From contig JAVYMA010000015.1 of assembly GCA_038740345.1 (NCBI GenBank), positions 1-47,784 on the forward strand: DNA of 47,784 nt. The letters are read 5' to 3'. Positions 1 through 47,784 of the stretch are shown here, one piece after another (position 1 is the first letter of the stretch; each line of letters starts with the position of its first letter). Both the position numbers and the translations under genes were made by a program. Below the pieces are notes generated by a model. The model did not search any database. It had not been told where the DNA came from and saw only the letters and a program-made list of their open reading frames with translations. This stretch comes from Methanomassiliicoccales archaeon. GTDB taxonomy: Archaea; Thermoplasmatota; Thermoplasmata; Methanomassiliicoccales; UBA472.

Positions 1-1247
1 CACATGCCAAATGAGCTCCCTCTTTCCTCAGCTGGGGAGAGATCGGCGGTAAGAGCCATATTGGCGGTCTGGGACGCGGCGAATAGCACTCCCATTATGA
101 ATAGCAGCACTCCTAGGGCCAGGGGATGCGGAGATTCGCCTTGGACCAACCAAGCGATCGCAATTATGGCGAGGACAACGCTAAGGCATAGCAGGATGTA
201 GACAGCTCTCCTTCTATTAGCTCCAAAGCAATCGCACAGTTTTCCTCCCAAGGGATAGCCGATGCCGCTAGCCAAACCGAAGAGCGCTGCATACAAGGCA
301 GCACCTGGCAACCCCATATTTGATGCCTCGGCAACCACAAGCAGCGCCCAGAAACCGAAGAACCAAAGGGTATAAAGAAGAGGAATGGCGGATAGATAAA
401 CCATCACTAGTTTCCTATCCTTGAGCGCTTTGGATTTAACAAATCCTCTGCTTGAATAAATGAAAGCGATAAGCGCCATCGCGGCCGTTAATACTAGGAT
501 AGCTTGGGATACCGCTCCAAGCCCTAGCTCCGCCGATGCCAGGTATACCCCCATCAGCACCATTAGGAAGACGACAGCCCATGAGACCATCCTTTTGCCT
601 GCAGCCAATATGTCAGATGAAGGAATGGCGAAGACTTTCCATAGCACAAAGGACATTATGAGGGTAGGGAAGGCGAAGATGATGAATGGCAGGGACCAGG
701 CAGCCTCTTCACCCAACATCTGCTCTCCTGCTTGGATTATCATAGGTGTCAGCACGAAAGCCAGGGTCATACCAAGGGCAAGGCCGGTGAAGACTATGCC
801 CAACCCCAATCCCCGGCTCTTTTCTGGAGTTACCTGGCAAATGATGGCACGATCATTAGAATAGTAGGCACCTTCTCCCAGGCCTGTAATTATACGCAAG
901 GCTACGAAAGAATTCAAACTCTTTACTAAGCCGTTCAACAGAGTTGCGATACCAGACCATAGAACGCTGATGAAGATCAGGACCCGATGCCCATACCTAT
1001 CCCCTAAATGACCCGCGGGGAACTGCGTCAGCATGTATCCAGCGAAGAACATGGAGCCTATTATGCCTCCAATGGCGTGAGGCATCGGTGCTTCGAGCAT
1101 GAATCCCACTTGATTCGCGATCATCCAGGAGACGACCGGTCCAGTGATGGCCCTGTCCGCGTAGAGTAGTGTCCAGGATAAGAAAAGGACTAACCAAATG
1201 TTGTGGTAATCCCTCCATCGCCCCTCTCCACTATTAGTATTGGACAT
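1..1247 (-). CDS. MFS transporter, C-terminal end cut by window edge
   Basis: Reading the minus strand from the ATG at 1247 gives an open frame of about 415 codons that runs off the window at position 1, so the protein end is missing. A good ribosome site (GAGGTGA) lies just ahead of the ATG. The protein has a short hydrophilic N-terminus, then a succession of hydrophobic segments. The first inter-helix loop reads GHLGDRYGHR, which matches the MFS signature motif A (G-x-L-x-D-R-x-G-x-R). This supports a major facilitator secondary transporter in the cytoplasmic membrane. The substrate cannot be read from the sequence; an organic-anion or sugar-phosphate type carrier is possible but unproven. 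It is followed upstream by a separately initiated nitroreductase on the same strand. Confidence 0.85.
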   Translation of the reverse strand, partial: MSNTNSGEGRWRDYHNIWLVLFLSWTLLYADRAITGPVVSWMIANQVGFMLEAPMPHAIGGIIGSMFFAGYMLTQFPAGHLGDRYGHRVLIFISVLWSGIATLLNGLVKSLNSFVALRIITGLGEGAYYSNDRAIICQVTPEKSRGLGLGIVFTGLALGMTLAFVLTPMIIQAGEQMLGEEAAWSLPFIIFAFPTLIMSFVLWKVFAIPSSDILAAGKRMVSWAVVFLMVLMGVYLASAELGLGAVSQAILVLTAAMALIAFIYSSRGFVKSKALKDRKLVMVYLSAIPLLYTLWFFGFWALLVVAEASNMGLPGAALYAALFGLASGIGYPLGGKLCDCFGANRRRAVYILLCLSVVLAIIAIAWLVQGESPHPLALGVLLFIMGVLFAASQTANMALTADLSPAEERGSSFGM

Positions 1248-1345
1248 TCCTCACCTCGGCTCTTTCCTGGTTGAGGGGCTGGAAAGGCTAAAACAATGCC
1301 CAACGTCGAATCCGTTTGGCGATTAAAATCCTTGGCGCTCGATTT

Positions 1346-1846
1346 CTATGGTCCTCCTCCGAATCTTTCCCAATGGACCAGCTCTGCCAAGGGCTTGCGG
1401 CTCCTAGCCTCAGGGGTCTCATCTGGATATCCCAAGGCCATTCCTACAGTAATCACATAGGGTTTAGGAACCCCTAGATACGAAGCCAATTTCTCGCCGT
1501 CGAAGGCCCCAATGTAGCACGTCCCAAGCCCTTTCTCCACCGCTGCCAAAGCTATATGCTCCATGGCGATAGCCACATCCACCCTCGCCCATTTCTGCGC
1601 TGGATCATCTACACCGGCTATGAAAGCAGAAGCATCAGCTATGAATTTCTGGTCCTTGCAGATCGGAACTAGACCCCTTCGCCTCTCTGGGTCCGTGACC
1701 ACTATCAATTGCCAGGGCTGCCGGTTAGCTCCGGAAGGTGCCAGCCTAGCTGCCTCCAATATCTCCAACAGCAAATCCTTCGGTATCTCCTTCGCCTTAT
1801 ACTTTCTGATGCTTCTCCTCTTTTGGATAGCGGTCATGACCTCCAT
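1346..1846 (-). CDS. Nitroreductase family FMN-dependent oxidoreductase
   Basis: A 166-residue protein with the typical nitroreductase opening (AIQKRRSIRKYKAKEIP, residues 6-22), where the R-R-S-x-R-x-Y stretch contributes to FMN phosphate binding, followed by LAPSGANRQPWQLIVV, the conserved segment around the flavin. Later, GLGTCYIGAF and VGMALGYPDE are also classical family positions. Length is usual for the short single-domain members that work as homodimers and reduce nitro compounds, quinones or flavins with NAD(P)H. Physiological substrate unknown. The ATG at 1846 has a GGAG purine stretch upstream. It lies 98 nt upstream of the MFS gene on the same strand, so the two may or may not be co-transcribed. 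Confidence 0.92.
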   Translation of the reverse strand: MEVMTAIQKRRSIRKYKAKEIPKDLLLEILEAARLAPSGANRQPWQLIVVTDPERRRGLVPICKDQKFIADASAFIAGVDDPAQKWARVDVAIAMEHIALAAVEKGLGTCYIGAFDGEKLASYLGVPKPYVITVGMALGYPDETPEARSRKPLAELVHWERFGGGP

Positions 1847-1950
1847 TCTTCCATCTCCTGCTTATTCTCTACCTGTTGATTATTCTTGCTTATCTTTATA
1901 ATCACTTCCTCAGCAAAGGATTAATCTGCTGCCGTATTAACCAAGCATTG

Positions 1951-2991
1951 ATGAAACATATCAAGGAGCCGCTAAGGCATTATTATGCGATCATAAGAGG
2001 GCACAACCCCCCGTCATTCCATAGAGCCTTGGCGATCCCTGCCCCCTTCGATAAGGATATGCCTTTAGAGGACCTTTGGAAGGCACACTCCAAAGCTCTT
2101 AGGAGCAAGCCCACTGATACAAGGCAAGAACAAAACTTGCTGGACCTGAAGCTAGCCATCGCTAAAAGGATGTTGAAGGAATGTAATCTGTGCGAAAGGC
2201 GCTGTGGAGTAGATCGCGCTTCGGGTGCCTCTGGTAAATGTGGGGTATTGGATGCGCACATCGCCAGCCATTTTATGCATTATGGTGAGGAGGCTCCTTT
2301 GGTACCATCTTATACCATCTTCTTTGCTGGCTGCAATTTCGAATGCGTCTTCTGCCAGAACTGCGATATCTCCACCCATCCTACCGCTGGCAAACACATA
2401 CCTGCAGAGCTGATGGCAAGGCGGTTGGAGAATTTAAGCGAGGTGGGCCGCGCGGGGTTCAAGATCTCTTTGGTGAGGGAATGGGATGATCGGGCCTTGA
2501 ACGTGAACTGGGTGGGGGGAGAGCCAACTCCGAATCTAGCATACGTATTGGAGGTTTTGAAGGAGACACGCTGCAATCTTCCTCAGATATGGAATTCCAA
2601 CATGTACATGAGCAAGGAGTCCATGAGTCTCCTGGAGGGCACTATGGACCTCTTCCTTGCCGACCTGAAATATGGGAATGATGATTGTGCCAAACGGTAC
2701 TCCAAGGTAGATGATTATTTCAGAGTGGTTACTTGCAATCATCTCCTGGCGTCCAAGCGAGCAGATGTCTTGGTTAGGCATCTGATGCTGCCAGGTCATC
2801 TAGAGTGCTGCACCTTCCCCATCCTGCAGTGGTTGTCGGAGAATCTGCCTGAGGCCTTGGTGAATATCATGGATCAGTATCGCCCAATGCATCTGGCTCA
2901 TCTCTATCCAGAGCTGCTATGCCGCGTAAAGCCGGAAGATTACCAGGCTGCCATGCGCCAAGCTCTGGAATTAGGGCTGAAGTTGGTGTGA
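1951..2991 (+). CDS. Radical SAM protein, PflX family (COG1313 type)
   Basis: About 346 residues from the ATG at 1951; the open frame extends upstream to 1876 but that part looks non-homologous, so the shorter start is preferred (no good ribosome site decides it). The N-terminal half carries a Cys-rich element, CNLCERRCGVDR...GKCGV, and then the radical-SAM cluster motif C-x3-C-x2-C in GCNFECVFCQNCD, followed by VNWVGGEPTPN, the SAM-binding GGE-like motif. This combination is that of PflX-type homologues of pyruvate formate-lyase activating enzymes, whose reaction is not established. No glycyl-radical enzyme partner lies nearby. It ends 4 nt from the converging MscS gene. A related but distinct radical SAM protein (AmrS) is encoded at 5562-6584. 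Confidence 0.85.
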   Translation: MKHIKEPLRHYYAIIRGHNPPSFHRALAIPAPFDKDMPLEDLWKAHSKALRSKPTDTRQEQNLLDLKLAIAKRMLKECNLCERRCGVDRASGASGKCGVLDAHIASHFMHYGEEAPLVPSYTIFFAGCNFECVFCQNCDISTHPTAGKHIPAELMARRLENLSEVGRAGFKISLVREWDDRALNVNWVGGEPTPNLAYVLEVLKETRCNLPQIWNSNMYMSKESMSLLEGTMDLFLADLKYGNDDCAKRYSKVDDYFRVVTCNHLLASKRADVLVRHLMLPGHLECCTFPILQWLSENLPEALVNIMDQYRPMHLAHLYPELLCRVKPEDYQAAMRQALELGLKLV

Positions 2992-2995
2992 AGCT

Positions 2996-4540
2996 TCAAC
3001 CTTTGCGTTCAGAGGGTTGCACGCTCTTATCGTATTTTATGGTTACAACTCTCTGCGGGAAAGGTATCTCAATGCCTTCCTGAGCGAACCTGCGATTAAG
3101 CTCCTGCCTGTACTCAGATGCCACTTTGAAGCGATTGCTCACGTCGTCCACCCAGATGAATATCCTGAAGTTCAAGGAGCTGTCCCCGAAGTCTGAGAAA
3201 CGCACCACTGGCAAGTGCTCTGGATCTTTCAAGGTGTTAGGAAGGTCCAAGGCTGTCTGGCGCATCACGGTCATGACCTTCTCCACGTCAGAGCCATAGG
3301 CCACTCCGACGTTTATGATTATGCGCAAAGTGCGCGTTGGCTCCACCATATTGATTATCTGCTTGTTGGCGATCTCATTGTTAGGTATCACCACCAGCTC
3401 ATCGGTGTCAGGGTTGTAGAGCTTGGTGGCTCTCATGCCGATATGCTTAACTACCAGTTGACTTCCCCCCTCCAGGCGAAGGATATCACCGACTTTGAAG
3501 GGCCTATCGGCCAAAAGCTGCAACCCAGCAAAGAAATTGGCAAGGGTGGATTGAGCGGCGAAACCTACCACAATGCCCAAGAATCCTACGCCCGCCAGCA
3601 GGGCAGTCAGATCATAACCGAACATGGAGAGTATGGTCATGAGGCCTATGGTAGGAATGATTATGAGCCCAATCTTCTCCATCAAAGGGACCACGACATC
3701 ATCTATCTCCGTTTCCGTCTTCTTGGCATATTCCTTTGCGTAGTAAAGCACTATCTCTTTATACACCTTATATACGACCCAGACCACTAGTAGTACAAGT
3801 ATGACCTTATAAGCCGCCTCGATCTCCGCCACCAGGTCACGGTCTATATTCAGAATCTCCAAGGAAACTACTGCCCCGTAGCTCAATATGAATATGAACA
3901 ACGGAGCCCGAATTATCTTGAGCACTATGTCATCAAGCTTAGTGGTAGTTCTTCGCGTTATACGGTGGACCAAGGGGTCGAGGACGAAGGCAAAGAATAG
4001 CGCTATGAGGATCCACCCCATGATGGTCACCAAAAATGCTCCCCAATTTCCATCTAATGGTGGTGGCAGAGGATTGGGCCAAATGCCGAAAATGGCATTG
4101 ACACCGACATTACCAAGATTAGAATCGACGATGAGTATAGCGCTGCGCAACACCTCGCTATAATCCTCCGGATCGTCCATGGGGGTGGCCGTGAATTTGA
4201 CTTGCAAGGTGATATTGGCATCTGCCATATTGGGATTGGTTATTACAGTCATCAGAAGAGTGCTTGACTCTCCTGGGGCCAATGTGGTGAAGGAAGGAGT
4301 AAAAGAGATCTTAAGGTCCTCAGGCAGGGGGTTGATCGCCGAAGGCCTAACCAAGAGGGGAGATGTGCCATTATTGAAGACTACCCATTTATACGATGCT
4401 TCCCCACCTCCAGCTATCCTGCGCGTGTATGTGTCCACATCAAAAACGTTCTGAGGCTGCGCTGAAGCGATTGAGACCAAGGGTACCAGAACGATCATCA
4501 GTATCAATGACAAAGTCACTATGCGCATGGGGCTGGTCAC
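2996..4540 (-). CDS. MscS-family mechanosensitive channel with extracytoplasmic N-terminal domain
   Basis: A 514-residue protein. Residues 1-28 form a signal peptide or first membrane helix ending at SIASAQPQ. Residues about 30-150 form a beta-rich, Asn/Thr/Pro-rich exported domain resembling archaeal NEW3/CARDB-like surface modules. Four or five membrane helices follow, and the last one holds the MscS pore helix and loop (GVGFLGIVVGFAAQSTLANF), then the cytosolic beta domain (DRPFKVGDILRLEG ... LVVIPNNEIANKQI). Function: stretch-gated ion release on osmotic downshock. The start is taken as GTG 4540 because GGAGGT sits 7 nt upstream; the in-frame ATG at 4528 would be too far. The gene diverges from the A24 peptidase gene. 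The exported domain is unusual for small MscS channels. Confidence 0.9.
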   Translation of the reverse strand: MTSPMRIVTLSLILMIVLVPLVSIASAQPQNVFDVDTYTRRIAGGGEASYKWVVFNNGTSPLLVRPSAINPLPEDLKISFTPSFTTLAPGESSTLLMTVITNPNMADANITLQVKFTATPMDDPEDYSEVLRSAILIVDSNLGNVGVNAIFGIWPNPLPPPLDGNWGAFLVTIMGWILIALFFAFVLDPLVHRITRRTTTKLDDIVLKIIRAPLFIFILSYGAVVSLEILNIDRDLVAEIEAAYKVILVLLVVWVVYKVYKEIVLYYAKEYAKKTETEIDDVVVPLMEKIGLIIIPTIGLMTILSMFGYDLTALLAGVGFLGIVVGFAAQSTLANFFAGLQLLADRPFKVGDILRLEGGSQLVVKHIGMRATKLYNPDTDELVVIPNNEIANKQIINMVEPTRTLRIIINVGVAYGSDVEKVMTVMRQTALDLPNTLKDPEHLPVVRFSDFGDSSLNFRIFIWVDDVSNRFKVASEYRQELNRRFAQEGIEIPFPQRVVTIKYDKSVQPSERKG

Positions 4541-4646
4541 TGTTGCAACCTCCCTCAGATGCAGGGGGCCAATGCATGGGATGTATAAAAATATTTAATT
4601 ATGCGCGAGTGGGGGTGGCAGCAGAAAGAACTCATGACGGAACGAT

Positions 4647-4655
4647 TATAAAAGT
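4647..4655 (+). promoter_or_regulatory. TATA box for the A24 peptidase gene (leaderless start)
   Basis: TTATAAAAG lies with its first base 28 nt ahead of the ATG at 4675. With the usual archaeal distance of about 25 nt from TATA to transcription start, the transcript would begin at or next to the start codon, which agrees with the absence of a Shine-Dalgarno sequence. This is a prediction from spacing only. Confidence 0.55.
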
Positions 4656-4674
4656 AGGCATGGATTAGCGGGGC

Positions 4675-5559
4675 ATGGAATGGCTGGACCTATCGCGCCT
4701 GATAGTGGCATTGGTCGTGATGGCGGCGGCGTCATACTCTGATTGGAGGACAAGACTAGCATCTGACCTTTACTGGCTTTTCCTAGGGTGCGTGGGCTTG
4801 GGGCTGATAATCTATCAGATAGTAATCCTTAATGTCGACTCGCGTTTATTGCTGTTCGTGGTGCCTTTGGGTGTGGTATTTTTCGACATCTTTTGGGAGC
4901 GCAAAGGCATATTTGAAGAGGGCATTAATCCAGTGCCTCTGCTATTCTATGTGGCCGCACTCGTTTCCTTGGCATACCTTTTTGTTACTTTCATGAACAA
5001 CATCCTTTTTTGGCAGCTTCTTAGCGTTCTGGTGATGTTCCTCTTGCTGATGTTCATGTACCAGATTGATGTAATAAAAGGAGGGGCAGATGCCAAGGCC
5101 TTGATCGCTCTGTCCCTCATGTTTCCCGCATATCCTGTCATAGGAGAATTTCCTCTCCTTCAGTTCACTAATGAAATAGTGGCTCTCCTTTTCCCTTTCT
5201 CTTTGCTGGTGCTCTTCAATGCTGCCATTATCTCTTTGATAGTGCCCTTAGGCCTGTTCGTTTACAATATCGCTAAACGCGATATCACATTCCCCGCCAT
5301 GTTTCTTGGATATCGTATCAACATAAGAGAGGCCAAGAGAAAGTTCGTGTGGCCCATGGAAAGAATTGTGGAGGGTGAGATCAAATTCACCTTCTTCCCT
5401 AGAGATGATGAGGATAACGAGAAGATTTTGGAAGAATTGGAAATATTTGGTGCGAGAAGGATATGGGTAACTCCAAAGATCCCCTTCCTCCTCTTCATAA
5501 CCGCAGGAATCATAGCCTCTGCAGTCCTGGGCAACCCTGTATTGGCCCTCTTATATTGA
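4675..5559 (+). CDS. A24-family prepilin/prearchaellin peptidase (FlaK/PibD type)
   Basis: A 294-residue polytopic membrane protein. The two aspartates of the GxGD-type aspartyl proteases are visible: D23 in SYSDWRTR after the first helix, and D139 in KGGADAKAL (residues 135-143). These motifs in this order define the archaeal A24 peptidases that trim the class III signal peptides of archaellins and type IV pilins at the cytoplasmic face. The size is somewhat larger than FlaK because of a soluble loop at about residues 215-265 rich in charged residues (FFPRDDEDNEKILEEL). A TATA box places the transcript start near the ATG. No archaellum or pilin genes are next to it; it converges with amrS with 2 nt between the stops. 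Confidence 0.85.
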   Translation: MEWLDLSRLIVALVVMAAASYSDWRTRLASDLYWLFLGCVGLGLIIYQIVILNVDSRLLLFVVPLGVVFFDIFWERKGIFEEGINPVPLLFYVAALVSLAYLFVTFMNNILFWQLLSVLVMFLLLMFMYQIDVIKGGADAKALIALSLMFPAYPVIGEFPLLQFTNEIVALLFPFSLLVLFNAAIISLIVPLGLFVYNIAKRDITFPAMFLGYRINIREAKRKFVWPMERIVEGEIKFTFFPRDDEDNEKILEELEIFGARRIWVTPKIPFLLFITAGIIASAVLGNPVLALLY

Positions 5560-5561
5560 GT

Positions 5562-6584
5562 TCACTTCTCCACCATATAGAGGTCCTGGCCGCAGCTGGA
5601 GCATCTTCCGTCCTTCACCGCTAGCTTCCGAACGGCATACCCGTCGCGCTTAATATTCAAGGTACCGCATTTAGGGCACCGTGTGTCCTCCTCTTCTGAC
5701 CACACATTTCCCAGATACACGAATTTCAGCCCTTCTTCCTTTCCAATTCTAAAGGCCGTCTGCATCGTGCTCATGGGTGTCGAGGGCAGGTCCAGCATCC
5801 TGTAATCAGGATGGAAGCGGGTGAAGTGGACAGGTACCTTGGGATCCAGCTTCATGGCCACCCAGCGGCAGAAATCCCTGATCTCTGCCTCCTGGTCGTT
5901 CCTCTTAGGTATGATCAAGTAGGTCAACTCGATATGCACTCCCAGGCGATATGAGAGCTCGCAAGCGGCCAACACAGGCGCCAATCTGGCCTTGCATACA
6001 TCACGATAGAAATCCTCTCTAAAGCCCTTCACATCGATATTCATGGCATCAAGTAACGGTGCTATCTCTTTGAGCGGCTCCTCCTCGATGAATCCGTTCG
6101 TCACATAGATGGTCTTTAAACCTTTCTCACGACAAAGAAGGAAGAGATCGTAGGCGAATTCATGCCAGATGGTCGGCTCGTTATAGGTGAGGGCTACAGC
6201 ATTGGTGCGGCTCTCCTTAGCCCATCTTATCACGTCCTCGCAATTTATATCCTGTAAGTAAATAGAGCCGAATCGGGCCTGAGAGATGGTATAGTTCTGG
6301 CAATGGGCGCATTTAAGATTGCAACCGATGCTGCCTAAGGAAAGCACCATTTCTCCTGGCAGGAAATGGAAGAGCGGCTTCTTCTCCATAGGATCCACAT
6401 GCACTGAGGAGGCCTTGCCATAGATCAGCGAGTACAATCTTCCAGCACGGTTTTGGCGCACTCCGCAGATCCCCACGCCCCCGTTCTTTATATGGCAGTG
6501 ATGAGGACATAGCTGACACTCCACTATCTCTCCTTTCAAAGTCCAAAACCGAGCCTCAACGCCTGTCTTTGCGGAAATGCTCAT
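5562..6584 (-). CDS. amrS: AmmeMemoRadiSam system radical SAM enzyme
   Basis: A 340-residue radical SAM protein. The N-terminal Cys/His-rich stretch CQLCPHHCHIKNGGVGICGV (residues 23-42) precedes the catalytic cluster motif GCNLKCAHCQNY (C88-x3-C92-x2-C95). The C-terminus holds a zinc ribbon with two C-x2-C pairs (CPKCG ... CSSCG). This architecture is the AmrS family (COG1180), linked by gene neighbourhood to the Memo and AMMECR1 proteins in archaea; neither partner is in this window. The reaction is not established. The start codon lies inside the end of thiL (29 nt overlap), so the two genes are almost certainly co-transcribed and translationally coupled. Confidence 0.9.
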   Translation of the reverse strand: MSISAKTGVEARFWTLKGEIVECQLCPHHCHIKNGGVGICGVRQNRAGRLYSLIYGKASSVHVDPMEKKPLFHFLPGEMVLSLGSIGCNLKCAHCQNYTISQARFGSIYLQDINCEDVIRWAKESRTNAVALTYNEPTIWHEFAYDLFLLCREKGLKTIYVTNGFIEEEPLKEIAPLLDAMNIDVKGFREDFYRDVCKARLAPVLAACELSYRLGVHIELTYLIIPKRNDQEAEIRDFCRWVAMKLDPKVPVHFTRFHPDYRMLDLPSTPMSTMQTAFRIGKEEGLKFVYLGNVWSEEEDTRCPKCGTLNIKRDGYAVRKLAVKDGRCSSCGQDLYMVEK

Positions 6585-7539
6585 AGCCTCTGTTCTCTAG
6601 CTTAACTATGTCACGCCCCCGGGCTATAACATTATCGGAGCTTTTCGGTATTGCCCTCCCGATCACGGAGAACTTCTCACCCATTAGCGAACGTAGCTTC
6701 CCTAGTCCCTCTGGCTTTATGGTGAAAAGAAGTTGGTAGTCACCACCGAAATATAATGCAAGCTCATTAGCGTCCATGCCCACCGCCTCAGCTATCTCCA
6801 GCACCATTTCTTCCACTGGTATCTCCTCATGCTCCAAAACGAAAGAAACACCGCTGCTTTCGGATAGAGCGTATACCGAGGAGGCAAGGCCGTCTGAGAC
6901 GTCCATGCAGGATGTGACAACCTGTGAGGATGAGAGCATCATGCCCTCCTCTACTCTAGGCTGAGGCTCGAGCAATGCCTTCTCTGCCATTCTGAATCCC
7001 AAACCCTTGCGCAGAGATTGATAGCCGGCTGCGGCCAGACCAACGCTTCCGGTGATGGCCAAGAGGTCACCAGGAGAGGCCCCTTTGCGCAATAATATTC
7101 TATTTTTTTCCACCCTGCCCAGAGCCGTGCCGACCATGGTCAATTCTTTGGTCTCCTTGGTATCTCCTCCCAGTAGCTCGGTATTGATGCGCGCGCAGCA
7201 ATCCAATATACCTTCCAGGATTTCATCCAACGTCTCCCATTGCATATCTGGAGTGAGGCCCATGGAGACCAACAGTCCCAAGGGCTTGGCGCCCATGGCA
7301 GCCACATCGCTAAAATTGATGGCCGCTAAACTCCAGCCGATCTGCCATGGACTCATTCCGGGAACAATATGCGTACTCTGAGCTATCAGATCCGTGGTAA
7401 TCACTACATAAGCATCTCCCACCTCGATGGCAGCCGCATCATCACCAGGCCCGATATTGCTCCTGCCACCTCTTCGGGCTATGATTTCTTGAATCCTTCG
7501 CACGGCAGCCTTCTCTCCTATCTCTGAAAGTAATGTCAT
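6556..7539 (-). CDS. thiL: Thiamine-monophosphate kinase
   Basis: A 327-residue member of the PurM/ThiL fold. The early motif SNIGPGDDAAAIEVG (residues 27-41) and TTDLIAQSTH are the Mg-ATP and substrate binding elements of ThiL, and the ELLGGDTKET and SCMDVSDGLASS segments are the further metal-binding Asp motifs. It phosphorylates thiamine monophosphate to the active cofactor thiamine diphosphate in the cytosol. A GGTGA ribosome site lies 4 nt ahead of the ATG at 7539. The gene heads a two-gene minus-strand unit with amrS, and diverges from larA with 140 nt between them. No thiamine (THI) element was recognised in that gap. Confidence 0.95.
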   Translation of the reverse strand: MTLLSEIGEKAAVRRIQEIIARRGGRSNIGPGDDAAAIEVGDAYVVITTDLIAQSTHIVPGMSPWQIGWSLAAINFSDVAAMGAKPLGLLVSMGLTPDMQWETLDEILEGILDCCARINTELLGGDTKETKELTMVGTALGRVEKNRILLRKGASPGDLLAITGSVGLAAAGYQSLRKGLGFRMAEKALLEPQPRVEEGMMLSSSQVVTSCMDVSDGLASSVYALSESSGVSFVLEHEEIPVEEMVLEIAEAVGMDANELALYFGGDYQLLFTIKPEGLGKLRSLMGEKFSVIGRAIPKSSDNVIARGRDIVKLENRGYEHFRKDRR

Positions 7540-7679
7540 CGCTCACCCGAGATGAGATGTCTATATTCAAGATATATCATTACAGACCTGCGCTCGGCGA
7601 TGATAATTCCTAGGCAATTCTAATAGAAGATGCTGGGAAAGATTCAATAGCGCGGGCCTCTTTCCTCGAAAAACATCGC

Positions 7680-8918
7680 ATGCGTCTTGAGATACCTTTC
7701 GGAAAAGATGAGGTCCAAACTCTATCAATACCAGATGAGAATCTCTTGGAGGTCATCAGGCCCAATCAGGTGGACTCAGCAGAAGACCTGGTGGAGCTGG
7801 AGCATGCACTGGACCATCCCATCTCCGCTCCGCTGATAGAGGATTTCTTCGATAAAGGGGATGTTTTAATAATAGTTAATGATGGGACTCGTCCCACTCC
7901 CACCGCGAAAATGCTGGAGGTGCTCAGCAGACGGGTTCGCTTGTCGAAAGCCACATTCCTTGTCGCCACTGGGGCTCATAGGGCACCGACTAAAGATGAG
8001 ATGGAAATGATCTTTGGCAGGTTCCTTAGTTCCCTGCAAGGCTCGATACACATCCATGATTGCCGCCTCTCCCCAACCTATCACCTCGTCACCTCGCGTG
8101 AAGGAACAGAGATAAGAGTGAATGAACTGGTCAAGGAGCATGACCGCATCTTGATAATGACCAGTGTTGAGCCGCATTATTTCGCGGGGTACACAGGAGG
8201 GCGTAAGTCTATCCTGCCAGGGGTATGTGCCTACGCCACGATCGAGCAAAACCATCGTTTGGCATTGCGCCCTCAGGCCAAGTCCCTTGTCCTCCAGGGG
8301 AACCCTGTCCACGAGGACATGATGGACTGCTTGAACGCCCTCCAGGATAAGACCATACTTGGATTACAAGCAGTGCTCGACAGGCATCACTCGATCTACA
8401 GGGCCGCGTTCGGAGAGGTAAATGCTTCTTTCGCGCGGGCCGTCCAGTGGGCGGATGACGTATTCGTGGTGAAAGCCAAGGCAAAAGCCGATATAGTAAT
8501 CTCAATAGCATCTTATCCAATGGATGTCGATCTGTATCAATCTCAGAAGGCGATGGAGAATGCCAGCAACATCCTCAAGGATGGAGGAGCATTGATTTTG
8601 GTATCCAAATGCCGTCAAGGCATAGGGGAGGAAAGGTTCTATCATCTTCTCTCTAAGGCGATTGACGCCGACCACCTCCGTAGCAAGGTAGAAACGGAAT
8701 ATTGTCTAGGAGATCATAAAGCGGTCAAAATGGCTGACATGGGCAAGCGTGCAAGGATATGTGCCGTCACATCCTTGGCAGATGATGCCCTGAGGAGGAT
8801 AAGATTAGAGCCTTTCCACAGCGTCCAAGAAGCCCTTGACGATGCTCTATCACGGAATGGAGAAGCCAGGGTGACGGTGATATTCGACGGGAGTGTGGTG
8901 GTGCCCAGAGCGGTGTGA
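7680..8918 (+). CDS. larA: LarA-family nickel-pincer racemase/epimerase
   Basis: A 412-residue LarA-like protein. The catalytic residues known in Lactobacillus LarA (H108, H174, K184, H200) are all present here as H100 (VATGAH), H166 (SVEPHYFAGY), K176 (TGGRKSILPG) and H192 (TIEQNHRLA), with identical spacing (66, 10 and 16 residues). K176 is the residue that would be linked to the nickel-pincer nucleotide cofactor, and the two later histidines act as Ni ligand and acid/base. The enzyme would racemise or epimerise a 2-hydroxy acid; the substrate need not be lactate. The cofactor genes larB, larC and larE are not in the window. The next gene, an Fe-S protein, starts 3 nt after the stop. Confidence 0.9.
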   Translation: MRLEIPFGKDEVQTLSIPDENLLEVIRPNQVDSAEDLVELEHALDHPISAPLIEDFFDKGDVLIIVNDGTRPTPTAKMLEVLSRRVRLSKATFLVATGAHRAPTKDEMEMIFGRFLSSLQGSIHIHDCRLSPTYHLVTSREGTEIRVNELVKEHDRILIMTSVEPHYFAGYTGGRKSILPGVCAYATIEQNHRLALRPQAKSLVLQGNPVHEDMMDCLNALQDKTILGLQAVLDRHHSIYRAAFGEVNASFARAVQWADDVFVVKAKAKADIVISIASYPMDVDLYQSQKAMENASNILKDGGALILVSKCRQGIGEERFYHLLSKAIDADHLRSKVETEYCLGDHKAVKMADMGKRARICAVTSLADDALRRIRLEPFHSVQEALDDALSRNGEARVTVIFDGSVVVPRAV

Positions 8919-8921
8919 CAT

Positions 8922-10037
8922 ATGAATGGAGTAGATGACACAGAGAATCTGCGGAGATTGCAGAAGGCCATGATGACTTGCACCTATTGCGGCTTCTGCA
9001 AATCCGTTTGCCCTACTTACGAGGGAATAGGCTGGGACACCAGTGTCGCGAGGGGAAGGATAATCCTATCCTACGGCCTCCTCATGAGAGAGATAGACTC
9101 TGATGCAAGCGTGATGAAGAGTTTGTATCAATGTACCACCTGCAAGGAGTGCGAGCGTCGCTGTCCCTCAGGCATAGAAGTGGTGGATATTGTAGAGAGC
9201 GCCCGGAGGGCTCTGATAGCCAGTGGCAAAGTATTGCCTCCACACCAGCGGGTGATACAGAACGTTAGGAATTTCGGCAATCCCTATTCTGAGAGCAGGC
9301 GTGTCCAGGAGATCATCGGGGAGGGAGATAGAGGAGCTGAGCTGGGGTATTTTGCAGGCTGCACCGCAGCATATCGTAACACCAACATCGCCCTCGCCAC
9401 CACATCAATACTTAGGAAGATGAAAGAGAGGTTCGTGGTCACCGACGCTGGATGCTGTGGTAGCGTGCTACAACGTATCGGTCTCAGCGGAGATGAAATC
9501 AAGGCTGTGATGGAGAGGAACGTGGAAGGGATTACCGCCAGAGGTGTGAATGAGGTGGTGTTCTCGTGTGCTGGCTGCTACCGAATGTTCAAAGAGGAGT
9601 ATCCTCGGCACGTTAAGGTAGATTTCAAAGTGAAGCATGTGACTGAGTTCCTAGCTGAGAGAGACGTGAAAATTAGGCCTTTTCAGGGCAAGCTGACTTA
9701 CCACGACCCTTGTCATCTCGGTCGTCACATGGGAGTGTATGACGCTCCAAGGAGAATTTTAGCCCGGATCCCAAAAGCGGAAGTAATAGAGATGCAAAGA
9801 CATAGAGAGACAGCACGATGCTGCGGTGGTGGCGGAGGGGTGCGATCGGCTTTCCCAGAATTATCAGAGCAGATAGCCGCTCAGAGAATGAAGGAAGCAA
9901 GCTTCGCGGACGTTTTGACAACCACTTGTCCTTTTTGCGTGAACAATCTCAGCAGAGGAAGAGATCTCTGCGCCAGCCGCACCCAGGTCCTGGATCTTAT
10001 GGAGTTCCTGGAGCCATTGGTCGAGGAGAGGACATGA
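8922..10037 (+). CDS. Fe-S oxidoreductase subunit (GlpC/HdrD/GlcF-like)
   Basis: A 371-residue cytosolic protein with two N-terminal [4Fe-4S] motifs, CTYCGFCKSVCP (residues 20-31) and CTTCKECERRCP, then two CCG domains: CCGS in the first, and C-x-n-CCGGGGG in the second, the latter binding a non-cubane or [4Fe-4S] cluster in heterodisulfide reductase HdrB/HdrD. Such proteins carry electrons between 2-hydroxyacid dehydrogenases and quinone, thiol or heterodisulfide acceptors. It follows larA by 3 nt and overlaps folP by 4 nt (ATGA), so all three form one operon. With LarA as neighbour, a role in oxidising a hydroxyacid is a reasonable inference, but no flavin (GlcD-type) subunit is encoded here. 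Confidence 0.85.
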   Translation: MNGVDDTENLRRLQKAMMTCTYCGFCKSVCPTYEGIGWDTSVARGRIILSYGLLMREIDSDASVMKSLYQCTTCKECERRCPSGIEVVDIVESARRALIASGKVLPPHQRVIQNVRNFGNPYSESRRVQEIIGEGDRGAELGYFAGCTAAYRNTNIALATTSILRKMKERFVVTDAGCCGSVLQRIGLSGDEIKAVMERNVEGITARGVNEVVFSCAGCYRMFKEEYPRHVKVDFKVKHVTEFLAERDVKIRPFQGKLTYHDPCHLGRHMGVYDAPRRILARIPKAEVIEMQRHRETARCCGGGGGVRSAFPELSEQIAAQRMKEASFADVLTTTCPFCVNNLSRGRDLCASRTQVLDLMEFLEPLVEERT

Positions 10038-11206
10038 TCGTTCGCTTGCGCAACTATTCTAATATCGAGGAGGCGAAGAGGGAATGGAAGAGGCTCGGCC
10101 TCCCAGATGTGGCTGAATCGGAAATAGATCTATATGCTCTGAGCTTCTTCTTCGTGGAGAGCAGGGACGCGGCTGACTTGGACTCCCTTTCTTGCGTTGT
10201 GGAAGAGCTTGGAGGAGATGCCTTCAGGTTCTCTGCTGGTGGTCTAGAAAGGGCGATGCTGGTATTCGAGCATGGGGTGCTTCAGAATCCATCTTGCCTT
10301 TCTCCCGTAGAGGACCGACTTCGTCCTTTGTGGGATTCATTGTCTCATTATCTATCACCCAAACCCAAGCTATGGAAATTTGCAGGTGGTGAACTGGAAC
10401 TCAGCGCTCCGTTGGTGATGGGGATATTAAACGTCACCCCTGACTCCTTCTCTGACGGCGGTCTGTACCTAAGTAAAGAGGACGCGGTGCGCAGGGCACT
10501 AGAGATGGAAGCGGAGGGGGCCTCGATAATCGATGTGGGAGGAGAGAGCACTCGTCCCTATGCTAAGATGGTGACTCTGGAGGAAGAAATGAAGAGGGTG
10601 CTGCCGGTGGTGGAGGAACTGGTGGACCGCCTCCGTGTACCAATCTCTGTGGACACCAGGCGTCATCAGGTAGCTAAAGCAGCTCTGGAGGCCGGGGCCA
10701 GCATAATAAATGATGTGGAAGGGCTGAGGGATGCGAGAATGGCTGAGGTTGTGGCCGATGCGCGGGCGGGGGTAGTTTTGATGCACATGCAAGGCCAGCC
10801 TGAGAGCATGCAGGATGACCCTAGATATGTGGATGTAATCGGTGACATATCGCTGTTTCTGAAGGAGAGAATGCAGGCAGCCAGGGCAATAGGTGTCAGA
10901 GAGGATGCCATGGTCATAGATCCTGGCATCGGTTTTGGAAAGGATTTGAACCACAATCTGCAAATAGTGATGCGATTGCGTGAATTACGCTGCCTAGGCC
11001 GGCCCATATTGCTAGGCGCCTCTCGCAAGAGTTTCATCGGTAAGGTGCTTGGAGTAGAGCCCAAGGATCGTAAGGAGGGAAGCCTGGCCATCGCCACCGT
11101 AGCCATGATGCATGGGGCTGACATCATCCGTGCTCATGACGTGAAGGAAACAGTCATGGTGGCCAAGATGATCGACGCAGTCAGAAGGGCCGATTCGTAT
11201 GGTTGA
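10034..11206 (+). CDS. folP: Dihydropteroate synthase with N-terminal extension
   Basis: The ATG at 10034 overlaps the TGA of the Fe-S gene (ATGA), giving 390 residues; the same frame is open further upstream but only inside the preceding gene. Residues about 130-385 are a TIM-barrel DHPS: MGILNVTPDSFSDGG, IDVGGESTRP, INDVEGLRD, VLMHMQGQPESMQ, DPGIGFGKD and LLGASRKSF are all textbook positions for pterin pyrophosphate and p-aminobenzoate binding. The first 120 or so residues are an extra domain not seen in bacterial FolP. The protein makes a dihydropteroate-type precursor of folate or a methanopterin-like cofactor. Operon partners LarA and the Fe-S protein are metabolically unrelated at first sight. 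Confidence 0.93.
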   Translation: MIVRLRNYSNIEEAKREWKRLGLPDVAESEIDLYALSFFFVESRDAADLDSLSCVVEELGGDAFRFSAGGLERAMLVFEHGVLQNPSCLSPVEDRLRPLWDSLSHYLSPKPKLWKFAGGELELSAPLVMGILNVTPDSFSDGGLYLSKEDAVRRALEMEAEGASIIDVGGESTRPYAKMVTLEEEMKRVLPVVEELVDRLRVPISVDTRRHQVAKAALEAGASIINDVEGLRDARMAEVVADARAGVVLMHMQGQPESMQDDPRYVDVIGDISLFLKERMQAARAIGVREDAMVIDPGIGFGKDLNHNLQIVMRLRELRCLGRPILLGASRKSFIGKVLGVEPKDRKEGSLAIATVAMMHGADIIRAHDVKETVMVAKMIDAVRRADSYG

Positions 11207-11327
11207 GTGCATCAGAGCGAAATCAAATTCGAGATCATCATGATGCTCGATTAAGATGGCATGGGAATAAAATCGCTAAGCCTAAGTAGTGCAAGGCTGG
11301 CATGAGTGGATCCGAAATTTAGAAGAT

Positions 11328-11369
11328 AAAAAAATTGGCTTGGGGCGCGAAAAGTCCCGCTCCAGCCAA
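11328..11369 (-). terminator. Candidate transcription terminator of bioY
   Basis: Read on the minus strand, a hairpin with arms at 11358-11369 and 11335-11347 (6 bp, one bulged T, then 6 more bp including a G-T pair, around a loop of about 10 nt) is followed immediately by seven T residues (11334-11328). It lies about 70 nt after the bioY stop. The hairpin-plus-T-run layout fits a terminator; archaea mainly need the T-run. The same stretch would act weakly, if at all, for folP on the other strand. Confidence 0.5.
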
Positions 11370-11441
11370 ATTCCTCTCCAAAGGAAAATTTCGCAGCCTT
11401 TCTCTCTACGATGAATTTCCTTTTCCTATGTACGCTTTTCC

Positions 11442-12032
11442 TTATGTCGGCCTGGGCGTAATCCCATATACGATGGAGGAGGCGATAATCACCTTGAGCG
11501 CATCCACCGCTAGGAAAGGCAGGATTCCTATATAGACAGCTTTAATCAGGTTAATCCCTAGAAGAGCGCTTAACCACCAAGAACCCATGATCAATATGAT
11601 TGCCTCACCTAGGATCATCAATCCTAAGATCTGCATGAAGGACCATTCTCTGCGTCTCTGAGCGAATTCACCTATAATGATCGTGGCTGCCAGAAAACCG
11701 AAGAGGTATCCTGCCGTCAAACCAGTCAATGCAGATATACCACTTCCGGCACTGAACCAGCCCATTATCGAGCCGAGGACGAGATATGTACCCGTGCTTA
11801 CCACGCCGAATCTACCCAATATGAAACCTGCCACCAAAACCACTAGCACTTGTCCGGTGAAAGGAACGGGAGTGAAAGGAAGATAGATGCGCAGCTGGGC
11901 GGCTAATCCCATCAAGGCGACGAAAAAGAGACTTACTACCAATAGCTCTACGAATCCTGCTTTTTCACGCCATTCGAACAAATGGTTAGCGTATAGATTT
12001 CTACGTCTTTCGAAGGCCCACAAGGATGGCAT
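11442..12032 (-). CDS. bioY: BioY-family biotin transporter (ECF S component)
   Basis: A 196-residue membrane protein with about six hydrophobic helices. The family signature is clear: QLRIYLPFTPVPFTGQVL (residues about 46-63) with the P-F-T-P-V-P-x-T-G-Q core, GSIMGWFSAG, then TAGYLFGFL and a C-terminal VDALKVIIA. BioY binds biotin in the membrane, working alone or with an energy-coupling ATPase pair. No ecfA/ecfT or biotin-synthesis genes are in the window, so it either works solo or uses shared components encoded elsewhere. A perfect 7-bp palindrome sits just upstream (12057-12073), a position suiting a repressor operator. The N-terminal 30 residues are more hydrophilic than usual. Confidence 0.9.
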   Translation of the reverse strand: MPSLWAFERRRNLYANHLFEWREKAGFVELLVVSLFFVALMGLAAQLRIYLPFTPVPFTGQVLVVLVAGFILGRFGVVSTGTYLVLGSIMGWFSAGSGISALTGLTAGYLFGFLAATIIIGEFAQRRREWSFMQILGLMILGEAIILIMGSWWLSALLGINLIKAVYIGILPFLAVDALKVIIASSIVYGITPRPT

Positions 12033-12056
12033 CGGAAACCGATAATGCGCCTCCTT

Positions 12057-12073
12057 ATGATAAACATTATCAT
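12057..12073. promoter_or_regulatory. Palindrome upstream of bioY, candidate operator
   Basis: ATGATAA-ACA-TTATCAT is a perfect 7-bp inverted repeat with a 3-nt spacer, lying 25-41 nt upstream of the bioY start codon, where TBP/TFB or a repressor would bind. It does not match the bacterial BirA consensus (TTGTAAACC with its inverted partner). A 7+7 palindrome of this size is expected a few times by chance in 48 kb, so only its position speaks for it. Confidence 0.3.
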
Positions 12074-12244
12074 GACAACACGGCCCATCAGCTAACTCTC
12101 ATGACAGAATTTTAGAAATCTCGCTCTCTAATCGTACGTCACAAACTCCTAACGTGCTCTTTCGACGAAAGGATATCCCTTGCCTAAAATATGAAGCGAA
12201 CCTGCGTGCAAAGCTTTTGTATTCCCCTCTTGATTCGTCTCATC

Positions 12245-12661
12245 ATGTGGAAGGTTTTGGGCGAGGAAACAGTATTACCATCGATAGGGGATGTTTGGGT
12301 GAAGCGCATGGTGGAGCTCTCCAAACGCAGGAAGGAGGGCGACCGTTTCGTCAGCATGCTAGCGGATGCGGAGGTGCGCTATCACTTCGATGCAGTACGC
12401 GAGGTCAACACTTTCACTGTCCAACTTCCTCCGAAATACGGGAAGGAGGATGTGGAGTTCATGCGCAGTTATGTCCAGCGGGTGAACAAATCAATCAAGT
12501 TCCCGGTTATGGAATTCGGGGGTGAGGAGCAAAGATGCGCTATCATAATATCAGCTGATGTGGAGGAGGACGACTATGCCTGGAGAAGGGCGCATCGCAG
12601 CGATTACTTCCGTTGGGTGGAGGAACAGTATAAGGCTAAAAAGGAAAAAGAAGACTTCTGA
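12245..12661 (+). CDS. Uncharacterised soluble protein
   Basis: I do not recognise this family. From the ATG at 12245 it gives 138 residues; an ATG at 12191 in the same frame would add 18 residues (with a Cys-rich hydrophobic start) and cannot be excluded. The composition is convincingly that of a real protein: alternating charged and hydrophobic residues, an N-terminal helix rich in Arg/Lys/Glu (KRMVELSKRRKEGDR), a middle beta-like part (VNTFTVQLPPKY) and an acidic to basic C-terminus (VEEDDYAWRRAHRSDYF ... KAKKEKEDF). No signal peptide or membrane helix. It stands alone, divergent from bioY and followed by a gene-free stretch. No clear Shine-Dalgarno sequence. Confidence 0.6.
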   Translation: MWKVLGEETVLPSIGDVWVKRMVELSKRRKEGDRFVSMLADAEVRYHFDAVREVNTFTVQLPPKYGKEDVEFMRSYVQRVNKSIKFPVMEFGGEEQRCAIIISADVEEDDYAWRRAHRSDYFRWVEEQYKAKKEKEDF

Positions 12662-13447
12662 TCATCGGCAACAGTTCAATCGATTGATGAAGGCAACAAA
12701 ATCCTCATGACCTGCCTAGTATCTCCTCGGTGACAAAAGCATAGAAAATAAAAGTTCGATAAACCTCAACTATCAGGCATTAAGAGATAAAGGGAGAGCA
12801 TCTTTGGGCTTGGTCCTCCCTTGCTCACACTGACTCGTTTTAGTGGGGGCAAGCACCTCAGGGAGATCGCATATTACTTCGAGAATAGAGGACAAAAGGT
12901 TCTCGCTTCGTAGAACTCTGCTTAGCTTTTTTCAGCATTTATGGCCTAATGGATGAATCGGATATCGTATACCTGGCAAAAGGCGTTCCGAAAGGCTCGA
13001 TGGCGTCTCTGTGTAGCAGTGGAACTTGTCTTCTTTTGGACACATTCGCGACAACGTGATCATAGGAACTGGCGTTGGAAATGCTTCCCTTTGCTTGGGT
13101 TGCATCCTATTATTGGAAAAGGACGGTAACTTAGTGGCGTCTCCAGAACTAGATTTTGTGGAATACGCCTTTACGGCTCACTATCAACCCATATGGATTT
13201 TCAATTAGAGCATTTTTCACCACAGGCCAGATCTTTGCATGCTATGCGAAAAAGTGATGATCTTCTTTCCCAGAGGCTTTTTATTATCAGTGATATGACG
13301 AAATTACAAGAGGGGAAGAAATTTTAGGTGTTTGGATGGATCCAATTTTACCTCAGGCTTAAATCGGTGCAAGTAAGAGTAAAAAGCCAACGCGCAAGGA
13401 TGACACATCATGCATTATGCATCCAATTATTTTATTGTTCAATGGTC
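12662..13447. other. Gene-free stretch, possibly decayed coding sequence
   Basis: No intact gene of convincing size is present in these 786 nt. On the plus strand, three short frames that look protein-like but are unconnected follow each other: one containing GGKHLREIAYYFENRGQK, ending near 12912; one starting at the ATG near 12951 (MDESDIVYLAKGVPKG) and ending near 13060; and one from about 13058 to 13208. Stops and frame changes separate them. This may be a decayed gene, but no family was recognised, so it is only a suspicion. No tRNA, hairpin array or repeat was seen. Confidence 0.3.
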
Positions 13448-15181
13448 TCACCGGCCTACATTCATTGGCTTCTCCTTATCCAACAGTTGGAATACTCCAC
13501 CAATTATGAGCAAGATTCCAGCCAAGGCCATAAGAAAAGCGCCTATTCCTATGGACCAGCGCAAGGAGGCATATCCATAACCCGGGAAATTTAGCGTTTC
13601 TTCGCCGCCCAAAGGATTGGAGGCCATAGCCTGGGTAATCACTTCTACATCAGGGGTCATTTGCACTGGCGCCGAACTGGGCAGAGCCATAAGGATGGAC
13701 CCGAGTGAAATCACTATCAGAAATGTGATAATTAGGGGAAGCAGGAGATTAACCCCTCTCGCAGCGTACTTGCGCGCCGCTTTCTTTCGGCTCACGGCAA
13801 CCAATGAGAAACAGAAAGTCATCAAGCTGATGATAACCAGGAGGCCAAAGGGGATGGGAAGCGAACCTACCTGCATCAACCCTCCTTTGGGGTCCAACGC
13901 GTTTATCTGCAGGCCTGTGGAACCGCTTACCGATACCATGGTGATCCAACCACCTGTCTGGAAATCAGCATAGTCAGCATTGAGCTCTGCCGTGTAATAG
14001 GGGAAGAAAGCGGAAACCAAACCTACGACTAATCCTATCAGAGCCAGCATATTCCCAATCGACCGGTAGCTCTTGCCTTTGAAATCGAAGAGCCTTATGA
14101 AAGGTGGTTGTATGTGATTCCTCTTTATCTTGCGCATGGCCAAGGCCACATAGGCGACAAATGGTATGGCGATCACGGCCAGGTATATCCATACGAAATA
14201 GTAGAAAGGAAGGGAAATGGCTAAGAATTGCTCCGTCACCTCGCTGCGGCTCTGTCCCCAGGATAGCCCCTCCCACATGCCCCCATCCTCTCTGAATCCT
14301 GGGCCTGGAGGTCCTCTCCTGCCCATGAATCCGTCTGCCACATTACCCCATTCGCCCCAGGCGCCAGCGAAATCGATCCATCCCTGTTCCGCAGGCCTAT
14401 TGCCCACTCCCTTATCACCTAAAAGTATGAGCTCATATCTGGAATCATCTGGACGGAGGATTTTGCCATTCTGCCCTACTTCGTCCCGAGCGAACTCCAA
14501 GAAACCCTGCCAGTAGCGTAAATAATTAGCATGAGACCCTTTGGCCACGTACACTTTGAGGTGTTCCCCCTCCTTTTCGATCAAAGACCAATCCCCTCTC
14601 TGACCGTAGTTATGCTGGCTATAGGCCGCAAATATCGGTTGTAAACTCACGGCATCCAGCACCACCTCAACCATCTCCCAGTCTCCCTCGTGATTATTGT
14701 AAGTCCCTTGGTTGAAGACGTAGAAGGTCCAGTACTGAACCAAAAAGTAATCACCACTACGGCTGACATGGCAATAGATGGTGTAATTCAGTCTTTCTTT
14801 TTCTTGCTCATATTTTTCTATCGCCTTAGTGTCATGTATCGTCCCTGTGAGGTCATCGAGATAGTAGTTCCCTGAAGGGTCGTTAAATGACTGCAAGTCC
14901 GCGGCCGTCAAGGGTGGTGATTTGATCAAGATCGAGCTGTTTCCTACGCTGGCATTAAGATTGCAATTGCTGAGGAAGTATTCCACTTTCACGGGGAACA
15001 CTCTTTCGTCTTTATGGAAATAGTAAATCGGAGCGAATCTCTGCATGAGCTCCCTTTCTTGGTCCTCACCTATGCCATCCCCATCCTCTGCGGCTCTAGC
15101 CACATCCACGGTGCACAAGGGCAGCATAATGACAGAGAACAAAATGAATGTCGCAACCATGATCCTGAATGTGTGGGACAT
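13448..15181 (-). CDS. Vps62-like domain membrane protein
   Basis: About 577 residues from the ATG at 15181 (a GTG lies one codon upstream). Residues 1-30 are a signal peptide (ending about VDVARAAED). Residues about 40-290 resemble the Vps62/DUF946 family: FAPIYYFHKDERVFPVKVEY, then NNHEGDWEMVEVVLD and YVAKGSHANYLRYW, which are the conserved positions of that beta-rich fold. The C-terminal half has about five membrane helices (around residues 325-345, 375-400, 445-470, 480-505 and 545-570). So the Vps62-like domain would sit outside the cell, anchored by a helical membrane part. The function of archaeal members is unknown. Standing alone between a gene-free stretch and a ferredoxin gene. Confidence 0.75.
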   Translation of the reverse strand: MSHTFRIMVATFILFSVIMLPLCTVDVARAAEDGDGIGEDQERELMQRFAPIYYFHKDERVFPVKVEYFLSNCNLNASVGNSSILIKSPPLTAADLQSFNDPSGNYYLDDLTGTIHDTKAIEKYEQEKERLNYTIYCHVSRSGDYFLVQYWTFYVFNQGTYNNHEGDWEMVEVVLDAVSLQPIFAAYSQHNYGQRGDWSLIEKEGEHLKVYVAKGSHANYLRYWQGFLEFARDEVGQNGKILRPDDSRYELILLGDKGVGNRPAEQGWIDFAGAWGEWGNVADGFMGRRGPPGPGFREDGGMWEGLSWGQSRSEVTEQFLAISLPFYYFVWIYLAVIAIPFVAYVALAMRKIKRNHIQPPFIRLFDFKGKSYRSIGNMLALIGLVVGLVSAFFPYYTAELNADYADFQTGGWITMVSVSGSTGLQINALDPKGGLMQVGSLPIPFGLLVIISLMTFCFSLVAVSRKKAARKYAARGVNLLLPLIITFLIVISLGSILMALPSSAPVQMTPDVEVITQAMASNPLGGEETLNFPGYGYASLRWSIGIGAFLMALAGILLIIGGVFQLLDKEKPMNVGR

Positions 15182-15357
15182 CACGACCCCCCGCAGGTCA
15201 TGCTATTATTGGCGAATAAATATTCTCTTACTGCAAAACATGTTTTGAATGGAATAGCAACGATTGATTATGAAACAACTCATATGGATGAGTTCAGTAG
15301 GATTCGCTCGCCTCATCCGCATTTATTTTGTATGTAGTTACTGGTGATTTTGTGCAC

Positions 15358-16065
15358 TCAATTCGCATTTCCTTTAATCAAAGTGCCATCAATATCGATG
15401 ACAACCTCATCCAAAGGCACATTCTTGCCAGACCGCTCCACGGCTTTTTTGACGATAGTGATTAGGCCACCGCAGCAGGGCACCTTCATTCGCACCACTT
15501 TAACATCCTTTATATCGTTATGTGCCAATATTTGACTCAATTTGGATGCTCCATTTTCTACATCTGAAAGTTTGGGACAGTAGATGATTGTGGCTCGCCC
15601 TTGAATGAAGTCTGGATGCATGGCTGCATATGCGAAAGCGCTACAGTCGGCAGCTAACAGCAATCTTGTGTTTTTAAAGTATAGGGCATCAGGATGAGCC
15701 AAATCGAGCTGAATAGGCCAATTTGAGAGCTGTGCACCCTGTCTGTCGGCGCAAAATCGCATCTCCTCTGGAGAAATAGTTAAGGGAGTAGAGCCAGGGC
15801 ATGGGGTCCTTTTCATGCTTTCGTGTCTGTGTTTGACGCTTTTCTCATCGAATGGCTTGGCCTCACGCTCTATGATGTACAAAGCACCTTCAGGACAATT
15901 CTCTATACAAGCACCTAGACCATCGCATAACACATCACTCACGACCTTGGCCTTTCCATGGATAATTTCAATAGCTCCTTCAGCGCATGCTATTACACAT
16001 CTGCCGCAACCATTGCACTTTCCCTCATTAATCTCTATTATTTTCCTTCTCACCAATTCTTGCAC
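15358..16065 (-). CDS. 4Fe-4S ferredoxin-domain protein
   Basis: A 235-residue cytosolic protein starting with GTG at 16065. The N-terminal 70 residues form a two-cluster ferredoxin domain. The first motif CNGCGRCVIACAEG has all four cysteines; the second reads CDGLGACIENCPEG, in which the usual second Cys is Leu, so this site can hold at most a [3Fe-4S] cluster or a cluster with a foreign ligand. The remaining 150 residues contain LAADCSAFAYAAM, IIYCPKL and MKVPCCGGLITI, with conserved-looking Cys that may bind another cluster. This layout occurs in widespread anaerobe proteins of unknown role. It diverges from a rhodanese with 96 nt between, which hints at sulfur or redox metabolism. Confidence 0.8.
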   Translation of the reverse strand: MQELVRRKIIEINEGKCNGCGRCVIACAEGAIEIIHGKAKVVSDVLCDGLGACIENCPEGALYIIEREAKPFDEKSVKHRHESMKRTPCPGSTPLTISPEEMRFCADRQGAQLSNWPIQLDLAHPDALYFKNTRLLLAADCSAFAYAAMHPDFIQGRATIIYCPKLSDVENGASKLSQILAHNDIKDVKVVRMKVPCCGGLITIVKKAVERSGKNVPLDEVVIDIDGTLIKGNAN

Positions 16066-16161
16066 CGCAAGAAGATTTAGGTCCCTTGATATTTAATTGT
16101 AAAGATGGCAAGATGAGTGAAGGGCTATGATTAACCATGGGGACTGATTTGAGGGGATGAA

Positions 16162-17013
16162 ATGGAAGATCGCAGAATAGAATGGGTTTCTAGCAAGTGG
16201 TTGATGGATAATTTGGACGAAGAGTTGAAAATCATTGATTGTCAGCCTAATGTGCATGACTATGTACGTAGGCACATTCCCGGCGCAGCTTACCTAGCGG
16301 AAGAGAACCTGAGAATTATGCAAGACAGCATTCCTCATCGATGGCTAGAGGGGCAGATGGCGGCCAAGATATTCTCTCAATTAGGTTTGAGCAATGACAT
16401 ACCGGTGGTTGTATACACCAGCATAAAACCCGCGGTCCCTACAGGAGATGGTGTTCCCCAAAGCATGATAGCTTATTCCCTTGTCCGTTATGGGCATAAG
16501 AAAGTCTTGATATTGGATGGAGGATTGGATGAGTGGCTTAAGAACGGTGGTCAAACTACTCAAACACTACCTAAAATAAAAAAGGGTGATTTCAGACCGA
16601 TGATTGACACCAGTCTTCCTATGACTTATGTAGAGTTCATTTCAAGAAAAGATGGTGAAGATGTAATTCACATAGATTCTAGATCTGGAGAGCAGTATGA
16701 GGGTGAATCTGTCTGGTCTAAGAAGGGGCATATACCGGGGTCTATAAACATTCCATGGTCGAGTTCCTTTCAACCACACAACCTTGCGCTGCTTCGGCCT
16801 AAAGAAGAAATCATCGAGATCTTTTCCCAATCAAGAGTAGTTCCAGAAAAAGAGATCATATGTCATTGCGGTACTGGCCGCAAAGCGGCGGCACAACTCG
16901 TCGTGCTGAGATGGCTTTTAGGCTATCCCCGAGTAAGGCTTTTTGAGGGTTCATTTACTGAGTGGTGCAGATATGAAGAGAATGAAACGGTGATTGGGTT
17001 TAGGCCGCGATGA
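16162..17013 (+). CDS. Tandem-rhodanese sulfurtransferase
   Basis: A 283-residue protein with two rhodanese domains, the layout of thiosulfate/3-mercaptopyruvate sulfurtransferases. The N-terminal domain (about 5-135) has HIPGAAYLAEENL and DGGLDEWLKNGG but lacks the active Cys (VYTSIKP at the loop position), as is normal for the inactive first domain. The C-terminal domain (about 150-280) has HIDSRSGEQYEG, HIPGSINIPW and the active-site loop CHCGTGRKAA, whose second Cys fits the persulfide-carrying residue, then LFEGSFTEW. It would transfer sulfane sulfur to cyanide, thiols or a biosynthetic acceptor. GGGGATGA lies ahead of the ATG. Divergent neighbour is the ferredoxin-domain protein. Confidence 0.9.
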   Translation: MEDRRIEWVSSKWLMDNLDEELKIIDCQPNVHDYVRRHIPGAAYLAEENLRIMQDSIPHRWLEGQMAAKIFSQLGLSNDIPVVVYTSIKPAVPTGDGVPQSMIAYSLVRYGHKKVLILDGGLDEWLKNGGQTTQTLPKIKKGDFRPMIDTSLPMTYVEFISRKDGEDVIHIDSRSGEQYEGESVWSKKGHIPGSINIPWSSSFQPHNLALLRPKEEIIEIFSQSRVVPEKEIICHCGTGRKAAAQLVVLRWLLGYPRVRLFEGSFTEWCRYEENETVIGFRPR

Positions 17014-17124
17014 GGAAGAAGAGGTGGTCTCATGCACGTCTTAAAAATAGAATCTAGCAGAATCTAGTCAGAATTGAAAATGACCTAAATTGAAGCAATG
17101 CACAATTTTACTGGATATGCCTAG

Positions 17125-17200
17125 TGGTGGGTCTGTCCGGATTTGAACCGGAGTCACCAGCACCCCAAGCTGGAAGGATACCAAGCTACCCCACAGACCC
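17125..17200 (-). tRNA. tRNA-Pro (anticodon GGG)
   Basis: On the minus strand the molecule starts at 17200. Acceptor stem GGGTCTG pairs with CAGACCC, followed by discriminator A (17128) and an encoded CCA (17127-17125). The anticodon arm is CCAGC-TTGGGGT-GCTGG, giving anticodon GGG after U33. The T arm is TCCGG-TTCAAAT-CCGGA. There is no intron. It lies 29 nt after the rpoN stop on the same strand and could be part of the same transcript. Confidence 0.96.
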
Positions 17201-17229
17201 ACATTAATAAATTGACAATGAAAAAGGTT

Positions 17230-17421
17230 TCAACCCAGAGGAAGGATCTCGTCAATAAGGTCAGAGTGCGAGACTATCATTCTCCGGCAACAGTATCTTG
17301 TCAGGCCAAGATCATCCAGCACGGTCTGGGGGTCTTCTCCTAACTGCACTCTTTTAACGAAAGTCTGATAGGATGACCCTATGACCTTTCCGCAAGTGAA
17401 GCATCGCACGGGGATGATCAT
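17230..17421 (-). CDS. rpoN: RNA polymerase subunit N (Rpb10 homologue)
   Basis: A 63-residue zinc protein beginning [16 protein letters not shown]; the CFTCG pair and the later CCRR motif (RYCCRRM) are the four Zn ligands of archaeal RpoN and eukaryotic Rpb10. It is a small structural subunit needed for assembly of the RpoD/RpoL platform of RNA polymerase. The start is taken at 17421, where AGGTGA lies 6 nt upstream; the longer open frame to 17460 overlaps the S9 gene and is not homologous. It is the last protein gene of the L18e-L13-S9-rpoN operon; 4 nt separate it from rps9. Confidence 0.97.
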
Positions 17422-17425
17422 TCTC

Positions 17426-17827
17426 TCACCTATATGACTTCTGGCGCTTCTTTCGCGCACCGCGGCCTAGTGGTTTCTTGGGCAGCTTTCTTCTCGCATC
17501 TGATACTACAAGAGTCCTATCCTGCTGCTTGAACATCTTCTCCAGATCTTCATCTTTGAAGAACTCCACCAGACCTCGAGCGATGGCGGTCCTTACGGCC
17601 TCAGCCTGTCCCATAACGCCTCCGCCATGCACCGAGACATCGATATCAACCTTTAATGCCCTTTCAGGCGCCAGCATAAGCGGCTCCATGATCTTTAGCC
17701 TGGCCAGCTCTGGGGTCCATATCTCTACAGGCTTGGAATTTATCCTCACCTTGCCAGTCCCTTCCTTGACGGACGCTCTGGCCACGGCCGTCTTCCTCTT
17801 ACCACTCGTATTGGCTACTTCGGCCAT
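17426..17827 (-). CDS. rps9: Small-subunit ribosomal protein uS9
   Basis: 133 residues, typical for archaeal S9. The N-terminus [20 protein letters not shown] and the basic C-terminal tail ending KKRQKSYR, which reaches into the P site of the small subunit and touches the tRNA anticodon loop, are diagnostic. [20 protein letters not shown] in the middle is also conserved. AGGTGA precedes the ATG at 17827. Third gene of the ribosomal operon, 4 nt after rpl13. Confidence 0.98.
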
Positions 17828-17831
17828 CTTT

Positions 17832-18251
17832 TCACCTCACCTTGGAGCCAAGATATGCAGAGACCTCGCTCAGAGTGACATAGCGCTCTCGGCTCAGCTC
17901 AGCAGCCTCCATTAGTTTCACTTTCTCTGCGGATTCCAGCTCTTTAGGAATGCCCACGTATACTTTAAGTAGACGATACGCGGCGCGTCCCTTTGCCCTG
18001 TCCCACGGAAGCATGCCCCGCACCGTTCTCTTTAGGATAAGATCAGCTCGGCGTGGATAGAAGGGGCCATGGATGACCTTACCACGGTCCTTCTTTTGCT
18101 TGTATCGGGCAAAGATGTCATTCTTATTGCCCGTGACGATGGCCTTCTCGGCGTTGACCACTACTACCTCTTCGCCGTTGAGGATTTTTTTGGCGACATT
18201 GGTGCAAAGTCTTCCTAGGATTTGCCCTTCAGCATCAATGACTGTAGCCAT
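17832..18251 (-). CDS. rpl13: Large-subunit ribosomal protein uL13
   Basis: 139 residues from the ATG at 18251, chosen over the in-frame GTG at 18260 because GGTGAG is positioned 5 nt ahead of the ATG. The start [20 protein letters not shown] and the central [21 protein letters not shown] are L13 signatures. It is an early-assembling protein of the 50S subunit. Gene spacing of a few nucleotides on both sides shows it is inside the operon. Confidence 0.98.
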
Positions 18252-18256
18252 GCATC

Positions 18257-18619
18257 TCACCCCATTATCCTGACGTCCCGGCCGCTAGGAGCCTCCCTCA
18301 TAAGCTCAGGTATGGTGAGCTTCCTGCCGCCGGCTTCCTCTATCTTCTTGGCTGCCGAATCCGAGAACTTATAAGCAGCTACCGTCAGCTTCTTGCTGAT
18401 GGTCCCTGCTCCCAACACCTTCCCCGGCACCACGATTATGTCGCCTTCATTTGCATATCGCTCTAACTTGCTCAGATTAACCTCGGCCCAATTCTTCCTA
18501 GGTCTCTCCAATCTTAGAGCAATGTCTCGCCAGACTGCGGCACCCTTCTCCCTTGAGGTCGCCTTCAATGACTCCACGAGGGCGACTAGGTTCGGGTCCG
18601 TTTTCTTCCTGAACGTCAT
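18257..18619 (-). CDS. rpl18e: Large-subunit ribosomal protein eL18
   Basis: 120 residues, an archaeal/eukaryotic ribosomal protein with no bacterial counterpart. Recognised by the WRDIALRLERPRKNWAEVN stretch, IVVPGKVLGAGTISKKLTVA and the C-terminal GRDVRIMG. First gene of the operon; a TATA box lies about 50 nt upstream of the ATG at 18619. The order L18e-L13-S9-RpoN is the standard archaeal arrangement, though the frequently following rpoK/enolase/S2 genes are absent, replaced by tRNA-Pro and then a converging rhodanese. Confidence 0.98.
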   Translation of the reverse strand: MTFRKKTDPNLVALVESLKATSREKGAAVWRDIALRLERPRKNWAEVNLSKLERYANEGDIIVVPGKVLGAGTISKKLTVAAYKFSDSAAKKIEEAGGRKLTIPELMREAPSGRDVRIMG

Positions 18620-18666
18620 AGTTCTGACTCTCCCGACATTGGGTAAAGCGGTCTAATAGGAACCTC

Positions 18667-18675
18667 TTTTATAAA
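18667..18675 (-). promoter_or_regulatory. TATA box of the ribosomal operon
   Basis: TTTATAAAA on the minus strand, preceded by an A/G-rich BRE-like AAAGC, is centred about 52 nt upstream of the rpl18e ATG. It predicts a transcript start near 18645, leaving a leader of about 25 nt that contains the GGGAGAG ribosome site. Confidence 0.6.
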
Positions 18676-18800
18676 GCTTTGCTACGCATCCACTACCACA
18701 AGGCATCATGGCCAGGATACGGTCTGGGGTAGGGATAGCAACTATCACATTAATGCCCATGCGAACTAGAACTCCATATCTGGCTAGTTTCTGTGAGGCA

Positions 18801-18809
18801 TTATATATA
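18801..18809 (+). promoter_or_regulatory. TATA box of the TIM-barrel/SIS operon
   Basis: TTATATATA lies about 45 nt upstream of the ATG at 18850, predicting a transcript start near 18830 and a short leader with the ribosome site AGGTGA at 18840-18845. This spacing rules out the upstream in-frame GTG at 18793, which lies before the TATA box. Confidence 0.6.
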
Positions 18810-18849
18810 CAAGTACCTGATTACTAGGGATTACCGCTCAGGTGACTTG

Positions 18850-20073
18850 ATGATTCGCTTCGGGCCAGCTGGCATTCCTCTTTCTTGCAAGGGTCGGACG
18901 TTGAAGGATGGGATCGAGGACGTTCACAACCTCGGACTCAATGCTATGGAGGTACAAATGGTCCGCGTCAATGTGATGGAAAGAGTTCCAGACGAGGAGG
19001 AAGTGGGCCTTACACCTCTCCAAATCGAAGGCGATCTCGTAGTGGAGATCCTTCGTCGGAAAGGAAAGAAGGATATGGTCATAACTGATCTAAATGAGGA
19101 GATCAGGGAGGATGATACTCTAGTCACATTGGCTTCGGGTTTGGTGCAGAACTTCCAAGAGCTTCGTGAACTCGGCATCATGGGGCAAGAGTTGGACGTC
19201 GAGCTCTCCATGCATACTCCATATTACATGGACCTTGTTTCCAACAGCGATTTGACCAAGAAGAGCATGGACTCCATAAGATGGGCAGGAATGATGACGG
19301 ACCAGATGAATGGCGTGCTGGTGGCGACTCACATAGGTTTGTATGGAAAACTATCCCAAAAAGCTGCGAACCAAAATGTAAGGGACAACTTGGAGAAGAT
19401 CATCAATTGGTGGGATGAGAACAAGATCAAACCTAGGTTAGGAGTGGAGATATCTGGTCGCCAGGAGGTCTGGGGTTCCTTGGAAGAAGTTTTAGAGCTA
19501 TGTGACGATATAAAAGGTCTGGTCCCGGTTATGAATTTCGCTCATTACCATGCGCGTGAGAATGGAATTTTAAGAGAGCCTAGCGACTTCGCTGAATTCT
19601 TCGATAGATGCAAGAGCTACGTAGGGTCTCAATATTACACGCATTTCTCAGGAGTTGAGCATGAGGCAGGGAATGAGAAAAGGATTACGCCCATCAAGAA
19701 AGGGGATCTTAGGTTCGAGCCATTGGCTGAATATCTGGTGGAGGCTAATCCTAATGTAACAATCATCTCCTCCTCACCTCTTCTTGAGCACGATGCCATG
19801 TATATGAAGGTAATCTATGAACGTGTGCTTACCAAGAAGGTGGCGAAGGAAGTAAAGGCAAAGCGCTCGGAGCAGCAAGAAGAGGAGAAAGGCGCCGAGC
19901 AAGAGGAACAGAAGCTCAAGAAGACGGAAAAGACTGAGAAAGGGAAGGCCGAGAAGAAACAACAATCCAAGGAGCCTGGCAGAGATAAAGAGAAAAAACC
20001 CACAAGTGCCAACTTAAAACCCTCCAAAAAGATTGCCAAGCAGGTCGAGATTGATTACGAAGAGGATGAGTGA
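18850..20073 (+). CDS. Xylose-isomerase/endonuclease IV-like TIM-barrel protein with charged tail
   Basis: 407 residues from the ATG at 18850, decided by AGGTGA 5 nt upstream. Residues about 1-330 resemble the AP endonuclease 2/endonuclease IV TIM barrel: MIRFGPAGIPLSCKGR at the start, ELSMHTPYYMDLVS, THIGLYGK, GVEISGR, VPVMNFAHYHAR and YTHFSGVEH supply His/Glu/Asp residues at the usual barrel-end metal positions. Nfo itself cleaves abasic DNA, but this subgroup in archaea is uncharacterised. Residues about 333-407 are an extreme Lys/Glu/Gln-rich, disordered-looking tail that could bind nucleic acid or a partner. The stop overlaps the start of the SIS gene by one base (TGATG), so the two are coupled. 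Confidence 0.75.
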   Translation: MIRFGPAGIPLSCKGRTLKDGIEDVHNLGLNAMEVQMVRVNVMERVPDEEEVGLTPLQIEGDLVVEILRRKGKKDMVITDLNEEIREDDTLVTLASGLVQNFQELRELGIMGQELDVELSMHTPYYMDLVSNSDLTKKSMDSIRWAGMMTDQMNGVLVATHIGLYGKLSQKAANQNVRDNLEKIINWWDENKIKPRLGVEISGRQEVWGSLEEVLELCDDIKGLVPVMNFAHYHARENGILREPSDFAEFFDRCKSYVGSQYYTHFSGVEHEAGNEKRITPIKKGDLRFEPLAEYLVEANPNVTIISSSPLLEHDAMYMKVIYERVLTKKVAKEVKAKRSEQQEEEKGAEQEEQKLKKTEKTEKGKAEKKQQSKEPGRDKEKKPTSANLKPSKKIAKQVEIDYEEDE

Positions 20074-20612
20074 TGAAGGAAGCCTCCAATTTTATAATCT
20101 CTGAGGTAAAGGAATCTTTAGAAAAGGTAGACCCAGCATTATCTGAGAAAGTGTGCGATGCTATATTAGGAGCGAGGGTAGTATTCATTTACGGAGTGGG
20201 AAGGTCAGGACTTGTCGGCAAAGCTTTTGGCGTGCGTCTTGTCCAAATGGGTCTGGATGTCCATTTCATAGGTGATACCACGACTCCCATAGTGCAGAAA
20301 GAGGATCTGTTATTGGTCATCTCGAATACAGGGGAGACGATGTCCGCCGTCCAGACAGCCAATATTGTAGGTAGGATTGGTGCAGAGGTCGTGGTAATAA
20401 CCTCCAATCAGCAATCAAAATTAGGGAGGACGGCGAGAATCATTGTCGAAATTCAGCCCTGCCGCAAGGAGGAGAGGTCCAAATTAGCTCCACTTGGCAC
20501 TATTTTCGAAGTGGCCAGCCTTATCTATTTGGATTCCTTAGTACCTTTGTTGATGCAGAAGCTGAATCAATCAGAGGCATCTTTGCGCAAGCGTCATGCC
20601 ATATGGGTCTAA
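20073..20612 (+). CDS. hxlB: SIS-domain protein, 6-phospho-3-hexuloisomerase-like
   Basis: 179 residues from the ATG at 20073, whose A is the last base of the preceding stop. A single sugar isomerase (SIS) domain: VFIYGVGRSGLVGKAFGVRL, then HFIGDTTTPIV, LLLVISNTGETMSAVQTA and VVVITSNQQSKLGR; the C-terminal PLGTIFEVASLIYLDSLV matches 6-phospho-3-hexuloisomerase (PHI) of the archaeal ribulose monophosphate pathway, which interconverts hexulose 6-phosphate and fructose 6-phosphate. The partner hexulose-6-phosphate synthase (HxlA) is not here. Its stop overlaps the stop of the converging JAMM protease gene. Confidence 0.85.
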   Translation: MKEASNFIISEVKESLEKVDPALSEKVCDAILGARVVFIYGVGRSGLVGKAFGVRLVQMGLDVHFIGDTTTPIVQKEDLLLVISNTGETMSAVQTANIVGRIGAEVVVITSNQQSKLGRTARIIVEIQPCRKEERSKLAPLGTIFEVASLIYLDSLVPLLMQKLNQSEASLRKRHAIWV

Positions 20613-21271
20613 TTGCCATCCTTTTTACCCTTGTCAACATCGGCTAATTTTTTCCTCCTCACAGTCTCGCCGAAATATGGATTTTGATATTCGTCCCAAT
20701 ATACAGCGAAGGGGCGTGAGCGAACTTTTCCATTTTCGATGAAAAAGGACTCGATCTCCTTATTTATAGGATCGATTACAATGGCGGAATGGAATCTCTT
20801 GTTGAACAATCCTTTCTGGGTCTCGACATCAGTGGGGGAAAGAAAACATCTATGACCTGGATGAGAGTGATACCAACCAACGATCACATACTTGAAGCCT
20901 GCCTCCTCGAGGTAGGCGAAAAGTCTTTCCATCCCATCCCGCGAGAATCTAACTCTAACTGAGGAGGAATCCAAATCGGTTGTGGCCACATCTCTTACAA
21001 TAGAATATTGTACATCATTCCATGTGAATACGTTACCTAGCAGGAGTCCCATCACTTCAAGCCTCTGCGAGGCCGCGGCTGAAGCATGATTGCGTATCTT
21101 CTCCTCCGCCAGTTTCGAGAGATACAATTCATATCTACCCGGACCTACCTTTGCATACTCCTCCCGCGCCTTCTCATTCAACCATTTATGAGCGGTGCAC
21201 CTCTCTGGCGGGGGCGGCTCTCGCTGCCTAAGGCAAGGCTCGATCGCTCTAAGGATTTGTGGTGGCGTCAT
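20609..21271 (-). CDS. Rpn11-like JAMM (MPN+) metalloprotease of a ubiquitin-like system
   Basis: 220 residues from the ATG at 21271, which overlaps the E2 stop (ATGA). The full JAMM zinc-protease motif is present: E72 in RLEVMGLLLG, H135 and H137 in VGWYHSHPGHRCFLSPTD, S145 and D148. The wording EVMGLxLG ... GWYHSHPG-x-x-C-x-LS-x-x-D-x-x-TQ is very close to the proteasomal deubiquitinase Rpn11/CSN5, not to bacterial RadC or ThiF-associated JAB proteins. About 50 residues with several prolines precede the MPN domain, and a Lys/Asp-rich tail follows it. Expected role: cleaving the isopeptide bond between the Gly-Gly modifier and target lysine. The modifier already ends in GG, so precursor maturation is not needed. 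Last gene of the operon. Confidence 0.92.
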   Translation of the reverse strand: MTPPQILRAIEPCLRQREPPPPERCTAHKWLNEKAREEYAKVGPGRYELYLSKLAEEKIRNHASAAASQRLEVMGLLLGNVFTWNDVQYSIVRDVATTDLDSSSVRVRFSRDGMERLFAYLEEAGFKYVIVGWYHSHPGHRCFLSPTDVETQKGLFNKRFHSAIVIDPINKEIESFFIENGKVRSRPFAVYWDEYQNPYFGETVRRKKLADVDKGKKDGN

Positions 21272-21777
21272 ACCTCCCTCACGACTTTTGGCAAAGGTAC
21301 TGAGATCAATGGCCCCCCAGTTTTTCGGGTTCGGTTGAAATATTCGGCTGCAAGGGTGCACGTTTCAGTTCCGAATGGGCTTGATGGATTGGGGTTGAGC
21401 AGAAGATACTCGATGCCCTTGATGAACATAAGCAAAGTAGAATTAAAACTCCACTCGTCAAGTAGTTTATTGCAAAGGAAGCCCCCATCTTCTGGCATCA
21501 TTATATTGGGATGAAAGATGGGAGTAAGCCAAGTGACCTGAGGCTTCTGGAAGGGGTAATCGGCTGTTATTGTCAGCGAAAAGCGATGATGATACCTTTT
21601 CCTGATTTGGCCATTAATAAGCTCATAACCTGGTATTTGCACTAAGAGCATCTCAATCTCCAAAGGGAATGTGGAGAAGGCGTTTTCTTCTATCTCAATG
21701 GGGTGTTTGAGACATCTCTGGCAAATAGCCAGCTCATTCTTCAGCCTGGATACGAGTACTTCGCGGGGTAAAGGCAT
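21268..21777 (-). CDS. E2-like ubiquitin-conjugating enzyme
   Basis: 169 residues with a recognisable UBC fold: N-terminal helix (EVLVSRLKNELAICQR), beta strands ending in FSLTITADYPFQKPQVTW, the HPN motif at residues 89-91 (FHPNI), catalytic Cys102 in GGFLCNKLLDEWS, the conserved Trp109, and the later PNP (129-131) followed by a C-terminal helix (AAEYFNRTRK). Eukaryotic E2s read HPN-I-x3-G-x-I-C-L-x-I-L-x3-W; here the HPN-to-Cys distance is 3 residues longer. All hallmarks needed to carry a modifier as a thioester are there. The gene starts 3 nt after the ubiquitin-like gene stop and ends in ATGA overlap with the JAMM gene, so the three are translationally coupled. Confidence 0.92.
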   Translation of the reverse strand: MPLPREVLVSRLKNELAICQRCLKHPIEIEENAFSTFPLEIEMLLVQIPGYELINGQIRKRYHHRFSLTITADYPFQKPQVTWLTPIFHPNIMMPEDGGFLCNKLLDEWSFNSTLLMFIKGIEYLLLNPNPSSPFGTETCTLAAEYFNRTRKTGGPLISVPLPKVVREV

Positions 21778-21780
21778 CCA

Positions 21781-22020
21781 TCAACCGCCTTCTGGGTCAG
21801 GGATGAGCTCCAAATCGTCTGAATTGCATATTCCAGCCTCAAGCACCGTTTGCTGTCCTCTAAGAAGCTTCTTACCCCTGCGTAATACGTAAGCGCCAGC
21901 GTCCTTTTCCCAATATCCTGCAGCTCCTTCTATTATCTCCTGGATAGTATTTTCCTCCTCCAGCTCCATATCAACGGTGCTGCCCGTCTCAGCATTTCTT
22001 ACTCTGACTCGTACGGACAT
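21781..22020 (-). CDS. Ubiquitin-like modifier ending in Gly-Gly
   Basis: 79 residues with predicted beta-grasp pattern: strand 1 (SVRVRVRNAET), turn, strand 2 (STVDMELEEEN), the main helix (TIQEIIEGAAGYWEK), strand AYVLRRGKKLL, then TVLEAGICNSDDLELIP and the C-terminal tail DPEGG with the stop codon directly after GG (78-79). The LRRGKKLL ... TVLEAGI order parallels ubiquitin's strand 3 and following loop. Because no residues follow the diglycine, it can be activated by E1 without proteolysis. Internal lysines for chain formation are few: K39, K50 and K51. Located between E1 (94 nt away) and E2 (3 nt). No clear ribosome site is seen ahead of the ATG. Confidence 0.92.
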   Translation of the reverse strand: MSVRVRVRNAETGSTVDMELEEENTIQEIIEGAAGYWEKDAGAYVLRRGKKLLRGQQTVLEAGICNSDDLELIPDPEGG

Positions 22021-22114
22021 TCAGTATCACGATGGATTCGAGCGTCGAGCCTTTCAAAAAACCTTCGCATCACAGTTAATTCTCTTGATAATCTCGAGTC
22101 CTCGCCTTGCAGAA

Positions 22115-22900
22115 TTAATTATGGAGTTGGCATTGAGGATCAAGCTCCACCTCCACTTCTATGCAGGCATTCGTCAGGCCGTTGTATAAGAACATATGAC
22201 GAAGGCAGGAGTCCGCTTTTCCGCTGATTATCTTGAGAGCCTCTCGGACCTGAATGGCAGCTATGATGCTGGTGGTAGTTATTTCAGCTGCCAACTTTGG
22301 CTCGAAATAGTTCGTATCCGCACCAGTGCAGCTGTAGCGTCTTTCGAGCACACGATAATGGCTGCGATTCATAGAGCACTGAAGGCAAGGATCTGATGGT
22401 GGCAGAGCAACCTGGACCTTGCCTGAGGTCCCTAGAGTCCCCCCATCGACCAGAGGTCTAGAATAGTGATAGCAAAAAGCATTGACATGCAGGCGTGCTG
22501 CGATGTTATCCAGGCACCCTAAGACCAAATCGATTTCCTGGAACAGCCTCTCAGGAATTTCCTCTATTCTTGAGACTATCCCTTTCACTCTTGCTTCAGA
22601 ATCTAATTGCCCAGCCTTTTCGGCTAGGACCAATGCTTTTGGCTTCCCCAATAGGGCATCTTTTTCATCGAAGAAAAGACATCTGTTGAGATTGGAGCGC
22701 ACCACCTTATCCATGTCCACCACGGTTATATGGCGCACACCCGCAAGCAACAGATTTTTCAACACCTCATTCCCTAAGGCGCCAGCTCCGACTACTAGAA
22801 TCCTACTTCCCATTACCTTATCCAAATCGATCCAGCCAACTCGCCGAGTACGGTCGTGCCTATCCTCATTTAATATATTTGGTGTGATTACGTAACTCAT
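22115..22900 (-). CDS. E1-like ubiquitin-activating enzyme
   Basis: 261 residues, a minimal adenylating E1 of the ThiF/UBA fold. Visible: DRHDRTRR near the N-terminus (the D-R-Q-x-R position of E1s), ATP loop GAGALGNEVLKNLLLAGV (38-55), VVDMDKVVRSNLNR (60-73) with the Asp and Arg that hold ATP, K86, LGCLDNIAARLHVN (127-140) with the Mg-binding Asp131, and a C-T motif, SCTGADTNYFEP, putting Cys191 as candidate thioester residue. A CLQC pair (172-175) recalls the zinc site, but the second CxxC pair is not obvious. The wording is closest to eukaryotic Uba2/Uba3, yet there is no separate Cys-domain insert and no ubiquitin-fold domain. First gene of the operon; probably leaderless. Confidence 0.93.
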   Translation of the reverse strand: MSYVITPNILNEDRHDRTRRVGWIDLDKVMGSRILVVGAGALGNEVLKNLLLAGVRHITVVDMDKVVRSNLNRCLFFDEKDALLGKPKALVLAEKAGQLDSEARVKGIVSRIEEIPERLFQEIDLVLGCLDNIAARLHVNAFCYHYSRPLVDGGTLGTSGKVQVALPPSDPCLQCSMNRSHYRVLERRYSCTGADTNYFEPKLAAEITTTSIIAAIQVREALKIISGKADSCLRHMFLYNGLTNACIEVEVELDPQCQLHN

Positions 22901-22922
22901 CGAATTGTGTCAAATCTCATCA

Positions 22923-22930
22923 CAATATAA
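22923..22930 (-). promoter_or_regulatory. TATA-like box of the ubiquitin-like operon
   Basis: TTATATTG on the minus strand is centred about 27 nt upstream of the E1 start codon at 22900. At normal archaeal spacing the transcript would begin at the ATG itself, that is, without a leader. There is no Shine-Dalgarno sequence before the ATG, in agreement. The 94-nt gap between E1 and the ubiquitin-like gene could hold a second promoter, but none is clear. Confidence 0.45.
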
Positions 22931-23095
22931 TGAAAATGGAATGGTAAATCGGAATTGATAATCAATGAAAAATCACTGCTCTCAAAATGTCTAACTATTT
23001 TTGCTTCTTAGGCAACCTATTGACCTAAATATTCGGTAGTTTTTTAACCCCACAATGAAACTAGATCTCGGTTGGTTCTCATCCTTCCACTGGAC

Positions 23096-23113
23096 GCTCT
23101 GCGGGAGCAGAGC
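23096..23113 (+). other. Hairpin in the leader of the TerC gene
   Basis: GCTCTGC-GGGA-GCAGAGC forms a perfect 7-bp stem with a GNRA-like loop 28 nt before the TerC start codon. It may affect translation or be a protein-binding element. It does not show the conserved core of the yybP-ykoY manganese riboswitch that precedes many bacterial TerC-family genes. Confidence 0.35.
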
Positions 23114-23140
23114 AGATGGTGATTTACTTTGATCGAGGAC

Positions 23141-24079
23141 ATGAATCTTTTCTGGATAGGTTTTTTCATCTTCATCCTATCTATGCTGGCCCTTGACCTT
23201 TTTGTCTTCAATCGCAAGGCCCATGAGATAGGTGTTAAGGAAGCAGTGAAACTAAGCGCCTTCTGGATATCCTTGGCCATCGCCTTCAATGCGCTTGTTT
23301 TTATCACTATGGGAACGGAAAAAGGCTTAGAATTCTCCACTGGCTATATTATAGAGCTTAGCCTGAGCGTGGATAATCTATTCGTATTCATATTGGTTTT
23401 TGGTTACTTTTGCACCCCAAAATTCTGCTTGCATAAAGTCCTATTTTGGGGCATTCTCGGAGCTTTGGTCTTTCGTGGCATCTTCATCATGGTTGGTGTT
23501 GCCCTATTAGAGCAGTTCTCTTGGGTCATCTATCTATTCGGCGGCTTTCTGGTGGTAACTGCCATCAGGATGGCTTTTGGGCACGACAAGAAAATCGATC
23601 CTAAGAAGAACTTGGCAGTGCGTGGGTTCAGTAAATTATTCCCGGTGACCGATGATTATCATGGGGATAAGTTCTGGGTGCGCCTGGCTGGAACAGGGAC
23701 GATAACCGCAACCCCTCTGCTGGTGACTCTTATTTTCGTCGAATCGACAGATATCGTCTTCGCTCTCGATTCTATCCCAGCCATCTTGGCCATAACGACT
23801 GATTCCTTCATAGTCTACACTTCGAACGCCTTCGCCATCCTGGGCCTCAGGTCACTTTTCTTTGCATTGTCGTCCGCCATCACTGCTTTCTGCTATCTAA
23901 AATATGGCTTAGCGGTAATTCTTAGCTTCGTAGGCGTCAAGATGCTAATCTCGGGAGTGGTGCATATCCCTGTAGTGGCTTCATTAGCTGTCATAGGGAT
24001 TGTTCTCGGAATCACTATCGGTGCGTCACTCTATAAGAATAGAGGAAGGGACACCTGCTTTGTGCCAGAACAAAGATAG
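23141..24079 (+). CDS. TerC-family integral membrane protein
   Basis: 312 residues from the ATG at 23141, supported by GAGG 5 nt upstream (a TTG at 23129 is the alternative). About nine hydrophobic helices; the family motifs are FSTGYIIELSLSVDNLFVFI, with acidic Glu and Asp residues inside the membrane, and FVESTDIVFALDSIPAILAI, with the matching second set. Such residues coordinate metal in the LysE superfamily; TerC/Alx homologues are linked to manganese export and tellurite or envelope stress. Members often supply Mn to exported enzymes. The gene diverges from the ubiquitin-like operon with 240 nt between and has a terminator-like hairpin downstream. Confidence 0.92.
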   Translation: MNLFWIGFFIFILSMLALDLFVFNRKAHEIGVKEAVKLSAFWISLAIAFNALVFITMGTEKGLEFSTGYIIELSLSVDNLFVFILVFGYFCTPKFCLHKVLFWGILGALVFRGIFIMVGVALLEQFSWVIYLFGGFLVVTAIRMAFGHDKKIDPKKNLAVRGFSKLFPVTDDYHGDKFWVRLAGTGTITATPLLVTLIFVESTDIVFALDSIPAILAITTDSFIVYTSNAFAILGLRSLFFALSSAITAFCYLKYGLAVILSFVGVKMLISGVVHIPVVASLAVIGIVLGITIGASLYKNRGRDTCFVPEQR

Positions 24080-24511
24080 GAAAATCGAAAACATGAAACC
24101 AATTTAATTTCGTTCGTTTGGCTCAGTAGAATTAACATATTGGTAGATGCTCAATCTCTCCCTACACATAGGGAGATTTTAAGCGCGAATAAAATGGTGA
24201 AATGTTTTTTGCACAGCCATATAACAAAGAGAGTCAATGACCAATGGTGGTGCGAAATGAACTCAATGATATCATTTACCAGTCGAGGTATCATTAGATC
24301 TGCTGGGGAGGAGAAGGATTCGCTTTATGAGACGTTGAATCGGCTATATTGCATTTAAAATTCCCTTTAAAGTTGAAATAAGGAATTATAGACCTCTTTT
24401 ATACCACAGCAAAGAGCTGGCTGAAGTTATTTTTTTATTTTTGCATACGAAACAATCCAGTTATCGGAAAGGTTCATTAGCATCCATGCAATTGCAGCGC
24501 CACGGTGCATC
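24080..24511. other. Intergenic stretch between TerC and trpS
   Basis: 432 nt without a convincing gene. A short plus-strand frame (about 54-72 codons, 24140-24358) is present, but it overlaps the terminator-like hairpin and resembles no known family; I do not call it. A TATA-like TTTTATACC near 24398 could serve trpS, leaving a leader of about 85 nt. Confidence 0.4.
24157..24180 (+). terminator. Terminator-like hairpin after the TerC gene
   Basis: TCTCCCTA-CACA-TAGGGAGA is a perfect 8-bp stem with a 4-nt loop directly followed by TTTT, 78 nt after the TerC stop. A stem of this length is not expected by chance more than about once in the window, and its place at the gene end supports a terminator or RNA-end processing site. 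Confidence 0.5.
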
Positions 24512-25630
24512 ATGGAAGGAGATTTCGTAGTCACCCCCTGGCAAGTGTCTGGAGAGATAGACTACGATCAGTTGATTCAACGCTTTGGCACAAAAAAAGT
24601 CGATGAAGCACTACTAGATAGGTTAGCACGCTATGGCCCGCTGCATCCGATGCTAAGGAGAGGAGTGGTGTATTCTCAGCGTGATGTAGAGTGGCTCTTA
24701 GACCTATATGATAAGGGGGTAAAGTTCAGCCTGTACACGGGCAGAGGCCCCTCGGGAAACACTCATCTAGGACACCTCATGCCCTGGATTTTTTGTAAAT
24801 ATCTTCAGGACATCTTTGACGCCCCCCTCTATTTTCAGATGACGGATGATGAGAAATTCCTTTTTAATGAGTCATTAACTCTAGAAGAGACCAAAGTCAG
24901 AGCCCTGGATAACGCCCTAGATGTGATTGCTTTAGGTTTCGATTCTAAGAAGACCAAAATAATAATTGACACAGATTGCATCAAGACTCTCTACCCACTT
25001 GCTCTGAAGGTGGCAAAGAAGGTTACATTTTCCACCGCCCGGGCGGTCTTTGGGTTCGACAACTCAACCAATATAGGGTCTATATTCTTCACTTCAATTC
25101 AGTCCGCTCCTTGCTTTTTGCCTACAATTCTTGAAGGTAAGAATGTACCTGTACTCATACCATGCGGTATCGATCAGGATCCACACTTCCGCGTGACCAG
25201 GGATGTGGCTGAGAGCTTAGGCTTCTATAAACCTGCTCTTCTGCACACCAAGATGTTTCCTGGCCTTAGCGGCGGAGATAAGATGTCATCTTCGATTCCT
25301 GAGAGCACCATCTATACTACAGATACGCCAAAGATTGTAAAGAAGAAAGTAAGCAATGCATTCACTGGCGGCGCAGTAAGTGCTGAGGAGCAAAGAAAGA
25401 CAGGAGGAAAGCCAGAAGTCTGCGCTGTATTCAAATATCAATATTACTTATTCGAACCAGACGATAAGGCCTTGGATGATCTGGCCTTCCGATGTCGGAA
25501 CGGGGAGGTGCTTTGTGGGGAGTGTAAGAAGTTGCTCACCGATCGCCTTCTGCGTTTCCTCGAAGAGCATCAAAAACGTAGGGATGAAGCTCGAGCTAAA
25601 TTGGATGATTTCCTGATGAAATGCCCGTGA
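24512..25630 (+). CDS. trpS: Tryptophanyl-tRNA synthetase
   Basis: 372 residues, an archaeal/eukaryotic-type class I synthetase. The HIGH-like motif is GNTHLGH (82-88), preceded by YTGRGPSG; the KMSKS loop appears as GDKMSSS in LHTKMFPGLSGGDKMSSS. The segment IPCGIDQDPHFRVTRDVAESLG is typical for TrpRS of archaea and distinguishes it from TyrRS. It charges tRNA-Trp with tryptophan at the expense of ATP. No Shine-Dalgarno sequence ahead of the ATG; short leader or own promoter in the 432-nt gap. Followed 303 nt later by pheS on the same strand. Confidence 0.96.
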   Translation: MEGDFVVTPWQVSGEIDYDQLIQRFGTKKVDEALLDRLARYGPLHPMLRRGVVYSQRDVEWLLDLYDKGVKFSLYTGRGPSGNTHLGHLMPWIFCKYLQDIFDAPLYFQMTDDEKFLFNESLTLEETKVRALDNALDVIALGFDSKKTKIIIDTDCIKTLYPLALKVAKKVTFSTARAVFGFDNSTNIGSIFFTSIQSAPCFLPTILEGKNVPVLIPCGIDQDPHFRVTRDVAESLGFYKPALLHTKMFPGLSGGDKMSSSIPESTIYTTDTPKIVKKKVSNAFTGGAVSAEEQRKTGGKPEVCAVFKYQYYLFEPDDKALDDLAFRCRNGEVLCGECKKLLTDRLLRFLEEHQKRRDEARAKLDDFLMKCP

Positions 25631-25933
25631 TAATTAATTGGAACGAGTCATTTTGATTGTTCACTGCCCTGGTCCTTACCATATGCTAACATCATTCTCA
25701 TTTTTGACAGATCTTTCAAATATTGGCTCGATGAAAATAATAAAATCAAGAACTCAGTCGATTTTCAGAAACCTGTGGCCCCCAAAATTGTTAAGCTTTC
25801 TTTCACTTTGATAACATAAATTTGAACGCTGAAAATCGAGACTTTTAATTATGATTACCTTCAAAAAGATGTGAATTTGAATGGACTTTGTGACCCATAA
25901 GTCAGAAATAGGGCCAATTGACTCCACCTCCTC
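25631..25933. other. trpS-pheS intergenic stretch with an 11-bp inverted repeat
   Basis: 303 AT-rich nt. It holds a perfect inverted repeat, TCGATTTTCAG at 25758-25768 and CTGAAAATCGA at 25829-25839, with 60 nt between and TTTT shortly after the second arm. It could end trpS transcription or form a leader structure of pheS. By rough estimate about one such repeat is expected by chance in this window, so it is weak evidence. No small gene is seen. Confidence 0.3.
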
Positions 25934-27457
25934 ATGAGCACCTCTCAGATCCTTGCAGAGCTGAGCAATCAGGAGAAAAAAGTGCTTCTGGCGTTGGAAA
26001 AGCTCGGAGGAGCAGCCAGTCCAGAGAAACTGTTAGAGACAGGAAGCTTCTCTCAGTTGGTGGAGGTAATGAATGGAGCTAATTGGCTTCAGTTAAAGGG
26101 TCTGGTAGAGGTAAAGGAATCCCCGCTTAAGGTATATGCGATCAAGAACAAAGAAGCGGCTAAAAGACCGCTTCCTGAAAGAAAAGCCCTATTGGCTATT
26201 TCAGCGGCTGGGGGCTCTGTTAAAATAACCGATTTGGAAGCATCTATCGGCAGAGCCGAAACTCAAATCGCTATAGGATGGCTGAGGAGAAAAGGTTTGG
26301 CCAATCTTGAAAAGGTCGGAAACGAGAGTGTGATAACTCTTACGGATGAGGGAAGGAAAGCCCTGAATGAAAAAATGGAAGATGAGAAGGTATTAGAGGA
26401 TTTGGCTAAGAAGGACATGCCTGAGGGCCAGCTTTCAACTAAAATAATCAACATGCTAAAAAGCAGACAAGATCTGATAATCGAGAAAAGCATGGTTTCG
26501 CGGCAGATCCTTTTAACTCCACAAGGAAAGGAGGTCTTGGCAGTAGGTATTGAATTAAAAGAGGAGGTGGCCCAGCTCACACCAGAGCTTATTCAAACTG
26601 GTAAGTGGAGAGAAGTAAGCTTTCGCCGGTACGATGTCAATGCTTTCGCACCAATTTCCCACCCCGCCAAGAAACATCCTCTGACAAGGATAGCTGACGA
26701 AATACGGCGCATTTTCCTACAGATGGGGTTCGAAGAGATTGATGAAGAGTATGTCCAGCCTGCTTTTTGGGATATGGACGCCCTCTTCACGCCACAAGAC
26801 CATCCCGCCAGGGATATGCAGGACACATTCTATCTAAAGAATCCCGCCCGCATCCCCTTAGATCAGGAGGCCGAGTTGGTAGAAAAGGTGAGGAAAGTTC
26901 ATGAGCATGGGGGTGGAACTGGCTCACTGGGTTGGAGGTATAAGTGGTCAAAAGAGGAGGCGGAGAGAGCTCTTTTGCGAACTCATACCACGGTGAACAC
27001 GATCCGATATCTGGCGAAGCATCCTAACCCGCCGGTGAAGGTTTTCTCTCTTTCTCGTGTCTTCCGTAAGGAGGCCATAGATTCAACGCATCTCCCTGAG
27101 TTCGTTCAGATAGAAGGAATAGTAATGGAAAAGAATGGTTCTTTCGACATGTTGGTCGGTATTCTTAAGGAGTTTTACAAGAGGATGGGTTTCGAGCAGA
27201 TCCGTGTCCGGCCAGGGTATTTCCCCTATACCGAGCCATCTTTGGAGGTCGAAGTCATGTGGAATGGAAAATGGATGGAGTTGGGAGGAGCTGGGATATT
27301 TAGACCAGAGGTGACGGCTCCATTCGGTGTCAAGTACCCTGTACTTGCATGGGGTCAGGGGTTTGAGCGTCTGGCCATGCTGCGTTGGAATTTAAAGGAC
27401 ATAAGGGATCTCTACATCACTGACATCGAGATGTTGCGGGAAAGCCCTATATTTTAA
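25934..27457 (+). CDS. pheS: Phenylalanyl-tRNA synthetase alpha subunit
   Basis: 507 residues, normal for archaeal PheS. Residues 1-200 are the N-terminal winged-helix modules that contact tRNA (LSNQEKKVLLALEKLGGAAS, and repeated HTH-like parts). The class II catalytic core follows: HPLTRIADEIRRIFLQMGFEEI, FWDMDALFTPQDHPARDMQDTFY (motif 2 region), LLRTHTTVNTIRYL, FSLSRVFRKEAIDSTHLPEFVQIEG and the motif 3 stretch AWGQGFERLAMLRW. It pairs with PheT to form the alpha2-beta2 enzyme; pheT, often adjacent in archaea, is not here, and the next gene converges from the other strand. Confidence 0.97.
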   Translation: MSTSQILAELSNQEKKVLLALEKLGGAASPEKLLETGSFSQLVEVMNGANWLQLKGLVEVKESPLKVYAIKNKEAAKRPLPERKALLAISAAGGSVKITDLEASIGRAETQIAIGWLRRKGLANLEKVGNESVITLTDEGRKALNEKMEDEKVLEDLAKKDMPEGQLSTKIINMLKSRQDLIIEKSMVSRQILLTPQGKEVLAVGIELKEEVAQLTPELIQTGKWREVSFRRYDVNAFAPISHPAKKHPLTRIADEIRRIFLQMGFEEIDEEYVQPAFWDMDALFTPQDHPARDMQDTFYLKNPARIPLDQEAELVEKVRKVHEHGGGTGSLGWRYKWSKEEAERALLRTHTTVNTIRYLAKHPNPPVKVFSLSRVFRKEAIDSTHLPEFVQIEGIVMEKNGSFDMLVGILKEFYKRMGFEQIRVRPGYFPYTEPSLEVEVMWNGKWMELGGAGIFRPEVTAPFGVKYPVLAWGQGFERLAMLRWNLKDIRDLYITDIEMLRESPIF

Positions 27458-27776
27458 ACACTCACTGGTTTGACAAGAATTTATGACCATTTAATCTGCC
27501 AGATCCAGAGGCCTTGTCGATACGAAGCTCAAGAGAAGGAAGACAAGAGCGGGAAAGAGAGATAAGGTGGTCAAGTTGGCAGGAATCTTTATTGTGCTCT
27601 GTCTCGTAGATGAAAGGGCACTGAAGCTCTCACTCGCATTTTATAATTTAAAATTTGAAAAGAGGATTGAAAATACTGGGCAATCATGATTAAATTGAAT
27701 TTACAACGATCAAAAAATGTTGATTCTCGGAAAGGTGGAAGGGGACAACGCTTGAAAAATACTTCTATCACAGAAC
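27458..27776. other. Intergenic stretch between converging genes
   Basis: 319 nt between the ends of pheS and the winged-helix/TPR gene. It has AT-rich tracts (around 27640-27660 and 27680-27720) that may end both transcripts. Short open frames on both strands look random. I see no RNA gene or repeat. Confidence 0.4.
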
Positions 27777-29063
27777 TTATGCCTCTTGCCCCCATTTTTT
27801 CGGAGGATTCGCCTTTATCTCGTACTCCTTCGCTTTCTCCGGCATACCTGCCAAAGAGTAGGCTTCAGCTAACCTTTTGTACCAAAGGGTTTTGTCTTTG
27901 GCCTTGGTTATGGCGAGACTCTTGCTCAAATAGCGGAGGGCTTCAGCATGGCTCCCCAAACGAAGGTTTGCCGTTCCCATGAGTAGATAGCCCTTCTCTA
28001 TGCTCTCAGGGTCCGATAGAGCACCCCTGCTGGCTAGAGATGACATCAAAGTCAGCGCTTTACCGAAATCCCCCTTCATAATCAAAGCCTCAGCCATTTC
28101 CATCTCTAAGCATGGGTTAGGAGCTTGAGATCCCATGCTCTTTGCTTGAATGAACACTTCGATCGCATCATCTATCCTTCCCACGTCCTTCAATGCCCTA
28201 CCTTTATTCAAGAGTCCATCGAATTTCTCGCCAGGGTCTCTAGATTTAATCATCTCATCGCATACTTTGAAGCAGTAATCATAATTCTTGACGAGACGAG
28301 CGCACTCTCCCTGAATGCTCCTAATTTTAGCTGCGTAGCGCTCCGATGGCCTATCTAGACAAGAGATAATATTGAAAAGATCCTCATCCGCTTCCTTTAA
28401 GAGAATGCTTCCTTTGGCAGCAAGCAGCATCTCTGCCTCTTTTTTTCTATTCGCAGAAATCAGGTGATACAACCTTTCCCTATACTCATCCTTGGATAGC
28501 CAATAATCGGCCGCAAAGCTATGAGCTTCCCTGACTATGGTGTGGGGGAGAATGGCCATGACCTCACGCCTAAGTTCGGCTGGGAGTTCCACCATTCCAT
28601 CCCTATTCACGGGGAGAAGAGCGATGCTGGTCTCCGGCAATGCGTCCCTGAGGAAAGCTCGCCGAAAAACTGAAGCCATTTCGAGGACTCTGCGATTCTG
28701 TTCGGAAAGTGATTCATACAGCTCCTTGCCCCTAAGCTTTCGGATATCGGTCGATGGTCCTGTATCAATTCCCTCGTGGATAGCAAACTCCCTGATCTTT
28801 GTGGCTCTTTCCTCTCCCTTCTCGGTCAGGAAATAGACTTTACGTTTGTTCTTCCCCCTCTTAATGTGAGCGAGGCGCTCCTCGATATAACCTGCCTCTC
28901 TCAACTTTTTCAGCTCTACAGCCGCATGCGCTCTGGATATTATCAATGCCTGAGCAATACCGTCTTGACTTAGATCAAAAGGCACATCGAAGTTATCCTT
29001 GAATCTTTGATATTGAGATACATAAAGCAGTATCCGTTCCGAGACTGTTAATGCGGTCGTCAT
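27777..29063 (-). CDS. Winged-helix transcription regulator with TPR domain
   Basis: 428 residues. Residues about 1-80 form a winged helix of MarR/TrmB type: ERILLYVSQYQRF, FDLSQDGIAQALIISRAHA with recognition helix (AAVELKKLREAGYIEER) and the wing (KRGKNKRKVYFLTEKGEE). Residues 80-240 are a helical linker. From about 240 to 420, TPR-type helical repeats appear: FDGLLNKGRALKDVGRIDDA, then CLEMEMAEALIMKGDFGKAL, YLLMGTANLRLGSHAEALRY and LWYKRLAEAYSLAGMPEKA. DNA-binding plus TPR suggests a regulator controlled by a partner protein or peptide. Targets unknown; the closest gene (29196) is on the same strand upstream, separated by 132 nt. Confidence 0.8.
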   Translation of the reverse strand: MTTALTVSERILLYVSQYQRFKDNFDVPFDLSQDGIAQALIISRAHAAVELKKLREAGYIEERLAHIKRGKNKRKVYFLTEKGEERATKIREFAIHEGIDTGPSTDIRKLRGKELYESLSEQNRRVLEMASVFRRAFLRDALPETSIALLPVNRDGMVELPAELRREVMAILPHTIVREAHSFAADYWLSKDEYRERLYHLISANRKKEAEMLLAAKGSILLKEADEDLFNIISCLDRPSERYAAKIRSIQGECARLVKNYDYCFKVCDEMIKSRDPGEKFDGLLNKGRALKDVGRIDDAIEVFIQAKSMGSQAPNPCLEMEMAEALIMKGDFGKALTLMSSLASRGALSDPESIEKGYLLMGTANLRLGSHAEALRYLSKSLAITKAKDKTLWYKRLAEAYSLAGMPEKAKEYEIKANPPKKWGQEA

Positions 29064-29195
29064 GTTTTTCGCAAGTCGCTGACGGATTTAAAAAACTAAG
29101 ATTCTGATTATTACAATTGAATTACCACTAATTCGACAAAGGTAATTAAAAATTGAAGTGAAAAAAATTGTCAGGTAATATGATTCAAGCTTAAG

Positions 29196-29747
29196 TCATT
29201 GGCCGTTCTTCTTTTTCTCATTTGAGTAATAGGCCATCAGCCCTAAGGTAAATAACACCAAACCAGCTATGACGGCTGGGAAATACAGGGGAAATGGTCC
29301 CCTGCTCTCTGGTGCAAAGGGGAAGATAGAATCGTGCTGTATGACCTTTTGCCCCTCACCTGCATCAATACCAGCAATGGTGTTATCGATCACATAATAA
29401 TATATACCATCATCTGGAGCCGTGAAAACAGTCTTAGAGGAGACTACACCTAAATCCTTGAATAACGCTGCACCTTTCCATCCCATACTTTCTTTTCCGA
29501 CTTCGATATAGCTAAAATACTGTTCTTGATTGAATATGAAGACATCCATCATATCGCCGTAGGAGATGAATGAAATCTTCTCTCCCTTCTTCATTTCACC
29601 TGCCCGCACCACATATTCTTGCTCATCAATCTGGTAAGTGAATTTCTGGTGCCCCTCTCCAAAATCGCAGGCTTCAGCCTCAGCCATGGAGAAGATCGTA
29701 AAAGAGAGCATCAGAACCACGACAATCGACACCACTCCGATTTTCAT
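29196..29747 (-). CDS. Exported membrane-anchored protein of unknown function
   Basis: 183 residues, not recognised. Residues 1-24 are a signal peptide (KIGVVSIVVVLMLSFTIFSM) and the predicted mature part begins near EACDFGEGHQ. The exported domain of about 125 residues is rich in aromatic residues and beta-strand pattern (FTYQIDEQEYVVRAGEM, YYYVIDN). A single membrane helix (about residues 155-175, FPAVIAGLVLFTLGLMAYYS) and a short Lys-rich cytosolic tail (NEKKKNGQ) end it, so most of the protein faces outside. GGAGG lies 9 nt ahead of the ATG. It diverges from dtdA. The small beta domain resembles exported Gram-domain or EMP24/GOLD-like proteins in pattern only. Confidence 0.7.
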   Translation of the reverse strand: MKIGVVSIVVVLMLSFTIFSMAEAEACDFGEGHQKFTYQIDEQEYVVRAGEMKKGEKISFISYGDMMDVFIFNQEQYFSYIEVGKESMGWKGAALFKDLGVVSSKTVFTAPDDGIYYYVIDNTIAGIDAGEGQKVIQHDSIFPFAPESRGPFPLYFPAVIAGLVLFTLGLMAYYSNEKKKNGQ

Positions 29748-29830
29748 AATTAAGCCTCCTCACCATTAAGGCTGGAATTGACCATTAAAATTTCGCTGGA
29801 AGCAGGCCTTTGGAAGGAGGGATTATATCC

Positions 29831-30685
29831 GTGATAAAGATTGAACAGCATATGCGCTTGTTATTGTCCTCTTCCACCGATGTAGCTAGTTTAGGCATAC
29901 GCGACGCTCTTCTTGCGCGCTCAGGTTGGCAAACAATCGCTCAGTTCCATGGCTCGCCGGTTTTCCGTAGGGGGGAGGATATTCTAGCCACATCCAGCTC
30001 TAATCATCTTTTCCATGATGAAATAGATAAAGAATTCGAGATGAACATAAACCAGAATATTGACGAATTGGTCTTTCTCTCTCGTCACAAAGCGGTCTCT
30101 GAAATACCCACACTAACGGTGCACGCCATCGGCAATTTCGGTAATGCAGATTACGGTGGTCGAGAGGGAGTTCTTGTTGAATCCATGCCTGATGCCATGA
30201 CCTCAGCCTTAAGGCAACTTGTCTCTTCAGCCAAAGGGCTTGAATTCCAGGTATCTTTCGAAGTAACTCATCACGGCCCATACATCAGCAAACCTGCCAT
30301 GTTCATAGAGATCGGGTCTTCTGAAAGGCAATGGAGTAATAAGGAGGCGGCAGAGGCCATCGCCCGTACTCTGCTCGAGACTAGGACGCTAAGTTCGCCA
30401 AAGGTGATCGGGATTGGTGGAGGCCATTACGCACCACGCTTTACCGAGCTGGCCTTAGCGAAGAAAGTCTCGTTTGGCCATATGATCCCTAATCATTTCG
30501 TGGATATATGCGATGATAATTCCTTGAGGAGAGCCATAGAGTTGGCTTTAGAGAGGACGGAAAGGGCAAACCTCGTCTATATCCACAAAAAATCTATGTC
30601 GCGCGCTCGTGCCACTCACATTAAAAGAATGGTGAAGGAAATGGGAGTTGAAGTAGTGGACTCTTCATATTTCGATGAATTATGA
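29831..30685 (+). CDS. dtdA: D-aminoacyl-tRNA deacylase, archaeal DtdA type
   Basis: About 284 residues. The start is taken as GTG 29831 because AGGAGG lies about 10 nt upstream; ATG 29852 (MRLLLSSS) is the other candidate. Signature stretches of archaeal DtdA/plant GEK1 are clear: FLSRHKAVSEIPTLTVHAIGNFG, the metal-site EVTHHGPYI, and VIGIGGGHYAPRFTELAL. The enzyme removes D-amino acids wrongly attached to tRNA, recycling the tRNA, and is unrelated in fold to bacterial Dtd. It sits among other tRNA-related genes (TrpRS, PheS, aRF1, ArgRS). Its stop overlaps the end of the converging zinc-ribbon membrane gene by a few bases. Confidence 0.95.
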   Translation: MIKIEQHMRLLLSSSTDVASLGIRDALLARSGWQTIAQFHGSPVFRRGEDILATSSSNHLFHDEIDKEFEMNINQNIDELVFLSRHKAVSEIPTLTVHAIGNFGNADYGGREGVLVESMPDAMTSALRQLVSSAKGLEFQVSFEVTHHGPYISKPAMFIEIGSSERQWSNKEAAEAIARTLLETRTLSSPKVIGIGGGHYAPRFTELALAKKVSFGHMIPNHFVDICDDNSLRRAIELALERTERANLVYIHKKSMSRARATHIKRMVKEMGVEVVDSSYFDEL

Positions 30686-31444
30686 ATCTATCAGTTCCTG
30701 CCCACAGATGGGGCATATGCGCCATTGTGGCTGTACTGGAGAATAGCAGTTGGGGCATTCTAATCCTGTGTTAGGCAGAGTTACGTTCGAGCTCTTTTCC
30801 CAAGAAACGGCTTTCTCCTTAGTCTCTCGCGATTCAGATTTAACGGTTTTCATTGTAGGCTGCAAAACTCCACGAAGATAAGAGCTGCCTCCAGTCGCTA
30901 CGAATTTGCCCCTTCGCGCTAAAGCCTCCAAATAATCAATGGTCAATATGGTTCCACCAGCTAAGGATAAAACACCACCAAAAACCGACATGAATAAAGC
31001 GGGACCGAACGCGGTGGCTATGCCCCGCTCCATATCTTGATTAACCTCCCAGACCACCAAGACGATAGCCACCACGCCAAAAGATGCTGAGATTAGGGAT
31101 CCTAAAGCCGACGGCCCTTTAAATCTCCTCCAACCCTTTTCTGCAAGGATGTCTAGGCATGACAATATGGCACAAAGCGCTCCGCTCATAGGTATCAAAA
31201 AGGCCAACGAGGTAAAGCCGCCTTTAGCGATCATATCCCATAAGGAGAGTTGTTGGGATGGTAAAATGGACCAACTTAGCACCAGCGAGGAGGACATTAT
31301 GGCACCGCCTATCACGCAGAAGGTAATGCCTAGGACCACTGACAGATGGGTTATTGGCCTCACCAATGGGCCTTTCATCTTACTGGAAGATATCTTAATC
31401 ATGGTATTTTTCTCAGCTTCGCTTATATCTTCCTCTATACTCAA
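30680..31444 (-). CDS. Zinc-ribbon membrane protein, unknown function
   Basis: About 254 residues. The proposed TTG start at 31444 overlaps the stop of pyrH (TTGA), implying coupling; ATG 31402 is a safer alternative. Four membrane helices (about residues 32-55, 75-98, 112-135, 150-175) are followed by a hydrophilic stretch and a C-terminal zinc ribbon with two C-x2-C knuckles (LECPNCYSPVQPQWRICPICGQEL). Archaeal proteins with such a layout are common and mostly uncharacterised; the ribbon faces the cytosol. Located in a two-gene unit with UMP kinase. Confidence 0.7.
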   Translation of the reverse strand: MSIEEDISEAEKNTMIKISSSKMKGPLVRPITHLSVVLGITFCVIGGAIMSSSLVLSWSILPSQQLSLWDMIAKGGFTSLAFLIPMSGALCAILSCLDILAEKGWRRFKGPSALGSLISASFGVVAIVLVVWEVNQDMERGIATAFGPALFMSVFGGVLSLAGGTILTIDYLEALARRGKFVATGGSSYLRGVLQPTMKTVKSESRETKEKAVSWEKSSNVTLPNTGLECPNCYSPVQPQWRICPICGQELIDS

Positions 31445-32124
31445 TCGCCCACCACCGTTCCCTTTATCTTCTCGCCCCTGATGGCTGCCTTAAGTTCTTC
31501 CAAGTCCCTGCCGTTGACTATGTAAATGGGGATGCGGGAGCGCAAGGCTGACTCTGCGCCTTTGCGGTCGAAAATGTCCGATGGACCGGCCGAATGAGAA
31601 CCTTTATCGACCAGCTCATAGAGCTGCTGATGCGTCAGGCGTTCGAATCTCACCGCCTCTTTGTTGCTCTTCGGATCCGAAGAGTAGGCAGCGTCGACAG
31701 AGGTGGCGTTGACGATCCTTTTGGCTTTTAGCCCCTCTGCCACGAGAGCTGATACCGCGTCCGTTGTATGGCCAGGCACAGTTCCGCCCATCACTAATAT
31801 ATTCCCTTTGCGAGCCTCGCGCACTGCCTCTTCAACCGAGCGGGGAATGGAACCGAACGCATCTTGGCCCAGCGCTAACTGTAACAGTTTAGCGTTCATA
31901 CGGGTAACCTCGATTCCTAGTTCATCCTGCTGCTCACGCGAGGCTCCCAGCTCTCTCGCAGTGGATATGTAGTATCGCGCCACCTTACCACCGCCGCATA
32001 CCAAGACCAGGCGGTATTCCTTGGACAATGAACGCATGAGTTGGGCAATTTCTAAAATGCGCTTTCCATCATTCTCGCCAGGTACTAGAATCGACCCTCC
32101 CAGAGAAACAACCACGTAGTCCAT
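31441..32124 (-). CDS. pyrH: UMP kinase (uridylate kinase)
   Basis: 227 residues from the ATG at 32124 (MDYVVVSLGGSILVPG); the frame stays open to 32274 but that part is inside the divergent aRF1 gene. Amino-acid kinase fold with VSLGGSI, LVLVCGGGKVARYY (Gly-rich), TRMNAKLL, VMGGTVPGHTTDAVSALVAEG and VNATSVDAAYSSDPK, all of which match archaeal PyrH. It converts UMP to UDP in pyrimidine synthesis. It diverges from aRF1 and both may use the same central TATA element. The downstream zinc-ribbon membrane gene overlaps its stop. Confidence 0.95.
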   Translation of the reverse strand: MDYVVVSLGGSILVPGENDGKRILEIAQLMRSLSKEYRLVLVCGGGKVARYYISTARELGASREQQDELGIEVTRMNAKLLQLALGQDAFGSIPRSVEEAVREARKGNILVMGGTVPGHTTDAVSALVAEGLKAKRIVNATSVDAAYSSDPKSNKEAVRFERLTHQQLYELVDKGSHSAGPSDIFDRKGAESALRSRIPIYIVNGRDLEELKAAIRGEKIKGTVVGD

Positions 32125-32139
32125 GCCAACCCCAACAGC

Positions 32140-32148
32140 TTTATAAAG
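32140..32148. promoter_or_regulatory. Shared TATA-like box between pyrH and prf1
   Basis: TTTATAAAG inside GCTTTATAAAGGC is nearly symmetric. Its centre is 20 nt from the pyrH ATG on one side and about 50 nt from the aRF1 ATG (32195) on the other. Thus a single box could direct a nearly leaderless pyrH transcript and an aRF1 transcript starting near 32170. No other TATA-like site lies in the interval. Confidence 0.45.
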
Positions 32149-32194
32149 GCAATCCTTCTTGGGTGATAAAAAACCTAGCGTGGCTGATAATTTC

Positions 32195-33439
32195 ATGGCA
32201 CAAGTTGGCGAAACCCTCACCGACCGACAAAAATACGATTTTAAGCGTGCTTTGGAGGAGGTGCGCAATCTCAAAGGTCGCGGTACAGAGCTGATCTCTG
32301 TTTACATCCCTCCAGGTAAGCAAATCTCTGATGTGGCCAACTATCTAAGGGCGGAATACTCGCAATCCTCCAACATAAAGTCCTCGAGCACGAGGAAAAA
32401 CGTACAAGGTGCCATTCAATCTATATTGGCTAGGTTGAAGTATTTTAAGGAACCACCGGCTAATGGTCTCGTCTTCTTCGTTGGGGAGACAGCCTGGGTG
32501 GGAGACCAGACGAAGATGGTGCAGTATGTCCTAGAGCCTCCAGAACCGATTACTTCGTTCCTTTATCGCTGCGACTCCGAGTTCTATCTCGAGCCCCTGT
32601 TAGAAATGCTGGTGGAAAAAAAATCTTATGGTCTCATAGTGGTGGACCGATCCGAGGCCACTATTGGCCTGCTAAATGGGAAAAGGATCACCGTTATTCG
32701 CAACATCCAATCACAGGTACCTTCTAAGCATAGGATGGGTGGGCAATCGGCCCTCCGATTCGAAAGATTAATCGAGATTGCAGCCAATGAATTCTTCAAG
32801 AAGATAGCTGATGCAGCTGCTGAGGCGTTCCTTGGTCGATTAGATGAATTGGTCGGCATACTGGTTGGAGGACCAGGAGCCACGAAGAACTACTTCGTGG
32901 AGCAGGGATATTTGCATCATGAGCTGCAGAAGAGGGTTTTAGACACATTCGACACTGGTTATACCGATGAATATGGTCTCAAGGAATTGGTGGAGAGGGC
33001 TAAGGAAAAGCTAACCGATTTGGATCTCATGAGGGAGAAGAAACTCATCTCGAAGCTTTTAGAGGAGATTCGAAAATCTGACGGCGGTTTGGCCACCTAC
33101 GGAGAGGATCAGGTAAGGGAAGCGGTGATGATGGGAGCTGTTTCCACTGTACTCATCTCTGAAGCTCTTAGGAAGAAGCGCTATACGCTGGAGTGTCCCA
33201 GCTGCGGTTGGAAGGACAAAGTTACGTCGGAAAAGCCCCCTCAAGATCAACGCTGTCCCAGCTGCGGTGCAGTGGTCATATTTGATGAAGGGATAGACCT
33301 GGTCGATGATTTCTTCGATATAGCGGAGAAGATGGGGTCCAAAGTGGAATTGATTTCCGAAGATTCTGAAGAGGGAGAAATGCTACTAAAAGCGTTTGGC
33401 GGCATCGCTGCTCTCTTGAGGTATCGCCCAGGAGGATGA
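32195..33439 (+). CDS. prf1: Peptide chain release factor aRF1
   Basis: 414 residues from the ATG at 32195; TTG 32159 and GTG 32177 in frame are less likely because the TATA box predicts a transcript start near 32170 and family N-termini begin near this ATG. The three functional motifs can be read: NIKS (60-63) and Y-x-C-x3-F (YRCDSEF, 124-130), which read stop codons, and GGQ (182-184 in HRMGGQSALRF), which triggers peptide release. A C-terminal zinc-ribbon pair CPSCG ... CPSCG and an acidic end complete it. It recognises all three stop codons in archaea. ArgRS follows after 3 nt with a good GGAGG. Confidence 0.97.
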   Translation: MAQVGETLTDRQKYDFKRALEEVRNLKGRGTELISVYIPPGKQISDVANYLRAEYSQSSNIKSSSTRKNVQGAIQSILARLKYFKEPPANGLVFFVGETAWVGDQTKMVQYVLEPPEPITSFLYRCDSEFYLEPLLEMLVEKKSYGLIVVDRSEATIGLLNGKRITVIRNIQSQVPSKHRMGGQSALRFERLIEIAANEFFKKIADAAAEAFLGRLDELVGILVGGPGATKNYFVEQGYLHHELQKRVLDTFDTGYTDEYGLKELVERAKEKLTDLDLMREKKLISKLLEEIRKSDGGLATYGEDQVREAVMMGAVSTVLISEALRKKRYTLECPSCGWKDKVTSEKPPQDQRCPSCGAVVIFDEGIDLVDDFFDIAEKMGSKVELISEDSEEGEMLLKAFGGIAALLRYRPGG

Positions 33440-33442
33440 TCG

Positions 33443-35155
33443 ATGGACCCCTTGCAGCCTTTTCGAGAAGAGGTTGACAGATGCCTTAAGCAAGCCCTTC
33501 GCCGCGTAGGCGCGCCTCTCGATTTACCTGTTGAAACTCCTGATACCAGTATAGCCGATTTCGCCTTCCCTTGTTTCACTCTAGCCAAAACTCTCAAGAA
33601 AGCACCCGTTGTCATAGCTGAAGAGCTATCCTTGAATCTTCCAAAATCAGCTCTAATAGAAAAAGCATGGGCCGAGAAAGGGTATCTCAACTTTAGGCTA
33701 GAAAGTCTGGCTCTGGCCCGCATCACCCTTGAGACCATTTTGCGGGAGAAGGAAGCATATGGTCGGGGAGAGCCCAAGCACATAAAAGTTCTTCTGGAGC
33801 ATACCTCCGTCAACCCCACAGGCCCGATTCATGTAGGAAGGGCAAGAAATCCTTTCATTGGAGATACTTTAGCCCGATGCTTGAGAAAAACAGGTTATGA
33901 AGTCACCACGGAATACCTTGTGAATGACGTAGGGAAGCAGGTAGTGCTGCTCTGCTGGGGTGTGCGGAACGCGGTCTCCGATCAGGAGAAGCCGGAGCGC
34001 GATAAGGACGATCATATACTCGTCGGCTATTATCGCCAGGCTAACAAACTCATGGAGACGGACCCGAGGGTCCAAGAGGAGATCGCAGCCATGACCAGGG
34101 CTTTCGAGGCGGGCGACCCAGCGACGATCTCGATGGTCCGGGAGACGGCTGAAAGGATGCTCTCCGGCATTAAGCAAAGCTTAGCGCTCGTGGGCGTTCA
34201 CATAGATAACTATACTTGGGAATCGCAGTTCATAATCAACGGTGAGGCCAGGAGAGTGGTGGAGAGGCTCAAAGCCACTCCCTACTGCCACGAGGAAGGC
34301 GGAGCTCTATACTTAGATCTGAGCGAATTTGGCATCCATGGTAAGAGCACCAAGTTCTTCTTCACCCGTTCAGACGGAACCACACTCTATACCACCAGGG
34401 ACATGGCATATCACCTAGACAAATTCAAGCGCGCTGATGTGGTAATCAATGTGCTAGGAGAGGACCAGAAACTGGGGCAACAGCAACTGGCCGCGGCATT
34501 GAAGATATTAGGAGAGAAGAGAGTGCCAGAATGCCTATTCTATGCCTTTGTCTCCTTGCCTGAGGGAAGAATGTCGACCAGGAAAGGCTTGGTGGTATAT
34601 CTGGACGATCTGATAGATGAGGCCGAGGAGCGCGCATATGAAGAGGTGAGGAAGCGTAGGACGGATCTCAGTGAGCAGAGGATGAGAGAGATCGCCAGAT
34701 GGATTGGAAGAGGGGCACTGCGCTTCAATATGGTGCGTGTTCAGCCAGAGAAGCAAATTGTTTTCAAGTGGGAAGAGGCTTTGAACTTCGAAGGCAATTC
34801 TGCGCCCTTCGTTCAATATGCGCATGCTCGCTGTTGTTCTATAATGAAAAAAGCCGAGGATTACCAACCTGTCCTTGAACCATCTCGTCTGACACAGCCC
34901 TACGAAATAAAGCTTATTCGCATCCTCGCACAATACCCCTCGGTCGTGAGGGACTGTGCGTTAAAGAGGAGGGTACACTTGCTACCAGCATATGCGCAGG
35001 AAGTGGCCGCCGCTTTTAACCAGTTCTATGCATACGTGCCCGTGCTGCGCTCTGGGGAAAATCAAGCTGCCAGGCTTACCCTGGTCGAGGCCACGATGTG
35101 GGTACTCCGCAGCGCTTTGGACACGTTAGGGATCGCGGCCCCGGAGGAGATGTAA
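33443..35155 (+). CDS. argS: Arginyl-tRNA synthetase
   Basis: 570 residues, class I. N-terminal Add-1 domain (residues 1-110), then the HIGH-type motif HTSVNPTGPIHVGRARN, tRNA-synthetase core with TLYTTRDMAYHLDKF, GEDQKLGQQQ, the KMSKS-like GRMSTRKG and the C-terminal anticodon-binding (DALR) domain ending RSALDTLGIAAPEEM. It charges tRNA-Arg and needs the tRNA to form the adenylate. GGAGG is 6 nt before the ATG, overlapping the end of prf1; the acetyltransferase starts directly at the base after its stop. prf1-argS-GNAT form one transcription unit. Confidence 0.97.
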   Translation: MDPLQPFREEVDRCLKQALRRVGAPLDLPVETPDTSIADFAFPCFTLAKTLKKAPVVIAEELSLNLPKSALIEKAWAEKGYLNFRLESLALARITLETILREKEAYGRGEPKHIKVLLEHTSVNPTGPIHVGRARNPFIGDTLARCLRKTGYEVTTEYLVNDVGKQVVLLCWGVRNAVSDQEKPERDKDDHILVGYYRQANKLMETDPRVQEEIAAMTRAFEAGDPATISMVRETAERMLSGIKQSLALVGVHIDNYTWESQFIINGEARRVVERLKATPYCHEEGGALYLDLSEFGIHGKSTKFFFTRSDGTTLYTTRDMAYHLDKFKRADVVINVLGEDQKLGQQQLAAALKILGEKRVPECLFYAFVSLPEGRMSTRKGLVVYLDDLIDEAEERAYEEVRKRRTDLSEQRMREIARWIGRGALRFNMVRVQPEKQIVFKWEEALNFEGNSAPFVQYAHARCCSIMKKAEDYQPVLEPSRLTQPYEIKLIRILAQYPSVVRDCALKRRVHLLPAYAQEVAAAFNQFYAYVPVLRSGENQAARLTLVEATMWVLRSALDTLGIAAPEEM

Positions 35156-35647
35156 ATGGCACAGATCGTCAAGCTCAAGAAAGAGGACAAAGGGCGCGTG
35201 AGAGCGCTCGAGCTCTTCATCATAAAGGAATACATGGAATCGATCCTGAAGCGCAAGTGGGAAGAGCTAAGTCCGGAATTCGTGGAACAGCTGGGAGCGA
35301 CTAACGACCAAGCCTTCAAGCTGTACCTGGAGTCCGGCCTCAGTTACGTGGCCAAAGAGGACGATCAGATAGTTGGCTTCATCTTCGCCCAAAAGGTGCA
35401 GCATATGTCAAACATTCCCCTATCTGTTTGGATTGAGAGCATCGGGGTCCATCCCTCCCATAGGCGCCAGGGCATAGGTTATCAATTGCTTAGGAAAGTA
35501 TCCTTGGAGGCCAAGAAGCAGGGCGCCAAGGCTGTGCAGAGCGCTATAATGCCTGAGAATGCCGTTTCCTTGATGCTGCACAAGAAGCTGGGCTTCTTCT
35601 TGGATGCGCGTAGGATAGCATTCTTGGACCTTGACACCTTCAAATGA
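35156..35647 (+). CDS. GNAT-family N-acetyltransferase
   Basis: 163 residues. The acetyl-CoA binding motif A is seen in ESIGVHPSHRRQGIGYQLLRKV (R-x-x-G-I-G), preceded by YVAKEDDQIVGFIFAQKV and followed by the motif B-like AIMPENAVSLMLHKKLGFFLDARRIAFL. These are the core elements of a protein or small-molecule acetyltransferase; the substrate cannot be inferred. The ATG directly follows the TAA of argS with GGAGGAG as ribosome site inside argS, so expression is coupled. It converges with the lipoate ligase gene with an 8-nt overlap of the ends. Confidence 0.93.
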   Translation: MAQIVKLKKEDKGRVRALELFIIKEYMESILKRKWEELSPEFVEQLGATNDQAFKLYLESGLSYVAKEDDQIVGFIFAQKVQHMSNIPLSVWIESIGVHPSHRRQGIGYQLLRKVSLEAKKQGAKAVQSAIMPENAVSLMLHKKLGFFLDARRIAFLDLDTFK

Positions 35648-36404
35648 CATCGTTGCAAGATGGAGAGAGAGGGGGAGCAAGAGTATAATCTCTGTTGTTA
35701 TATTTGGAGCTCACCAGCTCTTTTATCATACGTTCCTCGAAATGAGTCAGGACTCCCCTTAGGATGTTCACCTTGAACACCTCTGAGAATCCCTGAATCA
35801 AGGCTGTCTTTACCTTATCCAGTGGTGGAATCTCTCCTAGCTCTCTCTCCAACGTGGTAATGGAATCCTTGGAGCGACCTTTCTTGCGCATCCGAAGCAC
35901 CTTGAACATCACATCCAAATCTGTTGATACCAATAAAGTCCCATGCTGAAGGACCACCCCAGCCCTGCGCAATTGAGCGCTTCCAGATATTTTACGCTTG
36001 TTGACAAGGATGTCGTTGATAGGTTTGAACTCAGCCTTTACGCCTAATCTCTCCAACCCTCTTATCACTCCACTACAGACTAAAGCGAACGTCTCGTTAG
36101 GAGAATGTGGCACCGACTCCTCATCAAGCACCACCGCATATATTATTTGACCTTGATCGGTGTAAATTGCGCTCCCACCAGAGGCGCGGCGTACCACCTG
36201 AACGTCATGCTGTCGCACGGCCTCCATGTCCAGGACCTCTTCAGCTCGCTCGAAATATCCTAGCGAGACGGTAGGGCGATCGCGACGGTATAGATGCAGA
36301 GTATTGGGTACCAACCTACGCTGACGCGCCATGAGCATGGCCTCATCGCAGGCCACGGAGCGCCACGGATCGCAGAGATCGGAATCTACCAACCTCCAGA
36401 TCAT
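35640..36404 (-). CDS. Lipoate-protein ligase A-like protein
   Basis: About 254 residues from the ATG at 36404 (the frame starts at TTG 36428, but family N-termini begin near MIWRLVDSD). Biotin/lipoate ligase fold: ACDEAMLMARQRR, VSLGYFERAEEV, the RRASGGSAIYTDQGQIIYAVV loop that binds the acyl group, and the lysine motif INDILVNKRKISGSAQ. It would attach lipoate or octanoate to dehydrogenase or glycine-cleavage proteins, none of which is encoded in this window. A TATA-like AGATATTAAT lies about 30 nt upstream, suggesting a leaderless transcript. Confidence 0.88.
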   Translation of the reverse strand: MIWRLVDSDLCDPWRSVACDEAMLMARQRRLVPNTLHLYRRDRPTVSLGYFERAEEVLDMEAVRQHDVQVVRRASGGSAIYTDQGQIIYAVVLDEESVPHSPNETFALVCSGVIRGLERLGVKAEFKPINDILVNKRKISGSAQLRRAGVVLQHGTLLVSTDLDVMFKVLRMRKKGRSKDSITTLERELGEIPPLDKVKTALIQGFSEVFKVNILRGVLTHFEERMIKELVSSKYNNRDYTLAPPLSPSCNDVI

Positions 36405-36461
36405 ACGATGAGGCACGGCGTCAGGCAATTAATATCTTTTTGCCGCTTTCGCTCTGCCTAC

Positions 36462-38861
36462 CTACGATTCGACCACTATACCACGTTTGCTGAGGGCCTC
36501 CTTCACCTTGGTAGGAACCTTGAGCTTTTCGCCCTTTCCCCCTGCCTTTTGTGTGGTTTTGAAAGCATTCTTCTGCTTGCCCTCTTTTGCTTGGGCTGAA
36601 AGGCCTGGACTTTCGGTCTCTTCCAATCCTATGTTGAAGCGAGAAGACATCTCTTTCAGTTTTGAGGCGAGCTCGGCTAGAGTCTGAGCCCGGGCCGTGA
36701 GATCCTCCATACTGGCTGTCAACTGCTCCGTGGAGGAGGCGCTTTCCTCTGAGGCGGAGGCTGTCTCCTCAGCTATAGAGGCTATCCCATCCACAGCTTT
36801 GGCTGCGCGCTGCGTGCCCTCCTTTTGCTGCATCATCATGCTCATGAGCCCAGACAGCAATTCATCTACTTTGGAAGCCAGTACCGCGATTTCCTCAAAG
36901 GCCTTTCCTGTAGCATCCACCATCTGAAGCCCTTCAGAGGTCTCTCGGGTTCCTCTCTTCATGCTCTCCACTGCCTTAGCAGTCTCGGCCTGCACTTCCT
37001 TGATCATCTTGGCGATGCGCTCGGCGGCCTCGCGCGAATCCTCTGCTAGATTCTTCACTTCCTCGGCCACCACGGCGAACCCTCGTCCCTGCTCTCCGGC
37101 TCTGGCCGCTTCGATGGCCGCGTTCAGAGCCAACATGTTGGTCTGGTCAGAGATATTGGTGATTACATCCACTATCTCGCCGATCTCCTCAGATCTCCTC
37201 CCCAGACCCTCTATGACCGAAGCAGACTCTTGCACCACTTTCTCCACTTCGCGCATTTTCTTGACAGTAGTCTCTACCGTCGCCCTCCCCCTTCGTGCCG
37301 AATCTGAGGATCGCTTGGCGCTCTCAGAAGCAGAGGAAGCGTTGCTCACGACTTTCTCGGAGGCGGTGGATATCTCGGCCATGACCTTAGCGGTCTCATC
37401 TACCGCCGCGGCCTGGCTCTGCGCCCCCTTGGATATCTGCTGAATGGCACTAGATACCTGCTCAGTAGAGGCATTCATCTCTTCAGCCGAAGAGGCGAGG
37501 TCCTGCGCTGTAGATTGCACTAGGTCCACCGAGCGATTGACCTCCTTTAACAGCTCGGTCAAGGACTCGCCTATCATGTCCAAGGATTGGGAGAAGCGCA
37601 GGAGATCTCCTTTCGTCTCGATAGAAACGCGAGCGGTCATGTCTCCCTCTGCATACGCTTGAGCGACACGCATGGCTTCCTCTATAGGCTTGATGACCGC
37701 ATCTAGAGTATCATTCACACCCTGCACGATGGCGCGATATTCACCCTCATGTCTGTTGGCGTCTGCTCTGGTCGATAGGGCGCCTTCTTTGGCAGCGTCG
37801 GTGAGCATGCGCATGTCTTTTGTTAGTCTTACCAGAGCTTCCTTGACCTGGGAAATTGAGGAATTGATCCTCTGGAAGTTCTCCTTCGTTTCTTTGGTAT
37901 ATTCATCAGCCTCCTCCACCTTCACATCTAGGTCCAAGACGCCTTGGGCCAGAAGATTCAGGTTGTGCGCCACCCTCTCCACCTCCTTCTTCTGGTACAG
38001 GGCGACGCGCTGCTGTGCTGTCACATCTTGAAGAACCTCTATATGGCCAATAGGCTCACCCTTGGCGTTCTTTATATACGCGACATCTATCTGAGTGTGC
38101 TTCCCACCTCTATTGGTATATGTACGCGGGATGCCAGCCTCTCTCATCTTTACTATTCCGCACTCCTTGGTGCCGCATATCGGCCCCCTCCACTCAGAGC
38201 AATGCTTTCCCACCATATCAGCTCTGGAGCGTTTGAGGACCTTTTCCGAAGCATTGTTTATGAATGTCGTGTTCATGTTCAGGTCCGTGACTGAGATAGG
38301 GAATGGGATGGCATCCAAGATCTGCTCGTACCAGAAAATTTTATCCACTACCGCATCCATGGTCTTGTTAAAAGCCTGGACTATCGAGGCATAATTGCCG
38401 CTGAATTTAGATTCGTCAGCCCGAGCCGAGAAATTTCCCTTATTGCTCTCCTCCGTCAGCCTACTTATCTCCTTAGCTATCTCTACCTCTTTGGAAATAT
38501 CCATAATATGCTCGACATAGCCTATTATCTCGCCATTTGGGTCTTTTATAACCGCTCCTGTAGCCCTAACAGGGACTTCTCCCCAAGTAAGCTTGGCGAT
38601 AGAATCTCCCGTGAATTCCTTACCTTCTCTCATACATCTCTTGGCTAAGCATTTTTCAGTATCGCATGCTGGTGTACGAATGAGGTCGGCGCATCTCTTA
38701 CCGAGCACATCCTCTTTCCTAGCTTTCAAAAGTTTCAAGCAGCTTGCGTTCAAATAACTGATATGGAGCTCCTTGTCCATGACCATAACAGGGGCAGGAA
38801 GAGCCTCTAGTGCTTTACAGAATTCCTCGCTGACGGCAATCTTACTTTCCAAGGTTCTCAC
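36462..38861 (-). CDS. Soluble methyl-accepting chemotaxis protein with two Cys-rich PAS domains
   Basis: 799 residues starting with GTG, without any membrane helix, so a cytosolic receptor. PAS 1 (about 15-125) carries C57, C66, C71 and C76 ([16 protein letters not shown] plus KRC). PAS 2 (about 180-285) has a similar loop with C221, C229 and C234 ([15 protein letters not shown]). Helical HAMP-like linkers follow each PAS ([25 protein letters not shown]). Residues about 430-730 are the coiled-coil signalling domain with the hairpin tip [20 protein letters not shown] and [16 protein letters not shown]. The C-terminus is basic and short. It signals to CheA/CheW, which are not in the window. 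The Cys clusters suggest redox or metal sensing. Confidence 0.93.
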
Positions 38862-39097
38862 CTTCTATCTCTGGGCTGATTCCAAGGCATGTCGCATATT
38901 GATGTTAACTGAGTTAAGGACTTGGCAATTTAGCTAATAAATATGAATGCCTCGATTATCATGATTGATATCAAATTCCTTCAGGCCAGTAACATAAGAT
39001 TCTATCGAATTTGATACTGAAAATCCATAAATGTACTAGAAAAGCGAAATAAATGGTGAAAATGGAAAAATGGTTTGAAAGGTTTTGGCAGCACGGC

Positions 39098-42052
39098 TCA
39101 CTTCTTTCCTTTCTTCTCCTCATTAGTGGCCGGCTGCTTTTTGGTCTCCTCCTTCTGCTTCTCCTTCTTTCCACCTAGCTTGGGCAAGCGTTTTCGGTAG
39201 AAATAGAGCAGGATGACCACCACTATAGCTGCGAATATACCGCCGTACAAGGCTATGGCCTTCCAGGCGGCTTCGTTGACCGTGATCGCAGCAGTGTATG
39301 AGTTGTCCGTGGTGACAATTTCGTTGTCCACGGAAGCAGTCGCCACTATGGTGAAGTTACCTTTTGCCGAGGGCGTCCAGCTGAAGTAGATGAGACCGAA
39401 TTTGCCTGGCATGAGGGTACTGTTAGTTACGTCATTCACCCTCATGTTAGATGACTCTCCGATCTTGCTCTTCGATCCACTGGAGGAGAGGATGAAGAAC
39501 TCCACCTTTGGTGCCAACGCATTAGAGCTCCCGACGTTGGTCAAATTCACCTTTATCGTACCCGCGGAACCTTCGGTCATGGGGTTAGGATCGAAAATCA
39601 TGGAAACGATCCTTAGATCGGGTCGGGGAGAAGAGGTGATGACGATGGACTTCGTGAGGTTGGCTTTGTTGCCTGCTTGGTCTGTGACCTCCAATTTCAC
39701 GGTGAAGGTCTTGATCGCTGAGAACGCATGTCTGACCCATGGTCCAGTCGCCACATTCGAGTCCCCGAAGGTCCAAGAGAAGCTCAATTTGTCAAAAGAG
39801 TCGTTGGCATCATAAGTAGCGTTGCCATTGAAGACCAACGTCTGATTCTCTTGAGCTGTGGTCACACTATTTCCATTAAGCTCGATTGTGAATGAGACCA
39901 CGGGCGGCACTGTATCCTTCACCAGGACGATGATGCTCTTAGTTGAGACCCTACCGGCCACATCCGTGACATTCAGCACCATAGTGAATGTGCCGGCTCG
40001 AGCATAGGTCTTGGTCACGTTCTGATTCTCTCCCATGCCCACCACGGTCTTGTTGCCGTCTCCCCATATGTACTCCCATCTCTTTATGATGCCAACATCG
40101 TTAGAAGCTGTAGACGCGATGTGGTCATAAGAAGTGGCTCCATTGAAAATTAAGGCCTCATTCTGCTTAACAATCAGATTCGGGGCTTGCAAGCTAAGGG
40201 TGTGATCCTTTACCTTGAAGTCGGGCGTAGGATTGATACCATCGCTCTTAACATAGAAGCTCTTGACGGCGGTCAACCCAGCGACATCAGTGACTGTCAA
40301 AGTCACCGTGAGGTTGAAGTGCGCAGCCCCATAAGTATAAGTTGTCCAATAGGAGGAAATGGGGCCTTGCACTACACCGTTTCCGAAGTTCCATGTGAAT
40401 TTCAAGGGATTCCCGTTGGGGTCCGAGGAACCATTGGCCGTGAACACGATCGGCTTTTGTGAATTAACTATATAATATAACACGCTCGTCCCAGAAGTCA
40501 CGGCATAGGCCCAATCTGAGGAAACGTCTATTCCAGCAGTGGCAATGGGGGCCACAGAGCGTTGTATGGTCATGGTGACTACCTCATGGGTGCCGGTGGT
40601 CCGTACAGTGGGGTCGATTGTTACCGAAAGATAGCCAGTTACTACTGCACTACCTGTAGAGGTGGTGTTTGCAGTCATCTCGTTTCCTCTGGGCCAAGTA
40701 AGGTAGACAATGTTGTTGAGAGAATTGGTGTCGTACCTAGCGTAAGCTGTAACAGTGTACGTCGAACCGCCATTGAGGATATTGGCCTGACTTCTATAGG
40801 AGCTCACAAAAGCAGCCGAATATTGGGCTGTAGACGTAACGGATGACCCTGATATTCCTGTGAAGGCCGCTGAAACGAAATCTGTCTGTACAGTGTACTT
40901 TGTACCATTAACTCTAACCATGAAATCCGAGGTCACGTTTAGTGGGCCAAACGACCGAACTCTGTTAATGAAAGCGTTATACTCTGTTGCGCTCACAACA
41001 CCATTACCGTCCCCAAATGCGAAATCAATCTGCATACGCAAGTTCGGAAGGTAACTATATGGGATGTTAGGCCAAGAGGCATCGAAGTCCATGGTGAGAT
41101 TGCGATAAAGATTGAAATTATTCCAATCATTGGAAGCAAATACGATTCCATTCGAATCTACTTGTGCTCCTTGGGAGACTAGGTTAATTGTGACTGTTTG
41201 AGAAGTGATCAGGGTAATGGACTGCATGCTCGCTTGCGCATCCGTTGCATCAACCATCAGATAAAATGGGTTGGAATCAGCGAAGCCATCTATGACAAAA
41301 TAGTTGGATGTCACTCGACCTGTGATTATCCTCTTTTCCACCGGCAAAGATGGGTTGGAGGAAACTAAGACTGCAGTCACCCCAGAGGCAGGTACATTAT
41401 TCTTATAGACATAACCCGTCACAGTTACCGATGGGTTTAGAACCACGTTCACATTAACAGTAACGCCACTTGAAACTGTGACGTCTCGCACATCAGTCTC
41501 GAATCCATTGGCGCTAGTCACAAGACGATACGTGCTTGTGTGAACTATTTGCGAGGTAGAGCCACTAAAACTATAGATCTTTTCCATTTTGGTCGGGGAA
41601 TTTAAGTCGATGGTCTTTAGGGTAACGCCGCTCACTGGGCTACCTCCTGACGTCACAGTTACTGTCAAGGTTCCCACGGTTGTGGGTAGCTTGTTTATCT
41701 GGATGAGACCAAGTTGTACGGCGTTTATACCATCATATTTTACCACCGTCGAGTACTCTAGATCATAGTACCCGCTCTTGGAGATCCTCAGGATGTAGTA
41801 GCCGGGTGGTGGGGAGAATGTGGCCAGACCGCCGGCGTCACTAGAAGTGGAATACATCTTTGAAGTGTGGGTCTCCGTGAGCGTGGCGGTAGCACCTGCG
41901 ACAGGGGCGTTCGTGTTATCGACCACGTTCAATGAGATGGGGGCAGTACTTGAAGCCTCGACCGTTGCGCTCGGGAAAATCATTATTCCTGACAGCAACA
42001 GAAGTGCTACCAACATGCCCGTTGCCAATTGTTTACCTTTCGTATATTGCAT
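39098..42052 (-). CDS. Large PKD-domain cell-surface protein
   Basis: 984 residues from the ATG at 42052, with GAGGGAGGG just upstream. Residues 1-33 form a signal peptide (LATGMLVALLLLSGIMIF). Then come carboxypeptidase-regulatory-like beta domains (about 38-290; NAPVAGATATLTETHT, GYYILRISKSGYYD), a unique region (290-510), three PKD domains with the W-x-F-G-[DN] core (KFTWNFGNG, EYIWGDGN, FSWTFGDSN) at about 515-805, a CARDB-like domain (810-910), a single membrane helix (about 935-960, IFAAIVVVILLYFY) and a Lys-rich cytosolic tail. It is an anchored, exported surface or S-layer-associated protein, probably for adhesion or cell-wall structure. Monocistronic. Confidence 0.88.
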   Translation of the reverse strand: MQYTKGKQLATGMLVALLLLSGIMIFPSATVEASSTAPISLNVVDNTNAPVAGATATLTETHTSKMYSTSSDAGGLATFSPPPGYYILRISKSGYYDLEYSTVVKYDGINAVQLGLIQINKLPTTVGTLTVTVTSGGSPVSGVTLKTIDLNSPTKMEKIYSFSGSTSQIVHTSTYRLVTSANGFETDVRDVTVSSGVTVNVNVVLNPSVTVTGYVYKNNVPASGVTAVLVSSNPSLPVEKRIITGRVTSNYFVIDGFADSNPFYLMVDATDAQASMQSITLITSQTVTINLVSQGAQVDSNGIVFASNDWNNFNLYRNLTMDFDASWPNIPYSYLPNLRMQIDFAFGDGNGVVSATEYNAFINRVRSFGPLNVTSDFMVRVNGTKYTVQTDFVSAAFTGISGSSVTSTAQYSAAFVSSYRSQANILNGGSTYTVTAYARYDTNSLNNIVYLTWPRGNEMTANTTSTGSAVVTGYLSVTIDPTVRTTGTHEVVTMTIQRSVAPIATAGIDVSSDWAYAVTSGTSVLYYIVNSQKPIVFTANGSSDPNGNPLKFTWNFGNGVVQGPISSYWTTYTYGAAHFNLTVTLTVTDVAGLTAVKSFYVKSDGINPTPDFKVKDHTLSLQAPNLIVKQNEALIFNGATSYDHIASTASNDVGIIKRWEYIWGDGNKTVVGMGENQNVTKTYARAGTFTMVLNVTDVAGRVSTKSIIVLVKDTVPPVVSFTIELNGNSVTTAQENQTLVFNGNATYDANDSFDKLSFSWTFGDSNVATGPWVRHAFSAIKTFTVKLEVTDQAGNKANLTKSIVITSSPRPDLRIVSMIFDPNPMTEGSAGTIKVNLTNVGSSNALAPKVEFFILSSSGSKSKIGESSNMRVNDVTNSTLMPGKFGLIYFSWTPSAKGNFTIVATASVDNEIVTTDNSYTAAITVNEAAWKAIALYGGIFAAIVVVILLYFYRKRLPKLGGKKEKQKEETKKQPATNEEKKGKK

Positions 42053-42242
42053 CAATACCCTCCCTCATTGCTGCTAAATGCTTGAGGTCCCCAGTTATAG
42101 GATTGGAAAAGCCGAATCACTTGGACCTTAATAAAGATTGTTGTGACCCAGTAATATACTGGCTATACCTTTGAGAAAGGTATGGAGAAACCTACTTTTG
42201 CCTTACCTTCAAGAACTATTACAAATCACGGAAACTTCATTT

Positions 42243-43400
42243 TTAAGTTACAATTTCCTCCAATCTTTCCTCCTCGATACCTCTTCGAATCTCCATTGCA
42301 AGTCTGCGACCAGTGCTCATTGGCCTTCTCCATAAGGCATTTCCATAAGCATGGCCCATGCTCATGTGAACATTCGTACCGCCTCCTATCCTGGGCGCGA
42401 CATCGTATATGTAGAAATTAAGATCCTTATCCACGCATGTCTGCAGGCAGAAGGGCCCTATAATTCCAGGAGCAAAATACTCTTGTGATGCCTTAACATA
42501 CCTTTCCGCCAATTCGAAAGCGTTTTCTAACAAGCTTTCTCGCAATGTGGCAGAGTTGTGCCCGCAAACCGTATACTCAGGTACCCTCTGCCTCTCATTG
42601 AGTGTAAGTTGTTGTTCAGCTGGAAGCCTAACATGTCCATCCAGAGAGGTCTCAAATCTCCAATCGATTCCTAATAGCTCTATTTTCGAGCCCTTTTCTT
42701 CCAAGGGAGAATAGAAGAAGTCTAGGTTGAAAACTGGACCAATAATATATTCCTCCATTCTAGCATTCAAAAGGCTATCCTCATCAATCACACCATCAGC
42801 AATCAACTTGGAGGACTTGCGTTGGTACTCTTCGTAACTTGCGGCCGTAAAGAAACCCCTCTCCAGCTTTTTGACTTTATGATGCAATTTGATAATGGTG
42901 AGTCTATCGATGTTTTCTGGCCTCTCTATCCTCTTGGGATATGGGAGTTCGGCCTTTTCTAGAAGCCAATAATAGTCTCTCGGACCACCCCGGTCCTCGC
43001 TTCGTAGCATATTCCTTGAGCCTACCAAGGGGACGAGGAACTCATCCTCCACTGCATCTATACCGCAATATGACGTGAAGGACCTATTTGGCACAAAAAG
43101 CACGTTTTTGGAAAGGAGCAGATCCTGAATATTCTTTGACACCGCTTCCTTGAATTTCTTGAGCAACACCACCTCGTCGACGATACCCCGCAGAATCATG
43201 CCATTCTTATCCCTAAACGCTCTGAAATAATTGGAATAGGTCTTCTCTCGTCCTTGCTGGCATAAAGCCAAAGTACGAAAACCCTCCTCCACTGCGCCAT
43301 CGCATACATCTAGGGCGGAGTGGGATGCTAACACTCCTATCATAATTTCCTTAGGGCTGTATTTTTCGAGTTTAGCGTGGATCATATCCGTGGTAATCAT
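42243..43400 (-). CDS. purP: Formate-dependent AICAR ligase (PurP)
   Basis: About 385 residues from the ATG at 43400 (MITTDMIHAKLEKYSPKEI), which fits PurP N-termini; the frame is open 16 codons further. ATP-grasp protein with IMIGVLASHSALDVCDGAVEEGF, SFTSYCGIDAVEDEFLVPLVGSR, TAASYEEY, MEEYIIGPVFNLDFFYSPL, ELLGIDWRFET and VAPRIGGGTNVHM. It makes FAICAR from AICAR, formate and ATP in archaeal purine synthesis, replacing the folate-dependent bacterial PurH step. No neighbouring purine gene. It lies between the PKD protein and the SLC41-type transporter, all on the minus strand with gaps of about 95-190 nt. Confidence 0.95.
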   Translation of the reverse strand: MITTDMIHAKLEKYSPKEIMIGVLASHSALDVCDGAVEEGFRTLALCQQGREKTYSNYFRAFRDKNGMILRGIVDEVVLLKKFKEAVSKNIQDLLLSKNVLFVPNRSFTSYCGIDAVEDEFLVPLVGSRNMLRSEDRGGPRDYYWLLEKAELPYPKRIERPENIDRLTIIKLHHKVKKLERGFFTAASYEEYQRKSSKLIADGVIDEDSLLNARMEEYIIGPVFNLDFFYSPLEEKGSKIELLGIDWRFETSLDGHVRLPAEQQLTLNERQRVPEYTVCGHNSATLRESLLENAFELAERYVKASQEYFAPGIIGPFCLQTCVDKDLNFYIYDVAPRIGGGTNVHMSMGHAYGNALWRRPMSTGRRLAMEIRRGIEEERLEEIVT

Positions 43401-43494
43401 GGCCGTACTCCAGCTTGGGAATCGTGAATAGGGGTTAAAATCTTTCATAAGCCAAAGCCATGTCTGACCATCATGCTAAAGCATTCACTTGATG

Positions 43495-44730
43495 TTAAAT
43501 CCCCCCAAGCAAAATAACACATAATATGAAAAACACAGCACCGACGAAGTCGATGGAAGATGATGTTATAGGAATTGAATGATCGTCAGGGTCCAGATTA
43601 AATCTGAAAGTGTAGATAGCAACATAATAGGATATTATATTGAGAAAAGTCACAGTTAATAAGCCAGCAATTAGAGAGATGCTCACCATGGAAATTAGGC
43701 TAGGGGCTCCTAAGCCTAATAGCACGGCCACAACGTATGCCGTCACGCCGACTAAGGTGAATACCCAAAGAGCAAAGATGTAAATTATGATAAAATTCTC
43801 GAGAGCCAATTTTCCTGGGATTCGTCGCGGCTCTAACAGACCCATGTGAAGTAGTGACGCAAGCCTGGAGGTCAGTATCCCCCCTAATGCGTTGGCGTCC
43901 TCCAGGAATGGGGGTATCATAACCAGCAGCGCGGCAGAGGCCACAAGGGTCTCTAATTCATGGTCAATAGTGAGACCTGCTCCAATGTCAAGTAAGGTGC
44001 ACAAGACCAGTACCGGCACGGAAACGAGCACTATTCTCTTGGTCTCATTACGTGGCATGCGAAAGACTCTCCACGTCAAATAGCATGTGAGCAAGAGCAA
44101 GCATATAGCGAATACATCAATAACCAGCATGGGAAGAATTTCATCGCGGATAAGGATGGCAGCTAAGAAAAGCATAGGAAGTGTTACGACATCACCTGCA
44201 GCGGTGATTATCGGAGCCGAGATGTTGTCGATGTCCCAGCCTCTCCTGAAACCGATCGTGGCCACCAGGATGTTGATGAAAACCAGGATGATGCCTGCTA
44301 AAAATCCTCCTAAAACCGAAATAAAAACTAAAACTTGCACGCCACCAATCTCAACACCTAAAATTCCTGCTATGCCTGATGCCAAGACGCCCATCAGGAA
44401 TGAGATTATAATCGTAAGTAGCATTGAAGCATCAAAGTTCTGCCTTAGCAGGCTACCTTTTCTAAAAGAAAGTTCGAAAATCCCTAAGTTCATCGCTGTG
44501 CCTAGCCTGCTCCCTAAGGCTCCGAAAATATTGCCCCTCATTCCTATGGCAGCGGGAATAAGGATCATGAGGCCAGCGATTTGGCTCAAGGTTTGATTCA
44601 TGCTCCCCAAGGTCGCGCCAGCTAGTAAATCGCCTGTAGAAGAAATCATCAAGGCTGAGAACCCGAGTGTGAAAACCCTACGGTTGCGCGCGAAAAAATT
44701 TCGAACTGGCACCAACCGTGTCACAATCAT
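43495..44730 (-). CDS. SLC41/MgtE-type divalent cation transporter
   Basis: 411 residues with about ten hydrophobic helices arranged as two repeats of the MgtE/SLC41 integral domain. The hallmark stretch LMILIPAAIGMRGNIFGALGSRLGTAMNLG (here shown only by its parts LMILIPAAIGMRGN and FGALGSRLGT) appears in the first repeat, and a related but weaker version (LLVMIPPFLEDANALGG, LTSRLASLLHMG) in the second. The cytosolic N and CBS domains of bacterial MgtE are absent. Expected function is Mg2+ or other divalent cation transport. Divergent at 254 nt from two PhoU/TrkA-C proteins, which may gate it. Confidence 0.88.
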   Translation of the reverse strand: MIVTRLVPVRNFFARNRRVFTLGFSALMISSTGDLLAGATLGSMNQTLSQIAGLMILIPAAIGMRGNIFGALGSRLGTAMNLGIFELSFRKGSLLRQNFDASMLLTIIISFLMGVLASGIAGILGVEIGGVQVLVFISVLGGFLAGIILVFINILVATIGFRRGWDIDNISAPIITAAGDVVTLPMLFLAAILIRDEILPMLVIDVFAICLLLLTCYLTWRVFRMPRNETKRIVLVSVPVLVLCTLLDIGAGLTIDHELETLVASAALLVMIPPFLEDANALGGILTSRLASLLHMGLLEPRRIPGKLALENFIIIYIFALWVFTLVGVTAYVVAVLLGLGAPSLISMVSISLIAGLLTVTFLNIISYYVAIYTFRFNLDPDDHSIPITSSSIDFVGAVFFILCVILLGGI

Positions 44731-44984
44731 CGTGTGGGATAAAGAATGATATTATTTATGGTGAACGCAAGAGAGGTGAATAAGCCTGTGTTTTAATTGA
44801 GATTATTTGGAAGGCAAGATAAAATCAAGGCAAACTAAGGTAAGGGGAAAAACGATAAAATAAATAGACACATCCTAATATTGTGACTTGTCCGTTTTGG
44901 CTTTAAAGCAGGCGGACGGCAGCAAATGGCGAAAGGCCACAATAAAGACATTAAGAAAAGGCATTCGCCAAAGGTGGACGAATA

Positions 44985-45626
44985 ATGGTAGAAACCTCTC
45001 TGAATATCGATGACAGCAGGGAGAAGGTTCCACGAACTGTTCGTGAGATCCTAACTGAGATGAAGGACACGTCTGAGGTGATAGTCGACTTAGCCTATGC
45101 CTCATTGGTATTCGATAGTGAAGATATGGCAGAAGAGGTGCACCATTTAGAAAAAAGAATGGATACGCTTCTGTACCATATCCGCATCAAAGCCATGCTT
45201 TCGGCAAGAACCAGAAGGGATGCAGAGCAGCTAGCAGGTTTGCTGCAAGTGGCCTCCGCGGCTGAAGCGATTTCCAACGCTGCCAGGGACATAGTCATGC
45301 TTCTGAAATATGATAGCGATAAGAGGCCTTTCCTACCTATTGTTTTAAAAGAAGCAGAAGAGAAGATCAGATCTATCATATTGGCTGATAAATCGGACAT
45401 GGTTAACCGCTCCATAGGAGATTTGGCTGTGGAAGCGGAGACGGGTATGAGGGTAATTGCGCTGAGAAGGGGAAAGCGCTGGTTGTATGATCCTGATGGG
45501 ACGACCAAACTAAAAGCAGGAGATTTGTTGATCGTCCGCGGGACCGAAAACGGGTATGAAGTGCTCAAATCGTATGCATTAGGTGAGAAGCTTTGGCCTC
45601 AATATTCCAAGAAGGAGGAAGGTTAG
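44985..45626 (+). CDS. PhoU/TrkA-C domain protein 1, putative transporter regulator
   Basis: 213 residues. Residues about 15-120 are a helical PhoU-like domain (REILTEMKDTSEVIVDLAYASLVFDSEDMAEEVHHLEKRMD), and residues about 130-205 are a TrkA-C (RCK_C) domain: SIGDLAVEAETGMRVIALRRG followed by LKAGDLLIVRGTENG. RCK_C domains bind small ligands and gate K+ and other cation channels from the cytosol. AAGGTGG precedes the ATG. The next gene is a paralogue that starts at the base after its stop. Head-to-head with the SLC41-type transporter, so the likely job is its regulation. Confidence 0.85.
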   Translation: MVETSLNIDDSREKVPRTVREILTEMKDTSEVIVDLAYASLVFDSEDMAEEVHHLEKRMDTLLYHIRIKAMLSARTRRDAEQLAGLLQVASAAEAISNAARDIVMLLKYDSDKRPFLPIVLKEAEEKIRSIILADKSDMVNRSIGDLAVEAETGMRVIALRRGKRWLYDPDGTTKLKAGDLLIVRGTENGYEVLKSYALGEKLWPQYSKKEEG

Positions 45627-46199
45627 TTGGACGAACTTGAGAAAATGCTTCTTGAGGTCAAGGATACCTCAGAACTCATGGTAGATCTTGCATACTCCTC
45701 TCTTCTTTTCGATAATAAGGATATCGCATGCGAGGTTTGCTCCCTGAAAAATTATGTGGATGAATTGACAGCAACGGTGCAGCAAGAAGCGATAAGGAAA
45801 GTGCTCGTTGATGGTGATATTTCAAAATCATTCGTGACAATCCGTTTGGTAGAGTCGTTAGAGAATATATGCTCAGCAGCTAAAGGCATAGCTGATGTCG
45901 TCATGAAAGGGTTACCATTACATCCTGTCATTAAATTAAGCATTCAGGAATCAGATGTTATTATAACTACAGGTCAAGTTAGCGAGTCGAGTGATCTGGC
46001 TGATAAGACTTTAGGAGAAACTAGGTTAGCGAGCAATTCTGGGATGTGGGTGGTGGCCATTAAAAGGGAACGTAAATATATTTATGGTCCAGACAAGAAT
46101 ACAACGGTTTTGGCAGGTGACACCCTCATAGCACGAGGCCCTAGAGAAGGGGAGGAATATTTCAAGGATCTCATGTCAGGCAAAGCAAAATTGACTTGA
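45627..46199 (+). CDS. PhoU/TrkA-C domain protein 2, paralogue of the preceding gene
   Basis: 190 residues starting with TTG, chosen because GGAGGAAGG lies 6 nt upstream and the frame starts directly after the previous stop. Same layout as its neighbour: a helical PhoU-like part (LEVKDTSELMVDLAYSSLLFDNKDIACEV, given in parts: EVKDTSELMVDLAYSS, LLFDNKDIACEV) and a TrkA-C part (ETRLASNSGMWVVAIKRE, TVLAGDTLIARGPREG). Both thus contain M/V-V-D-L-A-Y near the start, a duplicated gene. The pair probably forms a heterodimer. The rare TTG start may keep its level below the first protein. Confidence 0.83.
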   Translation: MDELEKMLLEVKDTSELMVDLAYSSLLFDNKDIACEVCSLKNYVDELTATVQQEAIRKVLVDGDISKSFVTIRLVESLENICSAAKGIADVVMKGLPLHPVIKLSIQESDVIITTGQVSESSDLADKTLGETRLASNSGMWVVAIKRERKYIYGPDKNTTVLAGDTLIARGPREGEEYFKDLMSGKAKLT

Positions 46200-46214
46200 G
46201 AATCAAAGAAATAA

Positions 46215-46290
46215 TGGTAGCCCCGGGCAGATTCGAACTGCCGTCGCAGGATCCAGAGTCCCGCATGATTGACCGCTACACCACGGGGCT
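46215..46290 (-). tRNA. tRNA-Gln (anticodon CTG)
   Basis: Starts at 46290 on the minus strand. Acceptor AGCCCCG pairs with CGGGGCT, discriminator A at 46218, and encoded CCA at 46217-46215. The anticodon arm is CGGGA-CTCTGGA-TCCTG (one G-T pair), reading CTG. The T arm is GGCAG-TTCGAAT-CTGCC. There is no intron. In archaea this tRNA is usually charged via Glu-tRNA amidation. Confidence 0.95.
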
Positions 46291-46362
46291 GCGCCACTCC
46301 CCTACAAAATTTCCCATAATTAACCTTTGCTGACACTTATTTTCTTTGTCCATCTTTAAGCA

Positions 46363-46995
46363 TCAAGATTTTTTTATGGCCTGAAGAATGCGATTGTAAA
46401 CAGTGTTTATATCGCCCTCTCCATCAACCTTATATAAAATTCCTTTTTTGAAATAATAATCAGTTAATGGCAGAGTTTGCTCTTTGTAGACTCTTAATCG
46501 TTCACGAACGGTCTTCTCCGTATCGTCGGATCTTTGGAACAACTCTCCTCCACATTTGTCGCACACGTCTTTATTTTTTGGTGGGTTGAACTCGAGATGG
46601 TAAACGGCATTACAGGATTTACAGGTCCTTCTTAACGTTAATCTCTTGACAAGATTCTCTTCGTTTACCTGTATGTCCACAACAATGTCAACCTTTGCAA
46701 TTCTATCGAGCATTTCTGCTTGTTCCAAGCTTCGAGGGAATCCATCAAGGATTACTCCCCCCCTCACATTTGCCATCTTTTCCTTGACCAAGGCTATGAC
46801 TAAATCATTGGGCACAAGTTTCCCAGCGTCCATGTAAGTCTTTGCCTGAATCCCAAGAGGAGTATTGTTCCTTACCGCTTCCCTCAATAAGTCACCAGTA
46901 GAAATTTTTGTGAGTTTGAGTTCGGAACACAACTTTTCAGTCTGAGTCCCTTTGCCTGAACCAGGAGGGCCTAGAAGAACTATAGTCTTATCCAT
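46363..46995 (-). CDS. adk: Adenylate kinase, long bacterial type with zinc LID
   Basis: 210 residues from the ATG at 46995 (MDKTIVLLGPPGSGKGTQ); an ATG at 47016 in the same frame, nearer a TATA-like TTTATTAATA, is the alternative and adds seven residues. P-loop GPPGSGKGTQ, TGDLLREA, GVILDGFPRSLEQAE and the LID domain with four zinc cysteines (CKSC ... CDKC) are as in bacterial long adenylate kinases, unlike the archaeal AdkA trimer family of methanogens. It equilibrates ATP, AMP and ADP. It follows (on the minus strand) after a 267-nt gap from the CDF gene. Confidence 0.95.
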   Translation of the reverse strand: MDKTIVLLGPPGSGKGTQTEKLCSELKLTKISTGDLLREAVRNNTPLGIQAKTYMDAGKLVPNDLVIALVKEKMANVRGGVILDGFPRSLEQAEMLDRIAKVDIVVDIQVNEENLVKRLTLRRTCKSCNAVYHLEFNPPKNKDVCDKCGGELFQRSDDTEKTVRERLRVYKEQTLPLTDYYFKKGILYKVDGEGDINTVYNRILQAIKKS

Positions 46996-47283
46996 GGAAC
47001 CCTGTATGGCCTCCATCTAATTATCTTTTATTAATAAACGCGGTTCAAAATCGGCTATCATTTAATTCAATAAATGTTAGTTGAAAACATCGTGATATTG
47101 AAGATCATAAATTACAAAATATAAATCACCTATTTTTTTAATATTGAGAGTGAAGATAAATGCTTTCGATAATTAAAGAGCATGACGCGAGAAGTTATCT
47201 GACAAATTGGAGTTTAAAGTTTTAAAATAAAGAATGCACATGCGAACTAGATATGTGAAAAGCGGTGCAGACGGAAAAATAAA

Positions 47284-47784
47284 TTAATGCGCCTTTGCAC
47301 ACTGCTCTTCAGTTTCTATGTGAATTGTGACTACTAGTCCCGGAACCGCCTTTTTCAATTTGCTCTCAATCGCTTCTGCCAAGTCATGTGAGCTCCTTAC
47401 AGACATATCCCCCGAGACGCAAAGATGCAACTCAGCATAAACGCGATTTCCACTCTTTCTCGTTTTGATGTCATGGTATTCTATGAATCCATCCATTCCA
47501 TCCAATTCCTCTCTTATTTTCTGCTCGGATTCGGGGCTCGATTGGTCCATTAAATCTCTGGAGGATTTGATTATGACATTTATTCCCATTCTTGCAATGA
47601 TCACCGCCATAACAATGGCCAATATCGGATCCAAGACATACCATCCCGTCAATGTTGCAAGGAATAGACCGACTACTACGCCAAGAGATGAAAGAACATC
47701 GGAAATCAGGTGCTTAGCATCCCCTTCCAGAGCTATGGAGCCGCTTTTACGCGCCTCCGTAATTAATACAAAAGAGAGGATTAC
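47284..47784 (-). CDS. Cation diffusion facilitator transporter, N-terminus cut by window edge
   Basis: The open frame continues past the window's right edge, so about 167 codons of the C-terminal half are visible. The first visible part, EGDAKHLISDVLSSLGVVVG, contains the H-x3-D metal-site motif of transmembrane helix 5 of CDF (YiiP/ZitB) proteins. A sixth helix follows (VLDPILAIVMAVIIARM), then the cytosolic dimerisation domain (residues from SSRDLMDQSSPE to VTIHIETEE), with a metal-binding-like HDIKTRKSGNRVYAELHLCV. The protein exports Zn2+, Fe2+, Mn2+ or Co2+ in exchange for protons. Metal specificity cannot be read from the part seen. Confidence 0.88.
   Translation of the reverse strand, partial: VILSFVLITEARKSGSIALEGDAKHLISDVLSSLGVVVGLFLATLTGWYVLDPILAIVMAVIIARMGINVIIKSSRDLMDQSSPESEQKIREELDGMDGFIEYHDIKTRKSGNRVYAELHLCVSGDMSVRSSHDLAEAIESKLKKAVPGLVVTIHIETEEQCAKAH

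Follow-up and report, generated by a model that had tools for sequence, protein, structure and literature searches.

For the uncultured archaeon Caldiarchaeum, biochemical work has demonstrated ubiquitylation. The Caldiarchaeum subterraneum operon encodes ubiquitin, E1, E2, a small RING protein and an Rpn11-like JAMM protease, and ubiquitin, E1, E2, RING and Rpn11-like parts are also reported for Asgard archaea (excerpts of PMC5654768 and PMC6043591). The archaeal JAMM-3 group sits in operons with ubiquitin, E1 and E2 (excerpt of Fuchs et al. 2018, PMC6043591), and a Methanomassiliicoccus luminyensis Rpn11 orthologue, WP_019177758, was noted earlier (excerpt of Fort et al. 2015, PMC4453063). 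In the available excerpts of PMC6043591 and PMC4453063 we find, for Methanomassiliicoccales, no mention of a modifier, an E2, a RING partner or how they are distributed. The JAMM-3/Rpn11 orthologue group probably includes the JAMM protease that we describe here or its relatives. Archaeal operons of ubiquitin, E1, E2 and JAMM are already known in kind, and in the literature that we searched we found no published description of an order-wide pathway in Methanomassiliicoccales, of its RING partner or of the pattern of co-loss.

The operon and its products

The window is a stretch of 47,784 nt (contig JAVYMA010000015.1) from a Methanomassiliicoccales genome (Thermoplasmatota). An earlier note, made from these letters alone, had described four minus-strand genes: an E1, a modifier ending in GG, an E2 with HPN and catalytic Cys, and a JAMM protease with intact zinc residues. 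Open reading frames and motifs bear this out, and all four minus-strand genes were found, spanning 20609-22900 and with intact catalytic residues:

22115..22900, minus strand: E1-like activating enzyme, 261 aa (Pfam ThiF, 1.6e-54; GxGxxG nucleotide loop; CxxC/CxxH zinc site)
22328..22330, minus strand: codon for Cys191, the candidate catalytic residue of E1 (invariant alignment column)
21781..22020, minus strand: ubiquitin-like modifier, 79 aa, beta-grasp by predicted fold and profile matches, with a mature Gly-Gly end (ends PDPEGG)
21784..21789, minus strand: codons of the C-terminal Gly78-Gly79 (PDP[EQ]GG in 87 of 88 orthologues)
21268..21777, minus strand: E2 (UBC), 169 aa, with HPN motif and catalytic Cys102 (Pfam UQ_con, 3.6e-13; predicted UBC fold)
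21472..21474, minus strand: codon of the E2 catalytic Cys102 (invariant alignment column)
20609..21271, minus strand: Rpn11-like JAMM protease of about 220 aa if read from the ATG that overlaps the E2 stop (Pfam JAB, 1.8e-14)
20828..20869, minus strand: JAMM zinc motif HSHPGHRCFLSPTD (an upstream Glu is conserved too)

The spacer between modifier and E2 is 3 nt, as the earlier note had it. The 4-nt overlap that it gave for E2 and JAMM holds if translation of JAMM begins with the ATG at 21271; with the alternative start, an upstream GTG at 21361, the longer reading frame overlaps E2 by 94 nt. The same operon recurs in the same gene order throughout Methanomassiliicoccales, so the four-gene arrangement is not due to chance.

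Profile searches, which the note had proposed as a check, matched ThiF, UQ_con and JAB, and the modifier is ubiquitin-like by its family profile. For E1, Cys191, C172/C175 and C257/H260 are unchanged in an alignment of 21 orthologues, and the top match of the E1 profile in the PDB is Uba1 (1.4e-41; MoeB, 4.3e-30). The genome has a second ThiF protein, which by our reading apparently has no Cys at the position equivalent to Cys191. HPN and Cys102 are invariant in the alignment of E2 orthologues, and the top PDB matches of the E2 profile are eukaryotic E2s. Many eukaryotic E2s have WSP at the site where the window E2 has WSF, which counts against the pathway proposed below.

As a single sequence, the modifier has only weak Pfam matches, to YukD (0.002) and ubiquitin (0.048), both under the cut-off. 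We rejected a YukD/ESX secretion modifier, with scores of 19.3 of 27 bits for Pfam YukD and 14.6 of 100 for the NCBIfam model. The top PDB match of the modifier family profile is ubiquitin. The earlier note had made its reading depend on UBC and beta-grasp folds, and both are predicted: the E2 model matches UBC folds moderately (query TM 0.55-0.65), while the AlphaFold model of the modifier has a mean pLDDT of 89.8 and in Foldseek matches SUMO, ubiquitin and Caldiarchaeum ubiquitin 6fno (query TM 0.81-0.88). Some modifier orthologues carry a short tail after the GG. Neither Arg nor Lys directly precedes the GG, so that trypsin would leave a long remnant on a modified protein.

The JAMM profile finds yeast Rpn11 as its top PDB match (6e-27) and Caldiarchaeum Rpn11 at 5e-22, and 79 of 80 well-matching orthologues retain the zinc motif. 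Genus g22 has lost the JAMM zinc ligands while E1, E2, GG and RING remain, so the JAMM protease is dispensable in that genus.

MoeB and UbaA are also members of the ThiF family, so that the modifier might instead be a sulfur carrier of the ThiS/MoaD/SAMP/Urm1 type and the E1 a MoeB/UbaA-like sulfur-activating enzyme. The earlier note had named a plain sulfur carrier as the outcome that would overturn its reading. Every NCBIfam sulfur-carrier model is far under its cut-off, as are the UbaA (80.7 of 450 bits) and MoeB (85.5 of 376.55) models for the E1, and the window modifier has no match to the Pfam ThiS model. Separate genes of the ThiF and ThiS families lie at other places in the genome, and the operon has a UBC E2 with an invariant Cys. 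Loss of GG also accompanies loss of E2, as GG is missing in all 26 sampled E2-less genomes that retain a related modifier. We consider a sulfur-carrier role extremely unlikely.

Distribution and inheritance

The earlier note held that such a system is not usual in a genome of this kind. In Methanomassiliicoccales it is the rule, with E2 present in 97 of 147 genomes and in 28 of 30 genera, and the system is also found in other Thermoplasmatota outside the order. When we scanned named genomes for E2, the best 80 loci all bore Thermoplasmatota or euryarchaeal names. In a tree of E1, E2 and modifier, the families f3, f5 and f6 are monophyletic and f1 is not, with weak support (0.335). The system mostly follows families, which suggests that inheritance across Methanomassiliicoccales has been mainly vertical. 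We rejected a lone acquisition by the window genome, as the system is order-wide and these three families are monophyletic.

Distribution also bears on whether the operon serves in defence, as an archaeal counterpart related to the bacterial Bil or type-6 E1-E2-JAB operons. The parts are shared, and PADLOC reports weak E1-E2 and JAB matches; these are, however, partial and low-scoring. Defence islands are usually patchy in distribution. In contrast, this operon is inherited order-wide and mostly along families, its downstream neighbours are common to Methanomassiliicoccales and distant Thermoplasmatota, and its JAMM and E2 are nearer Rpn11 and eukaryotic UBC. A defence role is thus very improbable.

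A candidate RING E3 outside the operon

The earlier note called the operon complete. However, no RING gene adjoins it within the window, so the small RING in or next to the operon that marks the Caldiarchaeum type is missing there, and a candidate lies at another place in the genome, next to the proteasome alpha gene:

contig C8, 31721-32491: candidate RING E3 gene; its neighbours are ftsZ, proteasome alpha and exosome genes

Its family has conserved zinc ligands with C-x-I-C and C-P-Y-C, and we found the eight ligands in RING spacing together with the E2-contact residues of the C-x-I/L-C and C-P-x-C pattern, with the caveat that in family f5 a Ser replaces one of the ligands. Most single sequences fall just under the Pfam cut-offs; the profile matches the RING E3s Arkadia/RNF165 at 3e-7. 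The protein also has extra zinc ribbons and an N-terminal hydrophobic segment, which from its sequence we read as a membrane segment. Some distant relatives have a gene between E1 and modifier, which we rejected as an E3 because no RING is discernible in it.

Among the 147 genomes of the order, 91 have both RING and E2, 48 have neither, six have E2 only and two have RING only (raw counts that ignore kinship). The position of the RING gene beside the psmA cluster is conserved. It is present there in E2-positive G009, G027 and G037, and absent in E2-less G010, G013, G016, G034, G073 and G076, where the neighbours are retained. In other Thermoplasmatota a RING gene lies directly upstream of modifier-E2-JAMM, and in the G111 genome the RING gene and the operon are about 8 kb apart. 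Outside the order, several Thermoplasmatota depart from this pairing, with RING matches but no E2 or with E2 but no RING.

The operon could also conjugate without a RING E3, with RING co-varying through some other process tied to the proteasome, the exosome or FtsZ. Haloferax conjugates SAMPs without E2 or E3 (PMC11354881), and in the window genome the RING protein is unlinked, with its extra zinc ribbons and apparent membrane segment. Against this, RING is the one gene missing from an otherwise retained locus in E2-less genomes, it adjoins modifier-E2-JAMM in other Thermoplasmatota, and it lies near the operon in G111. We regard RING-free conjugation as unlikely, and the C8 RING protein is likely the E3 that the operon lacks.

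Proposed pathway and comparison with known systems

We think it probable that these genes form a minimal, mainly vertically inherited ubiquitin-like protein-modification pathway with a detached RING E3, similar to that of Caldiarchaeum. Support at the level of sequence comes from the four families, the invariant catalytic residues, the conserved operon, and the RING partner with its co-distribution. E1 would adenylate the modifier at its Gly-Gly end and then accept it on Cys191. From there the modifier would be handed to Cys102 of the UBC-type E2, with the C8 RING protein serving as E3. JAMM would cut off the short tails behind GG in tailed orthologues and take the modifier off its targets. 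The genome encodes 20S and PAN-type genes, and the pathway may perhaps feed a PAN-20S proteasome. The earlier note had spoken of a functional, eukaryote-like pathway. Eukaryote-like is apt, given the best PDB matches (Uba1, eukaryotic E2s, Rpn11 and ubiquitin); as for function, we infer from the genes that the modifier is passed on as a thioester and ends up in isopeptide conjugates, and that RING acts as E3; the same goes for any PAN-20S route.

More tentatively, and with considerable doubt on our part, this may be a minimal ubiquitin-proteasome pathway, in which a membrane-anchored RING E3 directs modification by E1 and E2, followed by JAMM deconjugation and PAN-20S degradation. If true, the eukaryotic system would have a euryarchaeal counterpart that can be put to the test in methanogens available in culture. 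The position of RING next to the proteasome alpha gene suggests where a link to degradation may be sought, and natural losses reveal which parts depend on one another. Such a pathway bears on the time and place of origin of the eukaryotic type.

The comparison that the earlier note drew with Bil operons is weak. Bacterial Bil and type-6 E1/E2/JAB operons have the same functional parts list (PMC1779556), but here the modifier is single-domain, the E1 is small and separate, there is no E1-JAB fusion, and the PADLOC models found nothing beyond the matches described above. Haloarchaeal SAMP, UbaA and desampylase have in common with our system a GG-ended beta-grasp modifier, an E1 and a JAMM. However, SAMPs work without an E2, the desampylase model, like that of UbaA, is far under cut-off here, and in the operon we found neither an E1 at the UbaA/MoeB equivalog level nor a ThiS/MoaD-type carrier.

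The likeness to Caldiarchaeum and Asgard archaea that the note had seen agrees with the operons and parts in the excerpts of PMC5654768 and PMC6043591, where for Asgard systems it is a likeness by published parts list. What is shared with Caldiarchaeum is the four core families: a ThiF-fold E1 with a conserved Cys, as judged by family and the invariant Cys191; a ubiquitin-fold modifier (6fno match) with a (processed) C-terminal GG, often tailed; an E2 of the UBC fold that has HPN and the catalytic Cys; and an Rpn11-like JAMM. Unlike in Caldiarchaeum, the Methanomassiliicoccales RING lies outside the operon, beside the proteasome alpha gene, and has a hydrophobic N-terminal segment and zinc ribbons; JAMM is co-directional at the operon end; and the modifier tail is PDPEGG. 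The same parts are thus found across nearly every genus of a methanogen order with cultured species, in a euryarchaeal lineage unlike that of Caldiarchaeum.

The operon and its four proteins

The window is the complete contig C15 (47,784 bases), part of a genome of 1.79 Mb, and it holds what the earlier note had read as a complete ubiquitin-like conjugation operon.

20609-22900, minus strand: four-gene operon in the order E1, modifier, E2, JAMM

The ORFs bear out the four genes, their order and strand, and the 3-nt gap between modifier and E2; the gap between E1 and modifier is 94 nt. The 4-nt overlap claimed between E2 and the protease stands if JAMM starts with the ATG at 21271, which is very probably the case, and falls for a longer alternative ORF with a GTG start at 21361. 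Three of the proteins match the Pfam families that the note had named for checking: ThiF for E1 (1.6e-54), UQ_con for E2 (3.6e-13) and JAB for JAMM (1.8e-14). The modifier as a single sequence gave sub-threshold matches to YukD and ubiquitin. TIM-barrel (AP_endonuc_2) and SIS-domain genes lie downstream (18793-20612).

When we compared profiles with the PDB, E1 matched the ubiquitin E1 Uba1 (1.4e-41) ahead of MoeB (4.3e-30), E2 matched eukaryotic E2s, and JAMM matched yeast Rpn11 (6e-27), followed closely by the Rpn11 homologue of Caldiarchaeum. The modifier profile matched ubiquitin; its very low values come from polyubiquitin chains, and single ubiquitin chains score about 0.002-0.02. Structure prediction gave the folds that were looked for. 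The AlphaFold model of the modifier is a beta-grasp (mean pLDDT 89.8) with a query TM of 0.81-0.88 against SUMO, ubiquitin, ISG15 and Caldiarchaeum ubiquitin, and the E2 model has a confident core and is UBC-like, with UBC-fold matches at a TM of just 0.55-0.65. A second ThiF/MoeB-like protein of the same genome (L001, G000:C35:4220-4918) has, by eye, no Cys at the catalytic E1 position and is probably an ordinary sulfur-carrier adenylyltransferase.

Orthologue alignments show HPN and the catalytic Cys102 invariant in E2; the nucleotide loop, the candidate catalytic Cys191 and a CxxC/CxxH pair invariant in E1; and the HxH, Ser and Asp ligands invariant in JAMM, with Glu nearly so. Conservation is on average highest in the modifier, which has a mean pairwise identity of 58%, compared with 55% for E1, 48% for E2 and 42% for JAMM. 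PDP[EQ]GG is present in 87 of 88 modifiers, the exception being a truncated reading frame, and is followed by 0 to 10 residues. A fixed GG with a variable tail is the pattern expected from precursor processing by JAMM, which has been demonstrated for Caldiarchaeum (PMC5654768). In the JAMM N-terminal 60-70 residues (window about 21100-21271), an extension PP...R...HKWL precedes the JAMM domain (alignment A4); it is kept in families f1-f5 of the order and missing from most of f6.

Distribution, inheritance and natural losses

The genome had been described as euryarchaeal-looking, in agreement with its place in the order Methanomassiliicoccales, phylum Thermoplasmatota, and the closest E2 relatives are on sequences labelled Methanomassiliicoccales archaeon. 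Among surveyed genomes, which are partly incomplete, we found E2 in 97 of 147 from the order (28 of 30 genera) and in 79 of 390 drawn from the phylum. The E1-modifier-E2-JAMM order recurs nearly without exception in the fetched loci. In more distant loci modifier, E2 and JAMM stay together, and E1 is sometimes a few genes off or outside the fetched stretch. A tree of E1, E2 and modifier agrees with families f3, f5 and f6 and does not resolve f1 as a single clade. By sequence, SIS-domain and TIM-barrel genes also lie 3' of the operon in distant Thermoplasmatota loci (L141, L150, L152). The tree agreement and these shared downstream genes point to mainly vertical inheritance.

Four genomes (G151, G162, G186, G219) have two distinct E2 genes each, at separate loci. 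In two others a ubiquitin-like domain is joined to the E2 domain in one ORF: L224:2672-3358 (G147) keeps a PKGG motif in the linker and is followed by JAMM and E1 genes, and in L223:2908-3594 (G458) GGDIHCEYL surrounds the catalytic Cys.

A modifier-profile search of the order found diverged modifiers in genomes that have no E2. The C-terminal Gly-Gly is missing in all 26 of the E2-less genomes read. A 27th, G050, keeps it; here the modifier sits at a contig edge beside a normal E1, so that the assembly probably just leaves out its E2. Modifiers lacking GG in E2-less genomes may have a non-conjugating role. They are kept at L210-L216 and L245-L263 (genus g25, part of g22, and G010). L263 (G042) is a degenerating operon: E2 is absent, the modifier has no GG, and what is left of E1 and JAMM is degenerate and has lost its motifs, the JAMM zinc motif being destroyed.

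The JAMM zinc ligands are lost in genus g22 and in G067, and the modifiers there stop exactly at GG, leaving nothing to trim. That ligand loss goes with tail-less modifiers is suggestive only, over few independent events. At L069, L071, L072 and L080-L084 the JAMM gene is kept as a pseudo-protease with HxH...SxxD destroyed; E2 remains, as do modifier and E1 where present, and the modifiers end exactly at GG.

A candidate RING E3 and the likely mechanism

There is a single weak RING match in the window genome, on another contig, C8.

C8:31721-32491: candidate RING E3, 257 aa, weak RING match

The protein has an N-terminal hydrophobic segment (by eye), a RING-like domain and zinc ribbons. All 21 orthologues match Pfam zf-RING_2 (E up to 0.1), and the top PDB matches of the RING profile are the E3s RNF165/Arkadia (3e-7). 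In the RING-only alignment of these orthologues the zinc ligands are kept, one being Ser in f5, as are C-x-I-C and C-P-x-C, positions that touch E2s in known RINGs.

Across the order 91 genomes have both RING and E2, 48 neither, 6 E2 only and 2 RING only, a count that omits a partial 23-bit RING match in G083 (Fisher 2e-29, a value that ignores phylogeny). The losses fall in several separate places: genus g25, parts of g22, g13 and g20, and g15. In five sampled families the RING gene has a constant position, immediately ahead of ftsZ (optional), a short ORF that we take by eye to be Pop5-like (no Pfam match), psmA, SBDS and exosome genes. Six E2-less genomes (G010, G013, G016, G034, G073, G076) keep the Pop5-like and psmA neighbours with RING gone from the site; in E2-positive G009, G027 and G037 it is present there. 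Outside the order the association continues, with 31 both, 11 E2 only, 20 RING only and 271 neither (n=333, derived from match listings).

RING matches adjoin E2 in G162, G179 and G185, and in G151 (L218, G151:C3) a giant ORF whose C-terminus is a RING stops shortly upstream of modifier-E2-JAMM. Such ORFs are very long, about 1,900 to >3,000 codons (G151:C3; also G162:C3, G179:C403, G185:C207). RING proteins appear to be numerous in some Thermoplasmatota; G186 has 12 RING matches.

Judging from sequence, the most likely mechanism is that E1 would activate the modifier, E2 would receive it and the RING protein would promote its transfer to targets, with JAMM both maturing it and removing it from targets. 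Since the window genome also encodes 20S subunits and a PAN-type ATPase domain, it is possible that modification feeds degradation, the one link being gene neighbourhood.

Comparison with known systems

We found no account of this pathway in the literature searched on ubiquitin in Methanomassiliicoccales or Thermoplasmatota, which was main texts, mostly outside subscription journals. In a survey from 2015, Euryarchaeota are included because a single marine group II genome encodes a UCH peptidase and RING proteins (PMC4327156). A paper of the same year reported that Methanomassiliicoccus luminyensis has an Rpn11 orthologue (PMC4453063), and a JAMM-3 group sharing operons with Ub, E1 and E2 has been described in a passage that names no organisms (PMC6043591). 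Among archaea, systems that combine Ub, E1, E2, RING and Rpn11 have been described in Caldiarchaeum and Asgard (PMC5654768, PMC6043591).

Follow-up and report, generated by a model that had tools for sequence, protein, structure and literature searches.

Introduction

The archaeal E1-E2-E3 systems reconstituted or discussed in the papers that we found come from Caldiarchaeum/Aigarchaeota and from Asgard archaea. An E1-E2-RING cascade has been reconstituted from Caldiarchaeum (PMC5654768), and in Caldiarchaeum subterraneum, as in the locus described here, the genes for an E1, an E2, a modifier that ends in GG and a JAMM protease resembling Rpn11 are grouped (PMC5654768, PMC6043591). Prokaryotic JAMM proteases encoded in operons with ubiquitin, E1 and E2 homologues have been united as the JAMM-3 group (PMC6043591); the main text of that paper describes the group without naming its organisms, names no Thermoplasmatota and gives E3 homologues for Caldiarchaeum and Asgard archaea only. 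Our literature search, supplements and subscription journals excepted, returned no paper on an E1-Ubl-E2-JAMM system in Thermoplasmatota.

Here we analyze such a system in a 47,784-nucleotide stretch of a Methanomassiliicoccales genome (the window). We propose, with a probability of roughly 0.78, that its E2 acts in a ubiquitin-like conjugation pathway, compact and chromosomal, that Methanomassiliicoccales share with other Thermoplasmatota and for which a mechanism is suggested below.

Results

The E2 and its operon

The E2 reading frame occupies window positions 21268-21777 of the minus strand and encodes 169 amino acids from an ATG. It is the third gene of an operon that reads, along the minus strand, E1, modifier, E2 and Rpn11-like JAMM protease:

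22115..22900, minus strand: E1-like activating enzyme, 261 aa, first gene (ThiF, 1.6e-54)
21781..22020, minus strand: ubiquitin-like modifier, 79 aa, ending ...DPEGG with no tail (weak YukD match)
21268..21777, minus strand: E2 conjugating enzyme (UQ_con, UBC-fold model, structural matches to E2s)
20609..21271, minus strand: Rpn11-like JAMM/MPN+ protease, 220 aa (JAB, 1.8e-14)

The E2 scores 49.8 bits with Pfam UQ_con, whose cut-off is 27 (E 3.6e-13). This match is beyond chance, and the gene is the only one in the whole genome to match that model. The PDB sequences that it matches best are those of eukaryotic E2s (E 1.8e-11). Neither the E2 nor the modifier is covered by an NCBIfam model, and a scan of viral contigs for the E2 gave a single weak, partial match only. 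An AF2 model built from 30 sequences adopts the UBC fold with a mean pLDDT of 88.7 (81 over residues 101-110). The initial annotation had suggested superposing such a model on a eukaryotic E2. In a structural comparison, 509 of 987 chains matched at Z >= 8, the top ones listed being E2s, with UBE2S the best match (Z 15.1, rmsd 3.2, 131 residues aligned). Identity to eukaryotic E2s in the structural alignments is 19-29%. DSSP places a 3-residue helix directly after Cys102 in the model, and a short helix after the catalytic cysteine agrees with E2 anatomy. Judged by its profile matches and predicted fold, the 169-aa protein is a genuine E2 and the third gene of a complete four-gene ubiquitin-like operon.

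The start codon of the JAMM gene overlaps the E2 stop codon (ATGA, 21271-21268). Its motif residues Glu, HSH, Ser and Asp are invariant in the aligned set, and a profile of the family finds Rpn11 best (1.2e-27), followed by CsRpn11 and CSN5. The E1 is likewise intact, with GAGALG (38-43), D62, D64, N70, R73, K88, D131 and Cys191 (in RYSCTG) invariant in its family; C172, C175, C257 and H260 are also family-invariant and probably form a zinc site. Compared with two related loci (L005 and L006), the most conserved operon product is the modifier (91% identity), followed by the E2 (70-73%), the E1 (56-58%) and the JAMM protein (50-58%).

The size of the E1, which is that of MoeB or ThiF, and its nearest NCBIfam models, ThiF and MoeB (both below their cut-offs), would also fit an operon devoted to ThiS/MoaD-like sulfur transfer, with the E2 and JAMM protein as accessories. 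We regard this as very improbable, given that the E1 profile lies nearer to Uba1, its best match (4e-43), than to MoeB or ThiF (7e-32), that an E2 and an Rpn11-like JAMM are co-conserved within the operon, and that a second ThiF homologue is encoded elsewhere in the genome. A weak ThiF match on contig 8 was rejected as a second E1, the protein being FtsZ by Pfam.

The E2 active site

The residues discussed below are encoded as follows:

21505..21513, minus strand: HPN motif, residues 89-91, invariant in 30 of 30 aligned sequences
21472..21474, minus strand: putative catalytic Cys102, aligned on the E2 catalytic Cys and invariant
21466..21468, minus strand: Lys104, at the UbcH5 Asp87 position by alignment; Lys or Arg in 101 of 109 relatives
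21451..21453, minus strand: Trp109 of loop 7, by alignment
21385..21393, minus strand: PNP, residues 129-131; Pro129 and Asn130 invariant, third position variable

That HPN, Cys102, Trp109 and PNP occur in the eukaryotic order, with three extra residues between HPN and the cysteine, had been noted from the letters of the window. The translation confirms the order, and the spacing holds in an E2 family profile alignment with UBE2E1, UBE2N and UBE2A, where HPN matches HPN, Cys102 pairs with the catalytic cysteine and Trp109 with the tryptophan of loop 7. Relative to eukaryotic E2s, three residues are added after HPN-I and, a point absent from the initial annotation, one fewer residue separates the cysteine from the tryptophan. 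Both features are fixed: the gap from HPN to Cys is ten residues (canonically seven), and Cys-x6-Trp is kept, in all 109 relatives scored by the motif pattern. The HPN itself is present in 110 of 110 distinct relatives, including one outside the pattern (L155) that by reading has IFHPNIM...VC...W.

Low identity to eukaryotic E2s and the odd active-site spacing could suggest a degenerate, UEV-like protein that merely binds the modifier. Such a protein would hardly be expected to keep HPN, Cys and Trp invariant in a family as divergent as this one, whose 30 aligned members fall to 36% identity with the window E2; nor does UQ_con find another E2 in the genome that could be the catalytic one. We consider a non-catalytic role extremely unlikely. 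The earlier view that the protein is not a degenerate UBC relative is well supported by this conservation, by the UBC fold of the model and by the other products of the operon, where E1 and JAMM protease are both intact and the modifier ends in GG.

The acceptor residue

It had also been suggested that the E2 can probably transfer its modifier to lysine, which is plausible. E2s without HPN, of the UBE2Q and UBE2J families, act on Ser/Thr (PMC10971424), so the intact HPN favors lysine chemistry here. A hydroxyl or thiol as the natural acceptor of an active E2 is improbable in our judgment, although two positions invite it. At Cys+2, the Asp87 position of UbcH5, Lys is found in 84 and Arg in 17 of the 109 E2s; at the UbcH5 Asp117 position, where an acidic residue normally aligns the incoming lysine (PMC5095918), Ser (53) and Asn (47) predominate and Asp occurs in only 5. 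UBE2L3, with His at this position, is thiol-only, whereas UBE2A carries Ser there and is nonetheless active (PMC5095918).

The modifier and its protease

A profile of the modifier family finds ubiquitin, with polyubiquitin entries reaching 2e-17 and single chains mostly at 0.01-0.1. PDPEGG is invariant in the 25-sequence alignment and reads PDPQGG in some modifiers of genus g13. Distinct modifiers encoded ahead of a JAMM gene divide almost evenly, 52 stopping at GG and 50 extending beyond it.

The JAMM gene of genus g13 keeps its place behind the E2 gene but no longer encodes the HSH and Ser ligands in any of the seven genomes examined (JAMM-loss loci L042, L044, L287-L291, L293 and L294). A view of g13 as lacking the gene, PF01398 finding none, was rejected, as closer profiles reveal it with the motif destroyed. 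All readable modifiers of the genus end exactly at GG; that of one genome (G335) was not detected. In this one lineage, a JAMM apparently dead by its sequence together with GG-ending modifiers fits a trimming role of the protease.

Distribution and chromosomal setting

The E2 is present in 97 of the 147 Methanomassiliicoccales genomes and in 98 of 300 genomes sampled from the class, and by the titles of the matched contigs its relatives belong to Methanomassiliicoccales and other Thermoplasmatota. Of 157 E2-carrying loci, some of which are one genome fetched twice, 123 were scored as E1-Ubl-E2-JAB in this order; the remaining loci, partly sorted, mostly have the E1 cut off or undetected, or overlapping frames that upset the automatic order.

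The operon has a stable neighborhood. Across 81 loci compared, a convergent SIS gene is found in 56 and a TIM-barrel gene in 53, with the ribosomal protein genes L18e, L13 and S9 beyond them in fewer loci. In the window, the TIM-barrel gene (18793-20073) overlaps the SIS-domain gene (20070-20612), both on the plus strand and convergent to the operon.

This setting bears on a possible role in anti-phage defense of the bacterial E1-E2-JAB or Bil type. The E1-E2 and JAB models of PADLOC do give weak matches to the E1 and the JAMM protein, but we judged these matches generic and set them aside as a defense signal; no model of the 2023 library matches the E2 or the modifier, and the operon is spread over the whole order in its stable chromosomal context. 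A defense function thus has little chance of being correct, and we retain the conjugation pathway as the preferred reading.

Two side observations were made. Window positions 13448-15184 of the minus strand encode a protein of 578 aa whose C-terminal segments are hydrophobic and which matches a Vps62 domain (Pfam 2.4e-07). Separately, two loci filed under the same class (L051 and L052, genomes G074 and G084), on single contigs of 3.2 and 5.2 Mb, carry a different E2 with HPN-x17-Cys followed by an Rpn11-like JAMM; the E1 of L052 has a C-terminal extension. These E2 loci look like the Asgard type.

A RING/zinc-ribbon protein as candidate E3

Neither the operon nor the adjacent genes scanned contain a RING gene. 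A genome search with a RING profile gave a sub-threshold match on contig 8, which is not the operon's contig, to a protein of 257 aa that combines a hydrophobic N-terminal helix with a RING-like finger and zinc ribbons. The finger follows the ligand pattern C-x2-C...C-x-[CST]-G...H-x2-C...CP-x-C, with T/S as the fourth zinc ligand in family f6, and scores below the cut-off of PF13639. Of 37 relatives surveyed, about two thirds carry an upstream segment of 19 residues whose mean hydropathy is at least 1.78; the segment is missing in family f6, in genera g3, g4 and g7 and in a few others. The predicted model has a pLDDT of 75.9, and its top Foldseek rows are RING E3s at a weak E of 0.02 (VIA Z <= 5.1).

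The gene belongs to a conserved run, RING-(ftsZ)-pop5-psmA-SBDS, divergent from an hdrA-like gene; from reading their sequences we take three of these genes to be pop5, psmA and SBDS, while FtsZ is a Pfam match. The ftsZ gene stands between RING and pop5-psmA in several families, as at 2719-4957 of L050 (contig C8), and is absent there elsewhere. As far as could be found, an unlinked RING gene beside psmA is unreported.

The RING gene is co-inherited with the E2 gene. Both are present in 91 of the 147 genomes of the order and neither in 47, while 6 have the E2 only and 3 the RING only (Fisher p=5e-28); in one of these last three (G213) the RING is a 33-aa fragment. To allow for relatedness, E2 labels were shuffled 100,000 times within the six mixed genera, where 51 of 55 genomes are concordant against a shuffle mean of 36.5 and a maximum of 49. 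TerC, a similarly patchy control gene that adjoins the operon in the window, is not associated with the E2 (p 0.86; shuffle p 0.90). Twelve inspected E2-less genomes in genera g12, g13, g18 and g21 lack the RING with its flanks kept, and E2-positive relatives in g13 and g18 keep it in the slot. This suggests at least four joint losses, counted by genus with no species tree and with g26 assessed by presence and absence alone. An E2 scored as absent from an incomplete genome may in some cases have fallen into an assembly gap.

In the class sample of 300, a RING match is found in 98 of 98 E2-positive genomes and also in 66 of the 202 without E2. The RING family is therefore wider than the E2 pathway, and its use as an exclusive class-level marker of the pathway was rejected. 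Outside the order, many Thermoplasmata genomes, several of them without E2, also have RING-profile matches within open frames about 1500 residues long.

The RING/zinc-ribbon protein is the best E3 candidate. Contact with the E2 would be atypical, since loop 7 of the window E2 reads WSFNS (WSPAL in UBE2E1) and the RING protein has no consistent linchpin Arg/Lys after the last Cys; FANCL also works without a linchpin (PMC5095918). The RING protein does have Ile, Met or Val at the C-x-[I]-C position, the usual E2 contact of RINGs. Alternatively, the protein may be no E3 at all and be lost with the E2 as both serve another process. The unconserved linchpin and zinc ligand, the putative nature of its E2 binding and the RING matches without E2 outside the order would all allow this. 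We nevertheless find it somewhat unlikely in view of the gene-specific joint loss in several genera from a fixed slot with its neighbors kept, the RING E3s among the best Foldseek matches and the residue at the E2-contacting position.

Discussion

From the gene content and order, the intact catalytic residues, the UBC fold and the co-inheritance with the RING gene, we infer a chemistry, an E3 function, an acceptor residue and a substrate fate as follows. The JAMM protease would trim tailed modifier precursors (the window modifier is tail-less) and remove conjugates. The E1 would adenylate the GG end of the modifier and load it on its Cys191, from which it would pass to Cys102 of the E2. The E2, with Asn91 as the oxyanion residue, would then hand the modifier to a substrate, most likely onto lysine, probably stimulated by the RING/zinc-ribbon protein, whose gene lies upstream of that for the 20S proteasome alpha subunit. 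Given that position of the RING gene, conjugates may feed the proteasome. To the broader reading, a ubiquitin-proteasome-like pathway of methanogenic Thermoplasmatota spread over two loci (the E1-Ubl-E2-JAMM operon and an often membrane-anchored RING E3 encoded upstream of psmA), inherited and lost as a unit and marked by an E2 site with HPN-x10-Cys and a basic Cys+2, we give even odds.

If the pathway is kept vertically across an order with cultured methanogens among its members, ubiquitin-like signaling of prokaryotes would become testable in living cells, and the psmA link bears on how ubiquitin tagging became coupled to the proteasome. Genus g13, with its dead JAMM and pre-matured modifier, would serve as a natural experiment on the role of the protease.

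The proposed pathway differs from each described system in a few ways. First, the SAMP/UbaA/HvJAMM1 system of Haloferax volcanii also comprises an archaeal Ubl, an E1 and a JAMM, but conjugation there is E2-free (PMC11354881), whereas here an E2 stands in the operon. Second, the bacterial E1-E2-Ubl-JAB operons (CBASS type II and Bil) have E1, E2 and JAB parts in common with this locus, in which there is no defense setting, E1 and E2 are separate proteins, and the E2 keeps HPN and has no PADLOC match (2023 library). Third, the eukaryotic class I E2s (UBE2E1, UBE2N, UBE2A and UBE2D) share the UBC fold, HPN, Cys, loop-7 Trp and PNP, although here HPN-Cys is three residues longer, Cys-Trp one shorter, Asp87 is replaced by Lys and loop 7 lacks SPA. 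Finally, the Caldiarchaeum system likewise has an E2 with HPN and a catalytic Cys and removable modifier tails, which here occur in relatives. In contrast to it, the RING gene lies outside the operon, on another contig upstream of psmA; the E1 has 261 aa and is ThiF/MoeB-sized; the E2 has HPN-x10-Cys, a basic Cys+2 and WSFNS in loop 7; and the JAMM gene shares operon and strand with the E2 gene, to which it is ATGA-coupled. The gene content of the operon and the closeness of its JAMM to Rpn11/CSN5 are both features of the JAMM-3 group (PMC6043591); the Methanomassiliicoccales cassette may belong to that group and may already have been noticed as part of it.

Follow-up and report, generated by a model that had tools for sequence, protein, structure and literature searches.

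A small open reading frame on the minus strand of the window (the whole 47,784-nucleotide stretch of Methanomassiliicoccales DNA analyzed here) encodes a ubiquitin-like protein (Ubl) whose last two residues are glycines. The locus raises the question of whether this protein is a modifier that can be conjugated as soon as it has been translated, and, if so, what part is left for the JAMM metalloprotease encoded close by. The Ubl gene is the second in a minus-strand operon with the gene order E1-Ubl-E2-JAMM:

22115..22900, minus strand: E1/ThiF-fold activating enzyme, 261 aa (Pfam ThiF, 1.6e-54)
21781..22020, minus strand: Ubl, 79 aa, ending in Gly78-Gly79; ATG start, stop codon TGA at 21783-21781
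21778..21783, minus strand: Ubl-E2 junction, with the GG codons, TGA, and the E2 ATG 6 nt past GG
21268..21777, minus strand: E2 (UBC fold), 169 aa (Pfam UQ_con, 3.6e-13)
20609..21271, minus strand: JAMM/Rpn11-like metalloprotease, 220 aa (Pfam JAB, 1.8e-14)

The modifier gene and its operon

Translation of the minus strand, a strand that the earlier note left unstated, over 21781-22020 gives MSVRVRVRNAETGSTVDMELEEENTIQEIIEGAAGYWEKDAGAYVLRRGKKLLRGQQTVLEAGICNSDDLELIPDPEGG followed by TGA, i.e., 79 residues from an ATG start; the plus-strand frame of the same stretch is not open and has stops inside. The protein terminates in LELIPDPEGG, with GGC GGT TGA as the final codons. The earlier note had described the modifier as mature in its encoded form, with Gly-Gly as the last residues, and this description stands: the frame closes with PDPEGG-TGA, as it does in both other genomes of the window's genus (G001 and G002). 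In an alignment of 24 diverse relatives P74, D75 and P76 are invariant and E77-G-G is nearly so. The window genome is a 1.79-Mb draft in 47 contigs, and an assembly frameshift or a false stop might in principle conceal a longer C-terminus and make the GG end an artefact. We regard this as refuted for practical purposes. The same end in G001 and G002 and the conservation of PDPEGG in the 24 relatives argue against a sequencing accident, genera g5 and g6 have the identical end as well, and a frameshift that added residues would also disrupt the conserved junction with the E2 gene.

The predicted structure places the protein among ubiquitin-like folds. An AlphaFold2 model (pLDDT 90) is a beta-grasp with the order E-E-H-E-E-H-E, and Foldseek matches it to SUMO, ISG15, ubiquitin and the Caldiarchaeum ubiquitin 6fno (TM 0.80-0.87). 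The Pfam matches stay below the curated cut-offs, both for ubiquitin (PF00240, 13.9 bits vs 25.4, E-value 0.048) and for YukD (PF08817, 19.3 bits vs 27, E-value 0.002). As modeled, the Ubl is a member of the beta-grasp superfamily by fold, outside the curated Pfam ubiquitin family. The closest Ubls, 91-94% similar, lie on contigs of Methanomassiliicoccales MAGs.

The best PDB match of the E1 is yeast Uba1 (4.7e-34), with MoeB weaker at 8.5e-21. Its adenylation motif GAGALGNE (G38-A-G-A-L-G-N-E45), C191, the C172/C175 pair and C257/H260 are invariant or nearly so among relatives. Judged by sequence, the invariant Cys191 occupies the position of the E1 catalytic cysteine, and Cys172/Cys175 together with Cys257/His260 are likely zinc ligands; the terminal CxxH (C257, H260) is invariant, and this motif and C172/C175 may together bind zinc in a site that differs from the four-Cys one of MoeB/ThiF. 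The E2 has UBC enzymes as its best PDB matches (1.8e-11), the canonical HPN (H89-P90-N91) and the catalytic Cys102 (codon 21474-21472), all invariant in 81 readable rows. The JAMM matches Rpn11 best (3.3e-15); its motif HSHPGHRCFLSPTD keeps H135, H137, S145 and D148 (HxHx7SxxD), and with E72 the metal site is intact. The longest JAMM open reading frame, 20609-21361, begins at a GTG within the E2 gene; the likely start is the ATG at 21271, in an ATGA overlap with the E2 stop codon, as in relatives.

The Ubl stop codon is separated from the E2 gene by a 3-nt gap, and the E2 and JAMM genes overlap by 4 nt. This order and spacing are conserved across about 80 loci, and the catalytic residues of E1, E2 and JAMM are near invariant among relatives, so that, with active sites intact, the three enzyme genes of the window look functional. 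Neither between E1 and JAMM nor immediately adjoining them does the window operon contain a RING gene. The neighborhood at 17426-20612 (a SIS-domain gene, an AP-endonuclease-like TIM barrel, rpl18e, rpl13 and rps9) is conserved, and it persists in genomes without the conjugation enzymes.

An E2 was found in 82 of the 120 relatives searched, at loci with the same gene order. A Ubl match is present in 130 of 147 Methanomassiliicoccales genomes, the system with a GG-ending Ubl is counted in 98, and the system also occurs in other Thermoplasmata. We hold with good confidence that the open reading frame encodes the modifier of a complete ubiquitin-like conjugation system of Methanomassiliicoccales and other Thermoplasmata. 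This confidence covers the whole reading, in which the activities of the enzymes, the direction of transfer, the E3 role and the JAMM roles are inferred, alongside what can be seen directly: the genes present, their active sites, the fold as predicted, the variable tail, the junction geometry, RING co-occurrence and the disappearance of GG along with E1/E2.

Tail length, the JAMM metal site and loss of the GG end

A reading of the mature end as a distinctive trait of the archaeal system finds no support, since the end varies among close relatives. In the 80 readable Ubls of the order, a tail past GG is absent from 28 and present in 52, with a length of 1 aa in 26, 2 aa in 12, 5 aa in 3, 6 aa in 8 and 9 aa in 3. 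Within the window's own family, genera g1, g5 and g6 have no tail and g2, g3, g4 and g7 have one or two residues; elsewhere in the order tails reach 9-10 residues, and both states occur in other Thermoplasmata orders as well. On a tree of E1 and E2 (99 rows) tail presence switched at least six times. Because both states are common and the switches are repeated, 'mature as encoded' holds for the window, but as one state of a trait that is labile in evolution: the propeptide has been gained and lost repeatedly.

The geometry of the junction accounts for how long a tail is. Irrespective of tail length, the distance from the GG codons to the E2 start codon is 2-7 nt at nearly every locus. Longer tails overlap the E2 gene and are read in another frame, and tail sequences are unrelated from clade to clade. 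Tail length is thus set by the position of the Ubl stop codon around a near-fixed E2 start. Selection on the GG codons to serve as a Shine-Dalgarno site for E2 was considered as well; we did not adopt this view, GGC-GGN being far commoner than GGA-GGN.

We then compare the tail with the state of the protease. The JAMM is without metal ligands in eight loci, one in genome G088 (L065, genus g15) and seven in g13 (L079, L081, L082, L083, L128, L129 and L130). Both metal histidines are absent from the JAMM in G088 and in the g13 clade, where HSH is replaced by RSV, RAE, KSS or RSS, and the region of the catalytic Glu is altered. The Ubl is tail-less in 7/7 readable loci with such a dead JAMM, which represent only two independent losses; for L082 the Ubl, likewise tail-less, is encoded on a different contig of that genome. 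Loci with an active JAMM carry a tail in 56 of 85 cases, and on the tree L065 adjoins L072 and L117, which combine a one-residue tail with an active JAMM. An independent-pairs test of tail vs JAMM activity has two events only, too few for significance. Judged from these gene sequences, the pattern, with its two events, would fit if a tail can be carried only alongside an active JAMM, and such a rule matches the biochemistry of Caldiarchaeum (PMC5654768, PMC6043591). Loci L022, L074, L075 and L084 were excluded from the comparison, as contig ends or a frameshift mimic JAMM defects there; L164 is a short contig with a partial JAMM match. A first tblastn search had suggested that the JAMM gene itself was lost in L065, L079, L081 and L083, but a profile search found degenerate JAMM genes at these loci, and the claim was therefore reworded from a lost JAMM to lost metal ligands.

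In g13 the entire system is diverging fast. A TGA lies inside the E2 match of the JAMM-dead genome G072 (L083) and, in one search only, of G036 (L081), and reflects either decay or an overrun of the match past the stop codon. Further JAMM pseudo-enzymes without metal ligands are found at L133, L134, L137, L140 and L153, and in some genomes ligand-less JAMM genes adjoin a GG-less Ubl, without E2.

Ubls without GG occur in about 28 genomes of g21 and in G058, G100, G108 and G035. E2 is absent from all of these; E1 is absent in g21 and G035, where only ThiF/MoeB-type paralogues of about 30% identity to E1 are retained, and diverged in G100 and G108. Nearly all GG-less Ubls examined are syntenic, with the SIS and AP-endonuclease-like neighbors and often rpl18e-rpl13-rps9, the exception being G058. 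Lineages without E1, E2 and RING still have a GG-less Ubl at the same locus. GG accompanies E1/E2 and is missing where they have been lost, i.e., it is kept where E1/E2 can use it. For the three least-diverged pairs of g21 GG-less Ubls dN/dS is 0.17, 0.20 and 0.04, which suggests that purifying selection conserves these proteins, and the GG-less Ubls may hold a new non-covalent role. The GG-less ubiquitin-fold proteins comprise L135-L153 (g21), L131 (G035) and L132 (G058; synteny not shown).

A RING protein that accompanies the system

A ligase was sought in the rest of the genome. The window's own genome has a single Pfam zf-RING_2 match, in a 257-aa protein encoded just before ftsZ:

G000:C8:31721-32488 (L234:1285-2055): RING-finger protein, candidate E3, just upstream of ftsZ

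The protein consists of an N-terminal hydrophobic helix, a C4HC3-type RING-like finger and zinc ribbons, and from this sequence it is probably membrane-anchored. The Pfam match is below the curated cut-off of 27.3 bits, with 26.4 bits for the best members tested and 17.3 for the window genome's copy. A family profile of the 44-aa RING core matches RNF165/Arkadia RING E3s at 1e-6, and Foldseek with the AlphaFold model puts RING E3s on top, weakly (E 0.015). The gene is single-copy and unlinked to the operon in the window genome; in several f2 genomes it is on the contig of the Ubl operon, 8-29 kb away.

Co-occurrence was scored with the profile of the 44-aa core. The full-length protein had been tried as a query and was misleading, its zinc ribbons matching many proteins. 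Across the 147 genomes, the RING core and the GG-Ubl system are both present in 91 and both absent in 47; 7 genomes have the system only, all of them at most 87% complete, and 2 have the RING only. In near-complete genomes the RING accompanies the system in 49/49 and is found in 1/25 without it (49/0/1/24 for both, system only, RING only and neither). The same contrast is seen within genera: in g18, genomes G035, G038 and G053 are without system and RING, whereas G047, G049 and G051 have both, and corresponding contrasts exist in g26 (G069 vs G112) and g13. Across the class the RING family has a wider distribution and is also present in genomes without the E2 of this system; this level provides no clean test because RING paralogues reach up to about 1600 aa. 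Within the order the phyletic pattern of these sequences is strong evidence for assigning the RING protein to the pathway. It is the best E3 candidate and probably acts as such, an activity that we infer.

Proposed mechanism, alternatives and known systems

In the mechanism that we propose, E1 would adenylate Gly79 of the Ubl and form a thioester with it at C191, from where the Ubl would be handed to Cys102 of E2. The unlinked RING protein would act as the E3 that directs the Ubl to its targets, and the Rpn11-like JAMM would strip it off again. In the window's genus translation would yield active Ubl directly, without trimming. Immediate activation, as the earlier note proposed, has a precedent in Caldiarchaeum, whose E1 accepts ubiquitin truncated after GG with no need of Rpn11, whereas the full-length form is refractory (PMC5654768). 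Because no trimming is needed when the Ubl ends at GG, the JAMM would act only in deconjugation; for the window's JAMM, with its metal site intact, this is a plausible assignment. A propeptide would be tolerated only in the presence of an active JAMM able to cleave it off.

Combining these elements, the order may preserve the steps by which a eukaryote-like ubiquitin system is taken apart: propeptide and active JAMM; mature Ubl and active JAMM, as in the window; mature Ubl and dead JAMM; and finally a GG-less Ubl with E1, E2 and RING lost. Taken jointly with the RING protein beside ftsZ as the E3, and with the propeptide as a by-product of the fixed junction that is tolerated while the JAMM is active, this is a reading on which we are evenly divided.

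Two alternatives have to be weighed against the proposed mechanism. The tail may have no functional meaning, drifting with the stop codon and either being removed by a carboxypeptidase or leaving activation unhindered, so that the role of the JAMM is unaffected by it. That tails are unrelated between clades, that longer ones are the E2 start read in another frame, that the E2 spacing is fixed at any tail length and that the state changes so often on the tree would all be expected under drift. The Caldiarchaeum pro-ubiquitin, with its nine extra residues, however resists its E1 as long as Rpn11 has not cut it (PMC5654768), and a tailed Ubl is combined with a metal-ligand-less JAMM in 0/7 loci; we therefore consider drift without function unlikely, while giving it appreciable weight.

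The other alternative concerns the Ubl itself, which might be mainly a sulfur carrier of the ThiS/MoaD/SAMP/Urm1 kind, with GG as a thiocarboxylate handle and conjugation minor or absent. Prokaryotic Ubls of sulfur pathways usually terminate in GG too, the E1 is short, of ThiF/MoeB size and with a CxxC pair, and a rhodanese-domain gene (Pfam) is found at 16162-17013, but this gene is outside the operon and the E1 is closer to Uba1 than to MoeB or ThiF. Sulfur transfer has no place for an E2 and a JAMM, yet nearly every locus has, directly downstream, an E2 that is canonical in its HPN and catalytic Cys; with this near universally co-conserved E2 in its operon, the window system departs from SAMP/Urm1 carriers, which work without one. 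GG is also gone where E1/E2/RING have been lost. A mainly sulfur-carrying Ubl is in our judgment quite improbable.

We return to the conjugation system and its known relatives. Systems of E1, E2, RING and Rpn11 are known in archaea from Aigarchaeota and Asgard archaea. The operon of Caldiarchaeum subterraneum has the same components, i.e., a GG modifier of ubiquitin fold, E1, canonical E2 and an Rpn11-like JAMM, with a RING protein in the genome; in both cases E1, E2 and Ubl share one operon and the JAMM metal site is intact. As the earlier note had stated, its modifier carries extra residues that must be trimmed: CsUb is made as an 87-aa precursor, and the nine residues that follow GG are cleaved off by CsRpn11 (PMC6043591, PMC5654768). 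The window system differs in having no propeptide, in its order E1-Ubl-E2-JAMM on one strand and in an E1 of only 261 aa, and the small RING protein of the Caldiarchaeum operon has as its counterpart a larger one with hydrophobic helix and zinc ribbons, encoded elsewhere.

From the order itself, Fort 2015 placed the Rpn11-like WP_019177758 of Methanomassiliicoccus luminyensis with eukaryotic PSMD7/PSMD14 (PMC4453063); this is an Rpn11-related JAMM of the same order, and the passages of that account that concern it cover the JAMM alone, without the modifier and its end, the E1/E2 genes or a RING partner. Fuchs 2018 noted JAMMs in operons with E1 and E2 (PMC6043591), and James 2017 points to further archaeal clusters in a supplementary figure. 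Across the literature searched, we came across no account of this operon and its modifier in the order, nor of the variability of the modifier's end, the dead JAMMs or the accompanying RING protein; supplements and subscription papers fall outside this scope and may list such loci. We rate the system as a variant of the known archaeal E1/E2/RING/Rpn11 type.

More distant systems share some of these features. SAMP/HvJAMM1 of Haloferax also has an archaeal Ubl ending in GG, a ThiF-fold E1 and a JAMM deconjugase, but no E2, its modifiers are MoaD/ThiS-like, and the JAMM belongs to other groups. Bacterial E1-E2-JAB-Ubl operons (Iyer 2006 types 6a-6e, PMC1779556; BilABCD) likewise hold a four-part Ubl set in one operon, and their JAB has been predicted both to process and to remove the Ubl (PMC1779556); the E2-like proteins of types 6c and 6d are without the classical histidine, in contrast to the HPN of the window E2 (PMC1779556), and BilA has two Ub-like domains, unlike the window system. 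Eukaryotic ubiquitin agrees in fold, GG end and E1/E2/RING/JAMM logic, but is made as fusions or precursors and shares about 20% identity with the window Ubl in a structural alignment.

Outside Asgard archaea and Aigarchaeota, the order thus provides an E1/E2/E3/JAMM set that is compact and apparently complete, in lineages with cultured members among others, together with an E3 candidate open to testing and, as controls, lines in which the system has been lost naturally. Since close relatives differ in the end residues, it constitutes a natural experiment on the gain and loss of tag trimming: tailed and tail-less forms coexist with the same enzymes, so that comparison and simple swaps can tell processing by the JAMM apart from deconjugation by it.

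For the detection of conjugates the composition of the Ubl matters. Its translation confirms that K39, K50 and K51 are the only internal lysines; the accompanying suggestion that so few limit the chain types amounts to a guess, a lysine being kept at K39 in 69/80 relatives, at K50 in 50/80 and at K51 in 42/80, and the N-terminal Met could likewise be an acceptor of the modifier. The earlier note was also right that no basic residue is close to GG: R54 is the last one, and the tryptic remnant would be 25 residues long. Residue 77 is E in 78/80 loci, and because this conserved E77 gives a cut before GG, Glu-C would leave a plain GG remnant.
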